Shown: piece by piece, positions 1 through 64,000 of the stretch
Layout: each line of letters begins with the position of its first letter
How positions within the stretch are numbered: the stretch's first letter is position 1
Source: Thermorudis peleae
Lineage (GTDB): Bacteria; Chloroflexota; Chloroflexia; Thermomicrobiales; Thermomicrobiaceae
Direction: 5' to 3'
Assembly: GCF_000744775.1 (NCBI RefSeq)
Contig: NZ_JQMP01000003.1
Span: 496,001-560,000 of the forward strand
DNA length: 64,000 nucleotides
Made by a program: the position numbers and the translations under genes
Notes under the pieces: model-generated
The model's database searches: none
Seen by the model: only the letters and a program-made list of their open reading frames with translations
Told to the model about the DNA's origin: nothing

Positions 1-973
1 CACATTACCGACGGTAGCTCAGCTTGCGCATGTGGAGTTGCTAACGCCAAAGCTTGAAGAGAGTTTGTGGTTTTTTACCGAGATTTTAGGTATGACCGAG
101 GTTGCGCGTGAGGGGTCCTCGATCTATTTACGGGCCTATGAGGATTTCTATCTTTGGACGTTAAAGCTCACGGCATGGGAGCATGCTGGGTTAGGACATG
201 TGGGGTGGCGCGTCTCGGCCCCGCAACTGTTGGATGAGGCGGCTGCGCAACTGGCGGCCGCTGGATTGGGTGATGGATGGTTTGAGCACGGGGAACTCGG
301 TCAAGGTCGTGCCTATCGTTTCCATCTGCCGGATGGCCATCGCATGGAATTACTTTGGGACTTGGAGTACTACCAGGCACCTGCTTCACAGCAGAGCCCG
401 CTGCGTAACCGGCCCCAGCGCCGTCCGTCGCGCGGGGTGCCAGTGCGACGGATTGACCATGTGAACTGCTTTGTCAGCAGTGTTGAGGAAAACGAGGCGT
501 TCTTGTGCGAGCAGCTCGGCTTTAAGGTGCGCGAGATCAAGCTTGGCGCTGATGGGCGCAAAGTTGGTTCTTGGCTGAGTGTAAGCCCGTTGGTGCATGA
601 GATTGCCATCATGCGTGACGGAACTGGCCAGGGCAATCGATTGCACCATGTGGCCTACTGGTATGGCTATCCACAAAACCTCTACGATGTTGCTGACCTC
701 TGCCGTGACTGGGGAATTCGGATTGAAGCTGGCCCGGGCAAGCATGGGACAACCCAGGGGATGTTCCTCTACCTCTTTGAGCCTGGGGGGAATCGCATTG
801 AGCTCTTCGGTGACAGTGGCTATTTGATCTTCGACCCCGATTGGCACACAGTCGTCTGGGATGTCTCAAACGAATCAGATTTGTACGCCAGTACCCTGTG
901 GATTGGTGCATCGACTATGCCTGAATCGTTCTACACCTATGCGACTCCGGAGCGCGTGCTGGTCGAACGCTAG
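1..973 (+). CDS. Extradiol ring-cleavage dioxygenase (catechol 2,3-dioxygenase family), 5' end outside window
   Basis: This would cleave a catechol-type ring meta to the hydroxyls using Fe(II). The frame is open back to base 2, and the family motif AHVELLTPKLEESLWFF begins before the first in-window start candidate (GTG 32), so the true start lies upstream. There are two VOC half-domains, about residues 1-115 and 138-280 counting from GTG 32. The second carries the usual metal ligands: H143 (IDHVNCF), the HH pair at 205-206 (RLHHVAYW) and E257 (NRIELF). It is followed by a Liv-type importer, decarboxylases and an amidohydrolase, which supports a meta-cleavage pathway. Substrate is unknown. 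Confidence 0.85.
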   Translation, partial: TLPTVAQLAHVELLTPKLEESLWFFTEILGMTEVAREGSSIYLRAYEDFYLWTLKLTAWEHAGLGHVGWRVSAPQLLDEAAAQLAAAGLGDGWFEHGELGQGRAYRFHLPDGHRMELLWDLEYYQAPASQQSPLRNRPQRRPSRGVPVRRIDHVNCFVSSVEENEAFLCEQLGFKVREIKLGADGRKVGSWLSVSPLVHEIAIMRDGTGQGNRLHHVAYWYGYPQNLYDVADLCRDWGIRIEAGPGKHGTTQGMFLYLFEPGGNRIELFGDSGYLIFDPDWHTVVWDVSNESDLYASTLWIGASTMPESFYTYATPERVLVER

Positions 974-1043
974 CGCGCTGATGCTGAGGTGATGCCTGGA
1001 GTGCCTGGTTGGGCGGTGTTTCGCTGGTGGGTGAGGAGGCGTC

Positions 1044-2411
1044 ATGGACGAGCCCCGCGGAGTGGTGCGATTTTCTCGTCGGCAAGTGTTACGGGGTGTT
1101 GTTGCTCTCTGTGTTCCAGCGCTCTCTGGGTTGCTGAGCGCGTGCAGTGGGAGTGCGACACCGACACCAACGGTAGGTCAATCGGCAGCCTCGGCATCGC
1201 CGACGCCAACAAAAGCAGCGGTGGCGAGTCCTGTGGCGACACCCTCTCCGGCTGGTGGGACAACGCCAACGGCTGCATCGAGTGGAACACCGGGCGGGCA
1301 AGCAGGTGGGGCAGCGATTAAGATCGGCTACGTCGCTTCTCTCTCTGGGGTCTATGCCTCACTGGGGCAAAACATGCTGAATGGTCTGAAGCTGGCGTTG
1401 GATGAAGTCAACAACGTTGTGGCAGGGCACCCGATAACGCTTGTCGTCGAGGACGATGCAACGAATACCGATCAGGGGGTAACCAAAGTCCACCAACTCG
1501 CGGAGCGCGATCAGGTGCAGATTTTGACGGGGATCAATCTGACGCCAGTGGCTGTTGCTGTCCGTGATTATGTGACCCAGCGCAAGTTACCCCTGATTAT
1601 TTCCAATGCTGGTGCGGCGGCGATTACGCGTGATCCCAACCAGCGGAGTCCATACATCTTCCGTGTCTCGTTCGCCAATGGGCAATATGAGTGGCCACTT
1701 GCTCCATATGCCTATCAGAATCTTGGCTATAAACGATTGATCATTACTGCATCGGACTTTCAAGCGGGACATGAGAAGGCTGATGCGGTCAAGGCAGCGT
1801 TTCAAAAGGCAGGCGGGCAAGTCGTTGCGGAGGTGTATCCGCCGCTCAACACCGCCGATTTTGGGCCGTATTTGCAGCGGATTCAGCAAACGAAGGCGGA
1901 TGCGGTGTGGGCGTTCTATGCTGGTGCTGATGCGGTGCGATTTGTTCAGCAATACAACGATTTTGGGTTGAAGGGGCAGCTACCGTTAATCGGCGCTGGC
2001 GACTTGGTTGATGAGGCATATCTCGATCAAGAGGGCGATGCAGCACTTGGGGCTGTCACGTCGCTCCATTACACTCCCTGGTATGACTCACCGGAAAACA
2101 AAGCGTTTGTCACCGCTTATCAACAGAAATATGGGAAGATTCCGAATCAATTTGCCTATCAGGGGTATTTGGCTGGGCGAGTGATTGTCGAAGCCGTGAA
2201 GGCGGCTGGGGGAGTCCAAAATACGGAGGCGTTTTTGCAAGCGCTGAAGAATGTGCAGTTTACGGGTCCGGCTGGACCATTCCGGTTTCATCCTCAAACA
2301 CAGAATGTTGTGCTCACCGTCTTCATTCGCAAGGTTGATCATGTGCCGAGCGGTGGGCTTGGGAATGTCGTGCTGTACAAGTACGACAACATTGATGATC
2401 TCTCCTACTAG
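1044..2411 (+). CDS. Branched-chain amino-acid-type ABC transporter substrate-binding lipoprotein (LivK/Peripla_BP_6)
   Basis: Extracytoplasmic binding protein for the permeases and ATPases that follow. The 455-aa product starts with a Tat-like SRRQVLRG sequence, a hydrophobic stretch and the lipobox LSAC (Cys about residue 34), then a T/P/S/A-rich linker to about residue 90. The mature domain opens with IKIGYVASLSGVYASLG, typical of Liv-type receptors. ATG 1044 follows GGAGG at 1034-1039. In this setting the ligand may be an aromatic acid rather than an amino acid; this is inferred from neighbours only. Confidence 0.9.
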   Translation: MDEPRGVVRFSRRQVLRGVVALCVPALSGLLSACSGSATPTPTVGQSAASASPTPTKAAVASPVATPSPAGGTTPTAASSGTPGGQAGGAAIKIGYVASLSGVYASLGQNMLNGLKLALDEVNNVVAGHPITLVVEDDATNTDQGVTKVHQLAERDQVQILTGINLTPVAVAVRDYVTQRKLPLIISNAGAAAITRDPNQRSPYIFRVSFANGQYEWPLAPYAYQNLGYKRLIITASDFQAGHEKADAVKAAFQKAGGQVVAEVYPPLNTADFGPYLQRIQQTKADAVWAFYAGADAVRFVQQYNDFGLKGQLPLIGAGDLVDEAYLDQEGDAALGAVTSLHYTPWYDSPENKAFVTAYQQKYGKIPNQFAYQGYLAGRVIVEAVKAAGGVQNTEAFLQALKNVQFTGPAGPFRFHPQTQNVVLTVFIRKVDHVPSGGLGNVVLYKYDNIDDLSY

Positions 2412-2425
2412 ATAGGGAGGCGAGC

Positions 2426-3283
2426 GTGCAGACGATCATTGGCATTGGAGCGATTGGGATTTCCTACGCCAGCCTCTTATTTTTAGTGGCAGTCGGCCTC
2501 TCGATTGTTTTTGGTTTGATGCGCTTCGTGAATTTGGCGAGCGGATCCTTTTACATGCTCGGGGCGTATCTTGCGATTTCGATCGTGCACCGTGGGATGA
2601 GTTTCTGGTTGGCCGTCTTGATCGGCGGTGTTGTGGTTGGGCTCATTGGGCTGGCTATTGAGCAGACGATTCTGCAGCGACTTCACCGGCAAGAGTTACT
2701 GCAGGTTTGTTTGACAATTGGGTTGATGTATATCGTGGAGGATCTTGCCCGGGTCATTTGGGGTGGCGATCCGCTGCGTCTACGCCCACCAGCGAGTTTG
2801 CGGGGCTCGATTTCGGTATTGGGAGCGGTTGTGCCACTGTACCGTGTTGGCCTGATTGTGATCGGGATTATCTTAGCGCTGGTGCTGTGGCTGCTGATTG
2901 AACGAACACGCTGGGGAGCCTTTGTGCGCGCGGGTGTTGATGATCTCGAAATGTGTGAGTGTTTGGGGATTAATACTCGAGTGGTTTTTGCTGTGATTTT
3001 CACTGTCGGAGTGTTTCTGTCGGGCCTTGCCGGGGCGCTGGGAGCGCCGTTGCTGGGTGTTGCGCCAGGGACAGACTCAGATGTCCTGCTCATGGCCTTG
3101 ATTGTCGTCGTGTTAGGTGGACTTGGGTCGATTTCCGGTTCGGTTTTGGCGAGTCTCGTTGTTGGCATTTTGGATTCAGTTGCGCGGATGCGGTGGCCGG
3201 GAGCATCCTTCTTCATTATCTATGCCATCATGGCCGTTGTGCTGATTGTACGGCCGCAAGGCTTCCGTGGTCGATACATCTAA
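2426..3283 (+). CDS. livH: Branched-chain amino-acid-type ABC permease, LivH family
   Basis: Membrane permease of the Liv-type importer. The 285-aa product is almost entirely hydrophobic with about eight membrane spans, and has the family N-terminus (LSIVFGLMRFVNLASGSFYMLGAY) and the conserved GGLGSISG segment near the C-terminus. GTG 2426 is preceded by AGGGAGG at 2414-2420, 15 bases after the binding-protein stop. It lies in one operon with the genes on either side. Confidence 0.9.
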   Translation: MQTIIGIGAIGISYASLLFLVAVGLSIVFGLMRFVNLASGSFYMLGAYLAISIVHRGMSFWLAVLIGGVVVGLIGLAIEQTILQRLHRQELLQVCLTIGLMYIVEDLARVIWGGDPLRLRPPASLRGSISVLGAVVPLYRVGLIVIGIILALVLWLLIERTRWGAFVRAGVDDLEMCECLGINTRVVFAVIFTVGVFLSGLAGALGAPLLGVAPGTDSDVLLMALIVVVLGGLGSISGSVLASLVVGILDSVARMRWPGASFFIIYAIMAVVLIVRPQGFRGRYI

Positions 3284-3302
3284 CGTAAGACAGGGGTGGT
3301 TC

Positions 3303-4346
3303 ATGCAACGGCGAGAGGTTATTCATTCCCTGGTACTAGCCGTCTGTGGGGTGCTCTTGCTTGGAGCGCCTCTGGCTCTTGGTAGTTATGGCCTGACCGT
3401 GCTCACGGAGATCGTGATTTTCGCGCTTTTCGCGATGAGCACGAACTTGCTCTTAGGGTATACGGGACTGGCTTCGCTTGGGCAATCAGCCTTCTTTGGT
3501 ATGGGTGGGTACTGTGTGGCGATTTTGGCAAAGGATTTCAATCTGCACTCGGCAGTGACGCTTCTTGCCGCAATTGGTGCTGGTGCGGTGTTAGCGCTGG
3601 TGACGGGGCCTGTCGTGTTGCGGTCGACGGGGACGTATTTCTTGATGCTCACGTTAGCCCTCACTCAGGTCTTGTTTGGCGTAGCCTGGTTTCTGCCGGG
3701 AATTACGGGTGGTGACAATGGCCTTGGTGGCATTGCACGGCCGACCCTGCCGTTGGTTGGTGACGTCTTGCGTGGAACGACGGCGTTTTATTACTTCTCC
3801 TTGGTTTGCGTTGGGATTGGCATAGCGATCCTTGCGTGGTTAGTGAATTCAGGCTTTGGGCTGGCCTTGCAAGGAGTGCGCGAGAATGAGCTCGTTGCCG
3901 CAGGCTTAGGACATCCGGTTTGGTGGTTGAAGTATTTGGCCTACATTATTGCCGGGGCTCTCTCAGCGCTTGCTGGTGGCTTGTATACCTTCCTCACCAG
4001 CTTTGTGGGGACAAGCTATTTTGGGATTGCGCTTTCAGCTGAAGTTCTGGTCATGGTTATTTTGGGTGGGAGCCGATCATTTTGGGGGCCGGCAATTGGA
4101 GCTGGGCTAGTGATCTTATTGCGGGATGAAGTCAGTTCATGGACCCAGCGGTGGCTTCTGGTCTTGGGGTTGCTCTTCGTGGTGACCGTGCTTTTCCTGC
4201 CCGGAGGTATTGCAACGCTGCCAGGGCGGCTCAGTCAGGTGCGTCGCAAGCAACGTGGGCAGCAACCGTTGGTGTCGGCGGCCAAGTCGTTGACACCTGT
4301 TCAGTCGGTTGAATCGGCTACGAGCCATCAGGAGCGAGTGCCATGA
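3303..4346 (+). CDS. livM: Branched-chain amino-acid-type ABC permease, LivM family
   Basis: Second permease subunit, 347 aa, with LLGYTGLASLGQSAFFGMGGY, the signature region of LivM. The reading frame is open from 3246, but ATG 3303 is preferred. It follows an AGGGGTGG ribosome site at 3292-3299 and gives a normal LivM N-terminus without overlapping livH. A short polar tail (about 40 residues) extends past the last span. The stop overlaps the ATG of the next gene (ATGA at 4343), indicating translational coupling. Confidence 0.9.
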   Translation: MQRREVIHSLVLAVCGVLLLGAPLALGSYGLTVLTEIVIFALFAMSTNLLLGYTGLASLGQSAFFGMGGYCVAILAKDFNLHSAVTLLAAIGAGAVLALVTGPVVLRSTGTYFLMLTLALTQVLFGVAWFLPGITGGDNGLGGIARPTLPLVGDVLRGTTAFYYFSLVCVGIGIAILAWLVNSGFGLALQGVRENELVAAGLGHPVWWLKYLAYIIAGALSALAGGLYTFLTSFVGTSYFGIALSAEVLVMVILGGSRSFWGPAIGAGLVILLRDEVSSWTQRWLLVLGLLFVVTVLFLPGGIATLPGRLSQVRRKQRGQQPLVSAAKSLTPVQSVESATSHQERVP

Positions 4347-5113
4347 GCGTAGCGTTACGGGTTACGGAGATTACCAAGCGTATTGGTGGGCTCCAGATCC
4401 TTGATCAGGTGTCAATGACGGTGTCGGCTGGAGAGCGGCGGGCTCTCATTGGCCCAAATGGGGCGGGGAAGACGACGCTGCTGAATATTATCGCGGGGTT
4501 TCTGCGTCCATCGCGTGGGACAATCGAGTTATTTGGCGTCGATGTCACGAAGCTGCCTCCGCACCGACGGGTTCAGCATGGGCTGTTGAAGACGAATCAG
4601 CTTCCGGGCGTGTTCCCCGATCTTTCTGTGCGGTCAAATCTGCAGCTTGCACTGCTCCGTGAGCGGCATGCGAGTATGGGATTCCACGTGTTGCCGCGTC
4701 GTGATGGGTACTTGCGCGACCGGGTCGAGCAGGTGTTGGAGTTATGGGGATTGCAGGACGTTGCTGATCGTGAAGTGCGGCATTTGCCGCATGGCTATCA
4801 ACGGATGGTGGAATTGGCGATGCGGATGAGTCGTCAGCCGCGTGTCTTACTGCTTGATGAGCCAGCAGCTGGGTTGACCGAGGCAGAAGTTGCGGTCCTT
4901 GCCGAGCGCTTAAGTCAGCTTCCGCGCGAACTCACCGTTGTGATTGTTGAACATAAGATGCGGCTCATTTTTGCGTTTGCTGATCGGATCACCGTCTTGC
5001 ATCACGGAGCAGTGATCGCAGAAGGGACGCCAGAGGAGATTCGCTCGGATCCGCAGACACGAGCGGCATATTTGGGTGGGGCGGTGCGCAATGTCCACGC
5101 TGACCATTCATGA
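4343..5113 (+). CDS. livG: ABC transporter ATP-binding protein, LivG family
   Basis: Cytoplasmic ATPase of the Liv-type importer, 256 aa. Walker A GPNGAGKTT is at about residues 37-45 and Walker B VLLLDEPAAG at about 169-178. The signature loop reads LPHGYQRMVELA in place of the canonical LSGGQQQ, a divergence seen in some LivG proteins. It starts inside the livM stop (ATGA) and overlaps the next ATPase gene by 23 bases. Confidence 0.88.
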   Translation: MSVALRVTEITKRIGGLQILDQVSMTVSAGERRALIGPNGAGKTTLLNIIAGFLRPSRGTIELFGVDVTKLPPHRRVQHGLLKTNQLPGVFPDLSVRSNLQLALLRERHASMGFHVLPRRDGYLRDRVEQVLELWGLQDVADREVRHLPHGYQRMVELAMRMSRQPRVLLLDEPAAGLTEAEVAVLAERLSQLPRELTVVIVEHKMRLIFAFADRITVLHHGAVIAEGTPEEIRSDPQTRAAYLGGAVRNVHADHS

Positions 5114-5807
5114 TCTCGTCGCGGGGTACGGTGAGAGCGTTGTCCTGAAGGGGATTTCGTTAATGGTTAACCAAGGGCAGATTGTTGGCCTTCTCGGCCG
5201 TAATGGTGCAGAGAAGACCACGACAATGCGTTCGATCCTGGGGCTGACGACAATTTACCAAGGTGATATTGCGTGGGATGGGGCATCGATCGTTGGGTTG
5301 ACACCGCATCTCATTGCTCGACGAGGTATCGCAATTGTGCCCCAGGGGCGACGGATTTTCCCTTCTCTCAGTGTTGAAGAGAACTTGCTTGTCGCTATGC
5401 GCTCAACGAATCACGGAGATCGTTTTCCGTGGACGCTCGAGCGGATTTACGAGATTTTCCCGATTCTGCGTGAGCGAAGGAAAATCCGCGGGACCTTGCT
5501 GAGCGGTGGTGAGCAGCAAATGCTTGCATTTGCTCGCGCACTTGCGACGCAGCCGCGGTTACTGCTGTGCGATGAGCCATCGGAAGGGCTTGCGCCGCGG
5601 ATTGTGGCGCAAGTCGGTGAAATTTTGCAGACGTTGAAGCGCGATGGCATTGCGATTCTGCTTGCTGAGCAAAATCTCGAGTTGACGCTTGCGGTCGCTG
5701 ACATGATTGCCGTAATTGAGGATGGTCAGATTGTCTGGCGTGGAACGGCAGCGGAGCTTGAAGCCAATCAGGTCGTGCAGACGACCTACCTTGGCGTAGC
5801 GGTGTAA
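5091..5807 (+). CDS. livF: ABC transporter ATP-binding protein, LivF family, with altered Walker A
   Basis: Second ATPase of the Liv-type importer, 238 aa from ATG 5091. An earlier in-frame start at 5076 would only add MGRCA. Signature LLSGGEQQ and Walker B LLLCDEPSEG are intact. The Walker A loop reads GRNGAEKT (residues 36-43): the glycine before the invariant lysine is Glu41 (GAG, 5211-5213), one base change from GGG. This may impair ATP binding at one of the two composite sites, or may be a sequencing error. Confidence 0.86.
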   Translation: MSTLTIHDLVAGYGESVVLKGISLMVNQGQIVGLLGRNGAEKTTTMRSILGLTTIYQGDIAWDGASIVGLTPHLIARRGIAIVPQGRRIFPSLSVEENLLVAMRSTNHGDRFPWTLERIYEIFPILRERRKIRGTLLSGGEQQMLAFARALATQPRLLLCDEPSEGLAPRIVAQVGEILQTLKRDGIAILLAEQNLELTLAVADMIAVIEDGQIVWRGTAAELEANQVVQTTYLGVAV

Positions 5808-5900
5808 GTTCTCCGCCGTGTGGGAAGCAGATTGCAGTGTCGCGGATGCAGCCGCCGGGATCGGCGGGTGTTTTCCCTTTGGGGTAGTAGGGTTGGAATC

Positions 5901-6902
5901 GTGGCGGGAAGCAATCGGGTCACCATAACGCTCGCGATAAGCAGTTATGATCGCGTGGTGCCGCTGCTAGACGGACGGGTGGTGCCACGCGGGATTGATC
6001 TTGTTCTCTTGCCTCAAGTGGTGGAAGAAACGTTTTGGCGGATGGCGCGGTTTGCGGAATATGATGCCGCGGAGTTTTCGCTCTCATCGTATTTGATTGC
6101 TCGCGACCGTGGCGAACCAGCACTCACGGCGATTCCGGTCTTTCCGTCGCGCATGTTTCGCCACTCGGCGATTTATGTTCATGTCGGGAGTGGCATTGAA
6201 CGTCCACAGGATCTCATTGGCAAACGGGTTGGTGTGCCGGAATACCAACTGACGGCATGCCTTTGGGTGCGGGGCATTCTGCAGGATGACTATGGAGTGC
6301 GGCCTGAGGATATCGAATGGTATGTTGGCGGAGAAGAGCGAACGGGGCGTCAGGAAAAGCTGCCGCTCGAGTTGCCACCGACGGTGCGTCTTCATCCTCT
6401 TCCGCCGGGAGCAACGTTGAATACGCTCCTGGAAGAGGGAGCGCTTGATGCGCTCATTGCTCCACGAGCGCCATCGGCGTTTGTGCGTGGGTCGCCACGG
6501 GTGAGGCGCTTGTTTGCCAATGCGGTAGAGGTGGAAGCTGCGTACTATCAGCGGACGAAGATCTTCCCCATCATGCATGTTGTCGTGATTCGCAATGACG
6601 TACTGGCACGCTATCCGTGGGTTGCACGCAATCTCTATGAGGCGTTTGAACAGGCGCGCCAACTTGCCTGGCAGGATCTTCGGCAGACGCACGTAGTAAT
6701 GACGATGCTCCCCTGGTTGCATCATGCGCTTGATGCAGCGGTTGGGGAGCTTGGCGAAGAGTACTGGTCCTATGGTGTCGCGCGCAACCGCCATGTACTT
6801 GAGACGGCTGTGCGGTACGCCTATGAGCAGGGCTTGATTCGTCGGCGCCTTTCGGTTGAGGAACTCTTTGCCCCCTCGACACTTGAGGAGTTTGTGGTGT
6901 AG
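5901..6902 (+). CDS. 4,5-dihydroxyphthalate decarboxylase-like protein (periplasmic-binding-protein type II fold)
   Basis: The 333-aa product resembles Pht5-type decarboxylases, cytosolic enzymes built on a binding-protein fold. Recognisable features are LAISSYDRVVPLLDGRVVPRG at the N-terminus, EFSLSSYL near residue 55, and LIGKRVGVPEYQLTACLWVRG near residue 105. There is no signal peptide, which argues for an enzyme rather than a transporter subunit. GTG 5901 is chosen because homology begins just after it; the open frame from 5820 adds an Arg-rich extension of unlikely origin. The family assignment is firm, the substrate is not. Confidence 0.75.
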   Translation: MAGSNRVTITLAISSYDRVVPLLDGRVVPRGIDLVLLPQVVEETFWRMARFAEYDAAEFSLSSYLIARDRGEPALTAIPVFPSRMFRHSAIYVHVGSGIERPQDLIGKRVGVPEYQLTACLWVRGILQDDYGVRPEDIEWYVGGEERTGRQEKLPLELPPTVRLHPLPPGATLNTLLEEGALDALIAPRAPSAFVRGSPRVRRLFANAVEVEAAYYQRTKIFPIMHVVVIRNDVLARYPWVARNLYEAFEQARQLAWQDLRQTHVVMTMLPWLHHALDAAVGELGEEYWSYGVARNRHVLETAVRYAYEQGLIRRRLSVEELFAPSTLEEFVV

Positions 6903-6919
6903 AGGAAGGGGATCGAGCG

Positions 6920-7630
6920 TTGGAAGATCCTCGAGAGCTGGTTGCGCTTGGGTGCCGCGTGCTTGGGCTTGAGGAGCAGGACGACTTTATCTGGGGGCAT
7001 GTTTCGCTACGTGACCCGGCTGGCCGCGGCGTGTGGATGAAGGCCAGTGGTCTTGGATTCGATGAAGTGACCCCCGCGGATGTGATCTTGATTGGATGGG
7101 ATGGCCGCGTGCTTGAGGGCACGCGGCCACGGCATTCAGAGTATCCCATTCATACGGAAATTTTGAAGCGTCGCCCTGATGTTCAGAGTGTGGTGCATGC
7201 GCATCCGGTATATGCAACGGCGTTTGCTGCGCTCGGAGAGCCGCTTCGTCCGATCTCTCATGAGGCGACCGCTTTTGTGCCACCGGATGTGCCGCGTTTC
7301 ACGATGACTGGCGACTTGATTACCACGGAAGCGCTTGGGCAGGCGCTTGCCGAGACCCTTGGGGAGGCTTCAGCGGTATTTCTGGTTCATCACGGTGTTG
7401 TTACGGTTGGGCCTGATGTGCCGACCGCCGTCTTCCGGGCGCTCTTGCTTGATCGTGCGTGTCGCAAGCAGTTGATTGCAATGTCGGCTGGAACACTCCA
7501 GCGTTGGTCGAGTGACGACGAAGCCAGGGCGAAGCGGGAGCATTGCTACAGTCCACGGCAGATTTATGCTGCCTGGGAGTTTTTAGTGCGGCGCGTACGG
7601 AGTCGTGGTGCACTCCCGTGGACGGAGTAG
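6920..7630 (+). CDS. Class II aldolase/adducin-family decarboxylase or aldolase
   Basis: Zn-dependent enzyme of the fuculose-1-phosphate aldolase fold, 236 aa. The metal ligands are visible as VHAHP (about residues 92-96) and FLVHHG (about 152-157), and a conserved acidic residue lies in SEYPIH. The TTG start at 6920 follows GGAAGGGG at 6904-6911. In phthalate and hydroxybenzoate pathways this family supplies dihydroxyphthalate decarboxylases, a role that would suit its position beside a Pht5-like gene. That role is inferred. Confidence 0.78.
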   Translation: MEDPRELVALGCRVLGLEEQDDFIWGHVSLRDPAGRGVWMKASGLGFDEVTPADVILIGWDGRVLEGTRPRHSEYPIHTEILKRRPDVQSVVHAHPVYATAFAALGEPLRPISHEATAFVPPDVPRFTMTGDLITTEALGQALAETLGEASAVFLVHHGVVTVGPDVPTAVFRALLLDRACRKQLIAMSAGTLQRWSSDDEARAKREHCYSPRQIYAAWEFLVRRVRSRGALPWTE

Positions 7631-7647
7631 AGAAGGAGTAGAGAGCA

Positions 7648-8640
7648 GTGCTCGTTGATTGTCATGCGCATGTTATCCCGCCGGTGCTTTTGGCGTGGCT
7701 TCGTGAGCATGCAGCTGTCGTGGGTGCGCGATGGGAGCAGCGCGCCGATGGTACAGAGATTTTGTCGATTGGAGGGCGCTGGCCGTTTCCGCTGAAGCCT
7801 GTCTTTTCGGATCTGCGAGCGTTCCTCGATGAACAAGCGGCAGCTGGTGTGGGGTGCAGCCTGATTTCGCCGGTGCCGCAATTGTTTCTCTATGATGCTG
7901 AGGCAGTGGTGGCTGCTGAGTTTGCCCATCTGTACAACCATGCGGTTGTAGCCTGGTGCCGGCAGGCTCCGGGACGGCTCCTTGGACTTGCAACAGTCCC
8001 ATTGCAGGATCCAGTGCAGGCAGCAACTGAGTTGGCATGGGCGATGGGGCAGGGATTATACGGGGCCATTCTTGGCCCTGGCTGTGCTGGGCGGTTGCTG
8101 AGTGATGCGATGTTTGCTCCGTTTTGGGAGGAAGCCGATCGGCTTGGCGCGATCGTGTTTCTCCATCCTCTGCTGAGTACAGATCCGCGATTAGGGCGTC
8201 CACAAGTGCCCAATATTGTCGGGGTACCGTGGGAAACGACAGTGGCAGCAGTTGATCTCATCTTTGGTGGTATCCTGGATCGCTATCCCAAGGTGCGCAT
8301 CTTGCTTGCACATGGTGGCGGCTACTTGCCATATCAACTTGGGCGGTTTGAGCAAGGGTATGCGGTCTGGCCACAACTGCGATCGCAGTTGCAGGATCGG
8401 CCACATGCCTATCTTCGGCGGTTCTGGTACGACACGGTGCTCTGGCGCTCTGAGGCGATTGCTTTTCTGCGCTCGGTTGTTGGGGCTGATCGGATCGTAC
8501 CGGGATCGGATTATCCTTTTGATCTCTCCGTCTGGCCGCCAAGTGCAGAGGTGACTGATGGGGTACAGACGCTCCTCGGCAGTGCGCTGACTGGGCACAG
8601 TGAACCTTCAGGAGAGGAGCCTGCGCCAGCGGGTGTATGA
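7648..8640 (+). CDS. Amidohydrolase-2 family protein (ACMSD-like decarboxylase/hydrolase)
   Basis: TIM-barrel metallo-enzyme, 330 aa. It shows the HxH motif (VDCHAHV, residues 4-10), further metal-site candidates in VFLHPLLS and ILLAHGGG, and the catalytic Asp motif PGSDYPFD. Relatives decarboxylate or hydrate ring-cleavage products, for example ACMSD. The usual C-terminal NAxxLLxL helix is missing: the protein ends in a polar tail after FDLSVWPPSAEV. GTG 7648 follows AAGGAG. Confidence 0.78.
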   Translation: MLVDCHAHVIPPVLLAWLREHAAVVGARWEQRADGTEILSIGGRWPFPLKPVFSDLRAFLDEQAAAGVGCSLISPVPQLFLYDAEAVVAAEFAHLYNHAVVAWCRQAPGRLLGLATVPLQDPVQAATELAWAMGQGLYGAILGPGCAGRLLSDAMFAPFWEEADRLGAIVFLHPLLSTDPRLGRPQVPNIVGVPWETTVAAVDLIFGGILDRYPKVRILLAHGGGYLPYQLGRFEQGYAVWPQLRSQLQDRPHAYLRRFWYDTVLWRSEAIAFLRSVVGADRIVPGSDYPFDLSVWPPSAEVTDGVQTLLGSALTGHSEPSGEEPAPAGV

Positions 8641-8713
8641 CGAGCGATGCACGTTTTGCCGTTTCAGGAACAATTCTGCTGATCCTGTACGAAGGAAGGA
8701 AGTGATTGTGGTT

Positions 8714-8763
8714 ACGATATCGTGAACGTGAAGGTTGTGTTGATGTATTGGACACGATACCGT
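8714..8763. promoter_or_regulatory. Candidate operator: ACGATATCGT palindrome plus degenerate copy
   Basis: A perfect 10-bp palindrome ACGATATCGT lies at 8714-8723 (in TTACGATATCGTGA), and ACGATACCGT, one mismatch away, at 8754-8763. They sit 40 bp apart and just upstream of the SsuBC-type transporter start. The 10-mer TTACGATATC recurs at 45,881-45,890 in another promoter region. Confidence 0.45.
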
Positions 8764-8797
8764 AGTGCTGATGCGATCTGCGAAGGAAGAGGGTGTG

Positions 8798-9625
8798 ATG
8801 GGGCTGCAGGTGCCAAGTAGCCGAGCACAGACCGAGGCGCACCAGCCGGCCATTGCCGTACGGGTACGGGACGTGCGCAAGGCATTCCGGACAGCCCAGC
8901 GAGTAGTCCAGGCCTTAGATGGGGTGAGCTTTGAGGTGCCAGCTGGGACCTTCCTCGTGATTGTCGGACCCAGTGGCGGAGGGAAGACAACCCTGTTGCG
9001 GATTCTGGCAGGGCTGGAGCGGCCGGATGCTGGAGAAGTCTGGTGGCAGCCCAGTGCAGATGGCTGGCCGCCGTTTGCGATGGTCTTTCAGGAACAGTCC
9101 GTGTTTCCCTGGATGACGGTAGAGGAGAACGTGGCCTATGGCCTGCGCCTGCGGCGGGTGCCGCCAGCGGAACGGCGACGGATTGCTGAACAGTGGATTC
9201 AGAAGGTGGGATTGCGCTCGTTCGAACACGCCTATCCGCATCAGCTTTCAGGAGGCATGAAGCAGCGGGTGAGCATCGCACGGGCGTTTGCGGTTGACCC
9301 AGCGGTGCTCTTGATGGATGAGCCGTTCTCGGCGTTGGATGAGCAGACGCGGACGATTCTCCAGCAGGAGGTCTCGACCCTTTGTGAAGAGCAGCGGAAG
9401 ACGGTGTTGTTTGTGACCCACAGCATCGATGAGGCGATTACTTTGGGCGATGCAGTGTTGATCCTGACACATCGACCAGGGAGGGTCAAGCAAATCCTGC
9501 CGATTCCGTTTGCGCGACCGCGGGATGTGGTGGGGGTGCGGGCGGACCCGCGTTATGGGGAGCTGTATGAAGCGATTTGGCAGCTCATTGCTGAGGAGGT
9601 CCGGCAGGGGCCGCGAGAGGAGTAG
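8798..9625 (+). CDS. ABC transporter ATP-binding protein, nitrate/sulfonate/taurine type (SsuB/TauB)
   Basis: Cytoplasmic ATPase, 275 aa. Walker A GPSGGGKTT, the Q-loop region VFQEQSVFPWMTVEENV, signature LSGGMKQR and Walker B LLMDEPFSALDEQT are all present and intact. ATG 8798 is chosen because AAGGAAGAGG stands just before it; the open frame from 8765 is longer. It is followed 3 bases later by its permease. The cognate binding-protein gene after the permease is broken, so the importer may be orphaned or may borrow a receptor. Confidence 0.88.
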   Translation: MGLQVPSSRAQTEAHQPAIAVRVRDVRKAFRTAQRVVQALDGVSFEVPAGTFLVIVGPSGGGKTTLLRILAGLERPDAGEVWWQPSADGWPPFAMVFQEQSVFPWMTVEENVAYGLRLRRVPPAERRRIAEQWIQKVGLRSFEHAYPHQLSGGMKQRVSIARAFAVDPAVLLMDEPFSALDEQTRTILQQEVSTLCEEQRKTVLFVTHSIDEAITLGDAVLILTHRPGRVKQILPIPFARPRDVVGVRADPRYGELYEAIWQLIAEEVRQGPREE

Positions 9626-9628
9626 ACC

Positions 9629-10459
9629 ATGGTGGAAGAAAGCGCGCGGCTAGAAGGCATGACAGTGCCCCAGCGGCGGGTGCGGCGGCCGCGGGCCGGA
9701 GCCAAGACGGAAGCGGCGGTGCAGATCCTGTCACCAATTGTGCTGCTCGTGCTCTGGGAGGTGGCAGCGCGGCTTGGTCTGGTCGATCAGCGGTTCTTTC
9801 CGGCGCCGACGGCGATTGTGCGAGCGTTCTGGGAGGCGGTAACGACGGGCGTGTTGCTCCATCACCTCAAAATTACGTTGTGGCGCGTGCTGCTGGGGAC
9901 TGTGCTTGGTGGAGGACCGGCGGTACTTCTGGGGCTGGCGATGGGGCTGTGGCGCTGGCTACGGCTGACGCTTGATCCGATCATTGCAGCAACCTACCCG
10001 TTGCCCAAGAGTGCGTTGTTCCCGCTTCTATTGCTGATCTTTGGTTTGGGTGAGGGATCCAAGGTGGCGATGGTGGCGATTGGCGTGTTCTATCTCGCGG
10101 TCACCAACGCTATGGAGGGGGTCTTGGCAATTAGCCCGGTTTACTTTGACGTGGCAGCGACTTTTGGTGCCAGCCGCTGGGATGTGATTCGGACAGTGGC
10201 CTTGCCAGGGGCACTGCCGTTAGTGCTGGCGGGGCTGCGACTGGGTGTGGGGACTGGGCTGATTTTAGGGGTGCTAGCGGAGATGTTGGGGGCGCGCGAT
10301 GGGCTTGGCTACCTCTTGTGGAGCGCCTGGCAGACGTTCTCGGTCTCGTCGCTGTATGCCACGTTGTTTGTGACAGCAGTATTGGGGTTTGTGAGCGTGC
10401 AGATTGTTGATCTGCTTCGCCGACTTTTGGTTCCCTGGCAGCAAACTGGGCGTCGCTAA
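9629..10459 (+). CDS. ABC transporter permease, SsuC/TauC type
   Basis: Inner-membrane permease of 276 aa with about six spans and the binding-protein-dependent transport signature around AATFGASRWDVIRTVALPGALP (EAA loop). A basic N-terminal stretch (QRRVRRPRAGAK) precedes the first span. GAGGAG just upstream marks ATG 9629. It is the partner of the preceding ATPase. Confidence 0.87.
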   Translation: MVEESARLEGMTVPQRRVRRPRAGAKTEAAVQILSPIVLLVLWEVAARLGLVDQRFFPAPTAIVRAFWEAVTTGVLLHHLKITLWRVLLGTVLGGGPAVLLGLAMGLWRWLRLTLDPIIAATYPLPKSALFPLLLLIFGLGEGSKVAMVAIGVFYLAVTNAMEGVLAISPVYFDVAATFGASRWDVIRTVALPGALPLVLAGLRLGVGTGLILGVLAEMLGARDGLGYLLWSAWQTFSVSSLYATLFVTAVLGFVSVQIVDLLRRLLVPWQQTGRR

Positions 10460-10516
10460 GGGAGATCCAGAGCAGACCGGTGCGCATTCGTTTGGTCGGC
10501 TTGTAGGGTGAGGAGG

Positions 10517-10678
10517 ATGACCATGCGGCCGATAACCCGGCGGCAGGTGCTCCGTGGCCTTTTGCTCGGTTTCGCTAGCGGGGGGACGAGTGAGCTTCTC
10601 GTGGTGTGCACAGGTGCTGCCGCTTCGATTTGCAAGGGGAAAGGTTTTCCTGGCGGAAACGATGCGTGTGATCGATAA
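10517..10678 (+). pseudogene. N-terminal remnant of an ABC substrate-binding protein
   Basis: After a strong AGGAGG (10,511-10,516) an ATG opens a 53-codon frame whose start, MTMRPITRRQVLRGLLLGF, is a Tat-type signal like that of the binding protein at 1044. The position after an SsuBC pair is where a binding-protein gene is expected. The frame then reads unrelated sequence and stops at 10,676-10,678, so the mature receptor is missing. Confidence 0.65.
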
Positions 10679-10787
10679 TCTCACTGCTTCGATTGAGGAT
10701 AAACAGCGCATTTATGAAGGGAATGCTCGTCGATTGTTGCGTTTGCGTTTGCCAAACGGAGAGGTGGAACGCAATGCCAATGCTTGA
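10620..10787 (+). pseudogene. C-terminal remnant of an amidohydrolase-2 family gene
   Basis: In a different frame from the signal remnant, the sequence ending at 10,787 encodes FLAETMRVIDNLTASIEDKQ and then RIYEGNARRLLRL. This matches the closing NA-R-LL helix typical of amidohydrolase-2 proteins. No start or barrel precedes it. Its stop overlaps the start of the tautomerase gene, as if they were once a coupled pair. Confidence 0.55.
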
Positions 10788-10995
10788 GGTGGTGGCAATG
10801 CGAGAGGAGCCGCTGTCGCTGGAGGCGAAGCGGGCGTTTGCTCGGACGGCGGTGGAGATTTTCCGCGAGGTTCTGGGGACGCCGCCCGGGCGATTGCAGC
10901 TCGCGTTTGTGCATCTGCGGCCGGAGGATAGTCTTGGGCTCCTTGCGGAGATGAATGAGGTGGATGAGGGCACGCAGGCGCAGTCAACGTCGTGA
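10774..10995 (+). CDS. 4-oxalocrotonate tautomerase-like protein
   Basis: 73-aa protein beginning MPMLEVVAMREEPLSLEAKR. Removal of Met would expose Pro1, the catalytic base of this superfamily, and the strand-helix pattern (LEV..., LSLEAKRAFARTAVEIFREVLGTPP, LQLAFVHL) fits. Tautomerases act after extradiol cleavage and hydrolysis, in line with the genes at 1-8640. It overlaps the amidohydrolase remnant by 14 bases. Confidence 0.65.
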   Translation: MPMLEVVAMREEPLSLEAKRAFARTAVEIFREVLGTPPGRLQLAFVHLRPEDSLGLLAEMNEVDEGTQAQSTS

Positions 10996-11463
10996 GGGGC
11001 AGCACTGCGCACGGGCGGCGTGGAGCCGGTGGTGGCGCAGGCGCGGTTCTGACAGACTTTCGGCTGCTCGCTTCATCATGTTCCCAATTGCTGCGTGATA
11101 AGCAAGCGATCACTTGTTGAGCGGGAAACGCTGTGCGTGCGGCAGCGTCGGCGGGGCAGGGTTGCCCGCTGTGGTGGTGGGTGGGAATGGTGCGCAGTGA
11201 AGCGGCGCGTGGTCTTGCCTGGAGTCGATCCTGCGATAGCGGGAGGGTGCATGGACGCCGCTCACGGGGCGGCTCGCCGGCAACACGGTGTGGCGATGGG
11301 CTGCTTGACCGATGTTGATGGGGCGCCGCCGCTGATGTACGCGGGTTAGCGCGGTTGAGGCTGCGTTGAGGGGACAAGCGTAGTAGAGATCAGCGGAACG
11401 AGTTGGGGTGTTTGGCGGCCGCGTGGCAAGCAGTGGGGAGGGGAAACACCGGCGGATCAGGGG
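10996..11463. other. Gene-poor GC-rich stretch
   Basis: About 470 bases between the tautomerase gene and the promoter of the ArsR-type regulator. Open frames on both strands are compositionally biased (R, P, S, A-rich) and show no domain or convincing ribosome site. It may be further decayed sequence from the catabolic island. Confidence 0.5.
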
Positions 11464-11492
11464 TTGACAGCGTGAGGGTTTTCGGTTATGCT
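11464..11492 (+). promoter_or_regulatory. Sigma-70-type promoter for the ArsR-type regulator
   Basis: TTGACA at 11,464-11,469 and TATGCT at 11,487-11,492 with a 17-base spacer. Predicted start of transcription is near 11,499, about 30 bases before ATG 11,530. The same -35/-10 pair and spacing occurs at 17,296-17,324. Confidence 0.7.
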
Positions 11493-11529
11493 GATATCGT
11501 CATAGCGAGGGAGGCCCGGCCAGGGCAGG

Positions 11530-12606
11530 ATGGGCGAGCTACTGGTGGGCCGGCCGGCGCTCAAACTCGATGTTGCGGTGTCCGTGCCGCTCGATCTGAC
11601 GTCGGTGATTTCCTTAGTCTTTCGGGCTACCGACCCGCGCCGGTTTGATCGCTGGCTGGTCGAGACGAGACAAGCACTTGGAGCGACGTGGGAGCACGAT
11701 CTCGATACCTTGCTCGGGTTTTCGGGGCGGCTGCTCTACTACATTGAAGAGCTGTTGATGTCGTTTGATCCGTTCCGGCCCGAGCGGCTCGCCGCCAGTT
11801 TTGATGACTATCTGGCTCATCTGCGGTCCCTGCCCGCGTGGGCCTACCGAAGCATGGCGATTCAGGCGATGCTGCGGGTGCATCAGGACCGTGGTGTCCT
11901 GGAGGCACCGCCGGACACGGATGATGCAGCTGCCTGGCGGGCGTTCTTTGAGCCCGGCATCACGCGCGCCGATTTAGATGAGGTCGTCGCGCTGGTGCGT
12001 GCACCTGAACAACTCAAGGAGCGGACGATTCGCTTACTTGAGCGCTTCTGGGTGGAGCGCTATGCGGCGGAGTTCGCCCGGGTTCTGCCGGTTATGAAGC
12101 GCGCAGTGCGGCAGGCGAAGGCGACGACCTATTCAAGCGTCGCAGTTGCCTTCGAGGAGCTGAGTGGCCATCGTCTGCCGGAGGAAGTGCAGCTGGCGCT
12201 GCCGCGTGTCGAGCGGGTGACGTTTTGTCCATCTTATCATCTTGGTAATTTCGTGCAGTTCATCCTGTACCCGCCTGAGCTGATCCTCTACTTTAACTGC
12301 CAGCGCACGAGTGCTGCGACGCAACCGGCTGAAGGCTCGGTGATTTCACCTGATCTCTTGCCCGGACTCCGCGCGCTCGCTGATGGAACACGCTTGCGGA
12401 TTATCGAGTTGTTGCGTGGTGGCGAGCGCTACGCCCAGGAGATCGTTGGCCAGTTGGGCATCAGCCAGTCAGCGGTTTCGCGACATCTGGCGATGCTTGA
12501 AGCGGCTGGTATTGTGACTGTCCGGCCGGCCAACGGGATGAAATACTACGCGATCAACGTCCAGCGGCTTCGGCAGATTGCCGAGGAGCTGGAACAGATC
12601 GGCTAG
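11530..12606 (+). CDS. ArsR-type winged-helix regulator with large N-terminal domain (DUF5937-like)
   Basis: 358 aa. The last 90 residues form an ArsR/SmtB-like winged helix (LADGTRLRIIELLRGGERYA then IVGQLGISQSAVSRHLAMLE), ending in a wing (NGMKYYAIN). The first 260 residues are an uncharacterised alpha-rich domain of the type found in large Chloroflexota/Actinobacteria ArsR proteins. No Cys-rich metal site is evident. ATG 11,530 lies downstream of a good promoter, with AGGG close upstream. Target and inducer are unknown; the nearby catabolic island is a candidate. Confidence 0.8.
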   Translation: MGELLVGRPALKLDVAVSVPLDLTSVISLVFRATDPRRFDRWLVETRQALGATWEHDLDTLLGFSGRLLYYIEELLMSFDPFRPERLAASFDDYLAHLRSLPAWAYRSMAIQAMLRVHQDRGVLEAPPDTDDAAAWRAFFEPGITRADLDEVVALVRAPEQLKERTIRLLERFWVERYAAEFARVLPVMKRAVRQAKATTYSSVAVAFEELSGHRLPEEVQLALPRVERVTFCPSYHLGNFVQFILYPPELILYFNCQRTSAATQPAEGSVISPDLLPGLRALADGTRLRIIELLRGGERYAQEIVGQLGISQSAVSRHLAMLEAAGIVTVRPANGMKYYAINVQRLRQIAEELEQIG

Positions 12607-12639
12607 CGGTCGTACTGCGACCGTGCGACAATATAGTGC

Positions 12640-12863
12640 GTGTCTGAGGGTCAGCCGCTTCCGGCCGAGGACTGCCACCTGATCCCGCCGTTGGATCAGG
12701 CCCGGCATCACCTCTTTCGACCCCTCAGTGGCTCTGCATGGCAGAGCTACTCCTCCTTGACCCTCACCCCGCCAGGTCGGTTCGGCCACGGTCTGGCGCG
12801 GCCCACCCCCTGGTGGCTGCCCCTCGGACAGCAGAAGGGCCAGGCTCCATGCCTGGCCTTTTT
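12640..12863 (+). ncRNA. Candidate structured non-coding RNA, about 220 nt
   Basis: A TATAGT -10-like box at 12,632-12,637 (weak -35) would start an RNA near 12,644. P1 then pairs TGAGGGTCA (12,645-12,653) with TGACCCTCA (12,758-12,766), 9 perfect pairs, closing a junction. Inside are GCCG-CTTC-CGGC (12,654-12,665), an extended hairpin (GAGG/CCTC, TGCC/GGCA and CCTGATCC/GGATCAGG, 12,667-12,714) and an 11-bp hairpin (12,727-12,737 with 12,741-12,751). Beyond P1 lie CGCCAGG/TCTGGCG (12,770-12,776 with 12,792-12,798) and CCACC/GGTGG, then an intrinsic terminator. No known family is recognised. It could also be a structured 3' UTR of the regulator gene. Confidence 0.5.
12838..12863 (+). terminator. 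Intrinsic terminator
   Basis: GGCCAGGC (12,838-12,845), loop TCCAT, GCCTGGCC (12,851-12,858), then TTTTT. It would end the ncRNA candidate and/or transcripts of the ArsR-type gene before the convergent cupin gene. Confidence 0.85.
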
Positions 12864-12897
12864 GCTTTGCTTGGGTCTGATGCCGCGTGCTGGCCGG

Positions 12898-13542
12898 TCA
12901 CTGTGCTGAATCACGGTCGCATGGCTGGTTACTATAGCCTGATCGGAACGGGGTGACCGTGCCACGGTCAGGATCGTAGCGATGACGCCAGACGCAGCCA
13001 GTGTCGTTGCCGAGGAGGTGGATCGAGACCGACGGTTCAGCCGAGATGGTGGTCACGCGGTGGATATCTTCTTCGGGCGGCAAGAGGGGATAGCACTCGC
13101 CAGGATTGATTTGGCGCTCGCGGATGCGCTGCAGTTGTGCGTGGCCAGCGTCAGGGTCGCCTTCGACAAGTGCAAACACGTCCTCGCGCTGTTGTCCTCG
13201 GTAGAGGCCAACGATGCCCCAGGCCAGGTGATCATGCACGGGCGTGCTGGCACCGGGCGGGACGACCAGGGAGAAGAGGCTCAGGCTGCCATCGCCGGCA
13301 CGGAAGAGGAGGTACTGGCCGATGCCGTTTCCCATGCCACTTGTCATATCGGGCTGCGCGAAGGCGTCGGGGAGCCAGCCTTCCTGACGGAGCAGGGCTT
13401 GGAATGCTGGAAGGAGGCGCGCGACGCGTTGTGCGGGATCAGGCTCTTGCGCAATGATCTTGCGCGCTTCGGCGATGAGCTCACGCACGGCGAAGGCATC
13501 GACAAACCATTGATCGTCAGGATGGGATGCGAACCAGGTCAT
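12898..13542 (-). CDS. Cysteine dioxygenase-like cupin protein
   Basis: 214-aa single-domain cupin of the thiol dioxygenase family. The metal-binding HxH is visible in TPVHDHLAWGIVGLYRG (about residues 101-117), and a third His candidate in EEDIHRV. Such enzymes oxidise cysteine or related thiols to sulfinates with Fe(II), so a role in thiol catabolism is likely but the substrate is open. AAAGGAG lies about 9 bases before ATG 13,542. A promoter, paired palindromes and a terminator-like leader hairpin lie upstream. Confidence 0.75.
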   Translation of the reverse strand: MTWFASHPDDQWFVDAFAVRELIAEARKIIAQEPDPAQRVARLLPAFQALLRQEGWLPDAFAQPDMTSGMGNGIGQYLLFRAGDGSLSLFSLVVPPGASTPVHDHLAWGIVGLYRGQQREDVFALVEGDPDAGHAQLQRIRERQINPGECYPLLPPEEDIHRVTTISAEPSVSIHLLGNDTGCVWRHRYDPDRGTVTPFRSGYSNQPCDRDSAQ

Positions 13543-13673
13543 TCCATGCTCCTTTCTGATGCATGTGCCCTTGGTAATTCAGTATGCGCGATTCGTGTGG
13601 GATTGCGGCATGGCATTCATCGCACGGGAATACCAGCCTCGGCAATGGAACGGCGTTCGCTCAACAAAGGGGC

Positions 13674-13694
13674 GGGGCCGTCGATGACGGCCCC
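13674..13694 (-). terminator. Terminator-like hairpin in the leader of the CDO-like gene
   Basis: Arms GGGGCCGTC (13,674-13,682) and GACGGCCCC (13,686-13,694) give 9 perfect pairs with a 3-base loop. On the minus strand it is followed by GCCCCTTTGTTG, a weak T-tract. It lies about 80 bases after the predicted transcription start and 130 before ATG 13,542, a position suited to attenuation. Confidence 0.5.
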
Positions 13695-13756
13695 GGGTAC
13701 AGGGAGGGAGGGAGTTGTATTCCTGCGGAGCGGGTTGCGCACTTCCGCGTCCTTGG

Positions 13757-13792
13757 TGTACGTACAGCTCGTACGCTTCTATTGTACGTACA
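13757..13792. promoter_or_regulatory. Two identical TGTACGTACA palindromes (candidate operator)
   Basis: Perfect 10-bp palindromes at 13,757-13,766 and 13,783-13,792, 26 bp apart start to start. The second overlaps the -10 box of the minus-strand promoter and the first falls just after the predicted start, as expected for a repressor site. Confidence 0.6.
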
Positions 13793-13809
13793 CTCTACGC
13801 TGGTGTCAA
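13781..13809 (-). promoter_or_regulatory. Sigma-70-type promoter for the CDO-like gene
   Basis: On the minus strand, TTGACA (13,809-13,804) and TACAAT (13,786-13,781) are separated by 17 bases. Predicted transcription start is near 13,774, giving a leader of about 230 nt before the gene at 13,542. Confidence 0.65.
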
Positions 13810-14055
13810 GTGCTCGCCGCTCCGCTCTCCGGGGTGCTGTGTGGCGTTGACACTGAGATCGAAGTAACCTGAGGCGAGGCTTCAACACGGCTATCGTCTT
13901 GCTGCCTCGTCCGCCATTGTGCTTTCGGCGGAACATCCTTGCGTCGCGAGCTGACAACGGGTACGCTTGCGAGACGGCTCTCGTCCAGAACGAGATCTAC
14001 GGTGCAGTCGGATTCGGTGCCGTGTTCATGTCGTGTACCTTGATGAGGGGGCATC

Positions 14056-14550
14056 ATGCGAGCAGGGGAAGCGTTTGGTTTCCCCAAGACCTACCTTGTC
14101 GCCGGAGAAGATGCCTTTGGGGCGGTGTGGGGCTTAGGGGTGAGCAGGATTGCGTTCAAAGTCTTGCCCAAAGGGCCGGATGATCCACTCGTGATCGAAA
14201 ACATCTTCCATCAACGGGGCGGGCCCGGGCGGCACGTGCATGACCAGCAGGATGAATGGTTCTATGCGCTCGAAGGCGAGTTCCTCGTTGAGGTTGGGAC
14301 TACGCAGTATGTGCTGCGTGCCGGCGACGCGCTGTTGGCGCCGCGCAACGTCCCGCATGTTTGGGGATACGTTGGGCATGGCCAACAAGGACGGATCCTG
14401 ATTGCCTTCTTGCCAGCGGGCCGCATGGTCGAATTCTTCCGGGAGGTTACCCGATATAACGCGATGCCACCGCAAGATCCAGAACTGTGGCGCGCCTATG
14501 GCATGGAACTGCTTGGGCCACCGCTGGCACTAGAGGACGCCGAACTCTAG
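14056..14550 (+). CDS. Cupin-2 domain protein
   Basis: 164 aa with one cupin barrel. Motif 1 is GPGRHVHDQQDEWFYALEGEF, with HxH and the conserved E and G, and motif 2 lies around AGDALLAPRNVPHVWGY. This indicates a metal-binding site and a small-molecule-binding or isomerase/oxygenase role that cannot be named. GAGGGGGC precedes ATG 14,056. Confidence 0.75.
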   Translation: MRAGEAFGFPKTYLVAGEDAFGAVWGLGVSRIAFKVLPKGPDDPLVIENIFHQRGGPGRHVHDQQDEWFYALEGEFLVEVGTTQYVLRAGDALLAPRNVPHVWGYVGHGQQGRILIAFLPAGRMVEFFREVTRYNAMPPQDPELWRAYGMELLGPPLALEDAEL

Positions 14551-14641
14551 CGTATCGAAGGTAATCGGGGCGAGCATCCTGGACATCACCTGCGTTCTTG
14601 TGGCACCTCTGGAGTCGTCGATCGTGAAAGGGGAGTTGACA

Positions 14642-15550
14642 ATGAAGATTCCGACGCTCGTGCCATGTCTCTGGCTGACACAGAATGCCCGGCAAGCGGC
14701 TGAGTTTTACTGTGCGCATTTCCCTGAGTCGTCTATCCGCTACGCGGCTCGTATTCCTGTGCCTGCTGCAGAGGCGATGGACGTGGCCGCCTTTACGCTA
14801 GCTGGTCAGCCGTTTGTGGCTATGAGCGCTGGGCCATTTCAGGCGAACCCGTCGCTCTCGTTTTTTGTGCACTTTGACCCCTCGCGAGATGAGCACGCAC
14901 GTGAGCATCTCGATGCCCTCTGGGAGGTGCTTTGTGATGGGGGACAGGTCCTCATGCCACTTGGTGAACAGTCTTTTAGCCAACGCTATGGCTGGGTACA
15001 GGATCGCTATGGCGTCTCGTGGCAGCTGATCCTCAGCAACCCGAGGGGTGAGCCGCGGCCCGTGATCGTGCCGTGCTTGTTCTTCACGGGGGCGGTGCGG
15101 GGTAAAGCCGAAGAAGCAGGCGAGTTTTATCGTTCCGTGTTTCCTGGTTCTTGCCCGGGTCAGCTCTTTCACTATCCAGCGGGCAGCGCCAACCAGAGCG
15201 AAGGAATGGTGATGTATTCCGATTTCCGTTTAGGCGAGACCTGGGTTGTTGCCATGGACGGCGGACCTGATCGCCATTTCAGTTTCAACGAGGCGATCTC
15301 GTTGATGATCGAATGTGAGACGCAGGAAGAGATCGACTTCTATTGGGAACGGCTCTCGGCGGTGCCTGAGGCTGAAGCCTGCGGGTGGTGCAAGGATCGC
15401 TATGGCATTTCCTGGCAAATCGTCCCTCGGCTGATCCACGACGTTTTTGCCAGTGGTGATCTGGAGCGTATCACGCGCCACATGGAAGCTGTCTTGACGA
15501 TGAAGAAGCTAGATCTTGCTGCGCTGCAGCGTGCGGTGGGTCAGGCATAA
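14642..15550 (+). CDS. Tandem VOC/PhnB-like protein (3-demethylubiquinone-9 3-methyltransferase domain family)
   Basis: 302 aa with two repeated halves (about 1-140 and 145-290). Each starts with a PCLWLT/PCLFFTG strand, contains AEFYxxxFP and ends DRYGVSWQL or DRYGISWQI. Despite the historical Pfam name, proteins of this type are usually VOC-fold proteins of unknown activity. ATG 14,642 is preferred because AAAGGGGAG precedes it and the domain starts there; the longer open frame begins at 14,600. Confidence 0.78.
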   Translation: MKIPTLVPCLWLTQNARQAAEFYCAHFPESSIRYAARIPVPAAEAMDVAAFTLAGQPFVAMSAGPFQANPSLSFFVHFDPSRDEHAREHLDALWEVLCDGGQVLMPLGEQSFSQRYGWVQDRYGVSWQLILSNPRGEPRPVIVPCLFFTGAVRGKAEEAGEFYRSVFPGSCPGQLFHYPAGSANQSEGMVMYSDFRLGETWVVAMDGGPDRHFSFNEAISLMIECETQEEIDFYWERLSAVPEAEACGWCKDRYGISWQIVPRLIHDVFASGDLERITRHMEAVLTMKKLDLAALQRAVGQA

Positions 15551-15755
15551 CGGCCTGGGTGGATCTGCGCGAGATCGCCGACGTTGCAGTCAGCCGGGCA
15601 AACGAGCCGGTTTGGCGCTCGTTGGTGTCGCGCTTGTAGATAGGTGACATAATCCAGTCGCCCACGCTCGTAACGCCGCAGGGGGTGACCATTGGCCGAA
15701 CAGCTTGGCCGGCCGCTGAACGCTACGGTTCTCCCTACTGGGTGAACGCCGAGAG

Positions 15756-16004
15756 CTAGGGGTGAACGAGCCGGAACAATGGCCCTCGGCTCGGATCCCA
15801 GCCCTGCAGTTCGACGGTTGCGCCAATGGCAAGGTCGCCGTGTTCCCAGTTCAGGACGCGGCCCAGGAGCCGTTGGCCACCATCAAGCTCGATGATGGCA
15901 AGGGCATAGGGGGCCTCGGCAGCAAAGGACGCTGGTGGAACACGAATGATCGTGTAACTCACGACGTGACCAAGGGTTCCGGGTTGGATGGTATATGTGG
16001 TCAT
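15756..16004 (-). CDS. DUF35-type OB-fold protein lacking the zinc ribbon
   Basis: 82 aa resembling the C-terminal OB half of DUF35 acyl-CoA-associated proteins: GTLGHVVSYTIIRVPPASF, then APYALAIIELDGGQRLLGRV. The rubredoxin-like CxxC zinc ribbon that normally precedes it is absent, and there is no room for one because the ATG overlaps the stop of the thiolase gene. The thiolase-DUF35 pair is a common complex in archaea and Chloroflexota. Confidence 0.7.
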   Translation of the reverse strand: MTTYTIQPGTLGHVVSYTIIRVPPASFAAEAPYALAIIELDGGQRLLGRVLNWEHGDLAIGATVELQGWDPSRGPLFRLVHP

Positions 16005-17167
16005 CGCCCATCTCCTTTGGCGAGGATGGTGACGACACACGTTGCGCCAGAGCCGCCAATGTTGTGCGCGAGTCCGACTTCGGCACCTTCCACCTGGCGA
16101 TCGCCAGCGTCGCCACGGAGCTGGAAAACCAGCTCGGCGAGTTGGCCGACACCAGTGGCTCCCACAGGGTGGCCTTTGGCTTTGAGCCCGCCACTTGGGT
16201 TGATCGGGATCTGACCGTCACGGCTGGTGGCCCCAGCGAGTGCAGCGGCTCCGCCTTCGCCGGGTGCAAAGAAGCCAAGGTCTTCGGTGGCGATGATCTC
16301 GGCGATGGTAAAGCAGTCGTGCACTTCAGCGACATCGATATCCTGTGGGCTGACGCCGGCCATGCGGTAGGCCCGGTTGGCAGCCTCGCGGGCTGCGGGC
16401 AATGTCGTGAGTTCAGCGCGTTCGAAGAGGGCGAGGCTATCCGACGCTTGGCCAAAGCCGAGGACGCGTACTGGTGGCTTGGCGAAGTGGTGTGCAGCAT
16501 CGGCAGCGACAAGCACGAGGGCGGCAGCGCCATCGCTGATTGGCGAGCAGTCGTAGAGCGTCAGTGGATCGGCGACGAGCGGCGAACGGGCGATGTCATC
16601 GCGGGTGATGGCCTTGTGGAACTGCGCGTAGGGGTTCGCGAGTGCGTTCTGATGGTTTTTGATCGCGACAGCGTCAAGGATGTCGCGCGTGTAGCCGTAG
16701 CGGTAGAAGTAGGCGTGCGCCATGAGTGCAAAGACGCCTGGGAACGTAAGGCCGATGGCACTCTCGCGTTCCCAGTCAGCTGCTTCAGCGAGGATTTGCG
16801 TTGTTTCCTCGGTGGACGTTGCCGTCATCTTCTCGGCGCCGATCACGAGGACGACGTCGTAGAGGCCAGCGGCGACAGCGAGGCACGCGGTGATGAATGC
16901 GCTGCCGCCCGAGGCGCAGGCATTCTCGACACGGGTTGCTGGTACGTGCGGGAGACCAAGTTCGGCGGCGACGAGTGGCGCAACATGCTCTTGGTGGATG
17001 AAGGTACCGGGGGAATAACTGCCGAGGAAGAGGGCCTGAATGTCTTCAGGGCGCGCGCCGGCATCGGCAAGCGCGGCGCGTCCGGCGGCGGCAGCGAGTT
17101 CGCGGTAGGATTGCTCGAGTTTGCCGAATTTCGTCTCGGCGGCACCGACAATTGCGACAGCGCGCAT
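16001..17167 (-). CDS. Thiolase-like acyl-CoA acetyltransferase (SCP-x/acetyl-CoA C-acetyltransferase family)
   Basis: 388 aa. The nucleophilic Cys lies in VENACASGGSA (about residues 81-91), the catalytic His in EVHDCFTIAE, and the GHPVGATG motif carries the second His. It would condense or cleave 3-ketoacyl-CoA. AGGAGGA stands before ATG 17,167; the frame opens further upstream at 17,233 but without the family N-terminus (MRAVAIVGAAETKFG). It is coupled to the DUF35 gene by a 4-base overlap. Confidence 0.85.
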   Translation of the reverse strand: MRAVAIVGAAETKFGKLEQSYRELAAAAGRAALADAGARPEDIQALFLGSYSPGTFIHQEHVAPLVAAELGLPHVPATRVENACASGGSAFITACLAVAAGLYDVVLVIGAEKMTATSTEETTQILAEAADWERESAIGLTFPGVFALMAHAYFYRYGYTRDILDAVAIKNHQNALANPYAQFHKAITRDDIARSPLVADPLTLYDCSPISDGAAALVLVAADAAHHFAKPPVRVLGFGQASDSLALFERAELTTLPAAREAANRAYRMAGVSPQDIDVAEVHDCFTIAEIIATEDLGFFAPGEGGAAALAGATSRDGQIPINPSGGLKAKGHPVGATGVGQLAELVFQLRGDAGDRQVEGAEVGLAHNIGGSGATCVVTILAKGDGR

Positions 17168-17262
17168 GGCTTCCTCCTGTTCAGCTGCGTGGGCCAGCGG
17201 TAAGGCTGATTGCCCAGGATGAGCGTAGCACACTGCGGCGCTGCTGGCGTAGCGGGATGATG

Positions 17263-17310
17263 TTCATTGGCTGATTTCATTTTTTCATTATTTTCTTGAC
17301 ATTGTTCATT
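17263..17310. repeat. Phased TTCATT direct repeats at a promoter
   Basis: TTCATT occurs at 17,263, 17,284 and 17,305, exactly 21 bp apart (two helical turns), with a fourth copy at 17,276. The last copy lies between the -35 and -10 boxes of the ABC-2 exporter promoter. This suggests a cooperative DNA-binding regulator contacting one face of the helix. Confidence 0.5.
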
Positions 17311-17324
17311 TTTATTGCTATGCT
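17296..17324 (+). promoter_or_regulatory. Sigma-70-type promoter of the ABC-2 exporter operon
   Basis: TTGACA at 17,296-17,301, a 17-base spacer and TATGCT at 17,319-17,324, in an unusually AT-rich stretch (17,275-17,320). Confidence 0.75.
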
Positions 17325-17365
17325 CTGTGACGGTACAACGATGCAGCGTTGGGAAGGGGTGTTGC

Positions 17366-18358
17366 ATGGATGAGGTCATCGTTGTTGAAGGGTTGCGCAA
17401 GCGCTATGCCAATGGTGTACAGGCGCTCGACGGGTTGTCGTTTCGGGTAAAGCGAGGCGAGATTTTTGGACTGCTTGGGCCCAATGGCGCTGGCAAGTCA
17501 ACAACCGTGCGGATTTTGGCGACATTGACCCTGCCGGATAGTGGGACCGCGCGGATCGCTGGGTTTGATGTGGTGCGGCAGCCGCAACAGGTGCGGCGAC
17601 AGATTGGCTACGTTGCTCAGGCATCGGGCGTGGACCGCTGGTTGACTGGACGGGAGAACTTGCTGTTGCAGGCACGGCTAGAGCGTTTGCCAGCGAGAGA
17701 GGCGCGGCAGCGGGCTGACGAGCTGCTCACCTGGCTAGGTTTGGCTGATGCAGCTGACCGGATTGTGAATACCTACTCTGGCGGAATGCGGCGGCGACTT
17801 GATATTGCGATTGGCTTGATTCACCGGCCAGCTGTGGTGTTCCTCGATGAGCCAACAACGGGGCTCGATCCAGAGGCGCGAGCTGCGCTGTGGCAAATCT
17901 TGTTGCAGCTTCGTGCGGCGCAGTCGATCTCCATCTTGCTGACGACGCATTACCTCGATGAAGCGGACCGGCTCTGCGACCGGCTTGCGATTGTCGATCA
18001 TGGACGCGTCGTGGCAGAAGGCACGCCGGAGGAGCTCAAAGCGGAACTGCAGGGCGATCGGGTAACGCTCGAAGTTGGTCGCGAGCAGACAGCGATGGCG
18101 CGGTCGGTGCTTACAGGCTTGCCAGAGGTGCTAACGGTCATTGTTGATGGTCCAGCGGTAATCGCGCGCGTGCCTCACGGCGCAAGCGCCTTGCCTGTAC
18201 TGGTGACGACGTTGGAGCGTGCGGGGATCACGGTCCAGACGGCGGCGGTGCATCGTCCATCGCTTGACGATGTCTATCTCCACCATACAGGCCGGCGATT
18301 CGAAGACGAACGTGAGGCATCGGAGATGCTCGCTGGTGCTGGTACGAAGGGATGGTAA
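17366..18358 (+). CDS. ABC-2 type exporter ATP-binding protein (DrrA/CcmA-like)
   Basis: 330 aa. Walker A GPNGAGKST (about 39-47), signature YSGGMRRR and Walker B VVFLDEPTTGLD are intact, and a C-terminal DrrA-type accessory domain follows. It would energise export of a drug or lipid through the permease encoded next. ATG 17,366 follows GGGAAGGGG; the frame from 17,315 adds a short unlikely extension. Confidence 0.88.
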   Translation: MDEVIVVEGLRKRYANGVQALDGLSFRVKRGEIFGLLGPNGAGKSTTVRILATLTLPDSGTARIAGFDVVRQPQQVRRQIGYVAQASGVDRWLTGRENLLLQARLERLPAREARQRADELLTWLGLADAADRIVNTYSGGMRRRLDIAIGLIHRPAVVFLDEPTTGLDPEARAALWQILLQLRAAQSISILLTTHYLDEADRLCDRLAIVDHGRVVAEGTPEELKAELQGDRVTLEVGREQTAMARSVLTGLPEVLTVIVDGPAVIARVPHGASALPVLVTTLERAGITVQTAAVHRPSLDDVYLHHTGRRFEDEREASEMLAGAGTKGW

Positions 18359-18362
18359 GGCG

Positions 18363-19136
18363 ATGAGCTGGTTTTTGTGGGATACGTGGCAGCTGACCTG
18401 GCGCCAGATCCTGCGGACGCTACGACTACCGATCTGGATTGCCGTGTCGCTGGTGCAGCCGATCATCTGGCTTGGCCTCTACGGACAGCTTTTCCGTCGG
18501 ATTGTTGAGTTGCCGGGCTTTCAGACGACTTCCTACATCACGTTCTTAACCCCGGGTGTCATGATCATGACTGCATTCTTTGGCGGCGGCTGGGCGGGCA
18601 TGTCGATGATCGATGACCATGACCAAGGTGTGCTGAGTCGGCTCCTCGCAACACCGGCATCGCGTGGCGCAATTATCGCGGCACGGGTGCTCCATACAGC
18701 GCTGACGGTGCTGATACAAAGTGGGCTGATTCTTGCGCTTGGGCTGATTTTAGGGGCACGCTTCCATGGTGGGGCACTTGGTTTGATCTCGGTCATGCTG
18801 ATTGCCGCGTTGTTAGCTTCGGGTATTGGGGCGTTGTCGTGTGGTGTTGGTCTCCTGGCACGACGGGAAGAGACGTTGATTGCGGTCATGAACTTCTTGA
18901 GCATGCCGCTCACGTTCCTCTCGACAGCGTTCATTGCAGCGCCGCTCATGCCGCGCTGGATCCGGGCGCTTGCGCGGATTAACCCTGTGAACTGGGCTGT
19001 TGAGGCGGCGCGGGGGGCAGCGCTCGGTACCGACAGTGGGATGGTGCTGACGCGGCTGGCGTTGTTGGCAGTGTTTACGATTGTGTGCTGCCTCCTGGCG
19101 ACGCTCGCCTTTCGGCGCTACCAACGCGCGCTCTAA
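18363..19136 (+). CDS. ABC-2 type exporter permease (DrrB-like)
   Basis: 257-aa membrane protein with about six spans. It has the ABC-2 signature region near RINPVNWAVEAARGAALG. ATG 18,363 follows the ATPase stop by 4 bases; the open frame upstream overlaps the ATPase and is rejected as a start. Confidence 0.86.
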   Translation: MSWFLWDTWQLTWRQILRTLRLPIWIAVSLVQPIIWLGLYGQLFRRIVELPGFQTTSYITFLTPGVMIMTAFFGGGWAGMSMIDDHDQGVLSRLLATPASRGAIIAARVLHTALTVLIQSGLILALGLILGARFHGGALGLISVMLIAALLASGIGALSCGVGLLARREETLIAVMNFLSMPLTFLSTAFIAAPLMPRWIRALARINPVNWAVEAARGAALGTDSGMVLTRLALLAVFTIVCCLLATLAFRRYQRAL

Positions 19137-19162
19137 GCCGCGCAGCTTGAATCTCAGCAAGG

Positions 19163-19207
19163 CCGTCCTGTTGCAGCACGATTGCTGAGGCAGGACGGTC
19201 ATATTTT
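19163..19207 (+). terminator. Intrinsic terminator after the ABC-2 operon, with alternative pairing
   Basis: CCGTCCTG (19,163-19,170) pairs with CAGGACGG (19,191-19,198), with inner CAGC/GCTG pairs, then ATATTTTT. CTCAGCAA (19,153-19,160) is also perfectly complementary to TTGCTGAG (19,182-19,189). The two helices interleave and could compete. Confidence 0.7.
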
Positions 19208-19330
19208 TGTGTGCGATGCGGTACGCGGCAGTGCTGACATCATGCTACTGGAGAGCGTTGCCAACGACCGAGATGTTGCCGATGATATGCGTGTTAGTCA
19301 GCTGGGCGAGAAGAACGAGGAGCCGGAGCA

Positions 19331-19750
19331 ATGTCGCCAGTATCGCCACACGCTGCATCTGCACGGTGCCAATGGTGTCATGCGCTGCTGCCAGCTGATG
19401 CAAGAGTCTGTCCAGCATGTGGAGCGGCGGTGCCCACTGGCCAATCATCGATGTCGCTGCCTGAGGAGACGGTCACCACGCTCCTTGGCTTATCGCCAGA
19501 GTCCAAGCCTGCGCCACGTGTTACGCCAACCGATCCGCTGATAGAACTGGCCATCCTTGGGCTGTCACTGCTCGTCGGAGTCGCGATTGGATGGCTGCTG
19601 TTTCCGCTGCCGCTGGCTGCGCTCTTTCAGGGATTGCTTGGTGTACCGGCGCAGCCGAGTGATCTGGGGCGGCTGGGCGCCTTGCTTGGAGGGCTCGCAG
19701 GGCTCGGCGTTGGGGCAACGGTACGGCTGGTGTTTCGGCGTGAAGGTTAG
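19331..19750 (+). CDS. Small membrane protein with N-terminal zinc ribbon
   Basis: 139 aa. Residues 13-31 form a zinc ribbon (CQWCHALLPADARVCPACG), followed by a linker and two hydrophobic segments (about 71-95 and 105-130). Such proteins are common and mostly uncharacterised. The C-terminal codons overlap the convergent lipoprotein gene by 4 bases. Confidence 0.65.
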   Translation: MSPVSPHAASARCQWCHALLPADARVCPACGAAVPTGQSSMSLPEETVTTLLGLSPESKPAPRVTPTDPLIELAILGLSLLVGVAIGWLLFPLPLAALFQGLLGVPAQPSDLGRLGALLGGLAGLGVGATVRLVFRREG

Positions 19751-20244
19751 GTTGCGTCGGTCAGGATGAGCATGATCGTTGTGTTGCCAGTGCCGCCGGT
19801 AGCAACAGCGGTTAAGGCAACTGGTCCACGGCGCGCGACAACTTGATGGCCATCGGCTCGCTGTTCCTGCCAGCCGAGCAGCGTAAGCGCACCGCGGTAA
19901 AACGCGATAACTTGCTCTGGGCTATCGGTGGTGTGGAAGAGCATGATGCCCCCGTTCTTGACCTGAGTGGAAAACGTTTCGAAGCTGCCACGTTGCGCTC
20001 CTGGGTAGCGTGGGACAGCGTTCTCACGCCATTCATCGATGAGGGTGAGTTTGCTCACGTCAACGTGGGCTGGTGATGGGGCTGGAGCAGGTGTTGGAGT
20101 CGGGGATGGCGGCACCGCAGGAGTAAGCGAGAGCGGCGTACCGGCAAGGGTTGGTGTTGGTGTGGGTGGTGCGGCTTTGCTACAGGCCAATGTCAGGCTG
20201 GCGATGAGGATGAGGGTGAATCCCCAAAGCAACCGTTGACGCAT
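19747..20244 (-). CDS. Secreted lipoprotein of unknown function
   Basis: 165 aa with a signal peptide and lipobox (IASLTLAC, Cys about residue 21), then a TPTP/PAPSP-rich linker to about residue 58. A globular domain follows with YPGAQRGSFETFSTQ and EQVIAFYRGALTLLGWQ, a pattern seen in small bacterial lipoproteins. ATG 20,244 has GGAGAGGAG just upstream; the frame opens earlier at 20,337. Confidence 0.7.
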   Translation of the reverse strand: MRQRLLWGFTLILIASLTLACSKAAPPTPTPTLAGTPLSLTPAVPPSPTPTPAPAPSPAHVDVSKLTLIDEWRENAVPRYPGAQRGSFETFSTQVKNGGIMLFHTTDSPEQVIAFYRGALTLLGWQEQRADGHQVVARRGPVALTAVATGGTGNTTIMLILTDAT

Positions 20245-20422
20245 CTCCTCTCCTTCCCACGGCGTTGCGCCGCGCTCTGTCCTGTCTGATTCTACGCGGA
20301 GCAAGGAGCAGTTCATGTGAGTTGGCAGGTTTGGCATTTGCCTTTACGGATCGGGTGGAATATCAGTGAAGCGCACGCTGTTCGAGAGATCGGTTAAGGG
20401 GAAATAGGGAAAGGAGAGGGGT

Positions 20423-21757
20423 ATGACGGCGTCGGTGATGGCAAGTGCCCACGCCTCAGGAGTGCGACTTATCCGCTTTCTCTACTGCGACAACGGTGGG
20501 GTAGTGCGTGGTAAGGCGACGCATATCTCGGCGCTCGAGGCGCGCTTGCACTCGGGAATCGGCCTGACGGTGGCGATGCAAGCGATGAACGCGTTTGACC
20601 AATTACAGCGGGTTGAAGGTATGGGGCCGGTGGGTGAGATTCGGCTGATGCCCGATCCGTCAACGTTTGTTGTGCTGCCCTATGCACCACATACTGCTGC
20701 ACTGTTGGTTGACCTCTGCACGCAGGAAGGTGAACCATGGGGGGCGTGCCCCCGCTCGTTCCTCAAGCGTGTGACACAGCAGGCGGCGGACATGGGGCTC
20801 ATGTTCCGTGCGAGCATTGAGAACGAATTCAGTCTGATTACGCCGGTTGATGCGCCACTGGATCCGACACTCTGCTTTTCGACGGCTGGCATGCTGGCAG
20901 CCCAGGCAGTGATTGATGATCTCTTTGCGTGGCTGGAGGCTCAGGGGATTATCCCTGAGCAGTACTATCCTGAGCTTGCACATGGGCAGCATGAAATTTC
21001 AGTGCAGCACGCTCCGCTCGTTGCTGCGGCTGATCGACAGATTCTCGTGCGGGAGACGATTCGTGCAGCAGCCCACGCGCATGGACTGCGCGCCTCGCTT
21101 GCGCCGAAGCCGTTTCTCGATCAGGCCGGGAATGGCGGCCATATCCATATAAGTGCATGGACGACAGATGGGCGCAACGCGTTCTGGGATGGGAGCCAGC
21201 CGCTGGGGTTGAGCGCGATGGGCCGGCAGTTTATTGCGGGGATCTTGGAGCACCTACCGGCGGTGCTGGCATTGACGACGCCGTCGGTAAATTCCTACCA
21301 GCGCCTCCAGCCGAATACCTGGAGTTCTGGTTTTCGCTGTTGGGGACCGGATAACCGAGAGGCGCCGGTGCGTGTTGCATCACCGTATCGGCATGATCTG
21401 GCGGGGACGATCAACCTGGAGTTCAAGCCGGCTGATCTCTCAAGCAACCCCTATCTTGCCCTCGGTGCGCTGGTCGTGGCAGGACTGGACGGCATTCGAC
21501 GTGGGCTTGATCCAGGGGAGCCAGTCATGATCAATCCAGCTGATATGCCAGAGGCTGAGCGCAGTGCGCGAGGAATTACGCCACTGCCGCGCTCACTTGA
21601 TGAGGCGCTGGATGCATTGGAGCGTGACCAGTTGCTGCTCGATGCACTTGGGCCGGCGTTGGCGACGTCATACCTGGCTGTACGACGCTCAGAAGCAGCG
21701 GCATGCGCGGACCTGTCGCCGGAAGAGATTGCTCGACGCCATCGGTTTATCTACTGA
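20423..21757 (+). CDS. Glutamine synthetase-family ligase
   Basis: 444 aa with the beta-grasp N-domain (FLYCDNGGVVRGKA) and catalytic domain. Active-site elements visible are ENEFSL, GGHIHIS, NSYQRLQP, and the NLEFKPADLSSNPYLALGA segment. The family includes glutamine synthetase I, gamma-glutamylpolyamine synthetases and related amine ligases. No PII, amtB or second nitrogen gene is nearby, so the amine substrate is uncertain. AAGGAGAGGGG precedes ATG 20,423. It overlaps the convergent gene by 11 bases. Confidence 0.82.
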   Translation: MTASVMASAHASGVRLIRFLYCDNGGVVRGKATHISALEARLHSGIGLTVAMQAMNAFDQLQRVEGMGPVGEIRLMPDPSTFVVLPYAPHTAALLVDLCTQEGEPWGACPRSFLKRVTQQAADMGLMFRASIENEFSLITPVDAPLDPTLCFSTAGMLAAQAVIDDLFAWLEAQGIIPEQYYPELAHGQHEISVQHAPLVAAADRQILVRETIRAAAHAHGLRASLAPKPFLDQAGNGGHIHISAWTTDGRNAFWDGSQPLGLSAMGRQFIAGILEHLPAVLALTTPSVNSYQRLQPNTWSSGFRCWGPDNREAPVRVASPYRHDLAGTINLEFKPADLSSNPYLALGALVVAGLDGIRRGLDPGEPVMINPADMPEAERSARGITPLPRSLDEALDALERDQLLLDALGPALATSYLAVRRSEAAACADLSPEEIARRHRFIY

Positions 21758-23045
21758 TCTTGGCTGCTGTGTGATCGCGGTGGCGCAGACAATGGACGGT
21801 CCACCCAAGTGTGACCAGCCAGGCAGGGATGCCGAGTGCGCGAACCGTATCGTCGCTGCGCACGAGTGGGAAGCTGTGAAGTTGGGGCTGGAGTAAGCCG
21901 AGCAGGTTGGCGCCGAGCAGCAGGATGAGGCACGCGGCGGTGTAGGCGCGGAGCGGGCGACGGTAGCCGGCGGCGAGCGCAAACGGGACCGGCCAGACGA
22001 GATATTGCACGCCAAATCCGGCGGTCGTTGCCAAGAACGTGAGCGTGAGCGTGAGCTGTGCGTGCAGGAACGGGGCTCGGCGCCACATGAGCCAGAGCGT
22101 GATGAGGAGAAGGGCGACGAGCGTTCCGTAGCGCCCGAAGAGTGCAGCTTGTGCGAGGCGTTTGGCTGGTTGCCAAGGCTGCAGAAATGCCGCGATCGGG
22201 TGCTGGGCCGCTACCGCGCTTAATCGGAGGAGGGCGGTATAGCCCCACCAACCGGGTACACCAGCGTACGAGAGAGCTGGGGTGATGACCGCGCTCCATG
22301 ATCCGGGAAACAGCCAGCGGTAGCAGGCGATGCCGAGCAAGGGGACGATGGCAATGCTGAATGCTGCGGCGGCGCGGGCTTGCCATCGAGTTAGACGCCA
22401 GATAAGCAGCGGAGCGAAGAATGCTGGCCAGAGCTTGAGGAGAATGCCAAGCCCAAGCCACAGACCAGCAACTGTGCCATGACCAGCTTCACCAGCGAGG
22501 CCAGCAAGCAATCCGGCGAGCGCCGGTTCGGCGTCGAACTGGCCGTGGTAGGCGCTGACGTAGATAGCAATGGGCTGGAGGGCATACCACAGCCCGAGAT
22601 GCCAGCTATCCCAACGGCGTTGGCCAAGCCAGGTGAGCGTCACCGCGATGATACCATCGGCCACAATCGGCGGGGCTTTGGTTAAAGGGGCAAAGGGTAA
22701 TCCCTTCGTCGTCGCAAGCCAATGAGCCGCAGCATAGGCGTAGAGCTGGAGGGGCAGATAGGGGTGGCGACCTTGAGCGAGCGGGGTGGTGTAAATATCG
22801 TGGCCGGTGCGAATGAGGCTACCGACGATGGCGTAGGACGTCGTGTCAAAGGCTGCGCCGGAGGGGAGCAACAGCGCGGGGACAGCTCGGACGATAAGCG
22901 TGATGGCGCCCACGATGACGAGTTGCAGCCATCGGTGGACTCTTGCCGGCTGTTGGTTGGCGAACCGACGCGTGAGGATGAACCAGCACCCGCTCAGGAC
23001 GGCAAGCCAGCTGAGACTCAGCCACCCGCGGGTTGCCCCTGTCAC
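21747..23045 (-). CDS. Polytopic membrane glycosyltransferase-like protein (GT87/mannosyltransferase type)
   Basis: 432 aa with about ten spans. An extracytoplasmic loop after the second span carries AFDTTSYAIVGSLIRTGHDIYTTP, and the segment YHGQFDAEPALAGLLAG resembles GT-C transferases acting on polyprenyl-linked sugars. The GTG start at 23,045 is preceded by AAAGGGA. The sugar donor and acceptor are unknown. Confidence 0.68.
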   Translation of the reverse strand: MTGATRGWLSLSWLAVLSGCWFILTRRFANQQPARVHRWLQLVIVGAITLIVRAVPALLLPSGAAFDTTSYAIVGSLIRTGHDIYTTPLAQGRHPYLPLQLYAYAAAHWLATTKGLPFAPLTKAPPIVADGIIAVTLTWLGQRRWDSWHLGLWYALQPIAIYVSAYHGQFDAEPALAGLLAGLAGEAGHGTVAGLWLGLGILLKLWPAFFAPLLIWRLTRWQARAAAAFSIAIVPLLGIACYRWLFPGSWSAVITPALSYAGVPGWWGYTALLRLSAVAAQHPIAAFLQPWQPAKRLAQAALFGRYGTLVALLLITLWLMWRRAPFLHAQLTLTLTFLATTAGFGVQYLVWPVPFALAAGYRRPLRAYTAACLILLLGANLLGLLQPQLHSFPLVRSDDTVRALGIPAWLVTLGWTVHCLRHRDHTAAKISR

Positions 23046-23187
23046 AAGCCGTCCCTTTCAGCCTGGTGGGATGGCGCAGCCGGAGCAGGTGGTTCAGGGA
23101 GCACGGAAGGGAATTGCAGCGTGGCGACTACCCAAGGCCAATGGATGGCCCAGCCAAGCATGCAGAACACTGTGTGGGCCCCCGATG

Positions 23188-23523
23188 CTAGAGGCGGCTA
23201 CCACGCGTCTGCTTGTCAATGATGTTGACTACAAACGCAAGGATGATCGCGCCGACCAGTGCTGGCACGACGGCGATACCTGCGATCCGTGGTCCGAAGT
23301 TGCCAAGGAGCCAACCACCGAGCCAGCTGCCAAGTAGTCCAGCCGCGAGTGCACCAAGCCAGCCATAGGGAAGATTGCCCGGCACAATACGGTCAGCGAG
23401 CCAGCCGATAATGGCGGCGATGATGAGGGTAAAGACAACGCCGACGAGCTTGAGCGTGACATAGACGCCAAAGAGGATGCCGACAATCAAAACAAGCAAA
23501 ATCAGCAGCGCGAGCACCCCCAT
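23188..23523 (-). CDS. GlsB/YeaQ/YmgE family stress-associated membrane protein
   Basis: 111 aa, hydrophobic. An extra N-terminal span (MGVLALLILLVLIVGILFG) precedes the Gly-rich transglycosylase-associated region (IIGWLADRIVPG, LGALAAGLLGSWLGGW). ATG 23,523 has AAAGGAG upstream; the open frame beyond it is not used. This small family is often stress-induced with unknown biochemistry. Confidence 0.8.
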   Translation of the reverse strand: MGVLALLILLVLIVGILFGVYVTLKLVGVVFTLIIAAIIGWLADRIVPGNLPYGWLGALAAGLLGSWLGGWLLGNFGPRIAGIAVVPALVGAIILAFVVNIIDKQTRGSRL

Positions 23524-23731
23524 CGCTGTGTGCTCCTTTCCGTGGCTCCTCCGCGACTCGGCACAGCGCCTTCCTTTACGCTGTTCAGTGTACCGGATTG
23601 TGCGCCTTCCATGCGTGGCGATGCGAAAAACAATGGGACGAGCCTGCGCGCGCACCTTGCCGAGTGTCGTGTTGCTGTGGCAGCATACCCCCGGCGTTGT
23701 CTCCAGGCAAGCGAGGGAAGGGATTGGGGCG

Positions 23732-25426
23732 ATGGGGATGCGAGGGGATCGTCCTGGGCAATTCCGATGGATTGTGGTGATGTTGATGGTGCTCATGAGT
23801 ACGCTTGCCCAGGCACCGCCGCCGACACGGGCGGATGACGCCGCTACGGCTGTGCTCCAGCGGCTGAACTGGTATCGGGCCTGGTTGGGTGCGCCGCCGC
23901 TGCAGCGCGATCCGGCGCTTGATGCGGCGGCGCGTGCTCATCTTGCGTACCTACAGCAGAATCAGGGTGATCCGAGTTTGACGGGGCTGGGGTTGCATCG
24001 TGAGCAGCCGGGTAAGCCTGGCTACACTGGCGATACCAGCGCCGACCGTGCAAAGGCGCAAGGGTATGGGGGCGACGTCGTAACTGAGGACCTTGCGCTC
24101 GGGGCGGATGTCGCTGACGCGCTCGATTGGTTCCTCGCGACGGTGGAGCATCGGTTGCCTCTGCTCGATCCCCGCATTCGAGACATTGGATTCGGTTGGG
24201 GGCAGGTTGGGACAAACTCGGCGGTTGTGTTCGACATGGGCGCGCCGAGCTGGTCGACAACGGCGACGCCAGCTTGGGTGGTCTGGCCGGTGGATGGAGC
24301 GACCGGCGTGGCTCCAGCGTTCGACGGCGAGGTGCCAGATCCGTTCCCCGGGGCGTCCTACCCGCTTGGTTACCCAATTACGGTCAGTTATCTTGGCCCG
24401 GGTCAGGTGACGTTCACCGACGGGGCGCTCTTTCACGACAACCAGGCGGTGCCAACTCGGTTTCAACCCGGCACGGGCTGGCTCAGTCGCCAGGCGGGGC
24501 TTCTTGTTGCGCTTGCACCGCTCCAGCCTGGTGGGACATATCACTACGTTGTGCATGGCCAGGTTGATGGGCAGCCGTTTACCATTTCCGGAACGTTCCG
24601 CGTCGCAACGAACGATGGTGAGTCGTTAGGTATTGGCGGGCTTAGCCGTCCCGATCAGTTGCCAGGTGGAGTGGCGCGGGCGCCGCTAGCGGTGCAAGGT
24701 CGATGGTGGCGCGACGATGCCGGGGTGTTCACTGGGATGCGTCAAGGGGGATGGCTGTGGGGGCCCGATGTCTTGGCGGTGCAGGAAGAGCCGTATCGTG
24801 AAGCGCCAGGGGGCAAGCGTACGGTCGTCTATTTTGACAAAGGTCGACTTGAATTGAACGGAGACGGGCAGGTCACAGCGGGGCTGTTGGTGCGTGACAT
24901 GATCCTGGGTGCTGTGCAGACCGGCGATGCGACGTTTACGCCGCAGCCTCCGGCAACGCTGCCGTTAGCTGGCGATCCGGCCCCGGTGAATCCTGACGCG
25001 CCAACCTACGCAAGCTTGCACCAATTAGCAGCGGTGGTGCCAGGGCGGAGCCAGCCGAGCCGGGTCGGCCAGCCGGTTACGGCCGTGTTGCACCGCGATG
25101 GAAGTGTGAGCGACGATCCTCAATTGGGGAGTACAACAATCGCTTGGTATGATCCAGTAACGGGGGTCAATGTTGCAGCTGTGTTCTGGGATTGGCTGCA
25201 GCAGCAACCCTGGGATTGGCTCAGTGTGCTTGGTCATCCGCTGAGTGAGCCATACTGGATTCGGACGCGGGTCGGCGGGCGTGAGCAGTGGGTCTTGGTG
25301 CAGGCGTTTGAGCGGCGGGTGTTGACGGAGACGCCGAGTAACCCACCAGGTTGGCAGATTGAGTGCAATAACGCTGGCCGCGACTATCTCCAGTGGCGGG
25401 CTGGGCAAGCTGTGCCGGGAAGCTAG
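23732..25426 (+). CDS. Secreted CAP/SCP-domain protein with C-terminal Chloroflexota-type module
   Basis: 564 aa. A signal peptide (WIVVMLMVLMSTLAQA) is followed by a CAP domain (about 33-170: LNWYRAWLGAPPLQRDPALD and LGLHREQ), an Ig/bacterial-type domain (about 185-300), and a C-terminal region with VVYFDKGRLELN and PTYASLHQLAA repeated-module features that I associate with secreted Chloroflexota proteins. ATG 23,732 sits just inside the divergent GlsB promoter region and has GGGAAGGG upstream. Confidence 0.72.
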   Translation: MGMRGDRPGQFRWIVVMLMVLMSTLAQAPPPTRADDAATAVLQRLNWYRAWLGAPPLQRDPALDAAARAHLAYLQQNQGDPSLTGLGLHREQPGKPGYTGDTSADRAKAQGYGGDVVTEDLALGADVADALDWFLATVEHRLPLLDPRIRDIGFGWGQVGTNSAVVFDMGAPSWSTTATPAWVVWPVDGATGVAPAFDGEVPDPFPGASYPLGYPITVSYLGPGQVTFTDGALFHDNQAVPTRFQPGTGWLSRQAGLLVALAPLQPGGTYHYVVHGQVDGQPFTISGTFRVATNDGESLGIGGLSRPDQLPGGVARAPLAVQGRWWRDDAGVFTGMRQGGWLWGPDVLAVQEEPYREAPGGKRTVVYFDKGRLELNGDGQVTAGLLVRDMILGAVQTGDATFTPQPPATLPLAGDPAPVNPDAPTYASLHQLAAVVPGRSQPSRVGQPVTAVLHRDGSVSDDPQLGSTTIAWYDPVTGVNVAAVFWDWLQQQPWDWLSVLGHPLSEPYWIRTRVGGREQWVLVQAFERRVLTETPSNPPGWQIECNNAGRDYLQWRAGQAVPGS

Positions 25427-25452
25427 CGTGTGCGGGAGAAAGGGGACTTCCA

Positions 25453-26004
25453 ATGATTGAGAACACGCCAACGTTCTTTGAACGAGACCAGCATCCGTAT
25501 GATCGCATGCGGGAGGAGTACACTCGCACTGAAATTGCCTTGGCCGAGCTGTTCACCACACCGCCAGATGATCCAACAGCCCTCTGCCAGGCAGTGTGCA
25601 CACTCTTGCGGCAGCGGGTGTCACACTATACCTGGGTTGGCATCTATCTGGTGAAGGGATCTGATCTGATTCTTGCTGCCTGGGACGGGCCGCAGGCGAC
25701 TGAGCATGTGCGCATTCCAATTGGCACGGGTATCTGTGGCGCAGCGGCAGCTGAGGGTGCGACGATTGTGGTGCCAGATGTTAACGCTGATCCGCGCTAC
25801 CTGCAGTGCTTCCTCGATACCCGATCGGAGATCGTCGTGCCGATCTGGTATGAGGGGCAGGTGATTGGCGAAATCGACATCGACAGTTCACTTGTTGATG
25901 CGTTCAATAGCGAAGATCAGGCGCTACTTGAGTGGGCGGCACGGCATCTCGGCCGGCTGCTCGGACCAGCGTGGGCTGCAGGAGCAATTCCTGCTTCCGC
26001 GTGA
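25453..26004 (+). CDS. GAF-domain protein, fRMsr-like with an altered cysteine set
   Basis: 183 aa. The GAF fold resembles free-methionine-(R)-sulfoxide reductase (VGIYLVKGSDLILAAWDG, IGTGICGAAAAEG, SEIVVPIWYEGQVIGEIDIDS). Two family cysteines are present (ICG and YLQCF), but the first redox Cys, normally in a CxRI motif, is His in EHVRIP. It may be a sensor GAF protein or a divergent reductase. ATG 25,453 follows AGGGGAC. Confidence 0.72.
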   Translation: MIENTPTFFERDQHPYDRMREEYTRTEIALAELFTTPPDDPTALCQAVCTLLRQRVSHYTWVGIYLVKGSDLILAAWDGPQATEHVRIPIGTGICGAAAAEGATIVVPDVNADPRYLQCFLDTRSEIVVPIWYEGQVIGEIDIDSSLVDAFNSEDQALLEWAARHLGRLLGPAWAAGAIPASA

Positions 26005-26327
26005 TCGACTCTGTACTGGGAGCTGCCGCTGTCTCGACACGAATGCAAGAGGGGCTCTCGGCGATTTCTGGTCCTCCGGTCAAACAGGCTTGACAACTCG
26101 TGAGTGCGTTCAGTCCTGACGCAGCAGGTTGCGCGACCGGCTGCCACACGAAACTGGGCAGGCGGTCGGCGCTGACTTGTGTTGTGCTGAGCGGGTAATG
26201 TTGCACGGCCTGCGGCGTTGGCGTGAGCGGGAGGACACATCCCGCTAGCGACCGTTCACCCGATGGGACAAGCAGTGCTCTTGCTGCACTCTCAAAGAAG
26301 GGGGTGCTTTGGTGCCAATGTAAGGCG
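26005..26327. other. Convergent intergenic stretch without a gene
   Basis: About 320 bases between the GAF gene and ctaG-like gene. A minus-strand open frame contains LAGC but lacks a start, ribosome site and hydrophobic signal, so I do not call it. Confidence 0.45.
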
Positions 26328-27200
26328 CTAGTTGGCGGGAGTGGGGTGCTCGGCAGCTTGGTGGCGATCCTCGGCGAGGAGCCAGCGAGCCAGGAGAAGG
26401 AGCAAGATGATGGTGTAGTACAGTCCGCCGCCGACCCACATGATGACGCCGGCTAGTTGCTGATCGTCGAGCGGTGTCAAGCCCCAGGGGGCACGGGCTG
26501 CAGCATAGAAGGGGTAGACCAGCCGCGGTGCAAGCGTGAGCAGTGCACCGATGGTCATGCCGACGACCATAATGACAAAGGTCATAACCAAGGCCCACAC
26601 CGGCGCGACTTTGTGGTGACGTGGCACTGGTTCAACGATGACCCACCAGAAGAGCAAGGCCGTGCCAAGGAAGCAAAGGTGCTCAATGACGTGGACAGTG
26701 GTATTGACAAGTGTGGCGTCATAGAAGCGAGGGATGTGCCAGAAGACGAGGGCCACAGCATTGAGTGCGGTGACTGAGAGCGGTGAAAAGAGCGCATTGA
26801 GCGTTTGGCGTACCCAGGGTCGAGTGACGGTGAGTTGAAGGATGCGCTTGACGCGGGCAGGTGGCAGCGCTCGCAAAAAGAGCTGCACTGGCCGGCCAAG
26901 GATGAGGAGTGGCGCGCTGACTTGGATAAGGACGAGGTGCTGAAGCATGTGCTCGGTGAGACTCTCGTCGTTCCATGTGTCGAGCGGGCCGAGCAGCGCG
27001 AGCGCGAGACTGGCAAGGCCGAGGAAGAACGCAATGACCTGGCGGGTGGGGGGAAATTGGCGTCCTTGCTCACGGACAGCCAGGTAGGCAAGGCCGTAGG
27101 AGATCCCGGTCGCGAGCAACAGCGCAATTGCTGGGGGTTCGAAGCACCAGCCCATCCATGAGCGACCAACTGCGCACGCGTGGAGTACCGGTAGCAGCAT
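26328..27200 (-). CDS. CtaG/Caa3-type cytochrome c oxidase assembly membrane protein
   Basis: 290 aa with about seven spans. Family features are DTWNDESLTEHMLQHLVLIQVSAPLL, ALVFWHIPRFYDATL and VIEHLCFLGTALLFWW, including the conserved histidines thought to bind copper. GGAGGG stands 7 bases before ATG 27,200, which decides for this start over the internal ATG 27,155. No oxidase genes are in the window. Confidence 0.85.
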   Translation of the reverse strand: MLLPVLHACAVGRSWMGWCFEPPAIALLLATGISYGLAYLAVREQGRQFPPTRQVIAFFLGLASLALALLGPLDTWNDESLTEHMLQHLVLIQVSAPLLILGRPVQLFLRALPPARVKRILQLTVTRPWVRQTLNALFSPLSVTALNAVALVFWHIPRFYDATLVNTTVHVIEHLCFLGTALLFWWVIVEPVPRHHKVAPVWALVMTFVIMVVGMTIGALLTLAPRLVYPFYAAARAPWGLTPLDDQQLAGVIMWVGGGLYYTIILLLLLARWLLAEDRHQAAEHPTPAN

Positions 27201-27439
27201 TCAGATACCCTCCGACAAGGACAACCTTGCCGCTTCTAAGGTTACCATGGGTGGTGCATGACCCCTTTCCTCTTTTGTGTCTGGCACTCGTCTCCCCGTA
27301 CGACATAGTCGAAGAATAATGCAGATTAGTGTCCGCGTCTTGCTGATCAGGCTCCTGTATTCAGGTGAAGCAGCGCTAGAGGAGTCTCGTATAACCCTAT
27401 TCCTTACGCGATGCGAGTCGACAGAAGGGTTGCAATGGA

Positions 27440-27748
27440 TCAATACACCACGTAGCCTTCGGCGTCGCGTTCTGCTAAGCGCCGGGCGACGCGTTCAAGG
27501 TCTGGCAACCGTGGCAGAATGTCGCCGAACAGCCGCTGGTTGAAGCTGTTGTGGGCTTCCCGTGTTGTCCACCGCTCGACCCACACATACCGGCACTCCT
27601 CGTCGAGTCGTACGAGTTCTGAAGAAAGACATCCTTCGGCTTCACGTGCTTGCTGCACGATAACACGGAAGGCTTGCTCAAAGACATGCTGCATACCTTC
27701 GTCGACTTCGAAGAAGGTTAGGTCAACAAACATCGCTCTCGTCTCCAT
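27440..27748 (-). CDS. Antibiotic biosynthesis monooxygenase (ABM) domain protein
   Basis: 102-aa ferredoxin-like fold protein. Recognisable elements are MFVDLTFFEVDEG, FRVIVQQAREAEGCLSSELVR, YVWVERWTTREAHNSFNQ. Small ABM proteins are oxygenases or heme/quinone-interacting proteins, and the specific role cannot be read. ATG 27,748 has AGGA at suitable spacing. Confidence 0.72.
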   Translation of the reverse strand: METRAMFVDLTFFEVDEGMQHVFEQAFRVIVQQAREAEGCLSSELVRLDEECRYVWVERWTTREAHNSFNQRLFGDILPRLPDLERVARRLAERDAEGYVVY

Positions 27749-27850
27749 GGTTATCCTGCTGCACACTTGCCCCTGATCCTGCCGATCGTTCCGTCCTCCG
27801 TCAAGATTATCTTGCGTTCTGCCATCCTCTTTGGCATACTCAGCCCACGA

Positions 27851-27950
27851 CGTGGGGAGTAGCCTACCGGGCGTTGGCCCGGTCTGCTCGGTCGTCAGCA
27901 CAGGGAAGCATTCCCTCGGCCGAGGCAGGATCCGCTCAGGCGAGACCACG
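27851..27950 (+). promoter_or_regulatory. Manganese riboswitch (yybP-ykoY family) upstream of a TerC-family gene
   Basis: Conserved blocks of the aptamer are visible: GGGGAGTAGC (27,854-27,863), GTCGTCAGCACAGG (27,891-27,904) and GCGAGACC (27,940-27,947). P1 pairs CGTGG (27,851-27,855) with CCACG (27,946-27,950). Hairpin ACCGGGC/GCCCGGT occupies 27,866-27,883, and CTCGGTC (27,887-27,893) pairs with GGCCGAG (27,918-27,924), capped by GGGAA/TTCCC. The family binds Mn2+ and often precedes Mn exporters, including TerC/Alx-type proteins. Confidence 0.88.
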
Positions 27951-27999
27951 GCAGTAGGCGTTGTGCCTGCGCTGTGGACGTCTGAGCGGTTTTCTCTTT
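27932..27999 (+). terminator. Riboswitch-controlled intrinsic terminator
   Basis: CCGCTCAG (27,932-27,939) pairs perfectly with CTGAGCGG (27,982-27,989), and CCAC (27,946-27,949) with GTGG (27,974-27,977), followed by TTTTCTCTTT. The CCAC strand is also the 3' strand of aptamer P1, so ligand-stabilised P1 should block the terminator. This is an ON switch. Confidence 0.8.
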
Positions 28000-28041
28000 G
28001 ACCACCCGGCGCAGGCGTATCAGGAGTGAAAGGGGTAGGCG

Positions 28042-29007
28042 ATGGCTGTGCCGTGGTGGGGTTGGGTTGGATTCCTCGTTGTGGTGATCGGGCTGATCGG
28101 TCTTGACCTGGGGCTGGTCAGTCGCCGCTCGCATGTCATCGGCTTCCGAGAAGCGGCCATTTGGGTGACCATTTGGGTGGGGCTCGCGCTTGCCTTCGGT
28201 GTCGGTATCTGGCTCATCGGTGGGGCGGAGCCAGGCTTACAGTACTTCACCGGCTATCTGATCGAGCTGTCGCTCTCCGTCGACAACATGTTCGTCTTTG
28301 TGTTAATTTTCAGCGCCTTCGCTGTGCCCGCTGAATATCAGCACCGTGTGCTGTTCTACGGTATTCTCTCCGCTCTTGTCATGCGTGGTCTGATGATCCT
28401 GGGCGGATCCTGGCTGATCACCACCTTCCACTGGGTGCTCTATCTTTTTGGTGCGTTCTTGGTTATCACAGGCATTCGCATGGCGCTGCAGCGCGAAGAG
28501 CGCGAGGTTGATATTGAAAATAATATTGCTATACGCCTTGTCTCGCGCATTGCGCCAGTAACTGGCGAGTATCACGGTCAACATTTCTTGACTCGCGTCA
28601 ACGGCCAGCGGATGGCGACTCCGTTGCTTGTGGTCTTGGTGCTGATCGAACTGACTGACCTCCTCTTTGCCCTTGACTCAATTCCGGCCATTTTTGCCAT
28701 CACGCAAGATGCGTTCTTGGTGTTTACCTCGAACGTGATGGCGATTCTCGGTTTGCGCTCGCTTTACTTCCTGCTTGCCGGACTCGTCGAGCGGCTGGTC
28801 TACCTGCGCCTTGGGTTGGGCATCATCCTAGCGTTCGTTGGCATTAAGATGCTCGCGTCAGCGTTTATCCACATTCCAACGCTGCTCTCGCTTGGTGTGG
28901 TCATCTTGGTCCTCGCCATTACGACCATCGCCTCGCTCGTTTGGGGTAAGCCGGCTGCCCAACGGGCTGCATCTGCTAGCGCACCAGGTGATACGGCACA
29001 CCAGTAA
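28042..29007 (+). CDS. TerC/Alx-family membrane protein, probable Mn2+ exporter
   Basis: 321 aa with nine or so spans. Both acidic TerC motifs are present, ELSLSVDNMFVFVLIF and ELTDLLFALDSIPAIFAI. Members of this family (Alx, MeeY/MeeF) export or handle manganese, and a manganese riboswitch directly upstream supports this here. AGGGG precedes ATG 28,042. The gene overlaps the convergent permease gene by 32 bases. Confidence 0.9.
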   Translation: MAVPWWGWVGFLVVVIGLIGLDLGLVSRRSHVIGFREAAIWVTIWVGLALAFGVGIWLIGGAEPGLQYFTGYLIELSLSVDNMFVFVLIFSAFAVPAEYQHRVLFYGILSALVMRGLMILGGSWLITTFHWVLYLFGAFLVITGIRMALQREEREVDIENNIAIRLVSRIAPVTGEYHGQHFLTRVNGQRMATPLLVVLVLIELTDLLFALDSIPAIFAITQDAFLVFTSNVMAILGLRSLYFLLAGLVERLVYLRLGLGIILAFVGIKMLASAFIHIPTLLSLGVVILVLAITTIASLVWGKPAAQRAASASAPGDTAHQ

Positions 29008-31015
29008 TGGCGATGTCCGGAATGTGCGAGAGCACACGACGCAGGCGCCATGCTGTCTGGGTGTGGAGAATGCGCTCCCACCAATGGGCTGGGACGAATT
29101 CCGGAATGACGACGGTGAGGAAGGGGCAGCCCTTCTCGCGGTGAATCTTCTCGATGACGGCAACGAGCGGACCAATGAGCTCGCGGTAAGGCGACTCAAC
29201 GATGACAAGCGGAATGTCTAGTCCCGCTTCTTCCCAACGCTTCCGCAGGATCTCGCCACTCTCAGGCTCAACCGCTACATGGACTGCCGTGACATCTCGG
29301 GCAATCATCCGCGCGTACTCGAGGGCCCAGTACGATGCGCGGTTGAGGGAAGCAATCGGCACAACGGCAGTAGTGGACCGGCGGATTGGCCGCTTGGTCC
29401 GCTGCCGAAGCTCGATCGGCGACAGGCGCAACTGCTCAGCGACCGAACGATAATGGTGATTAATAGCAGCCATCATTGCAACGAGGAGCGGGACGATGAT
29501 GATGACCATCCACGCGCCGTAGACGAACTTGGTGATGATGATGACGATGGTCGCTATCCCAGTGGCAACTGCTCCGATTCCGTTAATCACCATGCTGTGG
29601 ATGTGACGATGGCGGTCAGGCATGCGCCACCAGTGGACGACCATACCTGTCTGTGAGAAGGTGAAAGCTGAGAACGCTCCGACGGCGTAGAGCGGGATCA
29701 AGGCGGTGACGCTCGCTTGCTTGATAATGACGAGCAGACTCGTTAACACACCGAGCACGAGGATGCCAGTGTTAAAGGCCAGCCGGTCTCCCTGGAACCG
29801 GAAGTGATGTGGCAGGAAGCGGTCGCGGGCAAGCAAGTAGGACAAGCGCGGGAAGTCGGCGAAGGCTGTCTCGGCGGCAAGGAAGAGAATTCCAGCAGTT
29901 GCTGCCTGGATAAAGTAGTAGAACGGTGATTCGCCAACGACTGTGCGGGCCAGTTGCGAGACAATGGTTTCTTCGTCTGATGGCACGAGGTGGAAGTGAT
30001 AGGTCAGGATGTGGATGCCAAAGAAGATTGTTGCCAGAATCCCCGCCATCCAGACGAGGGTGATCCGCGCATTGCGTGTTTGCGGCTCCTTGAAGATCGG
30101 GATACCGTTGGCGATCGCCTCGACGCCGGTCAGTGCTGAGCTTCCGGAGGCGAAGGCCCGCAAGATAAGGAACAGGGTGAGAGGTTGCACTGCCTCCGGC
30201 ATCGGATAACGGACTGGATGCGGGTGCAAGGGGAGGATGCCGAGCCAAGCGGCAAACCCAAGCCCTAATAACACGTACATGCTCACAATAAACGCATACG
30301 TCGGGAGTACGAAGACGGTGCCACTTTCGCGCACGCCGCGCAGATTAACGAGCGTGATAAACGCGATTGCCGCAACAGCGATCTCAACCCGATAGGGGTA
30401 GAGGGAGGGGAAAGCTGATGTGACAGCGGCAACGCCAGAGGAAATGCTCACTGCCACGGTCATGGTGTAGTCAATTAACAGGGCTGAGGCGGCAACCAAT
30501 CCAGGGTATTTGCCAAGGTTTTCGAGCGTAACATGGTATGTTCCACCGCCTTCCGGGTAAGCCATGATCGTCTGGCTGTAGGAAAAGGCGACGATTGCGA
30601 TCAGCAAGACGATTGCGATACCAACGGAGAGCATGGCGCTGTAGCCGACGAGGCCGGCCAGCACGAGGATGCGTAGTGCTTCCTCAGTTGCATAGGCTGT
30701 CGAGGAAATCGCGTCGGAGGAGAGAATTGCCAGCGCGCGGACTTTGTTGAGCCGCTCGTGCTTGGCCTCGGCCCAGCTCAGTTGCCGGCCGATCAGCACC
30801 CGCTCGAGCCGGTATAACAGCCGGCCGAAGCCTTCCTTTGGCGCTGTGACGTCTGCGACGTAGTAGCGGGCGCCGACCGGCTTCAGCGGCAGGTCATTGG
30901 CCGGGACGTAGCGAACATAACGATCGCCGGGGTGTGAACCAGTGACTGTAACACCAGAAGAAGATGATCCTGAGGAAGGACTTGGCAGCTCACTCTCGTC
31001 CTGTGCAAACGGCAT
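28976..31015 (-). CDS. APC-superfamily permease, KimA-like K+ importer with C-terminal USP-like domain
   Basis: 679 aa. After a 70-residue polar N-terminus, KVRALAILSSDAISSTAYATEEALR is characteristic of the KimA/YdaO branch of the APC superfamily (high-affinity potassium uptake). About twelve spans follow. Residues from about 530 form a soluble domain (TTAVVPIASLNRASYWALEYARMI) resembling universal-stress/nucleotide-binding folds. I saw no c-di-AMP riboswitch upstream. ATG 31,015 with GGTGGAG upstream is chosen over the frame opening at 31,072. Confidence 0.78.
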   Translation of the reverse strand: MPFAQDESELPSPSSGSSSSGVTVTGSHPGDRYVRYVPANDLPLKPVGARYYVADVTAPKEGFGRLLYRLERVLIGRQLSWAEAKHERLNKVRALAILSSDAISSTAYATEEALRILVLAGLVGYSAMLSVGIAIVLLIAIVAFSYSQTIMAYPEGGGTYHVTLENLGKYPGLVAASALLIDYTMTVAVSISSGVAAVTSAFPSLYPYRVEIAVAAIAFITLVNLRGVRESGTVFVLPTYAFIVSMYVLLGLGFAAWLGILPLHPHPVRYPMPEAVQPLTLFLILRAFASGSSALTGVEAIANGIPIFKEPQTRNARITLVWMAGILATIFFGIHILTYHFHLVPSDEETIVSQLARTVVGESPFYYFIQAATAGILFLAAETAFADFPRLSYLLARDRFLPHHFRFQGDRLAFNTGILVLGVLTSLLVIIKQASVTALIPLYAVGAFSAFTFSQTGMVVHWWRMPDRHRHIHSMVINGIGAVATGIATIVIIITKFVYGAWMVIIIVPLLVAMMAAINHHYRSVAEQLRLSPIELRQRTKRPIRRSTTAVVPIASLNRASYWALEYARMIARDVTAVHVAVEPESGEILRKRWEEAGLDIPLVIVESPYRELIGPLVAVIEKIHREKGCPFLTVVIPEFVPAHWWERILHTQTAWRLRRVLSHIPDIAITGVPYHLVR

Positions 31016-31195
31016 CGCCGCAGCTCCACCGATACGGGGCGTACAACAGCTACGCCCTCTACAGGCTCCCAATGATACAACGTCCAGTCAAGTCCTGTAT
31101 GTCTTCTCCTAGCATGCTATTCCTTCTCCCACCGGTCTCTCGGGGGATCAGTCTGCTCGCTCCTTCTCTTGTTCCGCTCCGAAGGGCTATGGGAG

Positions 31196-32410
31196 CTATT
31201 GTCTGGGAGTGCGGAGAGGCTCGCCAGCGGTAAAGGGGTTGGTCCAGGCAATGTCAGTACGGGAAAAGCGGTTCGGATCAAAGGGGGCAAGGTCGAAGGC
31301 TGCCTGGCCAAGGCAGATGAGCTGGGCGAGGGCCTTGCCAACAGCTGCACCCCATGAGAAGCCGCCGCCGTTGAACCCCGCGGCAACGTAGAGTCCGGCG
31401 ATGCCGCCATAGGCGCCAATGAGCGGAAGTCCATCGGCCGTGAAGCCCATGAGTCCAGCCCACGCCCGGCGAACACGCACGCGAGCCAGATCCGGGAAGA
31501 GGCGCACGAGCAGGGCGGCGATGGCCTGCAGCACTGGCGGCGTGGTTCGTTCCTCCCAGATGCCGAGGCCGGTGCGCACGTCCAGCCGGCGAAAGCCGCC
31601 GCAGAGCACACGGCCGTCAGGCGTCTGCCGGCCATACTCTTTATCATCGTTGGCGGCAAAGGGCATTGGAACGATTGGCGGAGCTGGCTCGGTAACAAGA
31701 ATTTGCCCACGGGCTGGCACGAGGGCGCCGGGTGGGAGATCAGGCAAGAGGAGCCCGGCCCACGCGTTGGTGGCGATCACCACGGTGCCAGTTTCGATGA
31801 CGCCCTCAGGTGTTACCACGCCAGTGACTGCGCCGTTGGTAATCAGCAGGCGGGTGACAGCGAGTGGCGCGACGATCCGCGCGCCAAAGGCCTGGGCTCC
31901 GCGCGCAAGTGCCCAGACAAGCGCGAATGGCCAGAGGTGTCCGCGCTTAGTCAGGAGGCGGGCACCGACGACATGCTCACTGATGCTCGGCACAAGGTCG
32001 CGTAGAGCGGTACGGTCGAGCAGTTGGCTGTGGATTCCAAGGTCGTCTAGGCTTGGCTGCTCGGCAGCTGCGCGGGCGGCTTGCGTGTCATCGAGGAAGA
32101 GGTCAAGGCTGCCGGTGACGCGGAGCTTGAAGTCGTCGTCGAGTTCGCCAGGGAGTTCGTCTTGCAGCATCCGGAAGTTCTCGCGGGTGAGCGCAATGAC
32201 CGCCCGGCCGGCGTGGCGCTGGAGGGTACCGGCAACGCCAGTCATCCCGCCGTTGCGGCCTGAGGCGCCAGCAGCGATGCCCCGGAGGTCGAGGACCAAA
32301 GGGGGACGTCCACGCTTAGCAAGTTGGTAGGCGACTGAGCAGCCGGTGAGTCCTGCGCCAACGACAACGATGTCTGCACGCCGCAGTGTGGGATGGGTCA
32401 GCATGGCCAT
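31196..32410 (-). CDS. FAD-dependent amine/amino-acid oxidase (DAO family)
   Basis: 404 aa. The N-terminal dinucleotide fold is clear (ADIVVVGAGLTGCSVAYQLAKRG). GIAAGASGRNGG is the flavin-contacting segment of DAO-family oxidases, and the C-terminus has GLMGFTADGLPLIGAYGGIAGLYVAAGFNGGG. Glycine/D-amino acid, sarcosine or gamma-glutamylputrescine oxidation are all possible. The start is at ATG 32,410 (AAAGGA upstream); the open frame continues far upstream but overlaps the methyltransferase gene and is compositionally odd. Confidence 0.82.
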   Translation of the reverse strand: MAMLTHPTLRRADIVVVGAGLTGCSVAYQLAKRGRPPLVLDLRGIAAGASGRNGGMTGVAGTLQRHAGRAVIALTRENFRMLQDELPGELDDDFKLRVTGSLDLFLDDTQAARAAAEQPSLDDLGIHSQLLDRTALRDLVPSISEHVVGARLLTKRGHLWPFALVWALARGAQAFGARIVAPLAVTRLLITNGAVTGVVTPEGVIETGTVVIATNAWAGLLLPDLPPGALVPARGQILVTEPAPPIVPMPFAANDDKEYGRQTPDGRVLCGGFRRLDVRTGLGIWEERTTPPVLQAIAALLVRLFPDLARVRVRRAWAGLMGFTADGLPLIGAYGGIAGLYVAAGFNGGGFSWGAAVGKALAQLICLGQAAFDLAPFDPNRFSRTDIAWTNPFTAGEPLRTPRQ

Positions 32411-32477
32411 GGCCCGTCCTTTCCGCAACCGCTCTTTGCCCGCACCACGCTCGGCACGGCCGTCTGAGTATGACAGA

Positions 32478-33284
32478 TTACGCCGAATGCGGCGAGCGGA
32501 TGGCGACAGCGAGGACGACGCGCAGGCGGTCTTCGGCAAGACTCCGGCGGACGTTGGCGAGCATGCGTGGGGTGTCTGGCCCGAGGATGAGATGGATGCC
32601 GAGCGGGCTCGGGGCGATTGGGCGTGTGGCCTGACGCTCGGCCCAGGCGCGGGTCTCAGCGGTGACGTCCTGCCATGTGCGGATAACGAAGCCAGCGGCT
32701 TCAAGTCCAGCCCGCAAGGCGTGGGCGGAGACGAGGGCACTTTCGTCGGGGGTCTGGGCCCAGGGAGCGGGGAAGTGGGGTGGGCCAGCCGGACCAGCGA
32801 CTGGCTCGTGGAGAGCGAGCACACCGCCGGGTCGTAGCACGCGGGCGAGTTCGGCGAACAGGCGGGGTTTGTCAGGCACGATCAGCGCGACGTGCTGGAG
32901 CCAGACAGCGTCGACACTGGCCGGGGCGAGTGGCAGCGCCTGTGCGTCGCCAGCGACGAAATGGACTTGGCTGGATAGGCCAACTTGCCTGGTGAGCCAA
33001 GTGCCGAGGTGGCAGAAGGCAACCGACCGCTCGACAACAAGGACGGAGCAACCACGAGCGGCGAGCAGCCGTGCCGCACCGCCAATCCCTCCCCCGACGT
33101 CGAGGACGCGTGTGCCGGGCGACAGAGCTGCCTGCTCAGCCAGGGCGAGGGTGAGGCGGCGGCCGCCAGTGTGGACCTGATCGAGGGCGGCCAGATCATC
33201 GATCTGCAGAGGCGAGGTTTTGCCCGTGGCAGCGAGGGCAGCGGCGACGGCATCGCGGAGAGCACTCGGAGACGACATGGTCAC
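32478..33284 (-). CDS. SAM-dependent methyltransferase (class I)
   Basis: 268 aa. Motif I is VLDVGGGIGGAARLLAARG (about 60-78), the acidic end of strand 2 is LVVERS, and VHFVAGDAQALPL and RVLRPGGVLALHEP are motifs II/III. This is UbiE/small-molecule type with unknown substrate. The GTG at 33,284 directly follows the DnaJ-gene stop; ATG 33,278, two codons later, is equally possible. Confidence 0.8.
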   Translation of the reverse strand: MTMSSPSALRDAVAAALAATGKTSPLQIDDLAALDQVHTGGRRLTLALAEQAALSPGTRVLDVGGGIGGAARLLAARGCSVLVVERSVAFCHLGTWLTRQVGLSSQVHFVAGDAQALPLAPASVDAVWLQHVALIVPDKPRLFAELARVLRPGGVLALHEPVAGPAGPPHFPAPWAQTPDESALVSAHALRAGLEAAGFVIRTWQDVTAETRAWAERQATRPIAPSPLGIHLILGPDTPRMLANVRRSLAEDRLRVVLAVAIRSPHSA

Positions 33285-33755
33285 TCACAGTCCAGAGAGG
33301 GCATAGGTTGCAGCTTCAAAGAGGGCGCTGGAGAGAACAAGTGCGAGGATGAGAACGGCCAGGAAGATGACGGCAACGACGAGCAGATGGGTGAAAGCGG
33401 CGCGGTCAGCTGAGCGGGAACGAGCGGCAGCGGCGCGGGTATACGCGGCGGTCCAGCCGGGGGTCGTGCCGGTGTAGCGCTGGAAGAGCAGGTCGGCGAC
33501 TGCCCGCTGACGTCGAGCCTGGTCGTAGGCCTGGCGGGTGGCTTCGTGCGAGAGGACAGCGTAGGCGGCGTTGATGAGTTTCGCACGCTCTTCGGCGATG
33601 CGGCGCTGATCAGGGTCACGGACACGGTCAGGGTGGCACTGCCGCATGAGGGCGCGATAGGCACGGGTGATCTCGTCCCGAGTGGCGGTGAAAGGGACAT
33701 CGAGGACGGCGTAGTAGTCAAGTGTTGGATCGAACTCAGGCCGATTGGATGGCAT
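33285..33755 (-). CDS. J-domain protein with C-terminal membrane anchor
   Basis: 156 aa. The J-domain spans about residues 10-78 with the HPD motif intact in ALMRQCHPDRVRDP, so it should stimulate an Hsp70. There is no G/F or zinc region. A single hydrophobic segment (LLVVAVIFLAVLILALVLS) near the C-terminus anchors it. GGAGCA precedes ATG 33,755. It is cotranscribed with the methyltransferase. Confidence 0.83.
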   Translation of the reverse strand: MPSNRPEFDPTLDYYAVLDVPFTATRDEITRAYRALMRQCHPDRVRDPDQRRIAEERAKLINAAYAVLSHEATRQAYDQARRQRAVADLLFQRYTGTTPGWTAAYTRAAAARSRSADRAAFTHLLVVAVIFLAVLILALVLSSALFEAATYALSGL

Positions 33756-34360
33756 GAATCGTGCTCCTGCGCCATGGCCGCGCTTGAGTAGGCCACAGCA
33801 GCACACGCTGTTGCGCTTGCTCTAACGATAGCAAAGGCAGCGGTTGCTCCCAACTCCTCTCCTGCTGGGGGAGAAGTGTTGTGGGGCAGGAAGGCTACTT
33901 GTCAGTAGCAGACCCTGGGGCAGGGAGCGATTCAATTTTTAGTCGCATGGTGACAACTCCGCGTTCACTGCCGTGCTCCCCGGTGTCTTCATCCGGCGGG
34001 CGAGGAGCAGGCAGACAGTGAGGTTGCGTTTGCCCCCCCCATCCAGAAGTGCTCCTTCGCGGGAGCGTAGCCACGGGCCGGCGGTTACAAGCTGGTTACC
34101 AACGGCACGGAAACTTCGGAAGTGTGCTGGGGACGATACCCAGCACGCTCTACCAGTGCGGTGGGATGTCCGCTGGCTGGACTCGCGACCCGGGCGCGTA
34201 CAGCCAACCATGGCAAAGCGGGTGCCATGAGGCGTTGGACTTGGCTCCTGATCACAGTGGGGAAAGGCAAAACGGTTTGCATGGCGTTCCCCTCCCGCAC
34301 GGAGGAGCAAGCAACGGTAGAGCGCAACTATGAACAGTGTCTTGGTTGGTGGAGGACAGA
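33756..34360. other. Gene-free stretch with hairpins
   Basis: About 600 bases between the divergent J-domain gene and the GT39 gene. Hairpins include GCTACT/AGTAGC (33,894-33,909) and GTGCTGGG/CCCAGCAC (34,124-34,146), the latter next to ACTT-CGG-AAGT. No T-tract follows them and no open frame looks genuine. It could be a long structured leader of the GT39 operon. Confidence 0.4.
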
Positions 34361-36484
34361 ATGAATACCTCAGTGTCGAATACGGCACATCCGGCGTCAC
34401 TCCGCTTGCCAGCCACCTTGACTGGCCGGCGCACCTGGGTGCGTGCCAGTGAAGATGCCTGGTGGGTACGTCCAGCGTTTCTTCTCCTTCTGGCCGCCAC
34501 GGCTGTCCTCTATCTCTGGGGGCTGGGTGCTTCGGGGTGGGCAAACGCCTACTATTCTGCTGCAGTCATGGCAGCAACGAAGAGCTGGAAGGCATTCTTC
34601 TTCGGCTCTTTTGATCCATCTAACTTCATCACGGTTGACAAGCCGCCGCTCGCCCTCTGGGTCATGGATCTGTCAGCACGGCTCTTCGGCGTCAGTTCCT
34701 GGAGCATCCTGGTGCCAGAGGCGCTGGAGGGTGTGGCGGCCGTTGGGTTGTTGACGGCGGCCGTGCGTCGCTGGTTTGGGCCCGTTGCTGGGCTACTGGC
34801 CGGGGCGATGCTCGCGCTGACACCGGTTGCCGTCCTGATGTTCCGTTTCAATAACCCTGATGCGTTGCTGACCTTGCTGCTTGTCGCTGCGGCCTATGCC
34901 ACGATGCGTGGCCTTGAAGATGGCCGCACGCGCTGGATTGTGCTCGCAGCGGTGCTCATTGGCCTTGGCTTCCTGACGAAGATGCTCCAGGCATTCTTAG
35001 TGGTGCCGGGTATTGCGCTCGCGTATCTCATCGCAGCGCCGCGACCATTCTGGACACGGATACGCCAGTTGGCACTGGCCGCTGTGGCTGGACTGGTCGC
35101 TGGTGGCTGGTGGGTGGCGATTGTCGAGCTGGTACCGGCCTCATGGCGGCCGTACATTGGTGGATCGCAGAATAATGACCTGCTGAACCTGATCTTCGGA
35201 TACAACGGCTTTGGTCGCCTGACCGGGCAAGAGGCTGGCAGTGTTGTCGGCCGAGGGCAGCCGGGGCCAGGCGCTTGGGGACCGACTGGTATCACCCGCC
35301 TCTTTAATCAGGAAATGGGCGGACAGATCTCTTGGCTGCTGCCTGCGGCATTGCTCGGGCTGGTAGTCCTCGCAGTTGTCAGCTGGCGAGCGCCGCGCAC
35401 TGACCGCGTCCGGGCGATGGCGATGCTCTGGGGCGGCTGGCTGCTCGTGACCGGTGCGGTCTTTAGTTTTGGTCAAGGCATCATCCACCCGTACTACAAC
35501 GTGGCGCTGGCTCCGGCCGTGGCCGCGTTGGCGGCGAGCGGTGCAGCAGTGCTCTGGCGGGCACGCAGCCACTGGCTTGCTCGGCTCACGCTTGCTGCTG
35601 GTATCGGGGTGACGGCTTGGTGGGCAGCAACGCTGCTCGGGCGAACGCCCGCCTGGTTGCCGTGGCTGCGCGTTGCTGTGCTCTGGGGCGGGGTTGTAGC
35701 TGCAGTTGGGTTGTTGCTGGCAACGCCGCGGCTCCCTCGTGCGCTTGCGGTTGGCACGGCTGCGGTTGCACTAGCAGTAGCACTAGCAGGCCCAACCGCC
35801 TACTCCGTTGTAACTGCGGCGACGCCCCATACCGGCGCATTGCCCTCAGCTGGGCCGACGCAGGCTGCCTTCCGCGGTGGGCCTGGTCAGGGCAACGTTG
35901 GCCGGTTTAATGGCCAAGCCAACGTGCGAGGCTTTGCCGGTAATAACGGCCAGTTTGGCTCAGGAACAAACCGTGCCTTCGGGCAGTTTGGCCGATTTGG
36001 ACAGGCCGACGGCAATACCTTCGGTGGGTTTGGCCAGCCAGGCATGCCTCCCGCTGGCATGGGGAACCCCGGCGGGTTTGGCGGCGGACTGGGTGGTCTG
36101 CTTGATGCACGCACTCCCTCGAGTGAGCTTGTGAATCTGCTTCGGCACGATGCTGATCGCTATACCTGGGTCGCGGCGACCGTTGGGGCGAACAACGCGG
36201 CTGGTGTCGAGCTTGCGACAGGCGAGCCGATCATGGCCATCGGCGGCTTCAATGGCACCGATCCTGCCCCGACGCTGGTTGAGTTCCAGCAACTCGTTGC
36301 ACAGGGTAAGATCCACTACTTCCTGGCCAGTGGTGGGTTCGGTGGCCCAGGTGGACGTAGTGGTACGGCACGCGAGATTGCCACATGGGTCGCTGAGCAC
36401 TTTGCCTCAACCACTGTTGGCGGTGTCACTGTCTACGATCTCACCCAGCCGCTTAGCGCAATCAGCAACTCAACCCTGGGTTGA
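34361..36484 (+). CDS. GT39-family membrane glycosyltransferase, YkcB-like
   Basis: 707 aa. An ArnT/PMT-like membrane half starts with WANAYYSAAVMAATKSW, VDKPPLALW and the catalytic-loop acidic pattern. About eleven spans are followed by a Gly/Phe/Gln-rich extracytoplasmic segment (about 500-580, many FGGFGQ-type steps). A C-terminal domain follows with YTWVAATVGANNAAG and IMAIGGFNGTDPAPTL, typical of YkcB-related proteins. GGAGGACAGA precedes ATG 34,361. It probably transfers a sugar from a polyprenyl carrier outside the membrane. Confidence 0.82.
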   Translation: MNTSVSNTAHPASLRLPATLTGRRTWVRASEDAWWVRPAFLLLLAATAVLYLWGLGASGWANAYYSAAVMAATKSWKAFFFGSFDPSNFITVDKPPLALWVMDLSARLFGVSSWSILVPEALEGVAAVGLLTAAVRRWFGPVAGLLAGAMLALTPVAVLMFRFNNPDALLTLLLVAAAYATMRGLEDGRTRWIVLAAVLIGLGFLTKMLQAFLVVPGIALAYLIAAPRPFWTRIRQLALAAVAGLVAGGWWVAIVELVPASWRPYIGGSQNNDLLNLIFGYNGFGRLTGQEAGSVVGRGQPGPGAWGPTGITRLFNQEMGGQISWLLPAALLGLVVLAVVSWRAPRTDRVRAMAMLWGGWLLVTGAVFSFGQGIIHPYYNVALAPAVAALAASGAAVLWRARSHWLARLTLAAGIGVTAWWAATLLGRTPAWLPWLRVAVLWGGVVAAVGLLLATPRLPRALAVGTAAVALAVALAGPTAYSVVTAATPHTGALPSAGPTQAAFRGGPGQGNVGRFNGQANVRGFAGNNGQFGSGTNRAFGQFGRFGQADGNTFGGFGQPGMPPAGMGNPGGFGGGLGGLLDARTPSSELVNLLRHDADRYTWVAATVGANNAAGVELATGEPIMAIGGFNGTDPAPTLVEFQQLVAQGKIHYFLASGGFGGPGGRSGTAREIATWVAEHFASTTVGGVTVYDLTQPLSAISNSTLG

Positions 36485-36559
36485 TGGAGGGTCGTGATGG
36501 CACCTCGAACGTCACGCCTGTTGCCCGCTGCTCACCTTGACGAAAAGGAGAGCATTCCA

Positions 36560-37153
36560 ATGAACCGCATTCCGCGATCTGCGCCGATGCACGCTGGGCC
36601 TGATGCCGTACTGCGGCTGTGGCAAGCGGCCGGGACTGCCCACCGGCCGTTGCTGCGGCTGGTGGTATCGGCACAGCCGCGGGTGCGCCACGCTATGGCA
36701 GGGGTGTGGCAAAGACCGGTTGTGGATCGACTACTTCGGTTTGCCATCGTTGGTGGGGTGGCCGGGAGCGTCCAGCTCGGACTGCTGGCCGGGCTGACCC
36801 GAGCTGGGCTGCATCCGTTCCTTGCCGATCTGGTGGCTTTCCTCTCCGCTGCCCAAATCAACTTCGCCCTCAGTCAGTGGTTCACCTGGCGCGACCGGAG
36901 ACTCACAGGCTCGGGGCTTGTGGCACGCTGGCTCGCCTTCCACACAATGATTGCCGGAACCGCGTGCCTCAACTTCTTGGTCTTTTGGGCTGCTGATCGG
37001 GTGCTGCCCCACCTTGTGGCGGCGGCGCTCGGCATTGCAGTAGCTGCGTTGGTGAACTTTTTGGGCGGCGATCGCCTGGTGTTTGCGCCGCTGGCCCCTG
37101 CCCCAGCCCGCGTAAGCACTCGGCCGTTGCCGCAACGGAAAGGGGGACGATGA
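36560..37153 (+). CDS. GtrA-family membrane protein
   Basis: 197 aa. A basic N-terminus (about 60 residues) precedes four spans with the GtrA pattern: LLRFAIVGGVAGSVQLGLL, FLSAAQINFALSQWFTWRD, and FLGGDRLVF at the end. GtrA proteins are proposed flippases or partners for polyprenyl-linked sugars, fitting the preceding GT39. AAGGAGAG marks ATG 36,560; an alternative ATG at 36,497 also has a good ribosome site (GGAGGG). Confidence 0.78.
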   Translation: MNRIPRSAPMHAGPDAVLRLWQAAGTAHRPLLRLVVSAQPRVRHAMAGVWQRPVVDRLLRFAIVGGVAGSVQLGLLAGLTRAGLHPFLADLVAFLSAAQINFALSQWFTWRDRRLTGSGLVARWLAFHTMIAGTACLNFLVFWAADRVLPHLVAAALGIAVAALVNFLGGDRLVFAPLAPAPARVSTRPLPQRKGGR

Positions 37154-39045
37154 TGCGGACAATGACGCGGCGTGCGCTTTTACATGCCGCTGCTGTGACC
37201 AGTGGAGCAACTCTCTTCGCTGCATGTGGAGTGCGTCGCACGGCCGGGACGCCAGTCCCGGCCGCTGTTATGTCGCCAACAGCACGTGTCACCGCGGCCG
37301 GTGAAGCATCGGCTGTGGTAGAGACTCCGGCGATTCCCGGCCTCGCCGTTTTCCCGCTGCCGAACAGTGCCACCGCGATGCCGCAGACGGAGATTACGAT
37401 TCGTGGTGTTACTCCCGATGCGATTGCTGCTGTCAGTGTCACGGGCAGCCAGAGTGGCGGGCATCTTGGCACGCTTGTGCCACACAGCGACAACGCTGGG
37501 GCGAGTTTTGTCCCCAGTTCGCCATTTACGCCAGGTGAACACGTGAGCGTTGCAATTGAGGTCGCCGGCCAACCCCGATCGTTCCAGTTTACGGTTGCTA
37601 CACCGGTTGCTGTCCAACCAGCCGGGCCTGGGCAACTTGTTGATGACCCGCAGTACGTGTGGCATTTCCGCTCGCGTCCCGACCTTCTGCCCCCGCGTGT
37701 CACGGTCACGCGCAGCGGCAACACAGCTCCTGGTCTGATCTTCCTTGGCGTTAAAGGAGGAGATGGCGTCCAAGGGTATGGCCAGCGTGGCGCGATGGTG
37801 TTAGACGAGCAAGGTGAGCTGGTCGGCTTCTTCCCCGTTTCGGGCGACGACCAATTCATCGAGAACGTCAGTATTCAAACCTACCAGGGGAAGCCGGTGC
37901 TTGCCTGGTGGGAGGGCCAGCATGTCGTTGGCTATGGTCGCGGGCGCTACGTCCTTCGCGACACGGCGTATCGCCCAATCGTTGAGATTTCGGCAGGCAA
38001 TGGCTATGCGGGCGATTTCCATGAGTTCCAGGTCACCCCGCAGAACACGGCGCTCTTCGTTATTTACCAGCCGGTGCAGTGGGATCTTTCGGCGGCAGGC
38101 GGTTCTGCCCAGGGAATTGCGGTCGACGGCGTGATCCAAGAGCTTGACATTGTCACTGGGCGAGTACTCTTTGAGTGGCATGCGCTCGACCATGTCAGCT
38201 TTGACGAAAGCTACGTTGCTGCGCCACAGGATCCGAACAACCATTACGACTTCTTCCACATCAATGCTGTTGATATCGATCTCAGCGACAACACGTTGCT
38301 CGTCTCGGCCCGCTACACCTGGTCCATCTACAAGATTGACCGCAAGACTGGCGCGGTCATCTGGCGACTTGGTGGGAAACGCAGTAGCTTTACCCTTGGT
38401 CAAGGTGTTCAGACGGCTTATCAACACCATATCCGTTGGCACCGTGATGGGACATTGACCATTTTTGATAATGGTGGAGCCAACAACGACACGAAAGTGC
38501 ATGACCAGTCGCGCGGGATCGTGCTCAAGCTGGACACGGGGCGCAAGCAGGTGAGCCTTGTGCGGCAGTACACGCATCCTGACAAGGTTTTTTCTGAGAG
38601 TCAGGGGAGCATGCAGGTCCTGGATAATGGCAATGTGTTAATTGGTTGGGGAAGTGCACCTTACTTCAGTGAGCATCGGGCCGATGGCACGCTCGTGCTT
38701 GATGGCCGTTTGCCTGACCAGAATGCATCGTACCGTGCGTTTCGTTCTATCTGGAACGCGCAGCCGGCTGACCCGCCCGTCCTCGCTGTTGAGCGTGGTG
38801 AAGGAGACGCGGTGACGGTCTACGCTAGCTGGAACGGGGCGACGACGGTAGCGCGCTGGCAGGTCGTGGCTGGGCCATCGCCGGAAGAACTCAGTCCGGT
38901 GAGTGAGGCTCCCAAGCAAGGATTCGAGACAGCGATCACCGCGCATACTGCCCAGCCCTGGATCGCTGTTCGTGCGCTTGATGCGAAAGGGCAGGTCCTT
39001 GCACAATCGGCCGTCGTTGCCGCGCCGCCTGTTGGGGGTAGTTAG
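37150..39045 (+). CDS. Arylsulfotransferase (ASST)-family lipoprotein
   Basis: 631 aa exported protein. The signal is Tat-like (MTRRALLHAA) with lipobox TLFAAC. An Ig-like N-domain (about 60-165) is followed by a beta-propeller with ASST-type blades (VTVTRSGNTAPGLIFLG, DFFHINAVDID, HHIRWHRDGTLTIFDNGG). Conserved histidines are present (HINAVD, QHHIRW). The family moves sulfate between phenols, but many homologues are uncharacterised. It overlaps the gtrA-like gene by 4 bases, so the three proteins are one operon. Confidence 0.78.
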   Translation: MMRTMTRRALLHAAAVTSGATLFAACGVRRTAGTPVPAAVMSPTARVTAAGEASAVVETPAIPGLAVFPLPNSATAMPQTEITIRGVTPDAIAAVSVTGSQSGGHLGTLVPHSDNAGASFVPSSPFTPGEHVSVAIEVAGQPRSFQFTVATPVAVQPAGPGQLVDDPQYVWHFRSRPDLLPPRVTVTRSGNTAPGLIFLGVKGGDGVQGYGQRGAMVLDEQGELVGFFPVSGDDQFIENVSIQTYQGKPVLAWWEGQHVVGYGRGRYVLRDTAYRPIVEISAGNGYAGDFHEFQVTPQNTALFVIYQPVQWDLSAAGGSAQGIAVDGVIQELDIVTGRVLFEWHALDHVSFDESYVAAPQDPNNHYDFFHINAVDIDLSDNTLLVSARYTWSIYKIDRKTGAVIWRLGGKRSSFTLGQGVQTAYQHHIRWHRDGTLTIFDNGGANNDTKVHDQSRGIVLKLDTGRKQVSLVRQYTHPDKVFSESQGSMQVLDNGNVLIGWGSAPYFSEHRADGTLVLDGRLPDQNASYRAFRSIWNAQPADPPVLAVERGEGDAVTVYASWNGATTVARWQVVAGPSPEELSPVSEAPKQGFETAITAHTAQPWIAVRALDAKGQVLAQSAVVAAPPVGGS

Positions 39046-39754
39046 CTCGAAAGCTCTTTGTCTCAGTTGCTCTCGTGCGCCGATCAGGACCGGGCAGAAG
39101 AGGAACCGCTGAGGTGCTCCAACCCTCTCTTCCCCAGAGGGGGTAGGGAGTGGGGGCATCTGCTGACGTGTGGCTACGCGCCAGATCACGCTCTCTTCAC
39201 TGGGGGCAGGTTGAGGGCTGAGTCGAATTGGCCTTCATCCTTGCCCCTTTTCTTCGTCATCAGCAGCGAAGGAGCCTCGGGTGCCGAGCAGAAAAAGATG
39301 AACAGAAAGTGAACAGTGCGGTGTGTGCGTTGTGGCACGTGTGGTTGTGTGCCTTGATTTCCTAAGAGCTTCCTGCTACCGTTTTCCTTGTCAGAATCCA
39401 ACCTTGCATGGAGCCGACATAAGTAGCAAGCGGACGCCGGGATGAGGTGGCTCACTGACATGATGCCAGTGACGCGAACGACCGTCGGCTCTGGTAGTGG
39501 CACGGGAGCGACGGATTGTGCGATCTCCTGCTTGGTCGTTCCGGAACCTGAAGCGTGACGACCGTGTCTCAAGGCGCGCAATCATGGCGTGTTGTCCTGC
39601 CCAGTATGGCCGTGATCGTTGTGACGTGGCGTGTCGGTGATCTACCAATCCAGGCGTTCCGTACCTCTAGTATGGGGACTGGCTTATTGCGGCATGCGTG
39701 AACCGAGCGGCGCACAAAGGTGTCATGACGTAGGAAGGTGAAGGGATACAACCG
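39046..39754. other. Long gene-free stretch
   Basis: About 700 bases between the ASST-like gene and csbD. A short CCCTCT/AGAGGG hairpin is at 39,123-39,141. No credible open frame, T-tract terminator or RNA motif was found. The lower-GC stretch 39,280-39,420 may hold promoters. Confidence 0.4.
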
Positions 39755-39964
39755 ATGGGTGCTGAAGAGAAAGTCTCGGGAACAGCGAAAGAGATCGCTG
39801 GCAAAATCAAGGAGAAGGTTGGCGAGTGGACTGATAATCCTGACCTTGAGGCTGAGGGCAAGGCCGAGCAACTCGAGGGCAAGGCTGAGAAGGCCAAGGG
39901 CGAGCTTAAGGACAAGGCGAAAGACCTGAAAGATAAGGTTGACGAGACACTCCACGATCGTTAA
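39755..39964 (+). CDS. CsbD-family stress protein
   Basis: 69 aa, highly charged and helical. It starts MGAEEKVSGTAKEIAGKIKE and then repeats KGE/KAE helix steps, typical of CsbD. The function is unknown; members are strongly stress-induced. It lies upstream of the Asp23 genes. Confidence 0.88.
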   Translation: MGAEEKVSGTAKEIAGKIKEKVGEWTDNPDLEAEGKAEQLEGKAEKAKGELKDKAKDLKDKVDETLHDR

Positions 39965-40075
39965 GGGTATGTCACGCTGCGTCGCCGGGCTGCTCGCATG
40001 CCGCTGATCACGTCGTATGTCTGTCACGATCGCTTCTCGTAAGCTGGTTCCTGCTCCCGAATGGTGATGATTCCC

Positions 40076-40100
40076 TGGTGCTCCTGTTTAGGGAGCACCA
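40076..40100. other. Perfect inverted repeat
   Basis: TGGTGCTCC (40,076-40,084) and GGAGCACCA (40,092-40,100) with a short loop, about 75 bases before the Asp23 gene. No T-tract on either strand, so it is not a standard terminator. Confidence 0.5.
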
Positions 40101-40176
40101 CACGCTCCAAAGACTATGGTTTTCTTGGTTTATCAACCTTCGAGAGAGTGGGAAAGCGGTAAGTTGGTGTGGAGGA

Positions 40177-40728
40177 ATGACGATGGTTGAGCAGAGGCCA
40201 GAGCGACCGACAACGCAGGAGCGCAGTGTAGGTGAGCGTTCGGGGAGTAGCGCAGTTGAGCGTGTCGCTAGCTCAGTACCGTCGATGACATCAGGCAGCA
40301 CGTCGCTTACTCGCCCGCGGGCGACCGAGCTCATCACGGAGAACGGCCGCACAACCATTGCTGACACGGTCGTGGCCAAAATTGCTGCTATTGCCGCTCG
40401 TGAAATTCCGGGTGTGCACGAGCTTGTTCCGCATAGCGCCGCCAGCGCGATTGCCGGCCTGACGCAGCGCGTGACCGGCGACGTGCGCACCGCTGGCGTT
40501 CGCGTCGATATCGGCGAACAAGAGGCCGTTATTGACGTCCGCATGGTCGTCGAATATGGCATCAGCATCCCACAAGTTGCTGAGGCTGTCCGCCGCAACA
40601 TCATGAATCGCATTCAGGGACTGACCGGTCTGAGTGTACGTGAAGTCAACATCGAAGTTACGGATCTCTTCTTCCCGGAGGATGTTGCTGCGGAAGCTGC
40701 GCGGCCTGCTGAATCACGAGGTGCATGA
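40177..40728 (+). CDS. Asp23/Gls24-family envelope stress protein
   Basis: 183 aa. A disordered Ser/Arg/Thr-rich N-terminus of about 55 residues precedes the Asp23 domain: TTIADTVVAKIAAIAAREIPGVHEL and VDIGEQEAVIDVRMVVEYG. ATG 40,177 has GGAGG just upstream; the open frame from 40,078 is longer. Asp23 proteins coat the membrane through AmaP in Firmicutes, and an AmaP-like gene is two positions downstream. Confidence 0.87.
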   Translation: MTMVEQRPERPTTQERSVGERSGSSAVERVASSVPSMTSGSTSLTRPRATELITENGRTTIADTVVAKIAAIAAREIPGVHELVPHSAASAIAGLTQRVTGDVRTAGVRVDIGEQEAVIDVRMVVEYGISIPQVAEAVRRNIMNRIQGLTGLSVREVNIEVTDLFFPEDVAAEAARPAESRGA

Positions 40729-41088
40729 GTGTCGATGGCGGCGGAGCACTCCTCGCCAATGATCGACCCGGCGATCGCGCTTGCGAAGGCGATCGCCGGG
40801 GCCCTCGTGCTGTTGCCTGGCTGTGTGCGCCTGGATGCTGGTCAGTTTAGTCCGATTGCAACCTATGGACCAGGTGAACGGGTAGATGGTATTGCGGTCA
40901 CTGTCCTTCCTGACCGTGTCCAGGTCACGGTAGCACTGGTCGCTCGCTACGACCCTTCGCGTTCTCTTTTCAGCCTAGCTGACGAGGTCCGTGAGGTGGT
41001 CAACGGTGTGGCGCAGTTGCTGATACCCCTGCCAGTGCGGCCGATTGATGTTGTAATCACCGATCTGGAGGCTGAGGGGCAAGGATGA
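40729..41088 (+). CDS. Second, shorter Asp23-like protein
   Basis: 119 aa resembling the Asp23 domain in its second half (AVTVLPDRVQVTVALVARYD and VVITDLEAEG), with a hydrophobic N-terminal helix. GTG 40,729 directly follows the previous stop; ATG 40,735 is an alternative. It overlaps the next gene by 4 bases. The function is inferred from operon context. Confidence 0.65.
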   Translation: MSMAAEHSSPMIDPAIALAKAIAGALVLLPGCVRLDAGQFSPIATYGPGERVDGIAVTVLPDRVQVTVALVARYDPSRSLFSLADEVREVVNGVAQLLIPLPVRPIDVVITDLEAEGQG

Positions 41089-41687
41089 ACGTCTTCAATC
41101 GGATCATCATGACGCTGCTTGGCCTGGTTCTCGTTGTCGGCGGTGTGCTGGGGTTGCTCGGCGCACTCGCTGCCAGTGTAGGAACACAGGTATTGACGAC
41201 ACTCGGGATCGGGCATCTTGTGACTCTGTTCAGTCCATTCTCGCCGTGTCTTGCAGCTGCCTTGCCCGCGGCGCTCGGTATTGCCAGTAAGCTGCTCATT
41301 GTCGGCGCAATCGGCGTTGTCCTCGGGGTGATTGTGCTGGTGCTTGAACTACGCGGACTGCGGCGGCCGCGTCCGATTGCGCTCTTTGAAGATCCACAGG
41401 GGCGGGTGACTATTTCCCAGGATAGTCTCCGCGTGCTGGTTGAGCATGAAGCGGCCCGGGTCCCTGGAGTGCGTCGGGCATCAGCCAGGGTGCAGGCTAA
41501 GGGTGAAGGCTTGGTCGTGCACTGCAACCTGGCAATCTGGCCTGATTATTCGCTGCCCGAGATGGCCGCTGCAGTGCAGCAACAGGTGCGCGAAGCGGTC
41601 AAGGATCTGCTGGGCCAAGCCTTAGCGCGGCTCGATATTGAGACGACCGTCGTCCGGCCTTCTACTCCAGCCCAGCAACGGGCGTAA
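41085..41687 (+). CDS. AmaP-like alkaline shock membrane anchor
   Basis: 200 aa. Two spans (about 8-30 and 62-88, the first LLGLVLVVGGVLGLLGAL) are followed by a cytoplasmic domain with VTISQDSLRVLVEHEAARVPGV. This is the AmaP/Asp23-like arrangement that anchors Asp23 at the membrane. Translational coupling to the upstream gene is likely (ATGA overlap). Confidence 0.8.
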   Translation: MNVFNRIIMTLLGLVLVVGGVLGLLGALAASVGTQVLTTLGIGHLVTLFSPFSPCLAAALPAALGIASKLLIVGAIGVVLGVIVLVLELRGLRRPRPIALFEDPQGRVTISQDSLRVLVEHEAARVPGVRRASARVQAKGEGLVVHCNLAIWPDYSLPEMAAAVQQQVREAVKDLLGQALARLDIETTVVRPSTPAQQRA

Positions 41688-41719
41688 GCGCGTGGAGAGT
41701 GGCAGGGAAGGAATGACGT

Positions 41720-41908
41720 ATGCTACATCTCGATGAACTCCTGGAGCGACCGATCTTAGTCATTGTGCTCGCCGCGCTCTTGATCATCCTTGGCCTGTTG
41801 ATTATGAACAATCCCCGACTGCTATCCTGGCTAGTTGGAATTGGCTGTGTGCTCGGCGGCATCGCGCTTGGCGCGCAGGTGCTGCTCGGTGGACGCCGAT
41901 ATCGTTAG
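41720..41908 (+). CDS. Small membrane protein (DUF2273-like)
   Basis: 62 aa with two spans (ILVIVLAALLIILGLLIM and LLSWLVGIGCVLGGIALGA). Its size and position after amaP match the DUF2273 proteins of Asp23 operons. ATG 41,720 has GGAAGG upstream. It overlaps the convergent phosphofructokinase gene by 4 bases. Confidence 0.7.
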   Translation: MLHLDELLERPILVIVLAALLIILGLLIMNNPRLLSWLVGIGCVLGGIALGAQVLLGGRRYR

Positions 41909-43089
41909 ATGAATCGGCCAGGTGGCGGTGGAGGCTCGCCGATCAGCGGCAAGGCGTAGTGACGGAAGGCTGGGGTGATGCGGTGCCCGTCTTCACTGAT
42001 GAACGCGTCAGGGAGTTGCCGCTCACGCCCAGCCACACGACTAAGCGGTACGGCACCAAAGCTGACAGTGTACGGCTCATTCGCGATGCGCTTCAGCGTT
42101 ACCATGACCTCGGTTGCGCCTTCCGTTAGCAGGCGCACGGCATGTGCCCCCGCTGTCCAGGCTTCCTGCCAGTCAACGGAGGAAACAGCAAGCGAGAGCA
42201 TACGGGCGATGGTTCCTGGTTGGTCGATGCGTGCACGAAGTCCCAGTTTGGTTTCGACCGCCCGAGCGAGGGCAGCTGCCGGGCTCGGGTGATAGGGGTG
42301 ACCGAACGGATCGACCCAGCGCGTCTCGGCTCCGCCAAGTGGTCGGCCGGTTGCATCGCGTAATGTCTCGGGCACGACGACGACGGCCATACCATACTGC
42401 GCGTGCACTTGCTGGATGGCAGTAACAGCGTCCTCAAGGCTCTGCGGTGGTCGCTCGGGGAAGAAGATCAGATGTGGTGGATCGTCTGGCGTGGTTTGGC
42501 CCAGGGCGGTGGCGGCAGCGATCCAGCCAGCATTCCGCCCCATCACTTCTAGTAGTTTGACGGGGAAGAGCGCGGCCGTGGCAGCGGTGTCCAACCCGGC
42601 GTCGCGCGCAGCATAGGCCCAGAACCGTGCCACGGAGCCATATCCAGGACAATGGTCGGTCTCCGGCAGATCGTTATCGATGGTCTTCGGTACGACGACG
42701 ACCTGCAGGGGATAGTGCGCACGCTCAGCGGCTCGGGCAAGCCGCAGGGCAGTCTCAGCCGAGTCATTGCCGCCGATGTAGATAAAGGCGCTCACGTGAT
42801 GACGCTGCAGGATGCTCACGGCGATGTCAGCCATTTCTGGTGAGAGGCGTACGCGGGTGGTGCCAAGTGCTGCCGAAGGAGTGTGCGCAACTGCCTGACG
42901 AATCTCTGGAGGTTGTGCGCTCAAGTCGACGAAATCCTGTCGGAGAACACCTTCAATGCCGTAACGTGCGCCAAGTATAGCAGCGAAGTGGCGGCTGCTA
43001 AGGGCGGCCTCGACTGCACCAATCAGACTGCTGTTGATAACAGCGGTTGCTCCGCCCCCCTGCGCAAGTACTAAAACCGGCCGGCTCAT
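41905..43089 (-). CDS. 6-phosphofructokinase, probable PPi-dependent type
   Basis: 394 aa. The N-terminal phosphate loop is QGGGATAVINSSL, the active-site segment PKTIDNDLPETDHCPG, and substrate-binding MGRNAGWIAAATAL. The Lys in PKTIDND and the GGNDS (not GGDGS) loop are typical of PPi-type or mixed-specificity enzymes and not of ATP-PFK. This phosphorylates fructose 6-phosphate in glycolysis, reversibly if PPi-dependent. Confidence 0.85.
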   Translation of the reverse strand: MSRPVLVLAQGGGATAVINSSLIGAVEAALSSRHFAAILGARYGIEGVLRQDFVDLSAQPPEIRQAVAHTPSAALGTTRVRLSPEMADIAVSILQRHHVSAFIYIGGNDSAETALRLARAAERAHYPLQVVVVPKTIDNDLPETDHCPGYGSVARFWAYAARDAGLDTAATAALFPVKLLEVMGRNAGWIAAATALGQTTPDDPPHLIFFPERPPQSLEDAVTAIQQVHAQYGMAVVVVPETLRDATGRPLGGAETRWVDPFGHPYHPSPAAALARAVETKLGLRARIDQPGTIARMLSLAVSSVDWQEAWTAGAHAVRLLTEGATEVMVTLKRIANEPYTVSFGAVPLSRVAGRERQLPDAFISEDGHRITPAFRHYALPLIGEPPPPPGRFI

Positions 43090-43143
43090 ACCTCCCCCTG
43101 CTCGCCAGGGAAGATTGTAACCGGCCGGAGGAATCCTGTCGCG

Positions 43144-43863
43144 CTAATGCACGCGGTAGCGCCCGCCGATGATGACGTCGCGGTTCGGTGTGATGATGAC
43201 AATATCGGCTTCGTCGGCCGGCTGCTGGAAGCGCAGGGGCTTGGTCGTTGTGCGTACGAAAAGTGTGGGGACCAGCAGGCTTGTCCAGCCGAAGCCGAGG
43301 CCACTCCGCAACGCAATGCCTTCAATGGTCAGTTGGTCAACGTGGGCATCGGTCGTGATCCAGCGCTGGAGGAAGGGGCTGAGCCGTGGCCCCAGAACAA
43401 TCGCCGCAAGCAGTCCGGCAAGAAATGGCCAGATACTGAGGGTGTGCAGGATGATGAGAACGGCCAGAAACGTGACAGCGAGGACGAGCTGCGAGGCCAG
43501 TAACGTCGTGCCGCATCGAGGATGAATCGCCAGGCGGCGCTCACCGGCTTGGAGCCGCTGCAATGCTTCATGCGCTGCGTCAAGCACGAGCGCTGGGGAG
43601 ACAGCACCACGGATATAGAAGCCGTCATGGCGAGCCAACCCGGTCAATTGTGACGGACCAAAGCGCTCTTCGAGTACGTTGATCGTGGCGTGTTCGAGCG
43701 CGTGGTTCTGTCGCAACTGGCGATCGCGTAACAATCGCCAGAGTTGTCCCGGCGCGGTTACAAGGGTGACAAGCGCGCTCAGGGTCATGCCCACAGTAAC
43801 AGTGAGAAAGAGGAATCCGGCAATCAAGAAAGCGGCGAGGAAGAGTACCATCAACCCGATCAT
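43144..43863 (-). CDS. Membrane protein with NHALEHATINVLEER motif (DUF6391-like)
   Basis: 239 aa. An N-terminal span (MIGLMVLFLAAFLIAGFLFL), the motif RQNHALEHATINVLEER (about 53-69), an alpha/beta region with IHPRCGTTLLAS, then one or two further spans and a soluble tail. The H/E/H pattern suggests a metal site. Function unknown. Confidence 0.65.
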   Translation of the reverse strand: MIGLMVLFLAAFLIAGFLFLTVTVGMTLSALVTLVTAPGQLWRLLRDRQLRQNHALEHATINVLEERFGPSQLTGLARHDGFYIRGAVSPALVLDAAHEALQRLQAGERRLAIHPRCGTTLLASQLVLAVTFLAVLIILHTLSIWPFLAGLLAAIVLGPRLSPFLQRWITTDAHVDQLTIEGIALRSGLGFGWTSLLVPTLFVRTTTKPLRFQQPADEADIVIITPNRDVIIGGRYRVH

Positions 43864-43912
43864 GCGCTACCCCTTCGAGCGATGCGTCCAGCGGCAAGTA
43901 TGCCACTTGCGT

Positions 43913-44977
43913 TTAGCTGAAGGCGGCCATGACCGTGTTGAGGACAGCGCTCAGGCGCCGTGTGAAAACCAGGCGATCAGCGTTCATATGGCGGTTGGAG
44001 ACAAAGGCGATGAGGACACGTGCGCGTGGGTCATACCACAACGCGCAGCCCGTTGCGCCACTTAGGCCAAAGCTCTCTGACGAGAACAAATCGCCTTCGC
44101 CGAAGCTGCCTTGCCCAATGGCGAACCCGAGCCCCCACGATGGCAAGTCAGGGCGGAAGAATCGCCGTACCTGGTCGGTGGTCATTGTGCAGATGGTCGC
44201 GGCCGAGAGAACCCGACTGCTCGCTTCGGGCGTGAAGAGTAGGCCAAAGCGGACAAGGTCAGGCAATGTCGCGACGACACCCCAGGCGGGATGACCAAGG
44301 CGTAAGCCATAGCTCGCGCCATACATATGCCCGGGTGTTCCCTCACCAAGCGCCCCAACGACGCGTGCAAGCCGTGGTGCTGCCTCGGGCGGCAGTGGGA
44401 AGAACGTTTCGCGCAGGCCAGCTGGTTCGAGGATGAGTTCACGGAGCAGTGTCGGAAAGCGTTGCCCGGTTGCAGCTTCGGCCACAAGCCCGGCGACAGC
44501 GTAGCCGAGGTCGCTGTAGGCGAACTGGCTGCCTGGGGGGAACTGCAGTGGGGAGGTGAACGCCGCATCGACAAGTTCGTCGAGCGGCTGCTGGGCGAGC
44601 AGGAGCGCTTCCATGTCAGGTGGTTCATAGAGCAGTCCGCTGGTATGGGTGAGCAGATGGCGCAGGGTGATTGCCTCACGTCCTTCACCAGCGAGTTCTG
44701 GGAGCAACGAGCAGACTGGCAAGCTGAGTGTCAATGTTCCCCGCTCGACCAGTGCCATGATCGTCGCTGCGGTGTAGAGTTTCGAGATGGCAGCAAGCGG
44801 CCAAAGCACCCGGCTGCTGCTTGGCACGCCTGGTGCGGCCTCGCCAGCGTACCACTCGATGGCCAACCGGCCTTCGTGGACGACTGCCAAGCCAGCGCCG
44901 TCGATCTCCCTGCGCTCGATCGCCTTCTCGATGTGGGCCTGTGCCTGGGCAAAGCCGTTGGCCTGGTGGGATGCCAT
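43913..44977 (-). CDS. Beta-lactamase/D-Ala-D-Ala carboxypeptidase-fold protein lacking the nucleophile Ser
   Basis: 354 aa, no signal peptide. The fold is clear from TLRHLLTHTSGL and FAYSDLGYAVAGL. In the SxxK motif the sequence is LAAISKLYTA: Lys66 is present but position 63, the catalytic Ser, is Ala (GCC). The YxN motif is YSD. It may be a non-catalytic member, or the Ala may be an error. AGGAG lies before ATG 44,977, right after the stop of the 65-aa gene. Confidence 0.78.
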   Translation of the reverse strand: MASHQANGFAQAQAHIEKAIERREIDGAGLAVVHEGRLAIEWYAGEAAPGVPSSSRVLWPLAAISKLYTAATIMALVERGTLTLSLPVCSLLPELAGEGREAITLRHLLTHTSGLLYEPPDMEALLLAQQPLDELVDAAFTSPLQFPPGSQFAYSDLGYAVAGLVAEAATGQRFPTLLRELILEPAGLRETFFPLPPEAAPRLARVVGALGEGTPGHMYGASYGLRLGHPAWGVVATLPDLVRFGLLFTPEASSRVLSAATICTMTTDQVRRFFRPDLPSWGLGFAIGQGSFGEGDLFSSESFGLSGATGCALWYDPRARVLIAFVSNRHMNADRLVFTRRLSAVLNTVMAAFS

Positions 44978-44991
44978 GGTCGTGCTCCTGG

Positions 44992-45189
44992 TTAGCGTGT
45001 GCCGTCAACGCGCTCTTCTTCGCCAAATTCTGGAGCTCGAGCATGGGCGCGCTGCTCATGCTCGGCAATCGCTGCGCGAATTGCCTCAGCGATGTTTGCC
45101 AGGAGCCGCTCGAAATGGTCCGCTGGCAGACCAAGATCGTCTGCTGAAAGTCCGCGAGATAGAATGTCACGGAGGTGCTGATCCGTCAT
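44992..45189 (-). CDS. Small hypothetical protein
   Basis: 65 aa, acidic and helical (LPADHFERLLANIAEAIRAA), no known domain. The stop lies immediately before the AGGAG site of the beta-lactamase-fold gene, implying an operon. AGGGATG stands upstream of ATG 45,189. Confidence 0.55.
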   Translation of the reverse strand: MTDQHLRDILSRGLSADDLGLPADHFERLLANIAEAIRAAIAEHEQRAHARAPEFGEEERVDGTR

Positions 45190-45654
45190 GGACTATCATC
45201 CCTCATCTGTCCGCTGTCACGTTTCCGCATGCTCGCCGGGCATTTCGTCAGTGTACCACCGTACGATGCGCCGTGAATCAAATGGGGAGCCGGCATTGCC
45301 GCTTGGCAACTTTGTTACGCGGTGATTCGCGGTAAGCGTGTCTCGGGATTGCCCGCGGCTTGGCTGTTCACCATCCGTCCTCACAACACCATTGAGCATG
45401 CTGTCGGGATTATGGCAGTCACCTCGCTGCGGTGCAAGGCGTGCTGCAGCGCGAAACAAATCGACAGTCTCGCCTGGTATTCCTGTCAGATGTGCCGAGC
45501 TGACATGGAGGAGTGGTCTGGCTGAACAGGGCATATCATGCGCTGGGCAGTTGTATTCGGCTGGGGTGGAAGGACACGACTGCGTTGAACATGAACGCTC
45601 CGCGCCCGGACGGACGCGGAGTGAGGGAGATGGGTTCTGCTGGAGATGGAGGGC
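45190..45654. other. Gene-free stretch
   Basis: About 465 bases. A plus-strand open frame (45,322-45,525) has two CxxC-like pairs but only a GTG start without a ribosome site, so it is not called. An inverted repeat CTCCGCG/CGCGGAG lies at 45,598-45,621, downstream of the 58-aa minus-strand gene, without a good T-tract. Confidence 0.4.
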
Positions 45655-45831
45655 TTAGTACCACACCGTGCGGGTCAGCACGCGCCTGACAGCCTCGAAG
45701 TCTCGCCGGGCCTCCCGAGCACTCGGGGCCCCGCTGCCAGCGCGGCTGACGACGGCGCTGTAGTACTCTTCAAAGAGCGAATCGGCAGAGTTGCCACTCA
45801 AACGGCGAAGCAGCGCTCCTAGTCGGAACAT
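45655..45831 (-). CDS. 58-aa protein divergent from the BKACE gene
   Basis: ATG 45,831 to TAA 45,655. The protein begins MFRLGALLRRLSG, continues SLFEEYYSAVVSRAG and ends TRTVWY: basic, helical, no known domain. It has AAAGGA 8 bases upstream and a TTGACG-N17-TATCGT promoter with overlapping palindromic operator 50 bases upstream. Nothing overlaps it on the other strand. Being so short, it could be overlooked. Confidence 0.6.
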   Translation of the reverse strand: MFRLGALLRRLSGNSADSLFEEYYSAVVSRAGSGAPSAREARRDFEAVRRVLTRTVWY

Positions 45832-45882
45832 TGGTGAATCCTTTCCGGCGCTGAACCGAAGCGCCTCGCGCTTTTCGCTATT

Positions 45883-45911
45883 ACGATATCACAATATCGC
45901 GATATCGTCAA
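45883..45911 (-). promoter_or_regulatory. Promoter with overlapping ACGATATC operator between the 58-aa gene and BKACE
   Basis: ACGATATC (45,883-45,890) and GATATCGT (45,901-45,908) form an 8-bp inverted repeat, and ATATCGCGATAT (45,894-45,905) is itself a palindrome. On the minus strand TTGACG (45,911-45,906), 17 bases and TATCGT (45,888-45,883) form a promoter whose two boxes coincide with the operator arms. This is a repressor-type arrangement that could also affect BKACE. Confidence 0.6.
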
Positions 45912-46050
45912 GAGTGTTTTGCTCTGTATCCATGCGCATCAAAGCGCTGGTGCGGCAGGAGCCCGTCTTGGCTTTTGCTCACTGCGGCTTCCCGCGATAA
46001 TACGCCGGAGGGTGGATTCGCGCGGCATATCGTGTCGAGGGGAGTGCACG

Positions 46051-46893
46051 ATGGACAAGGTGATCATCTCTGTTGCCGTAACAGGCAGCTGGACGACACG
46101 CCAGCACACGCCCTATGTCCCGCTAACACCAGAGGAGATCGCGCAGCACGTCGTCGATAGCTGGCGTGAAGGCGCGGCAATCGCCCATATTCACGTGCGC
46201 GACGATGAAGGCCGGCCAACCTCCGATCCACAGCGGTACGCTCGTGTTCGTGAGCTTGTCCGCGCTCAGGGGTGCGATGTCGTCCTCAACTTCACGACTG
46301 GCGGAGGTGCTGGTCAGGCAAGTGAGGAGGAACGTCTTGCGCCGGTGCGCCTTCGGCCAGAGATCGCCTCGTTCGATGCGGGTTCGCTCAACTTTAACGA
46401 CCGTGTCTTCGTCAATTCGCCGCAGTTCCTCGAGCGCCTTGCCCAGGAAATGCTTACCTATGGCGTCAAGCCGGAAATCGAGTGCTTCGACACCGGCCAC
46501 ATCGAAAATGCGCGTCGTCTCATCGACCGAGGGCTTATCCAGCCACCGTTTTGGTTCCAGCTTGTGCTTGGCGTCCGGGGTGGTGCACCAGCCACGGCTG
46601 ACCAGCTCGTCCATATGGTGCGTCAGCTACCACCCGGTGCCCACTGGTCGGTTTGCGCCATCGGCCGTCACCAGCTTCCGATGAATCTCATTGCCCTCGC
46701 GATGGGCGGGCATGTCCGCACCGGTCTCGAAGACAACGTCTACTATCACTACCGCGTTCTCGCTGAGAGCAATGCGCAACTTGTGGCTCGGCTTGTCCGT
46801 ATTGCTCGCGAGTGTGGCCGGGAGATTGCCAGTCCGGCAGATGTCCGTGCGTTGCTCCAGCTTACGCCGCAGCCGGATATCCTGTCCTCGTAA
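46051..46893 (+). CDS. Beta-keto acid cleavage enzyme (BKACE/DUF849 family)
   Basis: 280 aa. Zn-dependent TIM-barrel enzyme condensing a beta-keto acid with acetyl-CoA. Metal ligands H46 and H48 lie in AHIHVRDDEG; FTTGGGAG, KPEIECFDTGHI, and GHVRTGLEDNVYY are conserved family segments. Relatives include 3-keto-5-aminohexanoate cleavage enzyme. Substrate unknown. ATG 46,051 has GAGGGGAG upstream; the open frame from 45,919 is not used. Confidence 0.87.
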   Translation: MDKVIISVAVTGSWTTRQHTPYVPLTPEEIAQHVVDSWREGAAIAHIHVRDDEGRPTSDPQRYARVRELVRAQGCDVVLNFTTGGGAGQASEEERLAPVRLRPEIASFDAGSLNFNDRVFVNSPQFLERLAQEMLTYGVKPEIECFDTGHIENARRLIDRGLIQPPFWFQLVLGVRGGAPATADQLVHMVRQLPPGAHWSVCAIGRHQLPMNLIALAMGGHVRTGLEDNVYYHYRVLAESNAQLVARLVRIARECGREIASPADVRALLQLTPQPDILSS

Positions 46894-46909
46894 TGTGGTA
46901 GGAGCGTGC

Positions 46910-49900
46910 TCAATCGGCAGCGTTGGTTGCCTGGTCGGTAGGGAGGCGGAGTGAGAGAACGCGGCTGGCCCCGTCACTCCCCATCGTAACACCGTAAAGG
47001 ATGGTCGCAGCCTCAATCGTCACCCGGTTGTGTGTGACGATAATGAGTTGCGTTTGCTGGGCGAGGTGCTGCAGCAAGGAGCTGACGCGCCCAGCGTTGG
47101 CCTCGTCCAGCGCGGCATCAACTTCGTCGAAGACGCAGAAGGGGGTAGGGTGGACGCGGAGCATTGCGACGAGTAGCGCCAGCGCTGCCAGCGCCCGCTC
47201 TCCGCCAGAGAGCGCACTCAAACTGCGCACCTTCTTGCCTGGTGGTTGGACGATGAGATCGATGCCCCCTTGCTCCCCCTCCTGGTCAATGAGGCGAGCA
47301 GTGCCGCCGCCGAACAGCTCACGACATGCCTGGCGGAATGCCTGATCAAGTGCGCGGACTGTACGGCGATACGCCTGTGCAATTTGCTGATCGAGCGTAC
47401 GCAGCGTCTCGCGGATCGTCTGAGCCGCTTGGCGGACATCGTTCAGTTCACGGCGGAGTCGATCGTATCGCGCTTTCTCTGCTTGGTACTGGACAATTGC
47501 AGCCTCACTTTCAGCATGGCGCAGGCGTTGCCAGCGGGCGCGGAGGTGACGGGCTTGGTGTTCAAGCATGCGGCTGTCGAGTGCCGCGGGCAGGCTCGCA
47601 GCGCGGGCCTGAAGTCGCGCTTCGATGTCCGCCCGTTCGGTACCAGCCGGCTCATCGAGTTCGAGGGTGGCTTGTTCAAGCAGGTGCCGAGCTGCATCCC
47701 GAGTTCGTTCCAGTGCAGCGTGCTGACGTTCCAGCGCGGCCTGTGCCGCTGCCACAGCTCGCTCAGCCGCCACTCGCTCGCTCGCGCGCACATGCGCTTG
47801 CGCTCGGGCTGTCGCAAGCCGCTCTTCAGCAGCCATTTGGGCTGCGCGGGCCTCGTGAGCGAGTCGCTCAGCCTCGGCAAGTGCGTGCGCCAAGCGCTCC
47901 ACAGTCTGCAGCGCCTTCGCCTGTTCGTGCTCCAGTTGCTCGCGTTCTGCGACCAGAGCGGCTTGCCGCTCTTGCACGCGCGCTCGCTGTCGGCTCTGGG
48001 TGTCGTACTGCGACCGGACTTCATTGAGGGCGCTCGTCAACGCCGCGAGTCGTCGCTGGGCTGCAGCCAAGGCTGCGCGTTCTTCGGCATCATCACTGGC
48101 TGCCAGCTGAGCCTCAAGTTGTTGCCGGGCGGCGCTACGTTCCGCAAGCGCTGTTGACACAGAAGCAAGCTGTGCTGTTGCCATTGCGTGGGCCTCAGCA
48201 GCCTGGTGAAGTGCTTGTTCCAGCTGGCGAAGCCGCTCGGCATCATGGGCGAGTGCTGCTTCGGCAGCACGGATCTCCTGTTGGGCGCGCTCGACGGCGA
48301 GTTGAGCCTGGCGCAAGGCTGCCGCTTCAGCATCGGCTGCACGCCGTGCTTGCTCAAGGGTTTGCTGCGCAGCGCGCACCGCCTGGGAGGCGGCTTGCTC
48401 CTGACCTTGGGCTTCTTCAAGCTCGGCTTGGAGCCGCGTTCGCGCTGCCTCGCATTCACGGCGCTCACGTTCGAGTGCGAGCACCCCGCGCTCACGCCGC
48501 GCTGCACCGCCAGTAACACTGCCGCTGCTCCGTACCACATCACCGTCCAAAGTCACCATTGTCCAGCCAGCTGGGAGCAGGGCGAGAAGGCGGTGGGCTA
48601 CTGGTAGGTTGTCGACGACCAGCACTCGGCCAAGTAGCAGCTGTACTACTGGCAGCACAGCTGGCTCACACGTGACAAGGTGAGCCGCGATGCCGTGCAC
48701 GCCCGTTTCACGGAGCAAGAGCGGCGAAAGACTACTCGTCGATGATCGGATTGTGTCGAGAGGATGAAAGGTTGCTCGACCAGCTCGTGTCTGCTTGAGA
48801 TAGGCTACAGCGGCTTCAGCGTCAGCCCACCGTGCGACGACGATGTCGGAGAGTCGCCCGCCGAGTGTTGCCTCGATTGCGCGCTCGTAGCGTGGTGGCA
48901 CGTCGAGGAGTGTACTCAGCGTTCCGTAGATGCCGTGAAGCGTGCCGGCCTGCGCTGCCTGCAGCACTGTCTGTATTGCGCGCGTCGCGTCGAGTGCGCG
49001 TGCTTGTTCGATTGCTTCCAACCGTGCAAGTACGCTGGCTAACGCGCGTTCGATCTCGAGCACGCGGCGGCGTGCTGTAGTGTGCTCGGCTTCGCGTGTA
49101 GCGAGAAGGTCGCGAGCCGCTGCTTGTGCTGCAGTAGCGCGCTCAGCGCGGGCCGCGGCGGCGTCACGCTCTTGCTCAGCCTGCAGTGCCTGTTGTCGAT
49201 GTGCAGCTAGCGCGGCTTCATGCGCTTGCAGACGCTGGTGTAACTGGGCATGTTCCTCACGTAGTTGTGCAAGCGTGCGTTGCTGCTGCTCGATTGTGGC
49301 CTCGAGCGCGGCTTGTTCTCTAGCGAGCGCGCTCTCCTCATGCTGGAGTTGGCGGAGTTGTGCCTGGTACTGACTGCGTTCACGCGCGGTTGTCTCCACG
49401 CGACGTTCGCGAGCGGCGATCTCTTCTTCGAGGGCCTGGCGCTCAGCCTGGAGGTGCTGCAGTCGCACAGAAAGCCGCTCGAGTTCCTCTTCCAGTGCAG
49501 TCGCTTCGTGGTTGAATGCCTGTTGCTGCCGCGTGAGATCATGAAGCCGGACTGCTACAGCCTGTGCCTGAGCGTGCGCAAGCTGATGCTCGTGCTGGAG
49601 TTGCCGCACCCGTTCGGCTTGCGCTTGGGCGGCTTGTGTCGCGCAGGCAACTGCGTGCTCAGCATCCTGGACCGCTGCTTGGGTGGCCTGCTCAGCGGCG
49701 ACTGCCTGGGCCAGTTGGGCTTGGGCGGCGGCAAGTGCCTGTTCGCAATCCACAAGACGGGCAGTCTGTTGGCCGAGTGCCTGCTGCACTTCGTGCCAAC
49801 GCCAGGCGTAGAGCTGTTCAAGGCAATCGTGGAGGGCAAGGCGTGCCGCTCGGGCCTCTTCTGCTGCCTGCGCTGCCTGGGCAAGCGCCGCCAGGTGAGG

Positions 49901-50494
49901 TTCAAGCTCGCGCAGGAGGTCATCGAGCCGGGCTGCGTGCGCTTCAGCGTCTGCTAAATCGCGTAGTGCCTCTTGCTGCCGTGCCCGGACGACGCTTAAG
50001 CCAGCCGCGTGCTCAACCAACGCGCGTCGCTCGCTGGGGCGCTGCTGGAGTACTGCCTCAACCTGCCCTTGGTTGATGATGACGTGCTCTGCTCCGAGTG
50101 CCGCAGCAAGTCGCAGCATGTCACGCAAGCGAACACGAGTGCCATTGAGCAGATACTGTTGCTCACCATCACGGAAGACGCGACGGGTGACGGTGATCTC
50201 AGGAAACGGCAGCCCGAGCGACTGGTCATCCTGTTCAAGTGTCAAACTTACCTCGGCCATGCCAAGTGCAGCCCGCCCCTGGCCGCCAGCGAAAATCACG
50301 TCATCGCTGCGTCGTCCTCGCCAGGAGGCCGGACTTTGTTCGCCGAGCACCCAACGAATGGCCTCGACAATGTTGGACTTTCCCGAGCCGTTTGGCCCAA
50401 CGATCGCGGTAATTCCCGGCTCAAAGACCAATTCAACCGGCTCGGCAAAGCTCTTGAACCCGTGCAGGACCAGTCGCTTGAGGCGTACTCCCAC
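46910..50494 (-). CDS. smc: Chromosome segregation ATPase SMC
   Basis: 1194 aa, full length. Walker [10 protein letters not shown] lies at residues 33-41 of the N-terminal head, followed by long coiled coils rich in Ala, Gln, Glu and Arg. A hinge domain around residues 500-650 carries [20 protein letters not shown] and [16 protein letters not shown]. The C-terminal head has signature [14 protein letters not shown] and Walker [19 protein letters not shown]. It forms the condensin ring with ScpA/ScpB, which are not in the window. GTG 50,494; its ribosome site overlaps the end of galE, so the genes are coupled. Confidence 0.95.
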
Positions 50495-50502
50495 GCGTGC
50501 GC

Positions 50503-51534
50503 TTACTCCGGATAGCCGTTCGGGAATCGCTGGTGCCAGCGAAGTGCACTCTCAATCATCACCTTGAGGTCATAGCGTGGTCGCCAGCCCAGCACCCGTT
50601 CCGCTTTCGCGTATGAAGCGTACTTGATCGGTGGCTCGCCTGGCCGCGGCTCCCCACGTTCAACCGGGAAATCAATGCCGGTTAGCCGTTGAATAGTGGT
50701 GATGACCTCCTTCGTTGAGTAGCCGACGCCGCTGCCCAGGTTTATGGCGTCCGTCGGATGACCCTCGCGTAACACCTCAATTGCACGGACATGGGCATCA
50801 GCCAAATCGAGGACATGAACGTAGTCACGGATCGTTGTGCCATCTGGCGTCTCAACTGGGGCAGAGGTCAGCTGGAACGGCTGAAGCCCGAGGGCACCAC
50901 GGATTGCGTTGGGGATAAGGTGCTCTTCAGGGCGATGGTCCTCGCCGAGCGAGCCGTCAAGCGCTGCTCCGGCCGCGTTAAAGTAGCGCAGGCTGATCGA
51001 GCGAATGCCATAGGCTTGATCGTACCAGTGCAGCATCTGCTCGACGGCGAGCTTGGTTGCTCCGTAGGGATTGCTCGGATTCGTCGGGTGCGCTTCGTCA
51101 AGGGGGAGGTACTGCGCTTCCCCGTAGACCTCTGATGTTGACGAGAAGACAATCCAGCGCACTCCGTGCTGGATACACGCATCAAGGAGCTGAATCGAAC
51201 CGCCGAGGTTGACGCGCACGTACTTGGCTGGATCCCGTACCGATTCGCCGACGGAAATACACGCAGCCAGATGCACGACTGCGTCGAATTGGTGGTGGGC
51301 AAACAGTGCTGCCACATCAGCTGGGTTGGTGAGGTCGCCGACAACAAGCGGCGCGCAAACGGCGGCGCGATGGCCTTGTGACAAATTATCGAAGACGATG
51401 ACGTCGTGACCGGCTTCCTGCAAGGCACGGGTGACAAACGCGCCGATGTAACCAGCGCCACCCGTTACGAGGATGTGGAGCCCGCCCTGCTGCGACGGGC
51501 GGTGTCGCACTGCATCAGTCTGAGGAGTGTCCAT
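50503..51534 (-). CDS. galE: UDP-glucose 4-epimerase
   Basis: 343 aa. Rossmann NAD motif [10 protein letters not shown] near residue 24, catalytic SSTSEVYG and YGATK (Tyr/Lys of the SDR site), and the substrate region [10 protein letters not shown] and [15 protein letters not shown]. It interconverts UDP-glucose and UDP-galactose for envelope sugars. GGAGGG precedes ATG 51,534; it overlaps the pyrophosphatase gene by 20 bases. Confidence 0.9.
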
Positions 51535-52024
51535 GAATGCTATCCCTCCGTTGTTGTGCGCGTGCAGAGTGTGCTGCCTGTCCGTTGGCGATCAGCGCAC
51601 GGGTAGCTGAGGCGTCTTCCCACCCAAGGACAACGGTCCAGTCAGCAAACCACTCCTCGATTGCTGTCATGACGTGTGGCGGAAGGTCAGCGAGTTGCCG
51701 GGCATGGCCGTAGACCGGGTCGTCACAGACAACAGCAAGGACCTTATGATCGCCATCTGGACGGCGGAAGAGTCCGATCGGGCGGACACGCGTGGTTGTT
51801 CCTGTCGGGAGCGAGGATGCTGCCAGGACGATCACGTCCAGGGGATCGTCATCGGCCGGGTTATAGGTACCCGGCAGGAAGCCATAGTTTGCTGGCCAGG
51901 GGCGCCGGGCGTATGGATGCTGGTAGGTTATCCAGCCATGCTCAGGATCAAGGACGTGGCGAACCGTGCTCCCCGCCGGGTCTTCGATCATGGCAGTGAT
52001 GCAATCGTCCTGTCCATGCGTCAT
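51515..52024 (-). CDS. Inorganic pyrophosphatase (family I)
   Basis: 169 aa. The family signature PADDDPLDVIVL supplies metal-binding aspartates; PANYGFLPGTY, RPIGLFRR and GDHKVLAV are further conserved segments. The N-terminal active-site strand (normally with a Lys and Glu, IKYE) is divergent here (TVRHVL). It hydrolyses pyrophosphate. ATG 52,024 overlaps the rhodanese stop by 4 bases and has GGAG upstream; the frame from 52,075 lies within the rhodanese gene. Confidence 0.85.
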   Translation of the reverse strand: MTHGQDDCITAMIEDPAGSTVRHVLDPEHGWITYQHPYARRPWPANYGFLPGTYNPADDDPLDVIVLAASSLPTGTTTRVRPIGLFRRPDGDHKVLAVVCDDPVYGHARQLADLPPHVMTAIEEWFADWTVVLGWEDASATRALIANGQAAHSARAQQRRDSIHGHSSD

Positions 52025-52989
52025 TGGCTCAGCTCCACGGGCATCGTGCTCTTGCTGCTTCCCCATTGTGCCCACGATCCATCGTAGACACGTACTGAAG
52101 GGTAGCCAAGCAGCGTAAACGCAAGGTAAGCAATAGCGGCATGCGGGCCGTCTAGCCCGTAGACGACGATCGGTCGGTCAGGCGTAATACCGAGAGCGGC
52201 TAGTTCAGCCTGCAGTTCGTGTGGCGGACGAATGAACGGGATTGGTCCTGGAGTGAAGAGCTGATCCCATGGCCAATGAATTGCCCCCGGAATGTGTCCA
52301 CGGCGAAGCTGGCCGTTCCATGTTTCGTCTCGCTCAGCAGGAGTCCGATCATCGATGATGAGCGCCGAGTGGGTTTGCACGATACGGAGCACGTCCTCTG
52401 CTCCGATCAGCACGCGGTAGTCAAGCTGGCTGACCGGCCAGTCTCCGGCCGAGGACGAGAGCGGCACGGTGCGGGTTGTCGGAAGGTTAGCTGCCTGCCA
52501 GGCTTGCCAGCCACCATCGAGTATTTGCACGGCTCGGAACCCCAGCACGTGCAGTACCCAGAGAATTCGTGCAGCGTCACGCCCTCCCTGGTCATCGTAG
52601 ACGACGACATGCACCCCGGGACGAATCCCCCAGGCCTGAACGAGCGCAGCCCGTCCAGGCTCGCCAGTGAGCATGCCATAGATATCGTTGTGTACTTCAA
52701 TAGTGTCTTGCCACCAGGCATGGCGAGCGCCGGGAATGTGCCCAGCGTTATACGCGTGAAGCGGACGAGCATCGAGCAGACGCAGCTGGGTATCTCCAAG
52801 TTCTGCTGCCAGTTGTGGTGCGGTAATAAGGAGTGTGCCGTTAGGATAGGCTGATGGCGGTGCGGGCGGCGTTGGGGAAGCGCCGAATGCCGGTTGGCCA
52901 CAGCCAGCTAGCAATCCTGCCAGGACAATCCATCCCCAATAGATGAGCGCCCGCGCTTGGATTGTGTACCGTGCCTTTGCCCGCATCAT
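52021..52989 (-). CDS. Rhodanese-fold lipoprotein lacking the active-site cysteine
   Basis: 322 aa with signal and lipobox (LLAGC, Cys30), Pro/Ser linker and two rhodanese domains (about 55-170 and 195-312). In active sulfurtransferases the second domain has Cys after VVY; here it is VVYGLDG (Gly278). The first domain has VVVYDDQGG. Neither loop has Cys, so sulfur transfer by the normal mechanism is not possible. A substrate-binding or structural role is more likely. Confidence 0.78.
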   Translation of the reverse strand: MMRAKARYTIQARALIYWGWIVLAGLLAGCGQPAFGASPTPPAPPSAYPNGTLLITAPQLAAELGDTQLRLLDARPLHAYNAGHIPGARHAWWQDTIEVHNDIYGMLTGEPGRAALVQAWGIRPGVHVVVYDDQGGRDAARILWVLHVLGFRAVQILDGGWQAWQAANLPTTRTVPLSSSAGDWPVSQLDYRVLIGAEDVLRIVQTHSALIIDDRTPAERDETWNGQLRRGHIPGAIHWPWDQLFTPGPIPFIRPPHELQAELAALGITPDRPIVVYGLDGPHAAIAYLAFTLLGYPSVRVYDGSWAQWGSSKSTMPVELSQ

Positions 52990-53104
52990 CAGGTGCTTTC
53001 TGCCAGCTCCGCTTCTCGTTGTTCGTTACCTCACGATGCGACCACCCGAGCGTGGACCGATGGTCTACCTAATGATGCTCTCTGGCGCACGTAGAGACGA
53101 GCGA

Positions 53105-53836
53105 TCAGGGGATGCTATAGACGACATTGACCGTCACCCGAACCGTGAGCTCGCCGGGGGGTAAGGGGGTGCTCGGCGTTGCCCCGGCCGCAACGCGTGT
53201 TTCTGCTGGCAATGGCGTCACCGTGTTCTCTGTCAGAGAAATGACGGGACCAAGGCTTATGCCAGCTGCTGTCGCGAGTTGCCGGGCTTTGGTCTGGGCG
53301 TCTTGGACAGCCCGCTCCCGTGCTTGACGCATCGCATCAGTGAGATCGTCATGAGTGAAACGAACGCCCTCAACGACGGTTGCTCCAGCAGTGATTGCGG
53401 CGTCGAGTGCTGGTCCGGCCTGATCGATCGGCTGGATTGGGACATCGATCACATCACGCACTTGGTAACCAATCGGGTGCCCGCTTTGGTCAGTCTGAAT
53501 GGCGACGGTGTATGTCACGGTACGGATTCGGTCCGCTTGTGCTCCATGCTGCTGGAGCGCTTGCAAAATGGCCTGCATCCGCTGTGCGGCTTCCTGCTGG
53601 ATCGGTCCAAGCGTTGGGCCACGGAGATCGACGCCAAGCACAAGGTGTGCGACATCGGGAGTGACTGAAACTGTGCCTTCGCCGGTCACGCTGATCTGAT
53701 GCGTCGGCGCCGTTGTCTCAGCAGCGACTGGCTTGCCTGGTATGGCGGTGAACCATGCACGTGCCAGCATGCCCGAACCGATGACCACGAGACCGCCTAC
53801 GACAATGAGTAAGCTGATGAGTCGTTCGCGAGACAT
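53105..53836 (-). CDS. SIMPL/DUF541 domain exported protein
   Basis: 243 aa with an N-terminal membrane/signal segment (LISLLIVVGGLVVIGSGMLA) and a SIMPL domain: ISVTGEGTVSVTPDVAHLVLGV, DRIRTVTYTVAIQ, ARERAVQDAQTKARQLA. Members are periplasmic or surface proteins with unclear function. ATG 53,836 has GAGAGGAGG upstream; the open frame from 53,974 overlaps the anti-sigma gene. Confidence 0.85.
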   Translation of the reverse strand: MSRERLISLLIVVGGLVVIGSGMLARAWFTAIPGKPVAAETTAPTHQISVTGEGTVSVTPDVAHLVLGVDLRGPTLGPIQQEAAQRMQAILQALQQHGAQADRIRTVTYTVAIQTDQSGHPIGYQVRDVIDVPIQPIDQAGPALDAAITAGATVVEGVRFTHDDLTDAMRQARERAVQDAQTKARQLATAAGISLGPVISLTENTVTPLPAETRVAAGATPSTPLPPGELTVRVTVNVVYSIP

Positions 53837-53930
53837 TGCAACCTCCTCTCTGCCGAAACTGGGAACATGCCGCTTCGGCATTTGCTGCTTCCGGTCATAG
53901 TGGTTTAGCCGTCGGGGTATGGGCGTTGTC

Positions 53931-54587
53931 TCACCCACGACGGGCAACAGCTGGCAACAGAATACTGAGGCCAAGACTCAGGAGACTGGCGAGTCCGAGC
54001 ACGAGCAACGAGAAATGCCAGCGGGCGTCATAGAGCAGCGGTGTTGGGCGAATTGTTACGCTGGCTGTTGGGGCTACGTCCGGTCGGGTGCTCGCTTGCT
54101 CGAATGTCGTCTCGGCTGGCGTCGCTTGAACTGTGGCAACGCGAGCAACGCTCAGCGCTGGTCCCGAGGCTGGCGTTGCAGCGGCGCTTGATGCGATCGC
54201 CTGTGCTTGCAACATACGTGGGGCAGCGGCCGCGGTTGGTGTTGCGAGCATGACCGGCGGCAGGAGGAGCGCAAGCGAAGCGCCAGCGAACAAGAGCAGG
54301 GCGAAAGCCGTCGCCGTCACGAGCGCAACGCGGCGGAACAGTCGTTGCCAGACGCGATACCACGGTTCTGGCCGGAGACGAGCAAGTTCCTCACGTGTGA
54401 GGGTGAAGGAGCGCGGTAACGCTGGTGCGGGCAAGGAGCGCAGGGCGCGGCCAATTGCCGCGAGTTCAGCAGCTGTCTGCTGGCAAATGGCACAGTGCTG
54501 AGCATGGATACGCACGCGTTCGTCGGCTGCCCCGTCGAGAAGCCAGGCTGCGAGTTCCTCATCGCTTGGATGCCATCCACGTTGCAC
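53931..54587 (-). CDS. Membrane anti-sigma factor with zinc-binding ASD
   Basis: 218 aa. The N-terminal domain has the HxxxCxxC motif (HAQHCAICQ) of zinc-binding anti-sigma domains; a span lies near residues 85-108 and another near 195-215. It should hold the ECF factor encoded directly upstream inactive. GTG 54,587 is chosen because GAGGAGGCAGAAGGC stands before it; the frame opens at TTG 54,617. Confidence 0.82.
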   Translation of the reverse strand: MQRGWHPSDEELAAWLLDGAADERVRIHAQHCAICQQTAAELAAIGRALRSLPAPALPRSFTLTREELARLRPEPWYRVWQRLFRRVALVTATAFALLLFAGASLALLLPPVMLATPTAAAAPRMLQAQAIASSAAATPASGPALSVARVATVQATPAETTFEQASTRPDVAPTASVTIRPTPLLYDARWHFSLLVLGLASLLSLGLSILLPAVARRG

Positions 54588-54623
54588 GCCTTCTGCCTCC
54601 TCAGTCGGTCTAAGCAACCGCCG

Positions 54624-55304
54624 CTATGATTGCTCTGGCTCAGCCGTCGCCTCTTTCTGTTGAAGAGAACGCACATATGCCGTCAAGAGTTCCCGGCGGG
54701 CTGGATCAGCGCACAGCCATGACCGTAATGCAGCCCGAGCTCGACTTAACCGCGACTTCACCGTCCCAACGGGGATGCCAGCGATGTCACTGGCTTCCTC
54801 ATAGCTTAGACCTTCAATGTCGATGAGGGTGACGAGTAGCCGCTGTTCCGGGGAGAGTTGCGCAAGCGCTGCTTCGAGCAAGGAATGCAGACTGACCTGA
54901 TCGACAACGCGTTCGGGATCGGGATGTGCCGTCTCTGCTAGTGGCGTTGCTCCGGTTGGTTCCACGGGCATTGCATCGAGTGATTGGGTCGGCTGTTGGC
55001 GTTGGGCACGTACAATGTCGATGGCACAGTTCGCGGCAATGCGGAGTAGCCAGGCACGGAAGTTTCCCCCACGGTAGCGGTCTAGCGCTCGATAGGCACG
55101 AATGAAGGCCTCTTGGGTTGCGTCCTCCGCGAGGGCAGCATCGTGGACAACACGGCGAGTAACAGCGTAGACGAGCCGCTGGTAGCGCTCGACGAGCAGA
55201 TTGAACGCCGCGAAGTCTCCGGCGACTACGGCGGCGACCAGCGCGTCGTCAGACCATTGTGTGCGGTCGTGCTCCACCCCTGACTCACGTCCCGCCCAGC
55301 CCAC
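54624..55304 (-). CDS. ECF (RpoE-like) RNA polymerase sigma factor
   Basis: 226 aa. Region 2 (FNLLVERYQRLVYAVTRRVV, DATQEAFIRAYRALDRYRGG) and region 4 (LSPEQRLLVTLIDIEGLSYEEASDIAGIPVGTVKSRLSRARAALR) are standard. The first GTG 55,304 has GGGAG just before it; GTG 55,277 is an alternative. The gene heads a run of seven minus-strand genes through smc. Confidence 0.88.
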   Translation of the reverse strand: MGWAGRESGVEHDRTQWSDDALVAAVVAGDFAAFNLLVERYQRLVYAVTRRVVHDAALAEDATQEAFIRAYRALDRYRGGNFRAWLLRIAANCAIDIVRAQRQQPTQSLDAMPVEPTGATPLAETAHPDPERVVDQVSLHSLLEAALAQLSPEQRLLVTLIDIEGLSYEEASDIAGIPVGTVKSRLSRARAALRSWLCADPARRELLTAYVRSLQQKEATAEPEQS

Positions 55305-55706
55305 TTCTCCCGGCTGTCACTAGGCCAAAGGAACTGCACATCTAAGAGTATTCGGCTATCGCGCCGGGAGCCGCGGTGCCGTTTATTCGTATTGGGAGTG
55401 TGGGTGAGCATGGCCGAGATGTCAAGGGGGGTGACAGTGCGGAAGAAATGGCAAAGAAGCAAGGCCTTTTGACAGTGCAATCAATGTCACATCAGATCAT
55501 CGATTGTTGCAAGGGTTTCTCACTCTAGCCGCGTTTTGTCGGGTTTCGACAATGGAAACAAGGGCGATGAGTTCACGCAACGATCAGAAAAAAGTGGTTG
55601 TTGACAATCCGATGTGGTGGTATAATAGCATTGGCCCTCGCAGGTGGACAATCAATGAGCGAAACTCGTGACCGTTTCGCTAGGATGCACGAGGGGGACG
55701 TTAGGG
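55305..55706. other. Divergent promoter region
   Basis: About 400 bases between the ECF sigma gene and the response-regulator gene, AT-rich from 55,480 to 55,625. A minus-strand TTGACA (55,425-55,420) has only a weak CACACT -10. No gene is seen. Confidence 0.45.
55598..55626 (+). promoter_or_regulatory. Promoter of the NarL-type regulator
   Basis: A consensus TATAAT lies at 55,621-55,626. TTGACA at 55,601-55,606 is only 14 bases away; TTGTTG at 55,598-55,603 gives a 17-base spacing. Confidence 0.6.
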
Positions 55707-56420
55707 ATGATAGGGAGCGTTACACTACCCTCTGCCGCCCGCGTGGGTTCATCGTCAGCCGAGAGGGCGAGTGTGCGAGCCATCATCGCCGGCGGGCACG
55801 GATTGTTTCGTCAGGCGTTACGTCATTATCTCGAAGTGACCGCCAAAGTGCGGGTGCTCGCCGAGTTGAGTGATGGCCTGCAACTACTCGACATGGTGGA
55901 GCGGTGGCAGCCACATGTTCTCTTAGTTGATGCTGAACTACCAGGAGTTGACTTGCCGGTCGTCATTCTGCGCGCCAAACAGGAGATGCCGCAGGTCCGG
56001 GCGATTATCTTCGGCGTGCCGACCGATGAGCATAGCGTTGTTCAATTGCTCGGTGCTGGAGCCGATGCCTGCCTTGTCCGCGATACGCCGCTTGCGGAAG
56101 TGGTGAGTGCGTTGCGGGAAGTCTGTGCTGGCGGTACGGTATTGAGTCCAGCGCTGACTGCCATTGTCGTGCGAGAACTGCGGCGGCTCATGTCCGTTCA
56201 CGGGACAACCGCTGTCGTGCGCTTGACCCCGCGTGAGCGCCAGTTCTTGGCGCTCGTTGCCGCTGGTATGAGCAATAAGGAGATTGCTGCGGCGCTCAGT
56301 CTTGCCGAGAGCACGGTCAAAAATCGTCTTTCCTTGCTCTTTGAGAAGCTTGGTGTCCGTGATCGAACGCAGGCAGCGATTTACGCTGTGCTGCACGGCC
56401 TGCTGAACACGGCCAATTAG
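55707..56420 (+). CDS. NarL/LuxR-type response regulator with degenerate receiver
   Basis: 237 aa. The C-terminal LuxR HTH is typical (RLTPRERQFLALVAAGMSNKEIAAALSLAESTVKNRL). The receiver keeps the phospho-acceptor-position Asp (LLVDAELPG, Asp75), but the acidic pair is Gly-Gly (IIAGGHGLFR, 29-30) and the usual Lys is Arg (CLVRD, 125). Conventional Mg-dependent phosphorylation is therefore doubtful. ATG 55,707 has GAGGGGG upstream; an upstream GTG at 55,668 is possible. Confidence 0.8.
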   Translation: MIGSVTLPSAARVGSSSAERASVRAIIAGGHGLFRQALRHYLEVTAKVRVLAELSDGLQLLDMVERWQPHVLLVDAELPGVDLPVVILRAKQEMPQVRAIIFGVPTDEHSVVQLLGAGADACLVRDTPLAEVVSALREVCAGGTVLSPALTAIVVRELRRLMSVHGTTAVVRLTPRERQFLALVAAGMSNKEIAAALSLAESTVKNRLSLLFEKLGVRDRTQAAIYAVLHGLLNTAN

Positions 56421-56821
56421 GGCATCGGCAGGTGGAAGAGCTCGAGCCAGCGACGCCAGTTTGGTGATGTAGTGTTTGGCGAAGAAGAGGGTCCAGCGAT
56501 TGGTGTAGGCGTTGGTGTGGCGGTGTCCTGCCAATGGACAATGACGACTGTCTCGCCGGGATACGCCAGGCCAAGCTCTCGCCGGGCAGTCTGCTCAACA
56601 TAGGATCGGTATTGTGGCCCAGAGTACTGAGCAAGTTCAGCAGCAAGGGCGTCATGCTCGTGCTGCAAGGTGGTTAGTTGTTGCTGCCGCTCGTTCACTT
56701 GTGCCTGCAGCTGGCGCGCACGCCAGGCTTGCTGGCCAAACGCAACGCTAAAATAGAGCGTCACACCGAGTGCAAGAAGGATGAGCGCTGAGGCCTGGAT
56801 CCGTCCCCGGTCGATCTGCAT
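56417..56821 (-). CDS. FtsB/DivIC-type septum formation initiator
   Basis: 134 aa. One N-terminal span (ALILLALGVTLYFSVAFG), a coiled coil (QLQAQVNERQQQLTTLQHEHDALAAELA) and the family end RRELGLAYPGETVVIV, then a TPTP tail. This divisome protein works with FtsL/DivIB. It is transcribed with gatA, 1 base away, and overlaps the convergent regulator gene by 4 bases. Confidence 0.85.
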   Translation of the reverse strand: MQIDRGRIQASALILLALGVTLYFSVAFGQQAWRARQLQAQVNERQQQLTTLQHEHDALAAELAQYSGPQYRSYVEQTARRELGLAYPGETVVIVHWQDTATPTPTPIAGPSSSPNTTSPNWRRWLELFHLPMP

Positions 56822-56822
56822 G

Positions 56823-58301
56823 TTACTGGCTGCCCTTCACTTGCGCAACTACAGGTGGCACGATGGTGTGCCACGACGTTGCCTGCTCATAGGCGTGGGC
56901 AACCCGGAGGATTGTCGCTTCATCAAAAGCCTTGCCGATGAACTGTAAGCTGACTGGTAACCCCTGTGCCAGCCCACAGGGAACAGCGATGCCGGGGAGT
57001 CCGGCCATATTAGCTGGAATGGTGAAAATATCGGCCAAGTACATCTGCAGCGGATCCTCAGTACGCTCACCGAGCCGGAAGGCAACCGTCGGCGATGTTG
57101 GCAGTGCAATGACATCGACCTTGGTAAATGCCGTATCAAAGTCGCGTTTGATCAACGTTCGCACTTTTTGGGCCTTGACGTAGTAGGCATCATAGTAGCC
57201 AGCACTCAGGGCATACGTGCCAAGCATGATGCGCCGCTTGACTTCCGGGCCAAATCCACGGCCGCGCGTCTCCAGGTAGTTCTCGAGCAATGTATCCTTG
57301 CCGGCGCTGAGGCCATACTTGACCCCATCATAACGCGCGAGGTTCGCGCTCGCCTCTGATGGGGCAATGATGTAATACGTCGGCAAGGCATAGGATATGT
57401 GGGGCAGCGTAACCGGTTCAACCGTTGCGCCTAGGTCCTCCAAGGTGCGTAGCGCATCCTGGATTGCTGCTGTAACGGCCGGATCGACTCCCTCGGCCTC
57501 ATTCTCTAGCACGCCAATGCGCAGCCCACGAATATCGCCCGTTAAGAAATCAGTGTAGGTCGGGACGGGCAGTGGAACCGACGTTGAATCGTGGGGGTCA
57601 TGCCCGCTGATTGCCCCGAGCAGGATAGCAACGTCTTCGACAGTGCGGCCGAAGGGGCCGATCTGATCAAGACTGCTCGCGAACGCAACGAGCCCGTAGC
57701 GCGAGACTCGTCCATACGTCGGCTTAAGTCCGACAATGCCACAGAAGCCTGCTGGCTGACGAATTGAGCCACCGGTATCTGACCCGAGTGCTACGATCGC
57801 TTCACGGGCGGCCACGGCTGCCGCCGAGCCACCACTTGAGCCTCCCGGTACCCGCTCAAGGTCCCAGGGGTTTCGCGTTGGGCCATACGCCGAATTCTCC
57901 GTCGATGACCCCATCGCGAACTCATCAGTGTTGGTCTTGCCCACAAACACGGCACCCTGCTCGCGCAGTTTGGCGACAACGGTTGCATCGTACGGTGACC
58001 GGAAGCCCTCGAGGATGCGCGAGCCAGCCGTCGTTGGAGCATCAATGGTGCAGAGCACATCTTTCAGTGCAATGGGAATGCCAGTCAGCGGCAGAACGTC
58101 ACCCTCGGCAATGCGGCGATCAGCGTGCGCAGCCTGGGCTCGGGCGATGTCAGCAGTCACCGTGATAAAAGCGTGGAGGTACGGTTCGAGCTGGGCAATC
58201 TGCTCGAGGTGGGCCTCGAGCAACTCTTGTGCGCTGACCTCGCGGCGGTCGAGCAATTCCCGCGCCTGGCGGATCGTCAGCCGCGTCAACTCCTGCTTCA
58301 C
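56823..58301 (-). CDS. gatA: Aspartyl/glutamyl-tRNA amidotransferase subunit A
   Basis: 492 aa, full length. Amidase signature with the catalytic Lys (ALKDVLCT), [13 protein letters not shown] carrying the cis-Ser and nucleophile Ser, and [12 protein letters not shown]. With GatB and GatC it amidates Glu-tRNA(Gln)/Asp-tRNA(Asn). GTG 58,301 follows AGGAGGAACC. gatB is not in the window. Confidence 0.95.
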
Positions 58302-58319
58302 GGTTCCTCCTTCATCTCC

Positions 58320-58610
58320 TCATGACTGCTCGAGCACCGCATTGACCCGGAAGTAGCCGTTTTCGGCAGCTGGAGCGTTCTGGAGCACTGCTGCTTGTGG
58401 TAGTGAGGGCTGGACCACGTCGTCGCGCATCACGTCGTGGAGCTCAATGACTTGTGCTGTCGGGGGAATTGCCTCCGTATCGAGCTCTTGGATTCGGCTG
58501 ACATGTTCAAGGATGCTCGAGAGTTGGATGCGCATGCGCTCGCGTTCCTCTTCAGTGAGGCCGAGGCGAGCCAGCATGGCAATGTGATCGACGATCTCAC
58601 GGCTGAGCAC
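58320..58610 (-). CDS. gatC: Aspartyl/glutamyl-tRNA amidotransferase subunit C
   Basis: 96 aa. The family pattern begins [20 protein letters not shown] and continues with the [17 protein letters not shown] helix and the RDDVVQPSL and [11 protein letters not shown] ends. It stabilises GatA. AAGGAGGAGC lies before ATG 58,610. It heads the gatC-gatA-ftsB/divIC group. Confidence 0.95.
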
Positions 58611-58655
58611 ATGCTCCTCCTTCCGCCGCGCTCCTTTGCTGGAGAGTGTAGCACG

Positions 58656-58690
58656 GGAAAAACAGCAGCGAGCCGGAGGGCCGGCTCGCT
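58656..58690 (-). terminator. Intrinsic terminator of the second sigma/anti-sigma operon
   Basis: AGCGAGCCGG (58,667-58,676) and CCGGCTCGCT (58,681-58,690) form 10 perfect pairs with a 4-base loop. On the minus strand GCTGTTTTTCCC follows. It separates the anti-sigma gene from gatC. Confidence 0.88.
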
Positions 58691-58728
58691 ACCGGGTCTG
58701 GAGTTGGGGAGGGTGGGGGTATGCAGGG

Positions 58729-59895
58729 TTAGTGCACGGATTGAGCAACGCGTAGCACGGTATTGCTGTCGAACGTGCCAACGACACCGTGAAGAATGCC
58801 GTTCTGCTGCCAGAGTACTGCCGACCCTTGTGGCCCGCTAATGAGTAGGCCAGGCACACCGTGCACCGTCACCTGCTGCGTCGTTGCCCCACTGGGCACT
58901 GGAATGATCAGGGTATGCTGCCAGTCATGGACAGCGCGAATTTGCGCGACTACATCCGGCGGCAGCCCTGGGATGGAAAGGAGGTCTTCGCGGAGTGCCT
59001 CCGTATCGATCGAAGCCGGAATGTCAAGTTCCGGACTTTCCATCTCACCAATCGCCAGCTTCTGATCGCCTTGTTCGTAGACTTGCACAACGCCAGCCGG
59101 TACGTGCAGGGTAATAGTGACCGTCGGATTCGTCTGCGGGTTGGGCAGCGATGAGAGCGGAATTCCAAGCTTACTCGCAAACTCCTGCGCCTTGGCGACG
59201 TTGATCGTCAAGATAGCCGTGCCAGCATCACTGACACCGATCCGTGGTGTTACCCCAGCCAGTGCGCCTGGTACCTGTGTGGTCGACGCCGGTGTACGAC
59301 CAAGGATGCGGGCAGCATCCGCGAGCGAATTGACTTCGTGAACGCTCTGCTCATTCAGCGTTGTCGAGAACTGGGCGACTTGTGCCAGTTCCTGTTGCAG
59401 CGCCTGCTGCTCTTCTGGCGTGAGGGCACTGTGCGCAGCGGCGATCTGATTCATGGCGTCCATCGGGATTGTGATCGCCGCGAACTGCTGCACGCGGAAG
59501 CGGTTAATGAGTTCGTCCGCAAGTGCACTTACTGGAACAAAGGTAACCAGGAGTGCGAGCCCAGCAATGAGTACCGTGCCAACGAGGGCAACCCGCGTAC
59601 GGGCTGACCGAAACCGTCGAGCCATTATGCTTTCTCCTTTCCCACCCCAATGGGTGCGTGTTACCGGTGTGGTGCGTCGCTGGCGTAGCTGCGCCAGCAT
59701 TACTGCGGGATCAGGCGCGGGAGTAGCAGCGAGCTGATCAAGCATCGACTGCGCCAGTGCGGCATTCTGTTGCAAGCGGGCCATGGCTGCAGCACAACGC
59801 GGGCACGTTGCCACATGCGCGTTAATCTGGGGATTGGGATGATCAAGCGCACAGCGGAGTGTGCCGATGGATGGACAACGGTGGAAGAGACGCAT
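58729..59895 (-). CDS. Anti-sigma factor with zinc-finger and large extracytoplasmic domain
   Basis: 388 aa. The N-terminal zinc-binding motif is HVATCPRC (about 27-34), a span lies at about 103-120 (VALVGTVLIAGLALLVTFVP), and about 260 extracytoplasmic residues follow. These include a helix rich in Gln and Ala, and beta segments ending GIL-HGVVGTF, resembling DUF4367-type sensors. Its ATG overlaps the sigma-gene stop by one base (TAATG), so it is the cognate regulator. Confidence 0.82.
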   Translation of the reverse strand: MRLFHRCPSIGTLRCALDHPNPQINAHVATCPRCAAAMARLQQNAALAQSMLDQLAATPAPDPAVMLAQLRQRRTTPVTRTHWGGKGESIMARRFRSARTRVALVGTVLIAGLALLVTFVPVSALADELINRFRVQQFAAITIPMDAMNQIAAAHSALTPEEQQALQQELAQVAQFSTTLNEQSVHEVNSLADAARILGRTPASTTQVPGALAGVTPRIGVSDAGTAILTINVAKAQEFASKLGIPLSSLPNPQTNPTVTITLHVPAGVVQVYEQGDQKLAIGEMESPELDIPASIDTEALREDLLSIPGLPPDVVAQIRAVHDWQHTLIIPVPSGATTQQVTVHGVPGLLISGPQGSAVLWQQNGILHGVVGTFDSNTVLRVAQSVH

Positions 59896-60470
59896 TAGGC
59901 CAGCTCCTCCCCAGAAAGTTCAGCATACCGAGCGCGAAATCGTTCTTCCGCGCGGGCCAGAAGTTTGCCAATTGAGCTTTCGCGCAGGTCAAGCGCATCG
60001 GCGATCTCGCGGTAGCTCAGGCCAGCGGCTCGCAAGCTGAGCAGCAAACGATCGCGCTCCGGCAAGCCGTCAAGTAACTGACGGACAAATGCAGCTGTCT
60101 CTCGACGAGCGATTGCAAGTTCGATCGGCTCGTCAGCTATCGGCTGTTCAAGTTGGCCGTATCGCTGCGTGCGAGCCGCGAGGCGGCGCTGTTGGCGAAG
60201 CATGTTCCGTGCCACGTTTGCTGCGACGCGTGCCAGCCATGGTCGGATGCCCGCATCACTGTCGCGAGCTGGCGGGCGGTGATAGAGCTGAAGGAACACC
60301 TCTTGAGTCACATCTTCCGCGTCTTCTAGCCGGCCAGTAATCCGCAGTGCGATCGAGAAAACCAGCGGATAATGCTGGGCGAACAGTCGCGAAAAGGCCT
60401 CGTCGTCGCCATCCTGCGCAGCACGCAGAAGTGCCCAATCGTTTGGTAATAGCGCGTGGCGTGCGACCAT
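59895..60470 (-). CDS. ECF RNA polymerase sigma factor
   Basis: 191 aa. Region 2: FSRLFAQHYPLVFSIALRIT, DAEDVTQEVFLQLYHRPP. Region 4: LPERDRLLLSLRAAGLSYREIADALDLRESSIGKLLARAEERFR. ATG 60,470 is used because region 1.x homology starts there; the nearest purine-rich site (AGAGGAG) is rather far (14 bases), and upstream in-frame codons to 60,662 are possible but unlike the family. Confidence 0.82.
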   Translation of the reverse strand: MVARHALLPNDWALLRAAQDGDDEAFSRLFAQHYPLVFSIALRITGRLEDAEDVTQEVFLQLYHRPPARDSDAGIRPWLARVAANVARNMLRQQRRLAARTQRYGQLEQPIADEPIELAIARRETAAFVRQLLDGLPERDRLLLSLRAAGLSYREIADALDLRESSIGKLLARAEERFRARYAELSGEELA

Positions 60471-60692
60471 GAGGCTTAACCAACTCCTCTCGCGCCTCTC
60501 ATAGACGATAACACCGCTGCCCCGTGAAGTGTGACAGTCCACTCCCACCTCTCGTCCAGCGCTTCCATGCCTCCATTGCTCGCGAACGCAACGGAATCGC
60601 AGTTTTGCGGGAAAACCGGAGGGGATCAGGGTTGCCTCAGGCGAGAATTCGTCCGCTTCCATTGCAGAGAAGAATTGAGGTATGGGGAAGCG

Positions 60693-61331
60693 CTACTGGA
60701 CGGTGATCGTGAAAGCGTAGTCGGCTGAGGGTTGTCGTCCAGGAACCGGGTTCTTCGCTGGCGCAGGCCATTCGGCATGAAGCACAAGGTAGTATTGCCC
60801 TGGTGCAAGCGAGACGAGCCAGGATGCGGTGTCTCCGCTCATCTGGAGGGTTGTCGTTGTCGCCGGCGACGTTTTGATGACGAATCCGGGCGTGTTGTTT
60901 GCGCCGATTGTGCTTGTGTTCTCGTCCTTTGTATAGGCGGCGACGGTCAACCGCGTCGGAGCTGGTCCACCACTAAAGCGGAAGTGGGCAGTCTCACCAG
61001 TATGGAGCGTTAGTGCTGGTTGCTGTGCTGGGAATCCTGATGCATGGCCCTCCGCAGCCAGGCCGCTCTCATGCACCCAGAAGTAAGAACCAATATTCCC
61101 TGCCTGTTCACCAGCTTGAGCAGACAACGTGACCTGCGGTGGCTGGAGAACCAGTCCGCTTGGTGTGACGGTGAGCTTTGGTACCACCGGCGTTGTCGTT
61201 GCCGAACGGGTTGGCACGGTTGGAGCTGCAGACGACACTGGTGTGCGCTGTGTCGATGACGTGCCGCAGCTACTAAGGAGTACAAGCACGACAAATGAAA
61301 GAAGTGCTCGCCAGATTCCACGCGTCCACAT
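60693..61331 (-). CDS. Secreted lipoprotein, unknown function
   Basis: 212 aa. Signal peptide and lipobox (LLSSC, Cys about 22), Thr/Ser/Pro linker to about residue 65, then a beta-rich domain with GSYFWVHESGLAAEG and TASWLVSLAPGQYYLVLHAEW. This looks like a carbohydrate-binding or Ig-type secretion module, not identifiable further. GGGGGTCGAT precedes ATG 61,331. Confidence 0.68.
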   Translation of the reverse strand: MWTRGIWRALLSFVVLVLLSSCGTSSTQRTPVSSAAPTVPTRSATTTPVVPKLTVTPSGLVLQPPQVTLSAQAGEQAGNIGSYFWVHESGLAAEGHASGFPAQQPALTLHTGETAHFRFSGGPAPTRLTVAAYTKDENTSTIGANNTPGFVIKTSPATTTTLQMSGDTASWLVSLAPGQYYLVLHAEWPAPAKNPVPGRQPSADYAFTITVQ

Positions 61332-61396
61332 ATCGACCCCCGGCGCACTGCCTGCGCGCCGGGGGAAGCCTATCACAGATTGCTCTCGTGTTGGGC

Positions 61397-63223
61397 TTAG
61401 CTGGCGTGTGTCGGCACCTCAGGATGCGGTTGCCCGTCCCAGCTCTCGCCCCAGAAATGCCAACGGAAGACTTCGACTAGGCTACGTAGCGTGTCGCTGA
61501 GCGCTTGTGGATTTGGCTGGCCATTGCTATCGAACCAGGTCGGTAATGGCTGGGCGGGGCTTACGGTCGTCGCATGGGTTGGTAGATCGGGGTGGGGTTG
61601 TCCATCCCAGGAGATGCCCCAGAGATGCCAGCGAAATGCCTCGACCAACGCCTTCAGTGTTCGCGTCGTTGTCGCGGCTTTAAGCGTGCCGTTGCCAAAG
61701 AACCATGCTGATTCACCAGGGTCGTTTGAGACCATAAAACTCCAGGTCGTCGTCAGTTGGTGGCCGGCGGCGTCGATTGCGGTGGCACGTAGGCCGTAGC
61801 TACCCGCTGTCAACGGTTGCGTGGTGAAGATGGCGAGACTCGTCTCACTTGGCCCGCCCTTCTCTGGTGAAAGCGGCTGACCGTTGAGCCAGAGGGTGAC
61901 GTCACGCAACGGGCTGTCTGCCGTGACGTGGATGGCAAGCTGAATCTCGCCTGGGGGTAGTGTTGCATAGCGATCAGGGGCAAAGCCGTCGAAGTGGATT
62001 GCGCCAGGGTTCAGGCTGGCATGGGTGGGGATATCGGCATGAGATTGGCCGTCCCATGTCTCACCGTAAAGGTGCCAGCGGAAGGCCTCAACGAGGCTGC
62101 GGAGCGTTGCCTCGATAACATCACGCCGTGGTGTACCGTCAGCCAAGAACCACCAGCTATCGCCAAGGTTGGTTGAGACGACGAAGGGCCAAGTCGTGCG
62201 CCGAACATGCCCCTGGCTGTCTTGGACCGTTACGCGGACGGTATAGAGCCCAGGCTGCAGCGATGGCATCGTACTCGCTTGAGCCTGGAACGTGCCCAGG
62301 CCATTGACTTGCATGGTCAAGGGCTGACTCGTGCTCGCTGTTGGCCCGGTAGCGAGTATGGCGGTGACGGCCGTAATCGGGTTTGGGCTCACCACGGTGA
62401 AGGCGATCTGCACATTCCCCGGTGAGACGGTTGTCCATGGCTTGGGGGTAAGCGTGCTGAGTATTGGTCCAGCGACCAGTGGCGGCGGTGGCGGCGCCGT
62501 GCTGATCACGCCGGTTGGTTCAAAGTCCCAGGTTGTGGTAATGCCGCCGCCGCTGAACGTAACATTGTCGATCGATCCCTGCCAATTGTTCCAGGTATAG
62601 CCGCTCAAGCAACCAGCAGCGAGCATGAGGCTCGGCATCCCAGAGGCACTGGCGAGCCGGGCAGTTGGGTTCTGTGCAAGGTAGGTGCTCAGCGGTTGTG
62701 GGTGGTCGCGGGTCAGTCCGGCCGTGCCGTTGGGCGACCACCAGAGGCCATTGAGCGCGTCCCAGGTCTGCCAGGTCTGAGACGTCACCGTGCCGTTTTG
62801 GGACGGTTCGAAGATCAGCTGGTCATCGGGTGTGCCATCGCCCGTGAGATCAATGCTGAGTGTCAAGTACGGTGCTGCTGACGTGTTTGGTGTCTCGACA
62901 TAGGTGCTGTACTGAAGTGTTGTAATGCTGCTGAGCGGGATATTTGTCAGTTGGGGGTAACGCACTTGGAACCAGCCCTTGCCATCGCTGGCGATGCGGA
63001 TCTCGAGGCTTCCCGAACCGCTTGGTGGGATAGCTGGTCCGCCGACAAACTCGCCGACCGCGAGCCCTCCGCCACTTGGGCAAGCGACCGCTTCCAACTC
63101 CCATCCGTCGGTGTTGACTGCTGCCGAGACGACTGGAATGCCAAATGCTCCGAACGCACCGACGAGGCTCAGGATCATCGCCGCGAGCCATTGAATGACT
63201 GCCAGTGTATGCCGGCGTGTCAT
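61397..63223 (-). CDS. Large secreted protein with three C-terminal FRWH repeats
   Basis: 608 aa with a signal peptide (about 1-35). Residues 40-240 look like a beta-sandwich ending in SIDNVTFSGGGITTTWDF, followed by Ig-like domains (about 255-350 and 420-500). A 31-residue motif, LVEAFRWHLxGxSWDGQ plus a PTHA end, occurs at 373-403, 522-552 and 578-608 (DNA 62,015-62,107; 61,568-61,660; 61,400-61,492). The last copy is the protein's C-terminus. No enzyme motif is seen. GAGGGGGATACC precedes ATG 63,223. Confidence 0.7.
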   Translation of the reverse strand: MTRRHTLAVIQWLAAMILSLVGAFGAFGIPVVSAAVNTDGWELEAVACPSGGGLAVGEFVGGPAIPPSGSGSLEIRIASDGKGWFQVRYPQLTNIPLSSITTLQYSTYVETPNTSAAPYLTLSIDLTGDGTPDDQLIFEPSQNGTVTSQTWQTWDALNGLWWSPNGTAGLTRDHPQPLSTYLAQNPTARLASASGMPSLMLAAGCLSGYTWNNWQGSIDNVTFSGGGITTTWDFEPTGVISTAPPPPPLVAGPILSTLTPKPWTTVSPGNVQIAFTVVSPNPITAVTAILATGPTASTSQPLTMQVNGLGTFQAQASTMPSLQPGLYTVRVTVQDSQGHVRRTTWPFVVSTNLGDSWWFLADGTPRRDVIEATLRSLVEAFRWHLYGETWDGQSHADIPTHASLNPGAIHFDGFAPDRYATLPPGEIQLAIHVTADSPLRDVTLWLNGQPLSPEKGGPSETSLAIFTTQPLTAGSYGLRATAIDAAGHQLTTTWSFMVSNDPGESAWFFGNGTLKAATTTRTLKALVEAFRWHLWGISWDGQPHPDLPTHATTVSPAQPLPTWFDSNGQPNPQALSDTLRSLVEVFRWHFWGESWDGQPHPEVPTHAS

Positions 63224-63301
63224 GGTATCCCCCTCGAGACCTGGCCCTTCCCTGCACTGTGACCTTAGCAAGCCTGGTTCCCTTCTGCAACCCCTCAGCT
63301 G

Positions 63302-63877
63302 TTAGGCTCTGTTTGCGCTACGTCCTGTGAGAAAGCCCCGTACGTATTGTGGTAAGTCAAGGGGAATGTGGAAGCTGAAGATATTGCCGAGGAGGAACCG
63401 TGCCATGAGCGGCCCGATGAAGGCTAAGGCCAACGTCTCGGCTGGCTCGCTCTTGGTGAGTCGACCATGCTGTTGGTGATGGCGAAAGAGCGCCATGACG
63501 CGTTCAAACGTCTGAAGGATTCCAGTTGGTGGATGGTTTGCAAGCAGTTCGGGGTGGCGAAGGAGTTCTGATAAGAGGCGCAGGAATAATCCACCGTCGG
63601 CTGCGATGAGGTCAAGGTAGGCTTGTCCGAGTGCGAGCAGGTCGTGCTCGACATCGTCCGAGGGGTCTGGTAAGGCGATCGTTGGGGTAAAGTAGTGCAG
63701 CGCTTCTTGCATCAGGTGCTGCTTTGATCCGAAATGCCGGAAGAGTGTGAGTTCTGTGACACCGGCAGTCTCAGCAATGATCCGCGTTGTTGCGCCGCGG
63801 TAGCCATACGTGGCCAGTGCTTCAAGCGCTGCAGTGAGAAGCCGCTGGTGAGCTGAGGTTTCCCCTTCTTTGATCAC
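63302..63877 (-). CDS. TetR-family transcriptional regulator
   Basis: 191 aa. The N-terminal HTH is standard (LLTAALEALATYGYRGATTR, IIAETAGVTELTLFRHFGSKQHL). The ligand-binding domain ends in FLTGRSANRA. Its target may be the adjacent secreted protein or its own gene. GTG 63,877 has GAAGGGC upstream. Confidence 0.87.
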   Translation of the reverse strand: MIKEGETSAHQRLLTAALEALATYGYRGATTRIIAETAGVTELTLFRHFGSKQHLMQEALHYFTPTIALPDPSDDVEHDLLALGQAYLDLIAADGGLFLRLLSELLRHPELLANHPPTGILQTFERVMALFRHHQQHGRLTKSEPAETLALAFIGPLMARFLLGNIFSFHIPLDLPQYVRGFLTGRSANRA

Positions 63878-63932
63878 GCATACGCCCTTCCGCGATCAAT
63901 CCTGCCTTACGGTACGATACTGTGGCCCCCTA

Positions 63933-63944
63933 TAGTAGGTACTA
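63933..63944. promoter_or_regulatory. Palindrome upstream of the TetR gene
   Basis: TAGTA-GG-TACTA, 55 bases before the TetR start. On the minus strand it overlaps a possible -10 (TACTAT) with ATGACG 16 bases upstream, as expected for autoregulation. Confidence 0.4.
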
Positions 63945-64000
63945 ACATGCCGGCGTCATTGTAGCAAGCAGCGACTTGTTGCGCGGCATATGCATGCAGT

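Follow-up and report, generated by a model that had tools for sequence, protein, structure and literature searches.

A candidate family of pseudoknotted regulatory RNAs associated with an ArsR-type regulator in Thermomicrobiales

The locus and its transcription unit

The window, a stretch of 64,000 nt from Thermorudis peleae, contains a structured element at 12640-12863, located between a regulator gene on the plus strand (11530-12606) and a convergent CDO-like gene on the minus strand (12898-13542). The initial annotation had correctly described these convergent flanking genes and noted that no sense gene lies downstream. An 89-aa ORF that covers the element (12640-12909) was rejected as coding and had no Pfam match, and ARAGORN found no tRNA or tmRNA in the 64-kb window. 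The following features precede the element:

11464-11492, plus strand: probable promoter of the regulator and RNA unit, TTGACA-17-TATGCT (10 of 12 matches in the scan, 0.2 expected)
11493-11506, plus strand: imperfect palindrome GATATCGTCATAGC that immediately follows the -10 element; putative operator
11530-12606, plus strand: conserved regulator of 358 aa with a C-terminal ArsR-type winged HTH (residues about 280-350)
12607-12623, plus strand: P0 hairpin, CGGUCG-UACUG-CGACCG, directly 3' of the regulator stop; its arms vary between genera while their complementarity is kept

The HTH of the regulator matched Pfam HTH_5 (4e-15) and the NCBIfam model HTH_metalloreg, and comparison of a model of the protein with solved structures showed that it resembles the SrnR-type ArsR protein 7p6f in the HTH part only. 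The N-terminal domain of about 270 aa (residues about 9-270) had no match in Pfam or PDB, and it is possible that it represents a new sensor domain. Its identity is 84-89% between genera and 47% in the most distant named relative. In Thermomicrobium, the regulator ORF (L031:6001-7197; also L032, L033, L034, L041 and L064) does not have the stop codon of other genera; the frame runs on through P0, P0b and the RNA's 5' strands to an end within P3, with the tail ...AAGRSLLAEDKPPHPAVG. The ORF of L038 stops earlier, so this C-terminal extension is not strictly kept.

A promoter scan of 11400-12950 gave a single match, that at 11464-11492, before the regulator, and in 15 of 15 relatives examined from f1 (Thermomicrobiaceae, the family of the window), TTGACA-N17-TATNNT lies 65-84 nt ahead of the regulator start. 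Previously, a TATAGT box (12632-12637) had been taken as a promoter that places the RNA start exactly at helix P1. We could not sustain this claim: the box has no -35 element, gave no match in the scan and is not conserved, its position in relatives being a linker (UUAACAACUCAA-like), and no promoter directly before the RNA was found in the window or in three f1 relatives. In the same four sequences, no terminator was found between the regulator and the RNA. Because the P0 sequence varies while its pairing is kept, P0 is probably transcribed, and this pattern fits an RNA hairpin better than an operator for the regulator, which was rejected as an explanation for P0. With neither a promoter of its own nor a separating terminator, and with the P0 pairing kept, the f1 RNA probably forms the 3' portion of the transcript that encodes the regulator, as judged from these sequence features. 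In f3, a second family of the order Thermomicrobiales, and in a single f5 genome, a plausible promoter directly precedes most of the RNAs (one f3 promoter by scan, the others by eye). The stand-alone RNA that had been suggested for the window may therefore hold in these relatives.

This arrangement raises the question of whether the RNA is a cis-acting 3'-UTR element that acts on the regulator mRNA, through its stability, termination or translation, and has no function in trans. Its position directly 3' of the regulator, with no intervening promoter or terminator in f1, and its conservation only together with the regulator agree with such a role. However, the f3 and f5 copies mostly have a promoter-like site between regulator and RNA, the triple pseudoknot described below exceeds the needs of a stability element, and the RNA pairs with the regulator 5' UTR without specificity; we regard this explanation as unlikely. 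In the last comparison, native pairs of the RNA and the regulator's own 5' UTR paired no better than swapped ones, and we rejected the idea that the RNA acts by pairing with that leader; no target mRNA was found.

Equivalents of the palindrome after the regulator promoter were found in Thermomicrobium (GATATCGCGATATCG) and Thermalbibacter (AATATCGTCATAAG), and the f3 RNA promoters contain the same ATATCGCGAT core. Of 9 f3 upstream regions, 6 matched ATATCGCGATAT at a minimum of 10 of its 12 positions (shuffled-region probability 0.014 each), while f1 regions between regulator and RNA lacked this palindrome at that level. The presence of the palindrome at the regulator promoter and at the f3 RNA promoters fits a model in which the regulator represses both itself and the RNA.

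Fold and interlocked pairings of the RNA

The element was predicted to fold with a minimum free energy of -117.6 kcal/mol (12640-12863), compared with -90.4 +/- 4.65 in dinucleotide shuffles (z -5.84; 0 of 200 as low). The minus strand also scored (z -4.04), but G-U pairs in the conserved helices and their variants fit the plus strand only, and the RNA was therefore placed on that strand. Its parts are as follows:

12644-12834, plus strand: structured RNA core, the match to covariance model R2, which was built with this sequence included
12645-12653, plus strand: P1 5' strand UGAGGGUCA, partner 12758-12766
12652-12658, plus strand: PB 5' strand CAGCCGC, overlapping the inner end of P1, partner 12813-12819
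12663-12668, plus strand: K5, GGCCGA, which pairs with the P5 apical loop (pseudoknot PK) and overlaps the first 2 nt of P2
12667-12714, plus strand: P2/P3 stem-loop (GAGG...CCUC; UGCC/CGGC; CCUGAUCC-CGCCGUU-GGAUCAGG), with compensatory changes
12720-12726, plus strand: linker ACCCCUC before P4, containing CCUC, predicted unpaired 0.85
12728-12750, plus strand: P4 hairpin GUGGCUCUGC-AUG-GCAGAGCUAC, in all aligned relatives, with double changes
12750-12758, plus strand: anti-Shine-Dalgarno-like linker CUCCUCCUU after P4, its CCUC predicted unpaired 0.96
12758-12766, plus strand: P1 3' strand UGACCCUCA, partner 12645-12653
12768-12801, plus strand: P5 hairpin, whose loop contains K3, with double changes at five pairs
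12782-12787, plus strand: K3, UCGGCC, within the P5 loop, partner of K5
12813-12819, plus strand: PB 3' strand GUGGCUG, after P5
12835-12863, plus strand: intrinsic terminator AAGGGCCAGGC-UCCAU-GCCUGGCCUUUUU; strong hairpins also follow the RNA in the relatives read

The 9-bp helix P1 (UGAGGGUCA/UGACCCUCA), the hairpins P2/P3, P4 and P5, and a strong intrinsic terminator at the end are thus present, as the initial annotation had stated. The junction of three hairpins that it proposed is part of the fold but does not account for all of it: there are two additional pairings, of 12652-12658 with 12813-12819 and of 12663-12668 with the P5 loop at 12782-12787.

A homologue search in Thermomicrobia recovered the RNA across genera, with compensatory changes in 16 aligned sequences. 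RNAalifold analysis of ten sequences returned P2/P3, P4, P5 and the helix that closes the 5' and 3' parts, with double changes in 18 of 52 predicted pairs; the changes in P2/P3 include C-G to G-C and C-G to U-A. Three further interlocked pairings were read in the 16 sequences. P1 joins the 5' strand to the strand just before P5, PB joins the next part of the 5' strand to the strand after P5, and PK joins GGCCGn to nCGGCC in the P5 loop. Because P1 crosses PB and PK, the RNA is a pseudoknot. Strands of these helices were anchored by hand at nearly constant spacing, with K3 23 to 26 nt past S2 and S3 32 to 36 nt past K3. Over the 16 sequences, 95% of the cells of P1, PB and PK taken together were paired, compared with at most 50% in slid-partner controls, and 33 cells carried double changes, compared with 13.2 in shuffles (0 of 500 as high, although these shuffles ignore relatedness). 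Counts of double-change pairs and of pair types were not clearly above shuffles. P1 and PB were also each examined alone. For PK alone, the observed score was reached in 15 of 2000 permutations. At single positions, one pair of P1 appears as A-U, C-G, U-A and U-G across relatives, two positions of PB show double changes (A-U/G-C and C-G/U-A), and the last pair of PK is A-U, U-A, G-U or G-C across genera.

These data bear on another explanation of the element, that it consists of unselected G+C-rich hairpins around a terminator. The genome is G+C-rich, and terminators are common between convergent genes; however, the compensatory changes, the synteny and the conservation in 30 genomes argue against this explanation, which is refuted by the covariation and which we consider practically untenable. 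That a structured RNA exists here and that it is linked to the regulator are almost certain.

In the window, P1 and PB share two nucleotides, as do K5 and P2, and the common 5' strand of P1 and PB had led us to suspect a bistable switch. In genus g4, P1 (UUGAGG/CCUCAA) and PB (GUCAACCG/CGGUUGAC) lie on nearly adjacent segments, and in the other genera a few bases at the boundary are common to both. Because the two helices can coexist in g4, a pseudoknot is the simpler reading, and the switch was set aside as the main one. The same evidence applies to a metabolite-sensing or catalytic RNA, in which a ligand could shift the competition of P1 and PB for the 5' strand at their boundary. Both helices are conserved despite their common bases, and there are invariant stretches such as the CGCCGU loop; against this, the terminator forms independently of P1 and PB, there is no following gene to be switched, known riboswitch and ribozyme families gave no match, and the near-adjacent g4 helices are able to coexist. 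We consider a sensor or catalyst very unlikely, and retain the pseudoknot as the topology of the RNA.

Distribution and gene neighborhood in relatives

BLASTN against relatives recovered the RNA from further genera. When named genomes were scanned with the regulator alignment, 13 loci were obtained, from Thermomicrobium, Thermalbibacter longus, Sphaerobacter and uncultured Thermomicrobiaceae; at 10 of them this RNA is present 3' of the regulator. Within f1, the RNA lies directly downstream of the regulator in 18 of 21 genomes, 14 of them detected with R2 (including G004, locus L075) and 4 by eye; the latter belong to genus g4 (L076-L079), and three of them score weakly with R2. As for the three f1 genomes without the RNA, the contig of G010 ends right after the regulator, and G014 and G015 have no regulator match.

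In f3, a longer, divergent RNA lies 3' of the regulator homologues, and its parts come in an equivalent order: the P2/P3 element, CCUC linkers, P4, more CCUC, the P5 hairpin and a terminator. Model R3 gave 12 strong f3 matches, 11 of which adjoin the regulator; the remaining one stands at the start of a contig, across a break from the end of the regulator contig. When R3 was run on 400 genomes sampled evenly from the phylum, it returned one strong match (f3) and one partial match (52 nt). From their place and anatomy, and without a sequence score, we infer that the f1 and f3 RNAs are homologous. In f3 RNAs such as L093, L087 and L102, the P5 loop TGATCGC has a complement further downstream, GCGATCGA, and in L102 both strands are changed (GGTCGC/GCGACC), which suggests that the f3 P5 loop may form a pseudoknot with a partner other than that used in f1.

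The regulator is the immediate upstream neighbor of the RNA at all related loci and the only constant neighbor across them, and the strong matches amount to one RNA copy per genome. The convergent CDO-like gene was rejected as a functional partner, as it is present only in genera g1, g3 and g5. Two R2 matches in family f6 (L060 and L061) were discarded as weak (E 0.009 and 0.09) and without a regulator or homologous anatomy, as was a weak or partial model match in another class (L144). A search of the plasmid collection gave no match.

Other arrangements were seen downstream of the regulator. An f5 genome (L088/L043) has a TTGACC-17-TATAGT promoter followed by an RNA-like region with a CCCCTCTGATTTCCTCTTTTGACG segment that is also found in Sphaerobacter. 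In two other genera (L091 and L107), the place is occupied by another C-rich RNA-like element, CCGCTGCAACGG...TCCGGACCACAGG...CCCTTCCCTCCCCTGTG...CCCGGAGA, with a promoter of the TTGAC-17-TATA type. In family f2 (L080, L081, L083, L084 and L085), an apparent metallo-beta-lactamase-fold gene follows the regulator and no RNA is visible.

Relation to known RNAs and proposed function

At the gathering level, Rfam 15 gave no match in the 64-kb window, and a relaxed scan of 12590-12910 (E up to 5) gave sub-threshold noise with nothing above chance, in agreement with the initial annotation's view of an undescribed ncRNA. Scans of 14 f1, f3 and f5 loci likewise gave no match to the RNA; a MIR173 match at L075 480-581 lies outside it and was dismissed as a chance match. 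The best near-misses were SorX and SorY (RF02784 and RF02651), which also have a C/U-rich segment followed by a G+C-rich terminator; they scored 18.1 and 16.5 bits, far below their cut-offs (46.6 and 111), and what matched was mainly the terminator hairpin. The RNA resembles 6S RNA (RF00013) in its length of about 200 nt and its paired 5' and 3' parts; however, it is not one long hairpin with a central bubble, and the whole window genome gave no 6S match. RNase P RNA and the small SRP RNA were located elsewhere in this genome (G000:C4:50741-51095, 1.6e-29 and 94.6 bits, just under the cut-off of 100; and G000:C3:1202362). A riboswitch has its aptamer upstream of the gene that it controls, while here the downstream gene is convergent and the terminator is independent of the helices.

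HDV-like ribozymes are nested double pseudoknots that self-cleave, with a catalytic cytosine after P4 and the strand order P1 5', P2 5', inner hairpin, P1 3', hairpin, P2 3'. The order S1a, S1b, P2-P4, S2, P5, S3 of the window RNA presumably resembles theirs, a likeness that we take as a lead only. The window RNA differs in its inner part, which is about 105 nt long with two hairpins, and no invariant cytosine motif was seen after P5 and no Rfam match was obtained.

A literature search for structured RNAs in Thermomicrobia, made within a limited library of papers, returned no report of this RNA, and two large structured-RNA surveys (PMC8632094 and PMC2864571) make no mention of Thermomicrobia, Sphaerobacter or Thermomicrobium. 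We conclude that the sequence at 12607-12863 belongs to an undescribed RNA family, which likely acts by a variant of a known mode.

The motif CCUC occurs 4.88 times per RNA in f1 and 4.33 times in f3, compared with 2.85 and 2.10 in dinucleotide shuffles, and the observed counts were never reached in 100 shuffles per family; GAGG is also somewhat enriched in f1. The motif shows a modest bias toward being predicted unpaired relative to C/U bases in general (0.54 versus 0.45 in f1; 0.58 versus 0.47 in f3). In the window, two of four CCUC sites are predicted unpaired and the remaining two lie within P2 and P1. Linker sequences are not constant across genera, as could also be expected of linkers in a scaffold. 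The 16S tail of bacteria is ...GGAUCACCUCCUU; the window RNA contains GGCAUCACCUCUUUC and CUCCUCCUU. Enriched and accessible CCUC-type motifs are what an anti-Shine-Dalgarno (anti-SD) sRNA mechanism calls for, a likeness of action and not of family membership.

A precedent is NfeR1, an sRNA with three redundant anti-SD motifs in unpaired regions that is wired to NtrC, being controlled by regulators and feeding back on one of them (PMC10746234). The rhizobial NfeR1 / alpha-r14 RNAs resemble the window RNA in being structured RNAs whose unpaired regions carry several C/U-rich anti-SD motifs, in having stems that vary strongly, and in transcription tied to regulators (PMC10746234). In contrast, NfeR1 consists of three simple hairpins that all display the ultraconserved loop CCUCCUCCC in identical form, whereas the motifs of the window RNA are shorter, variable and mainly in linkers, and its scaffold is an interlocked pseudoknot. 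With CCUCCUCCC absent, one CUCCUCCUU in a linker and no Rfam match, the window RNA was not assigned to alpha-r14 / NfeR1.

Alternatively, the RNA might act via a protein, the CCUCU linkers on a rigid pseudoknot scaffold binding an RNA-binding protein that is titrated, by a CsrB-like logic, or guided. The short motif repeated in linkers between helices, the single copy per genome among strong matches, and a conserved fold more complex than a seed-pairing sRNA requires are all compatible with this, but no candidate protein was identified and the motifs differ (ACCUCU, UUCCUC, CUCCUCC); we consider this explanation rather unlikely.

Based on the CCUC enrichment, the bias toward unpaired sites, the likeness to the 16S tail and the NfeR1 precedent, we put occlusion of Shine-Dalgarno sequences first. 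A regulator-controlled sRNA that occludes ribosome-binding sites is, from the sequence evidence, a function that seems quite possible and that we propose tentatively. In such a mechanism, the regulator promoter of f1 would probably be repressed by the regulator itself (autoregulation), and the RNA would be transcribed together with the regulator, as the 3' portion of its message, from which it may be excised by processing; in f3, the RNA would come mostly from its own promoter, which bears the same operator-like palindrome. P1 and PB would lock the 5' strand and K5 would pair with the P5 loop, and the interlocked pseudoknot would keep the termini together and leave exposed the pyrimidine-rich linkers, in which CCUC(U/C) recurs. 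Translation of target mRNAs would probably be blocked when these linkers pair with the purines of the Shine-Dalgarno sequence, in the manner of the NfeR1 (alpha-r14) sRNAs. Sequence comparison supports the compensatory structure, the regulator linkage, the terminator, the motif enrichment and the common palindrome that enter into this model. Expression, co-transcription and processing of the RNA, repression by the regulator, Shine-Dalgarno pairing and targets are the inferred parts of the model.

Taken as a whole, these RNAs may constitute a new regulatory family in at least two families of Thermomicrobiales, in which an interlocked three-helix pseudoknot presents several anti-SD linkers, is encoded with and controlled by its own ArsR-type regulator, ranges between 3'-UTR-embedded and independent forms, and serves as a broad regulator of translation; we put this full reading forward as a possibility. 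The family combines strong comparative support and a fixed partner gene with a topology that is open to direct probing. If the mechanism is true, a transcription factor and a pseudoknotted anti-SD RNA would form one module, and comparison of the 3'-UTR-derived and the independently encoded forms of the RNA would make the origin of sRNAs from 3' UTRs testable.
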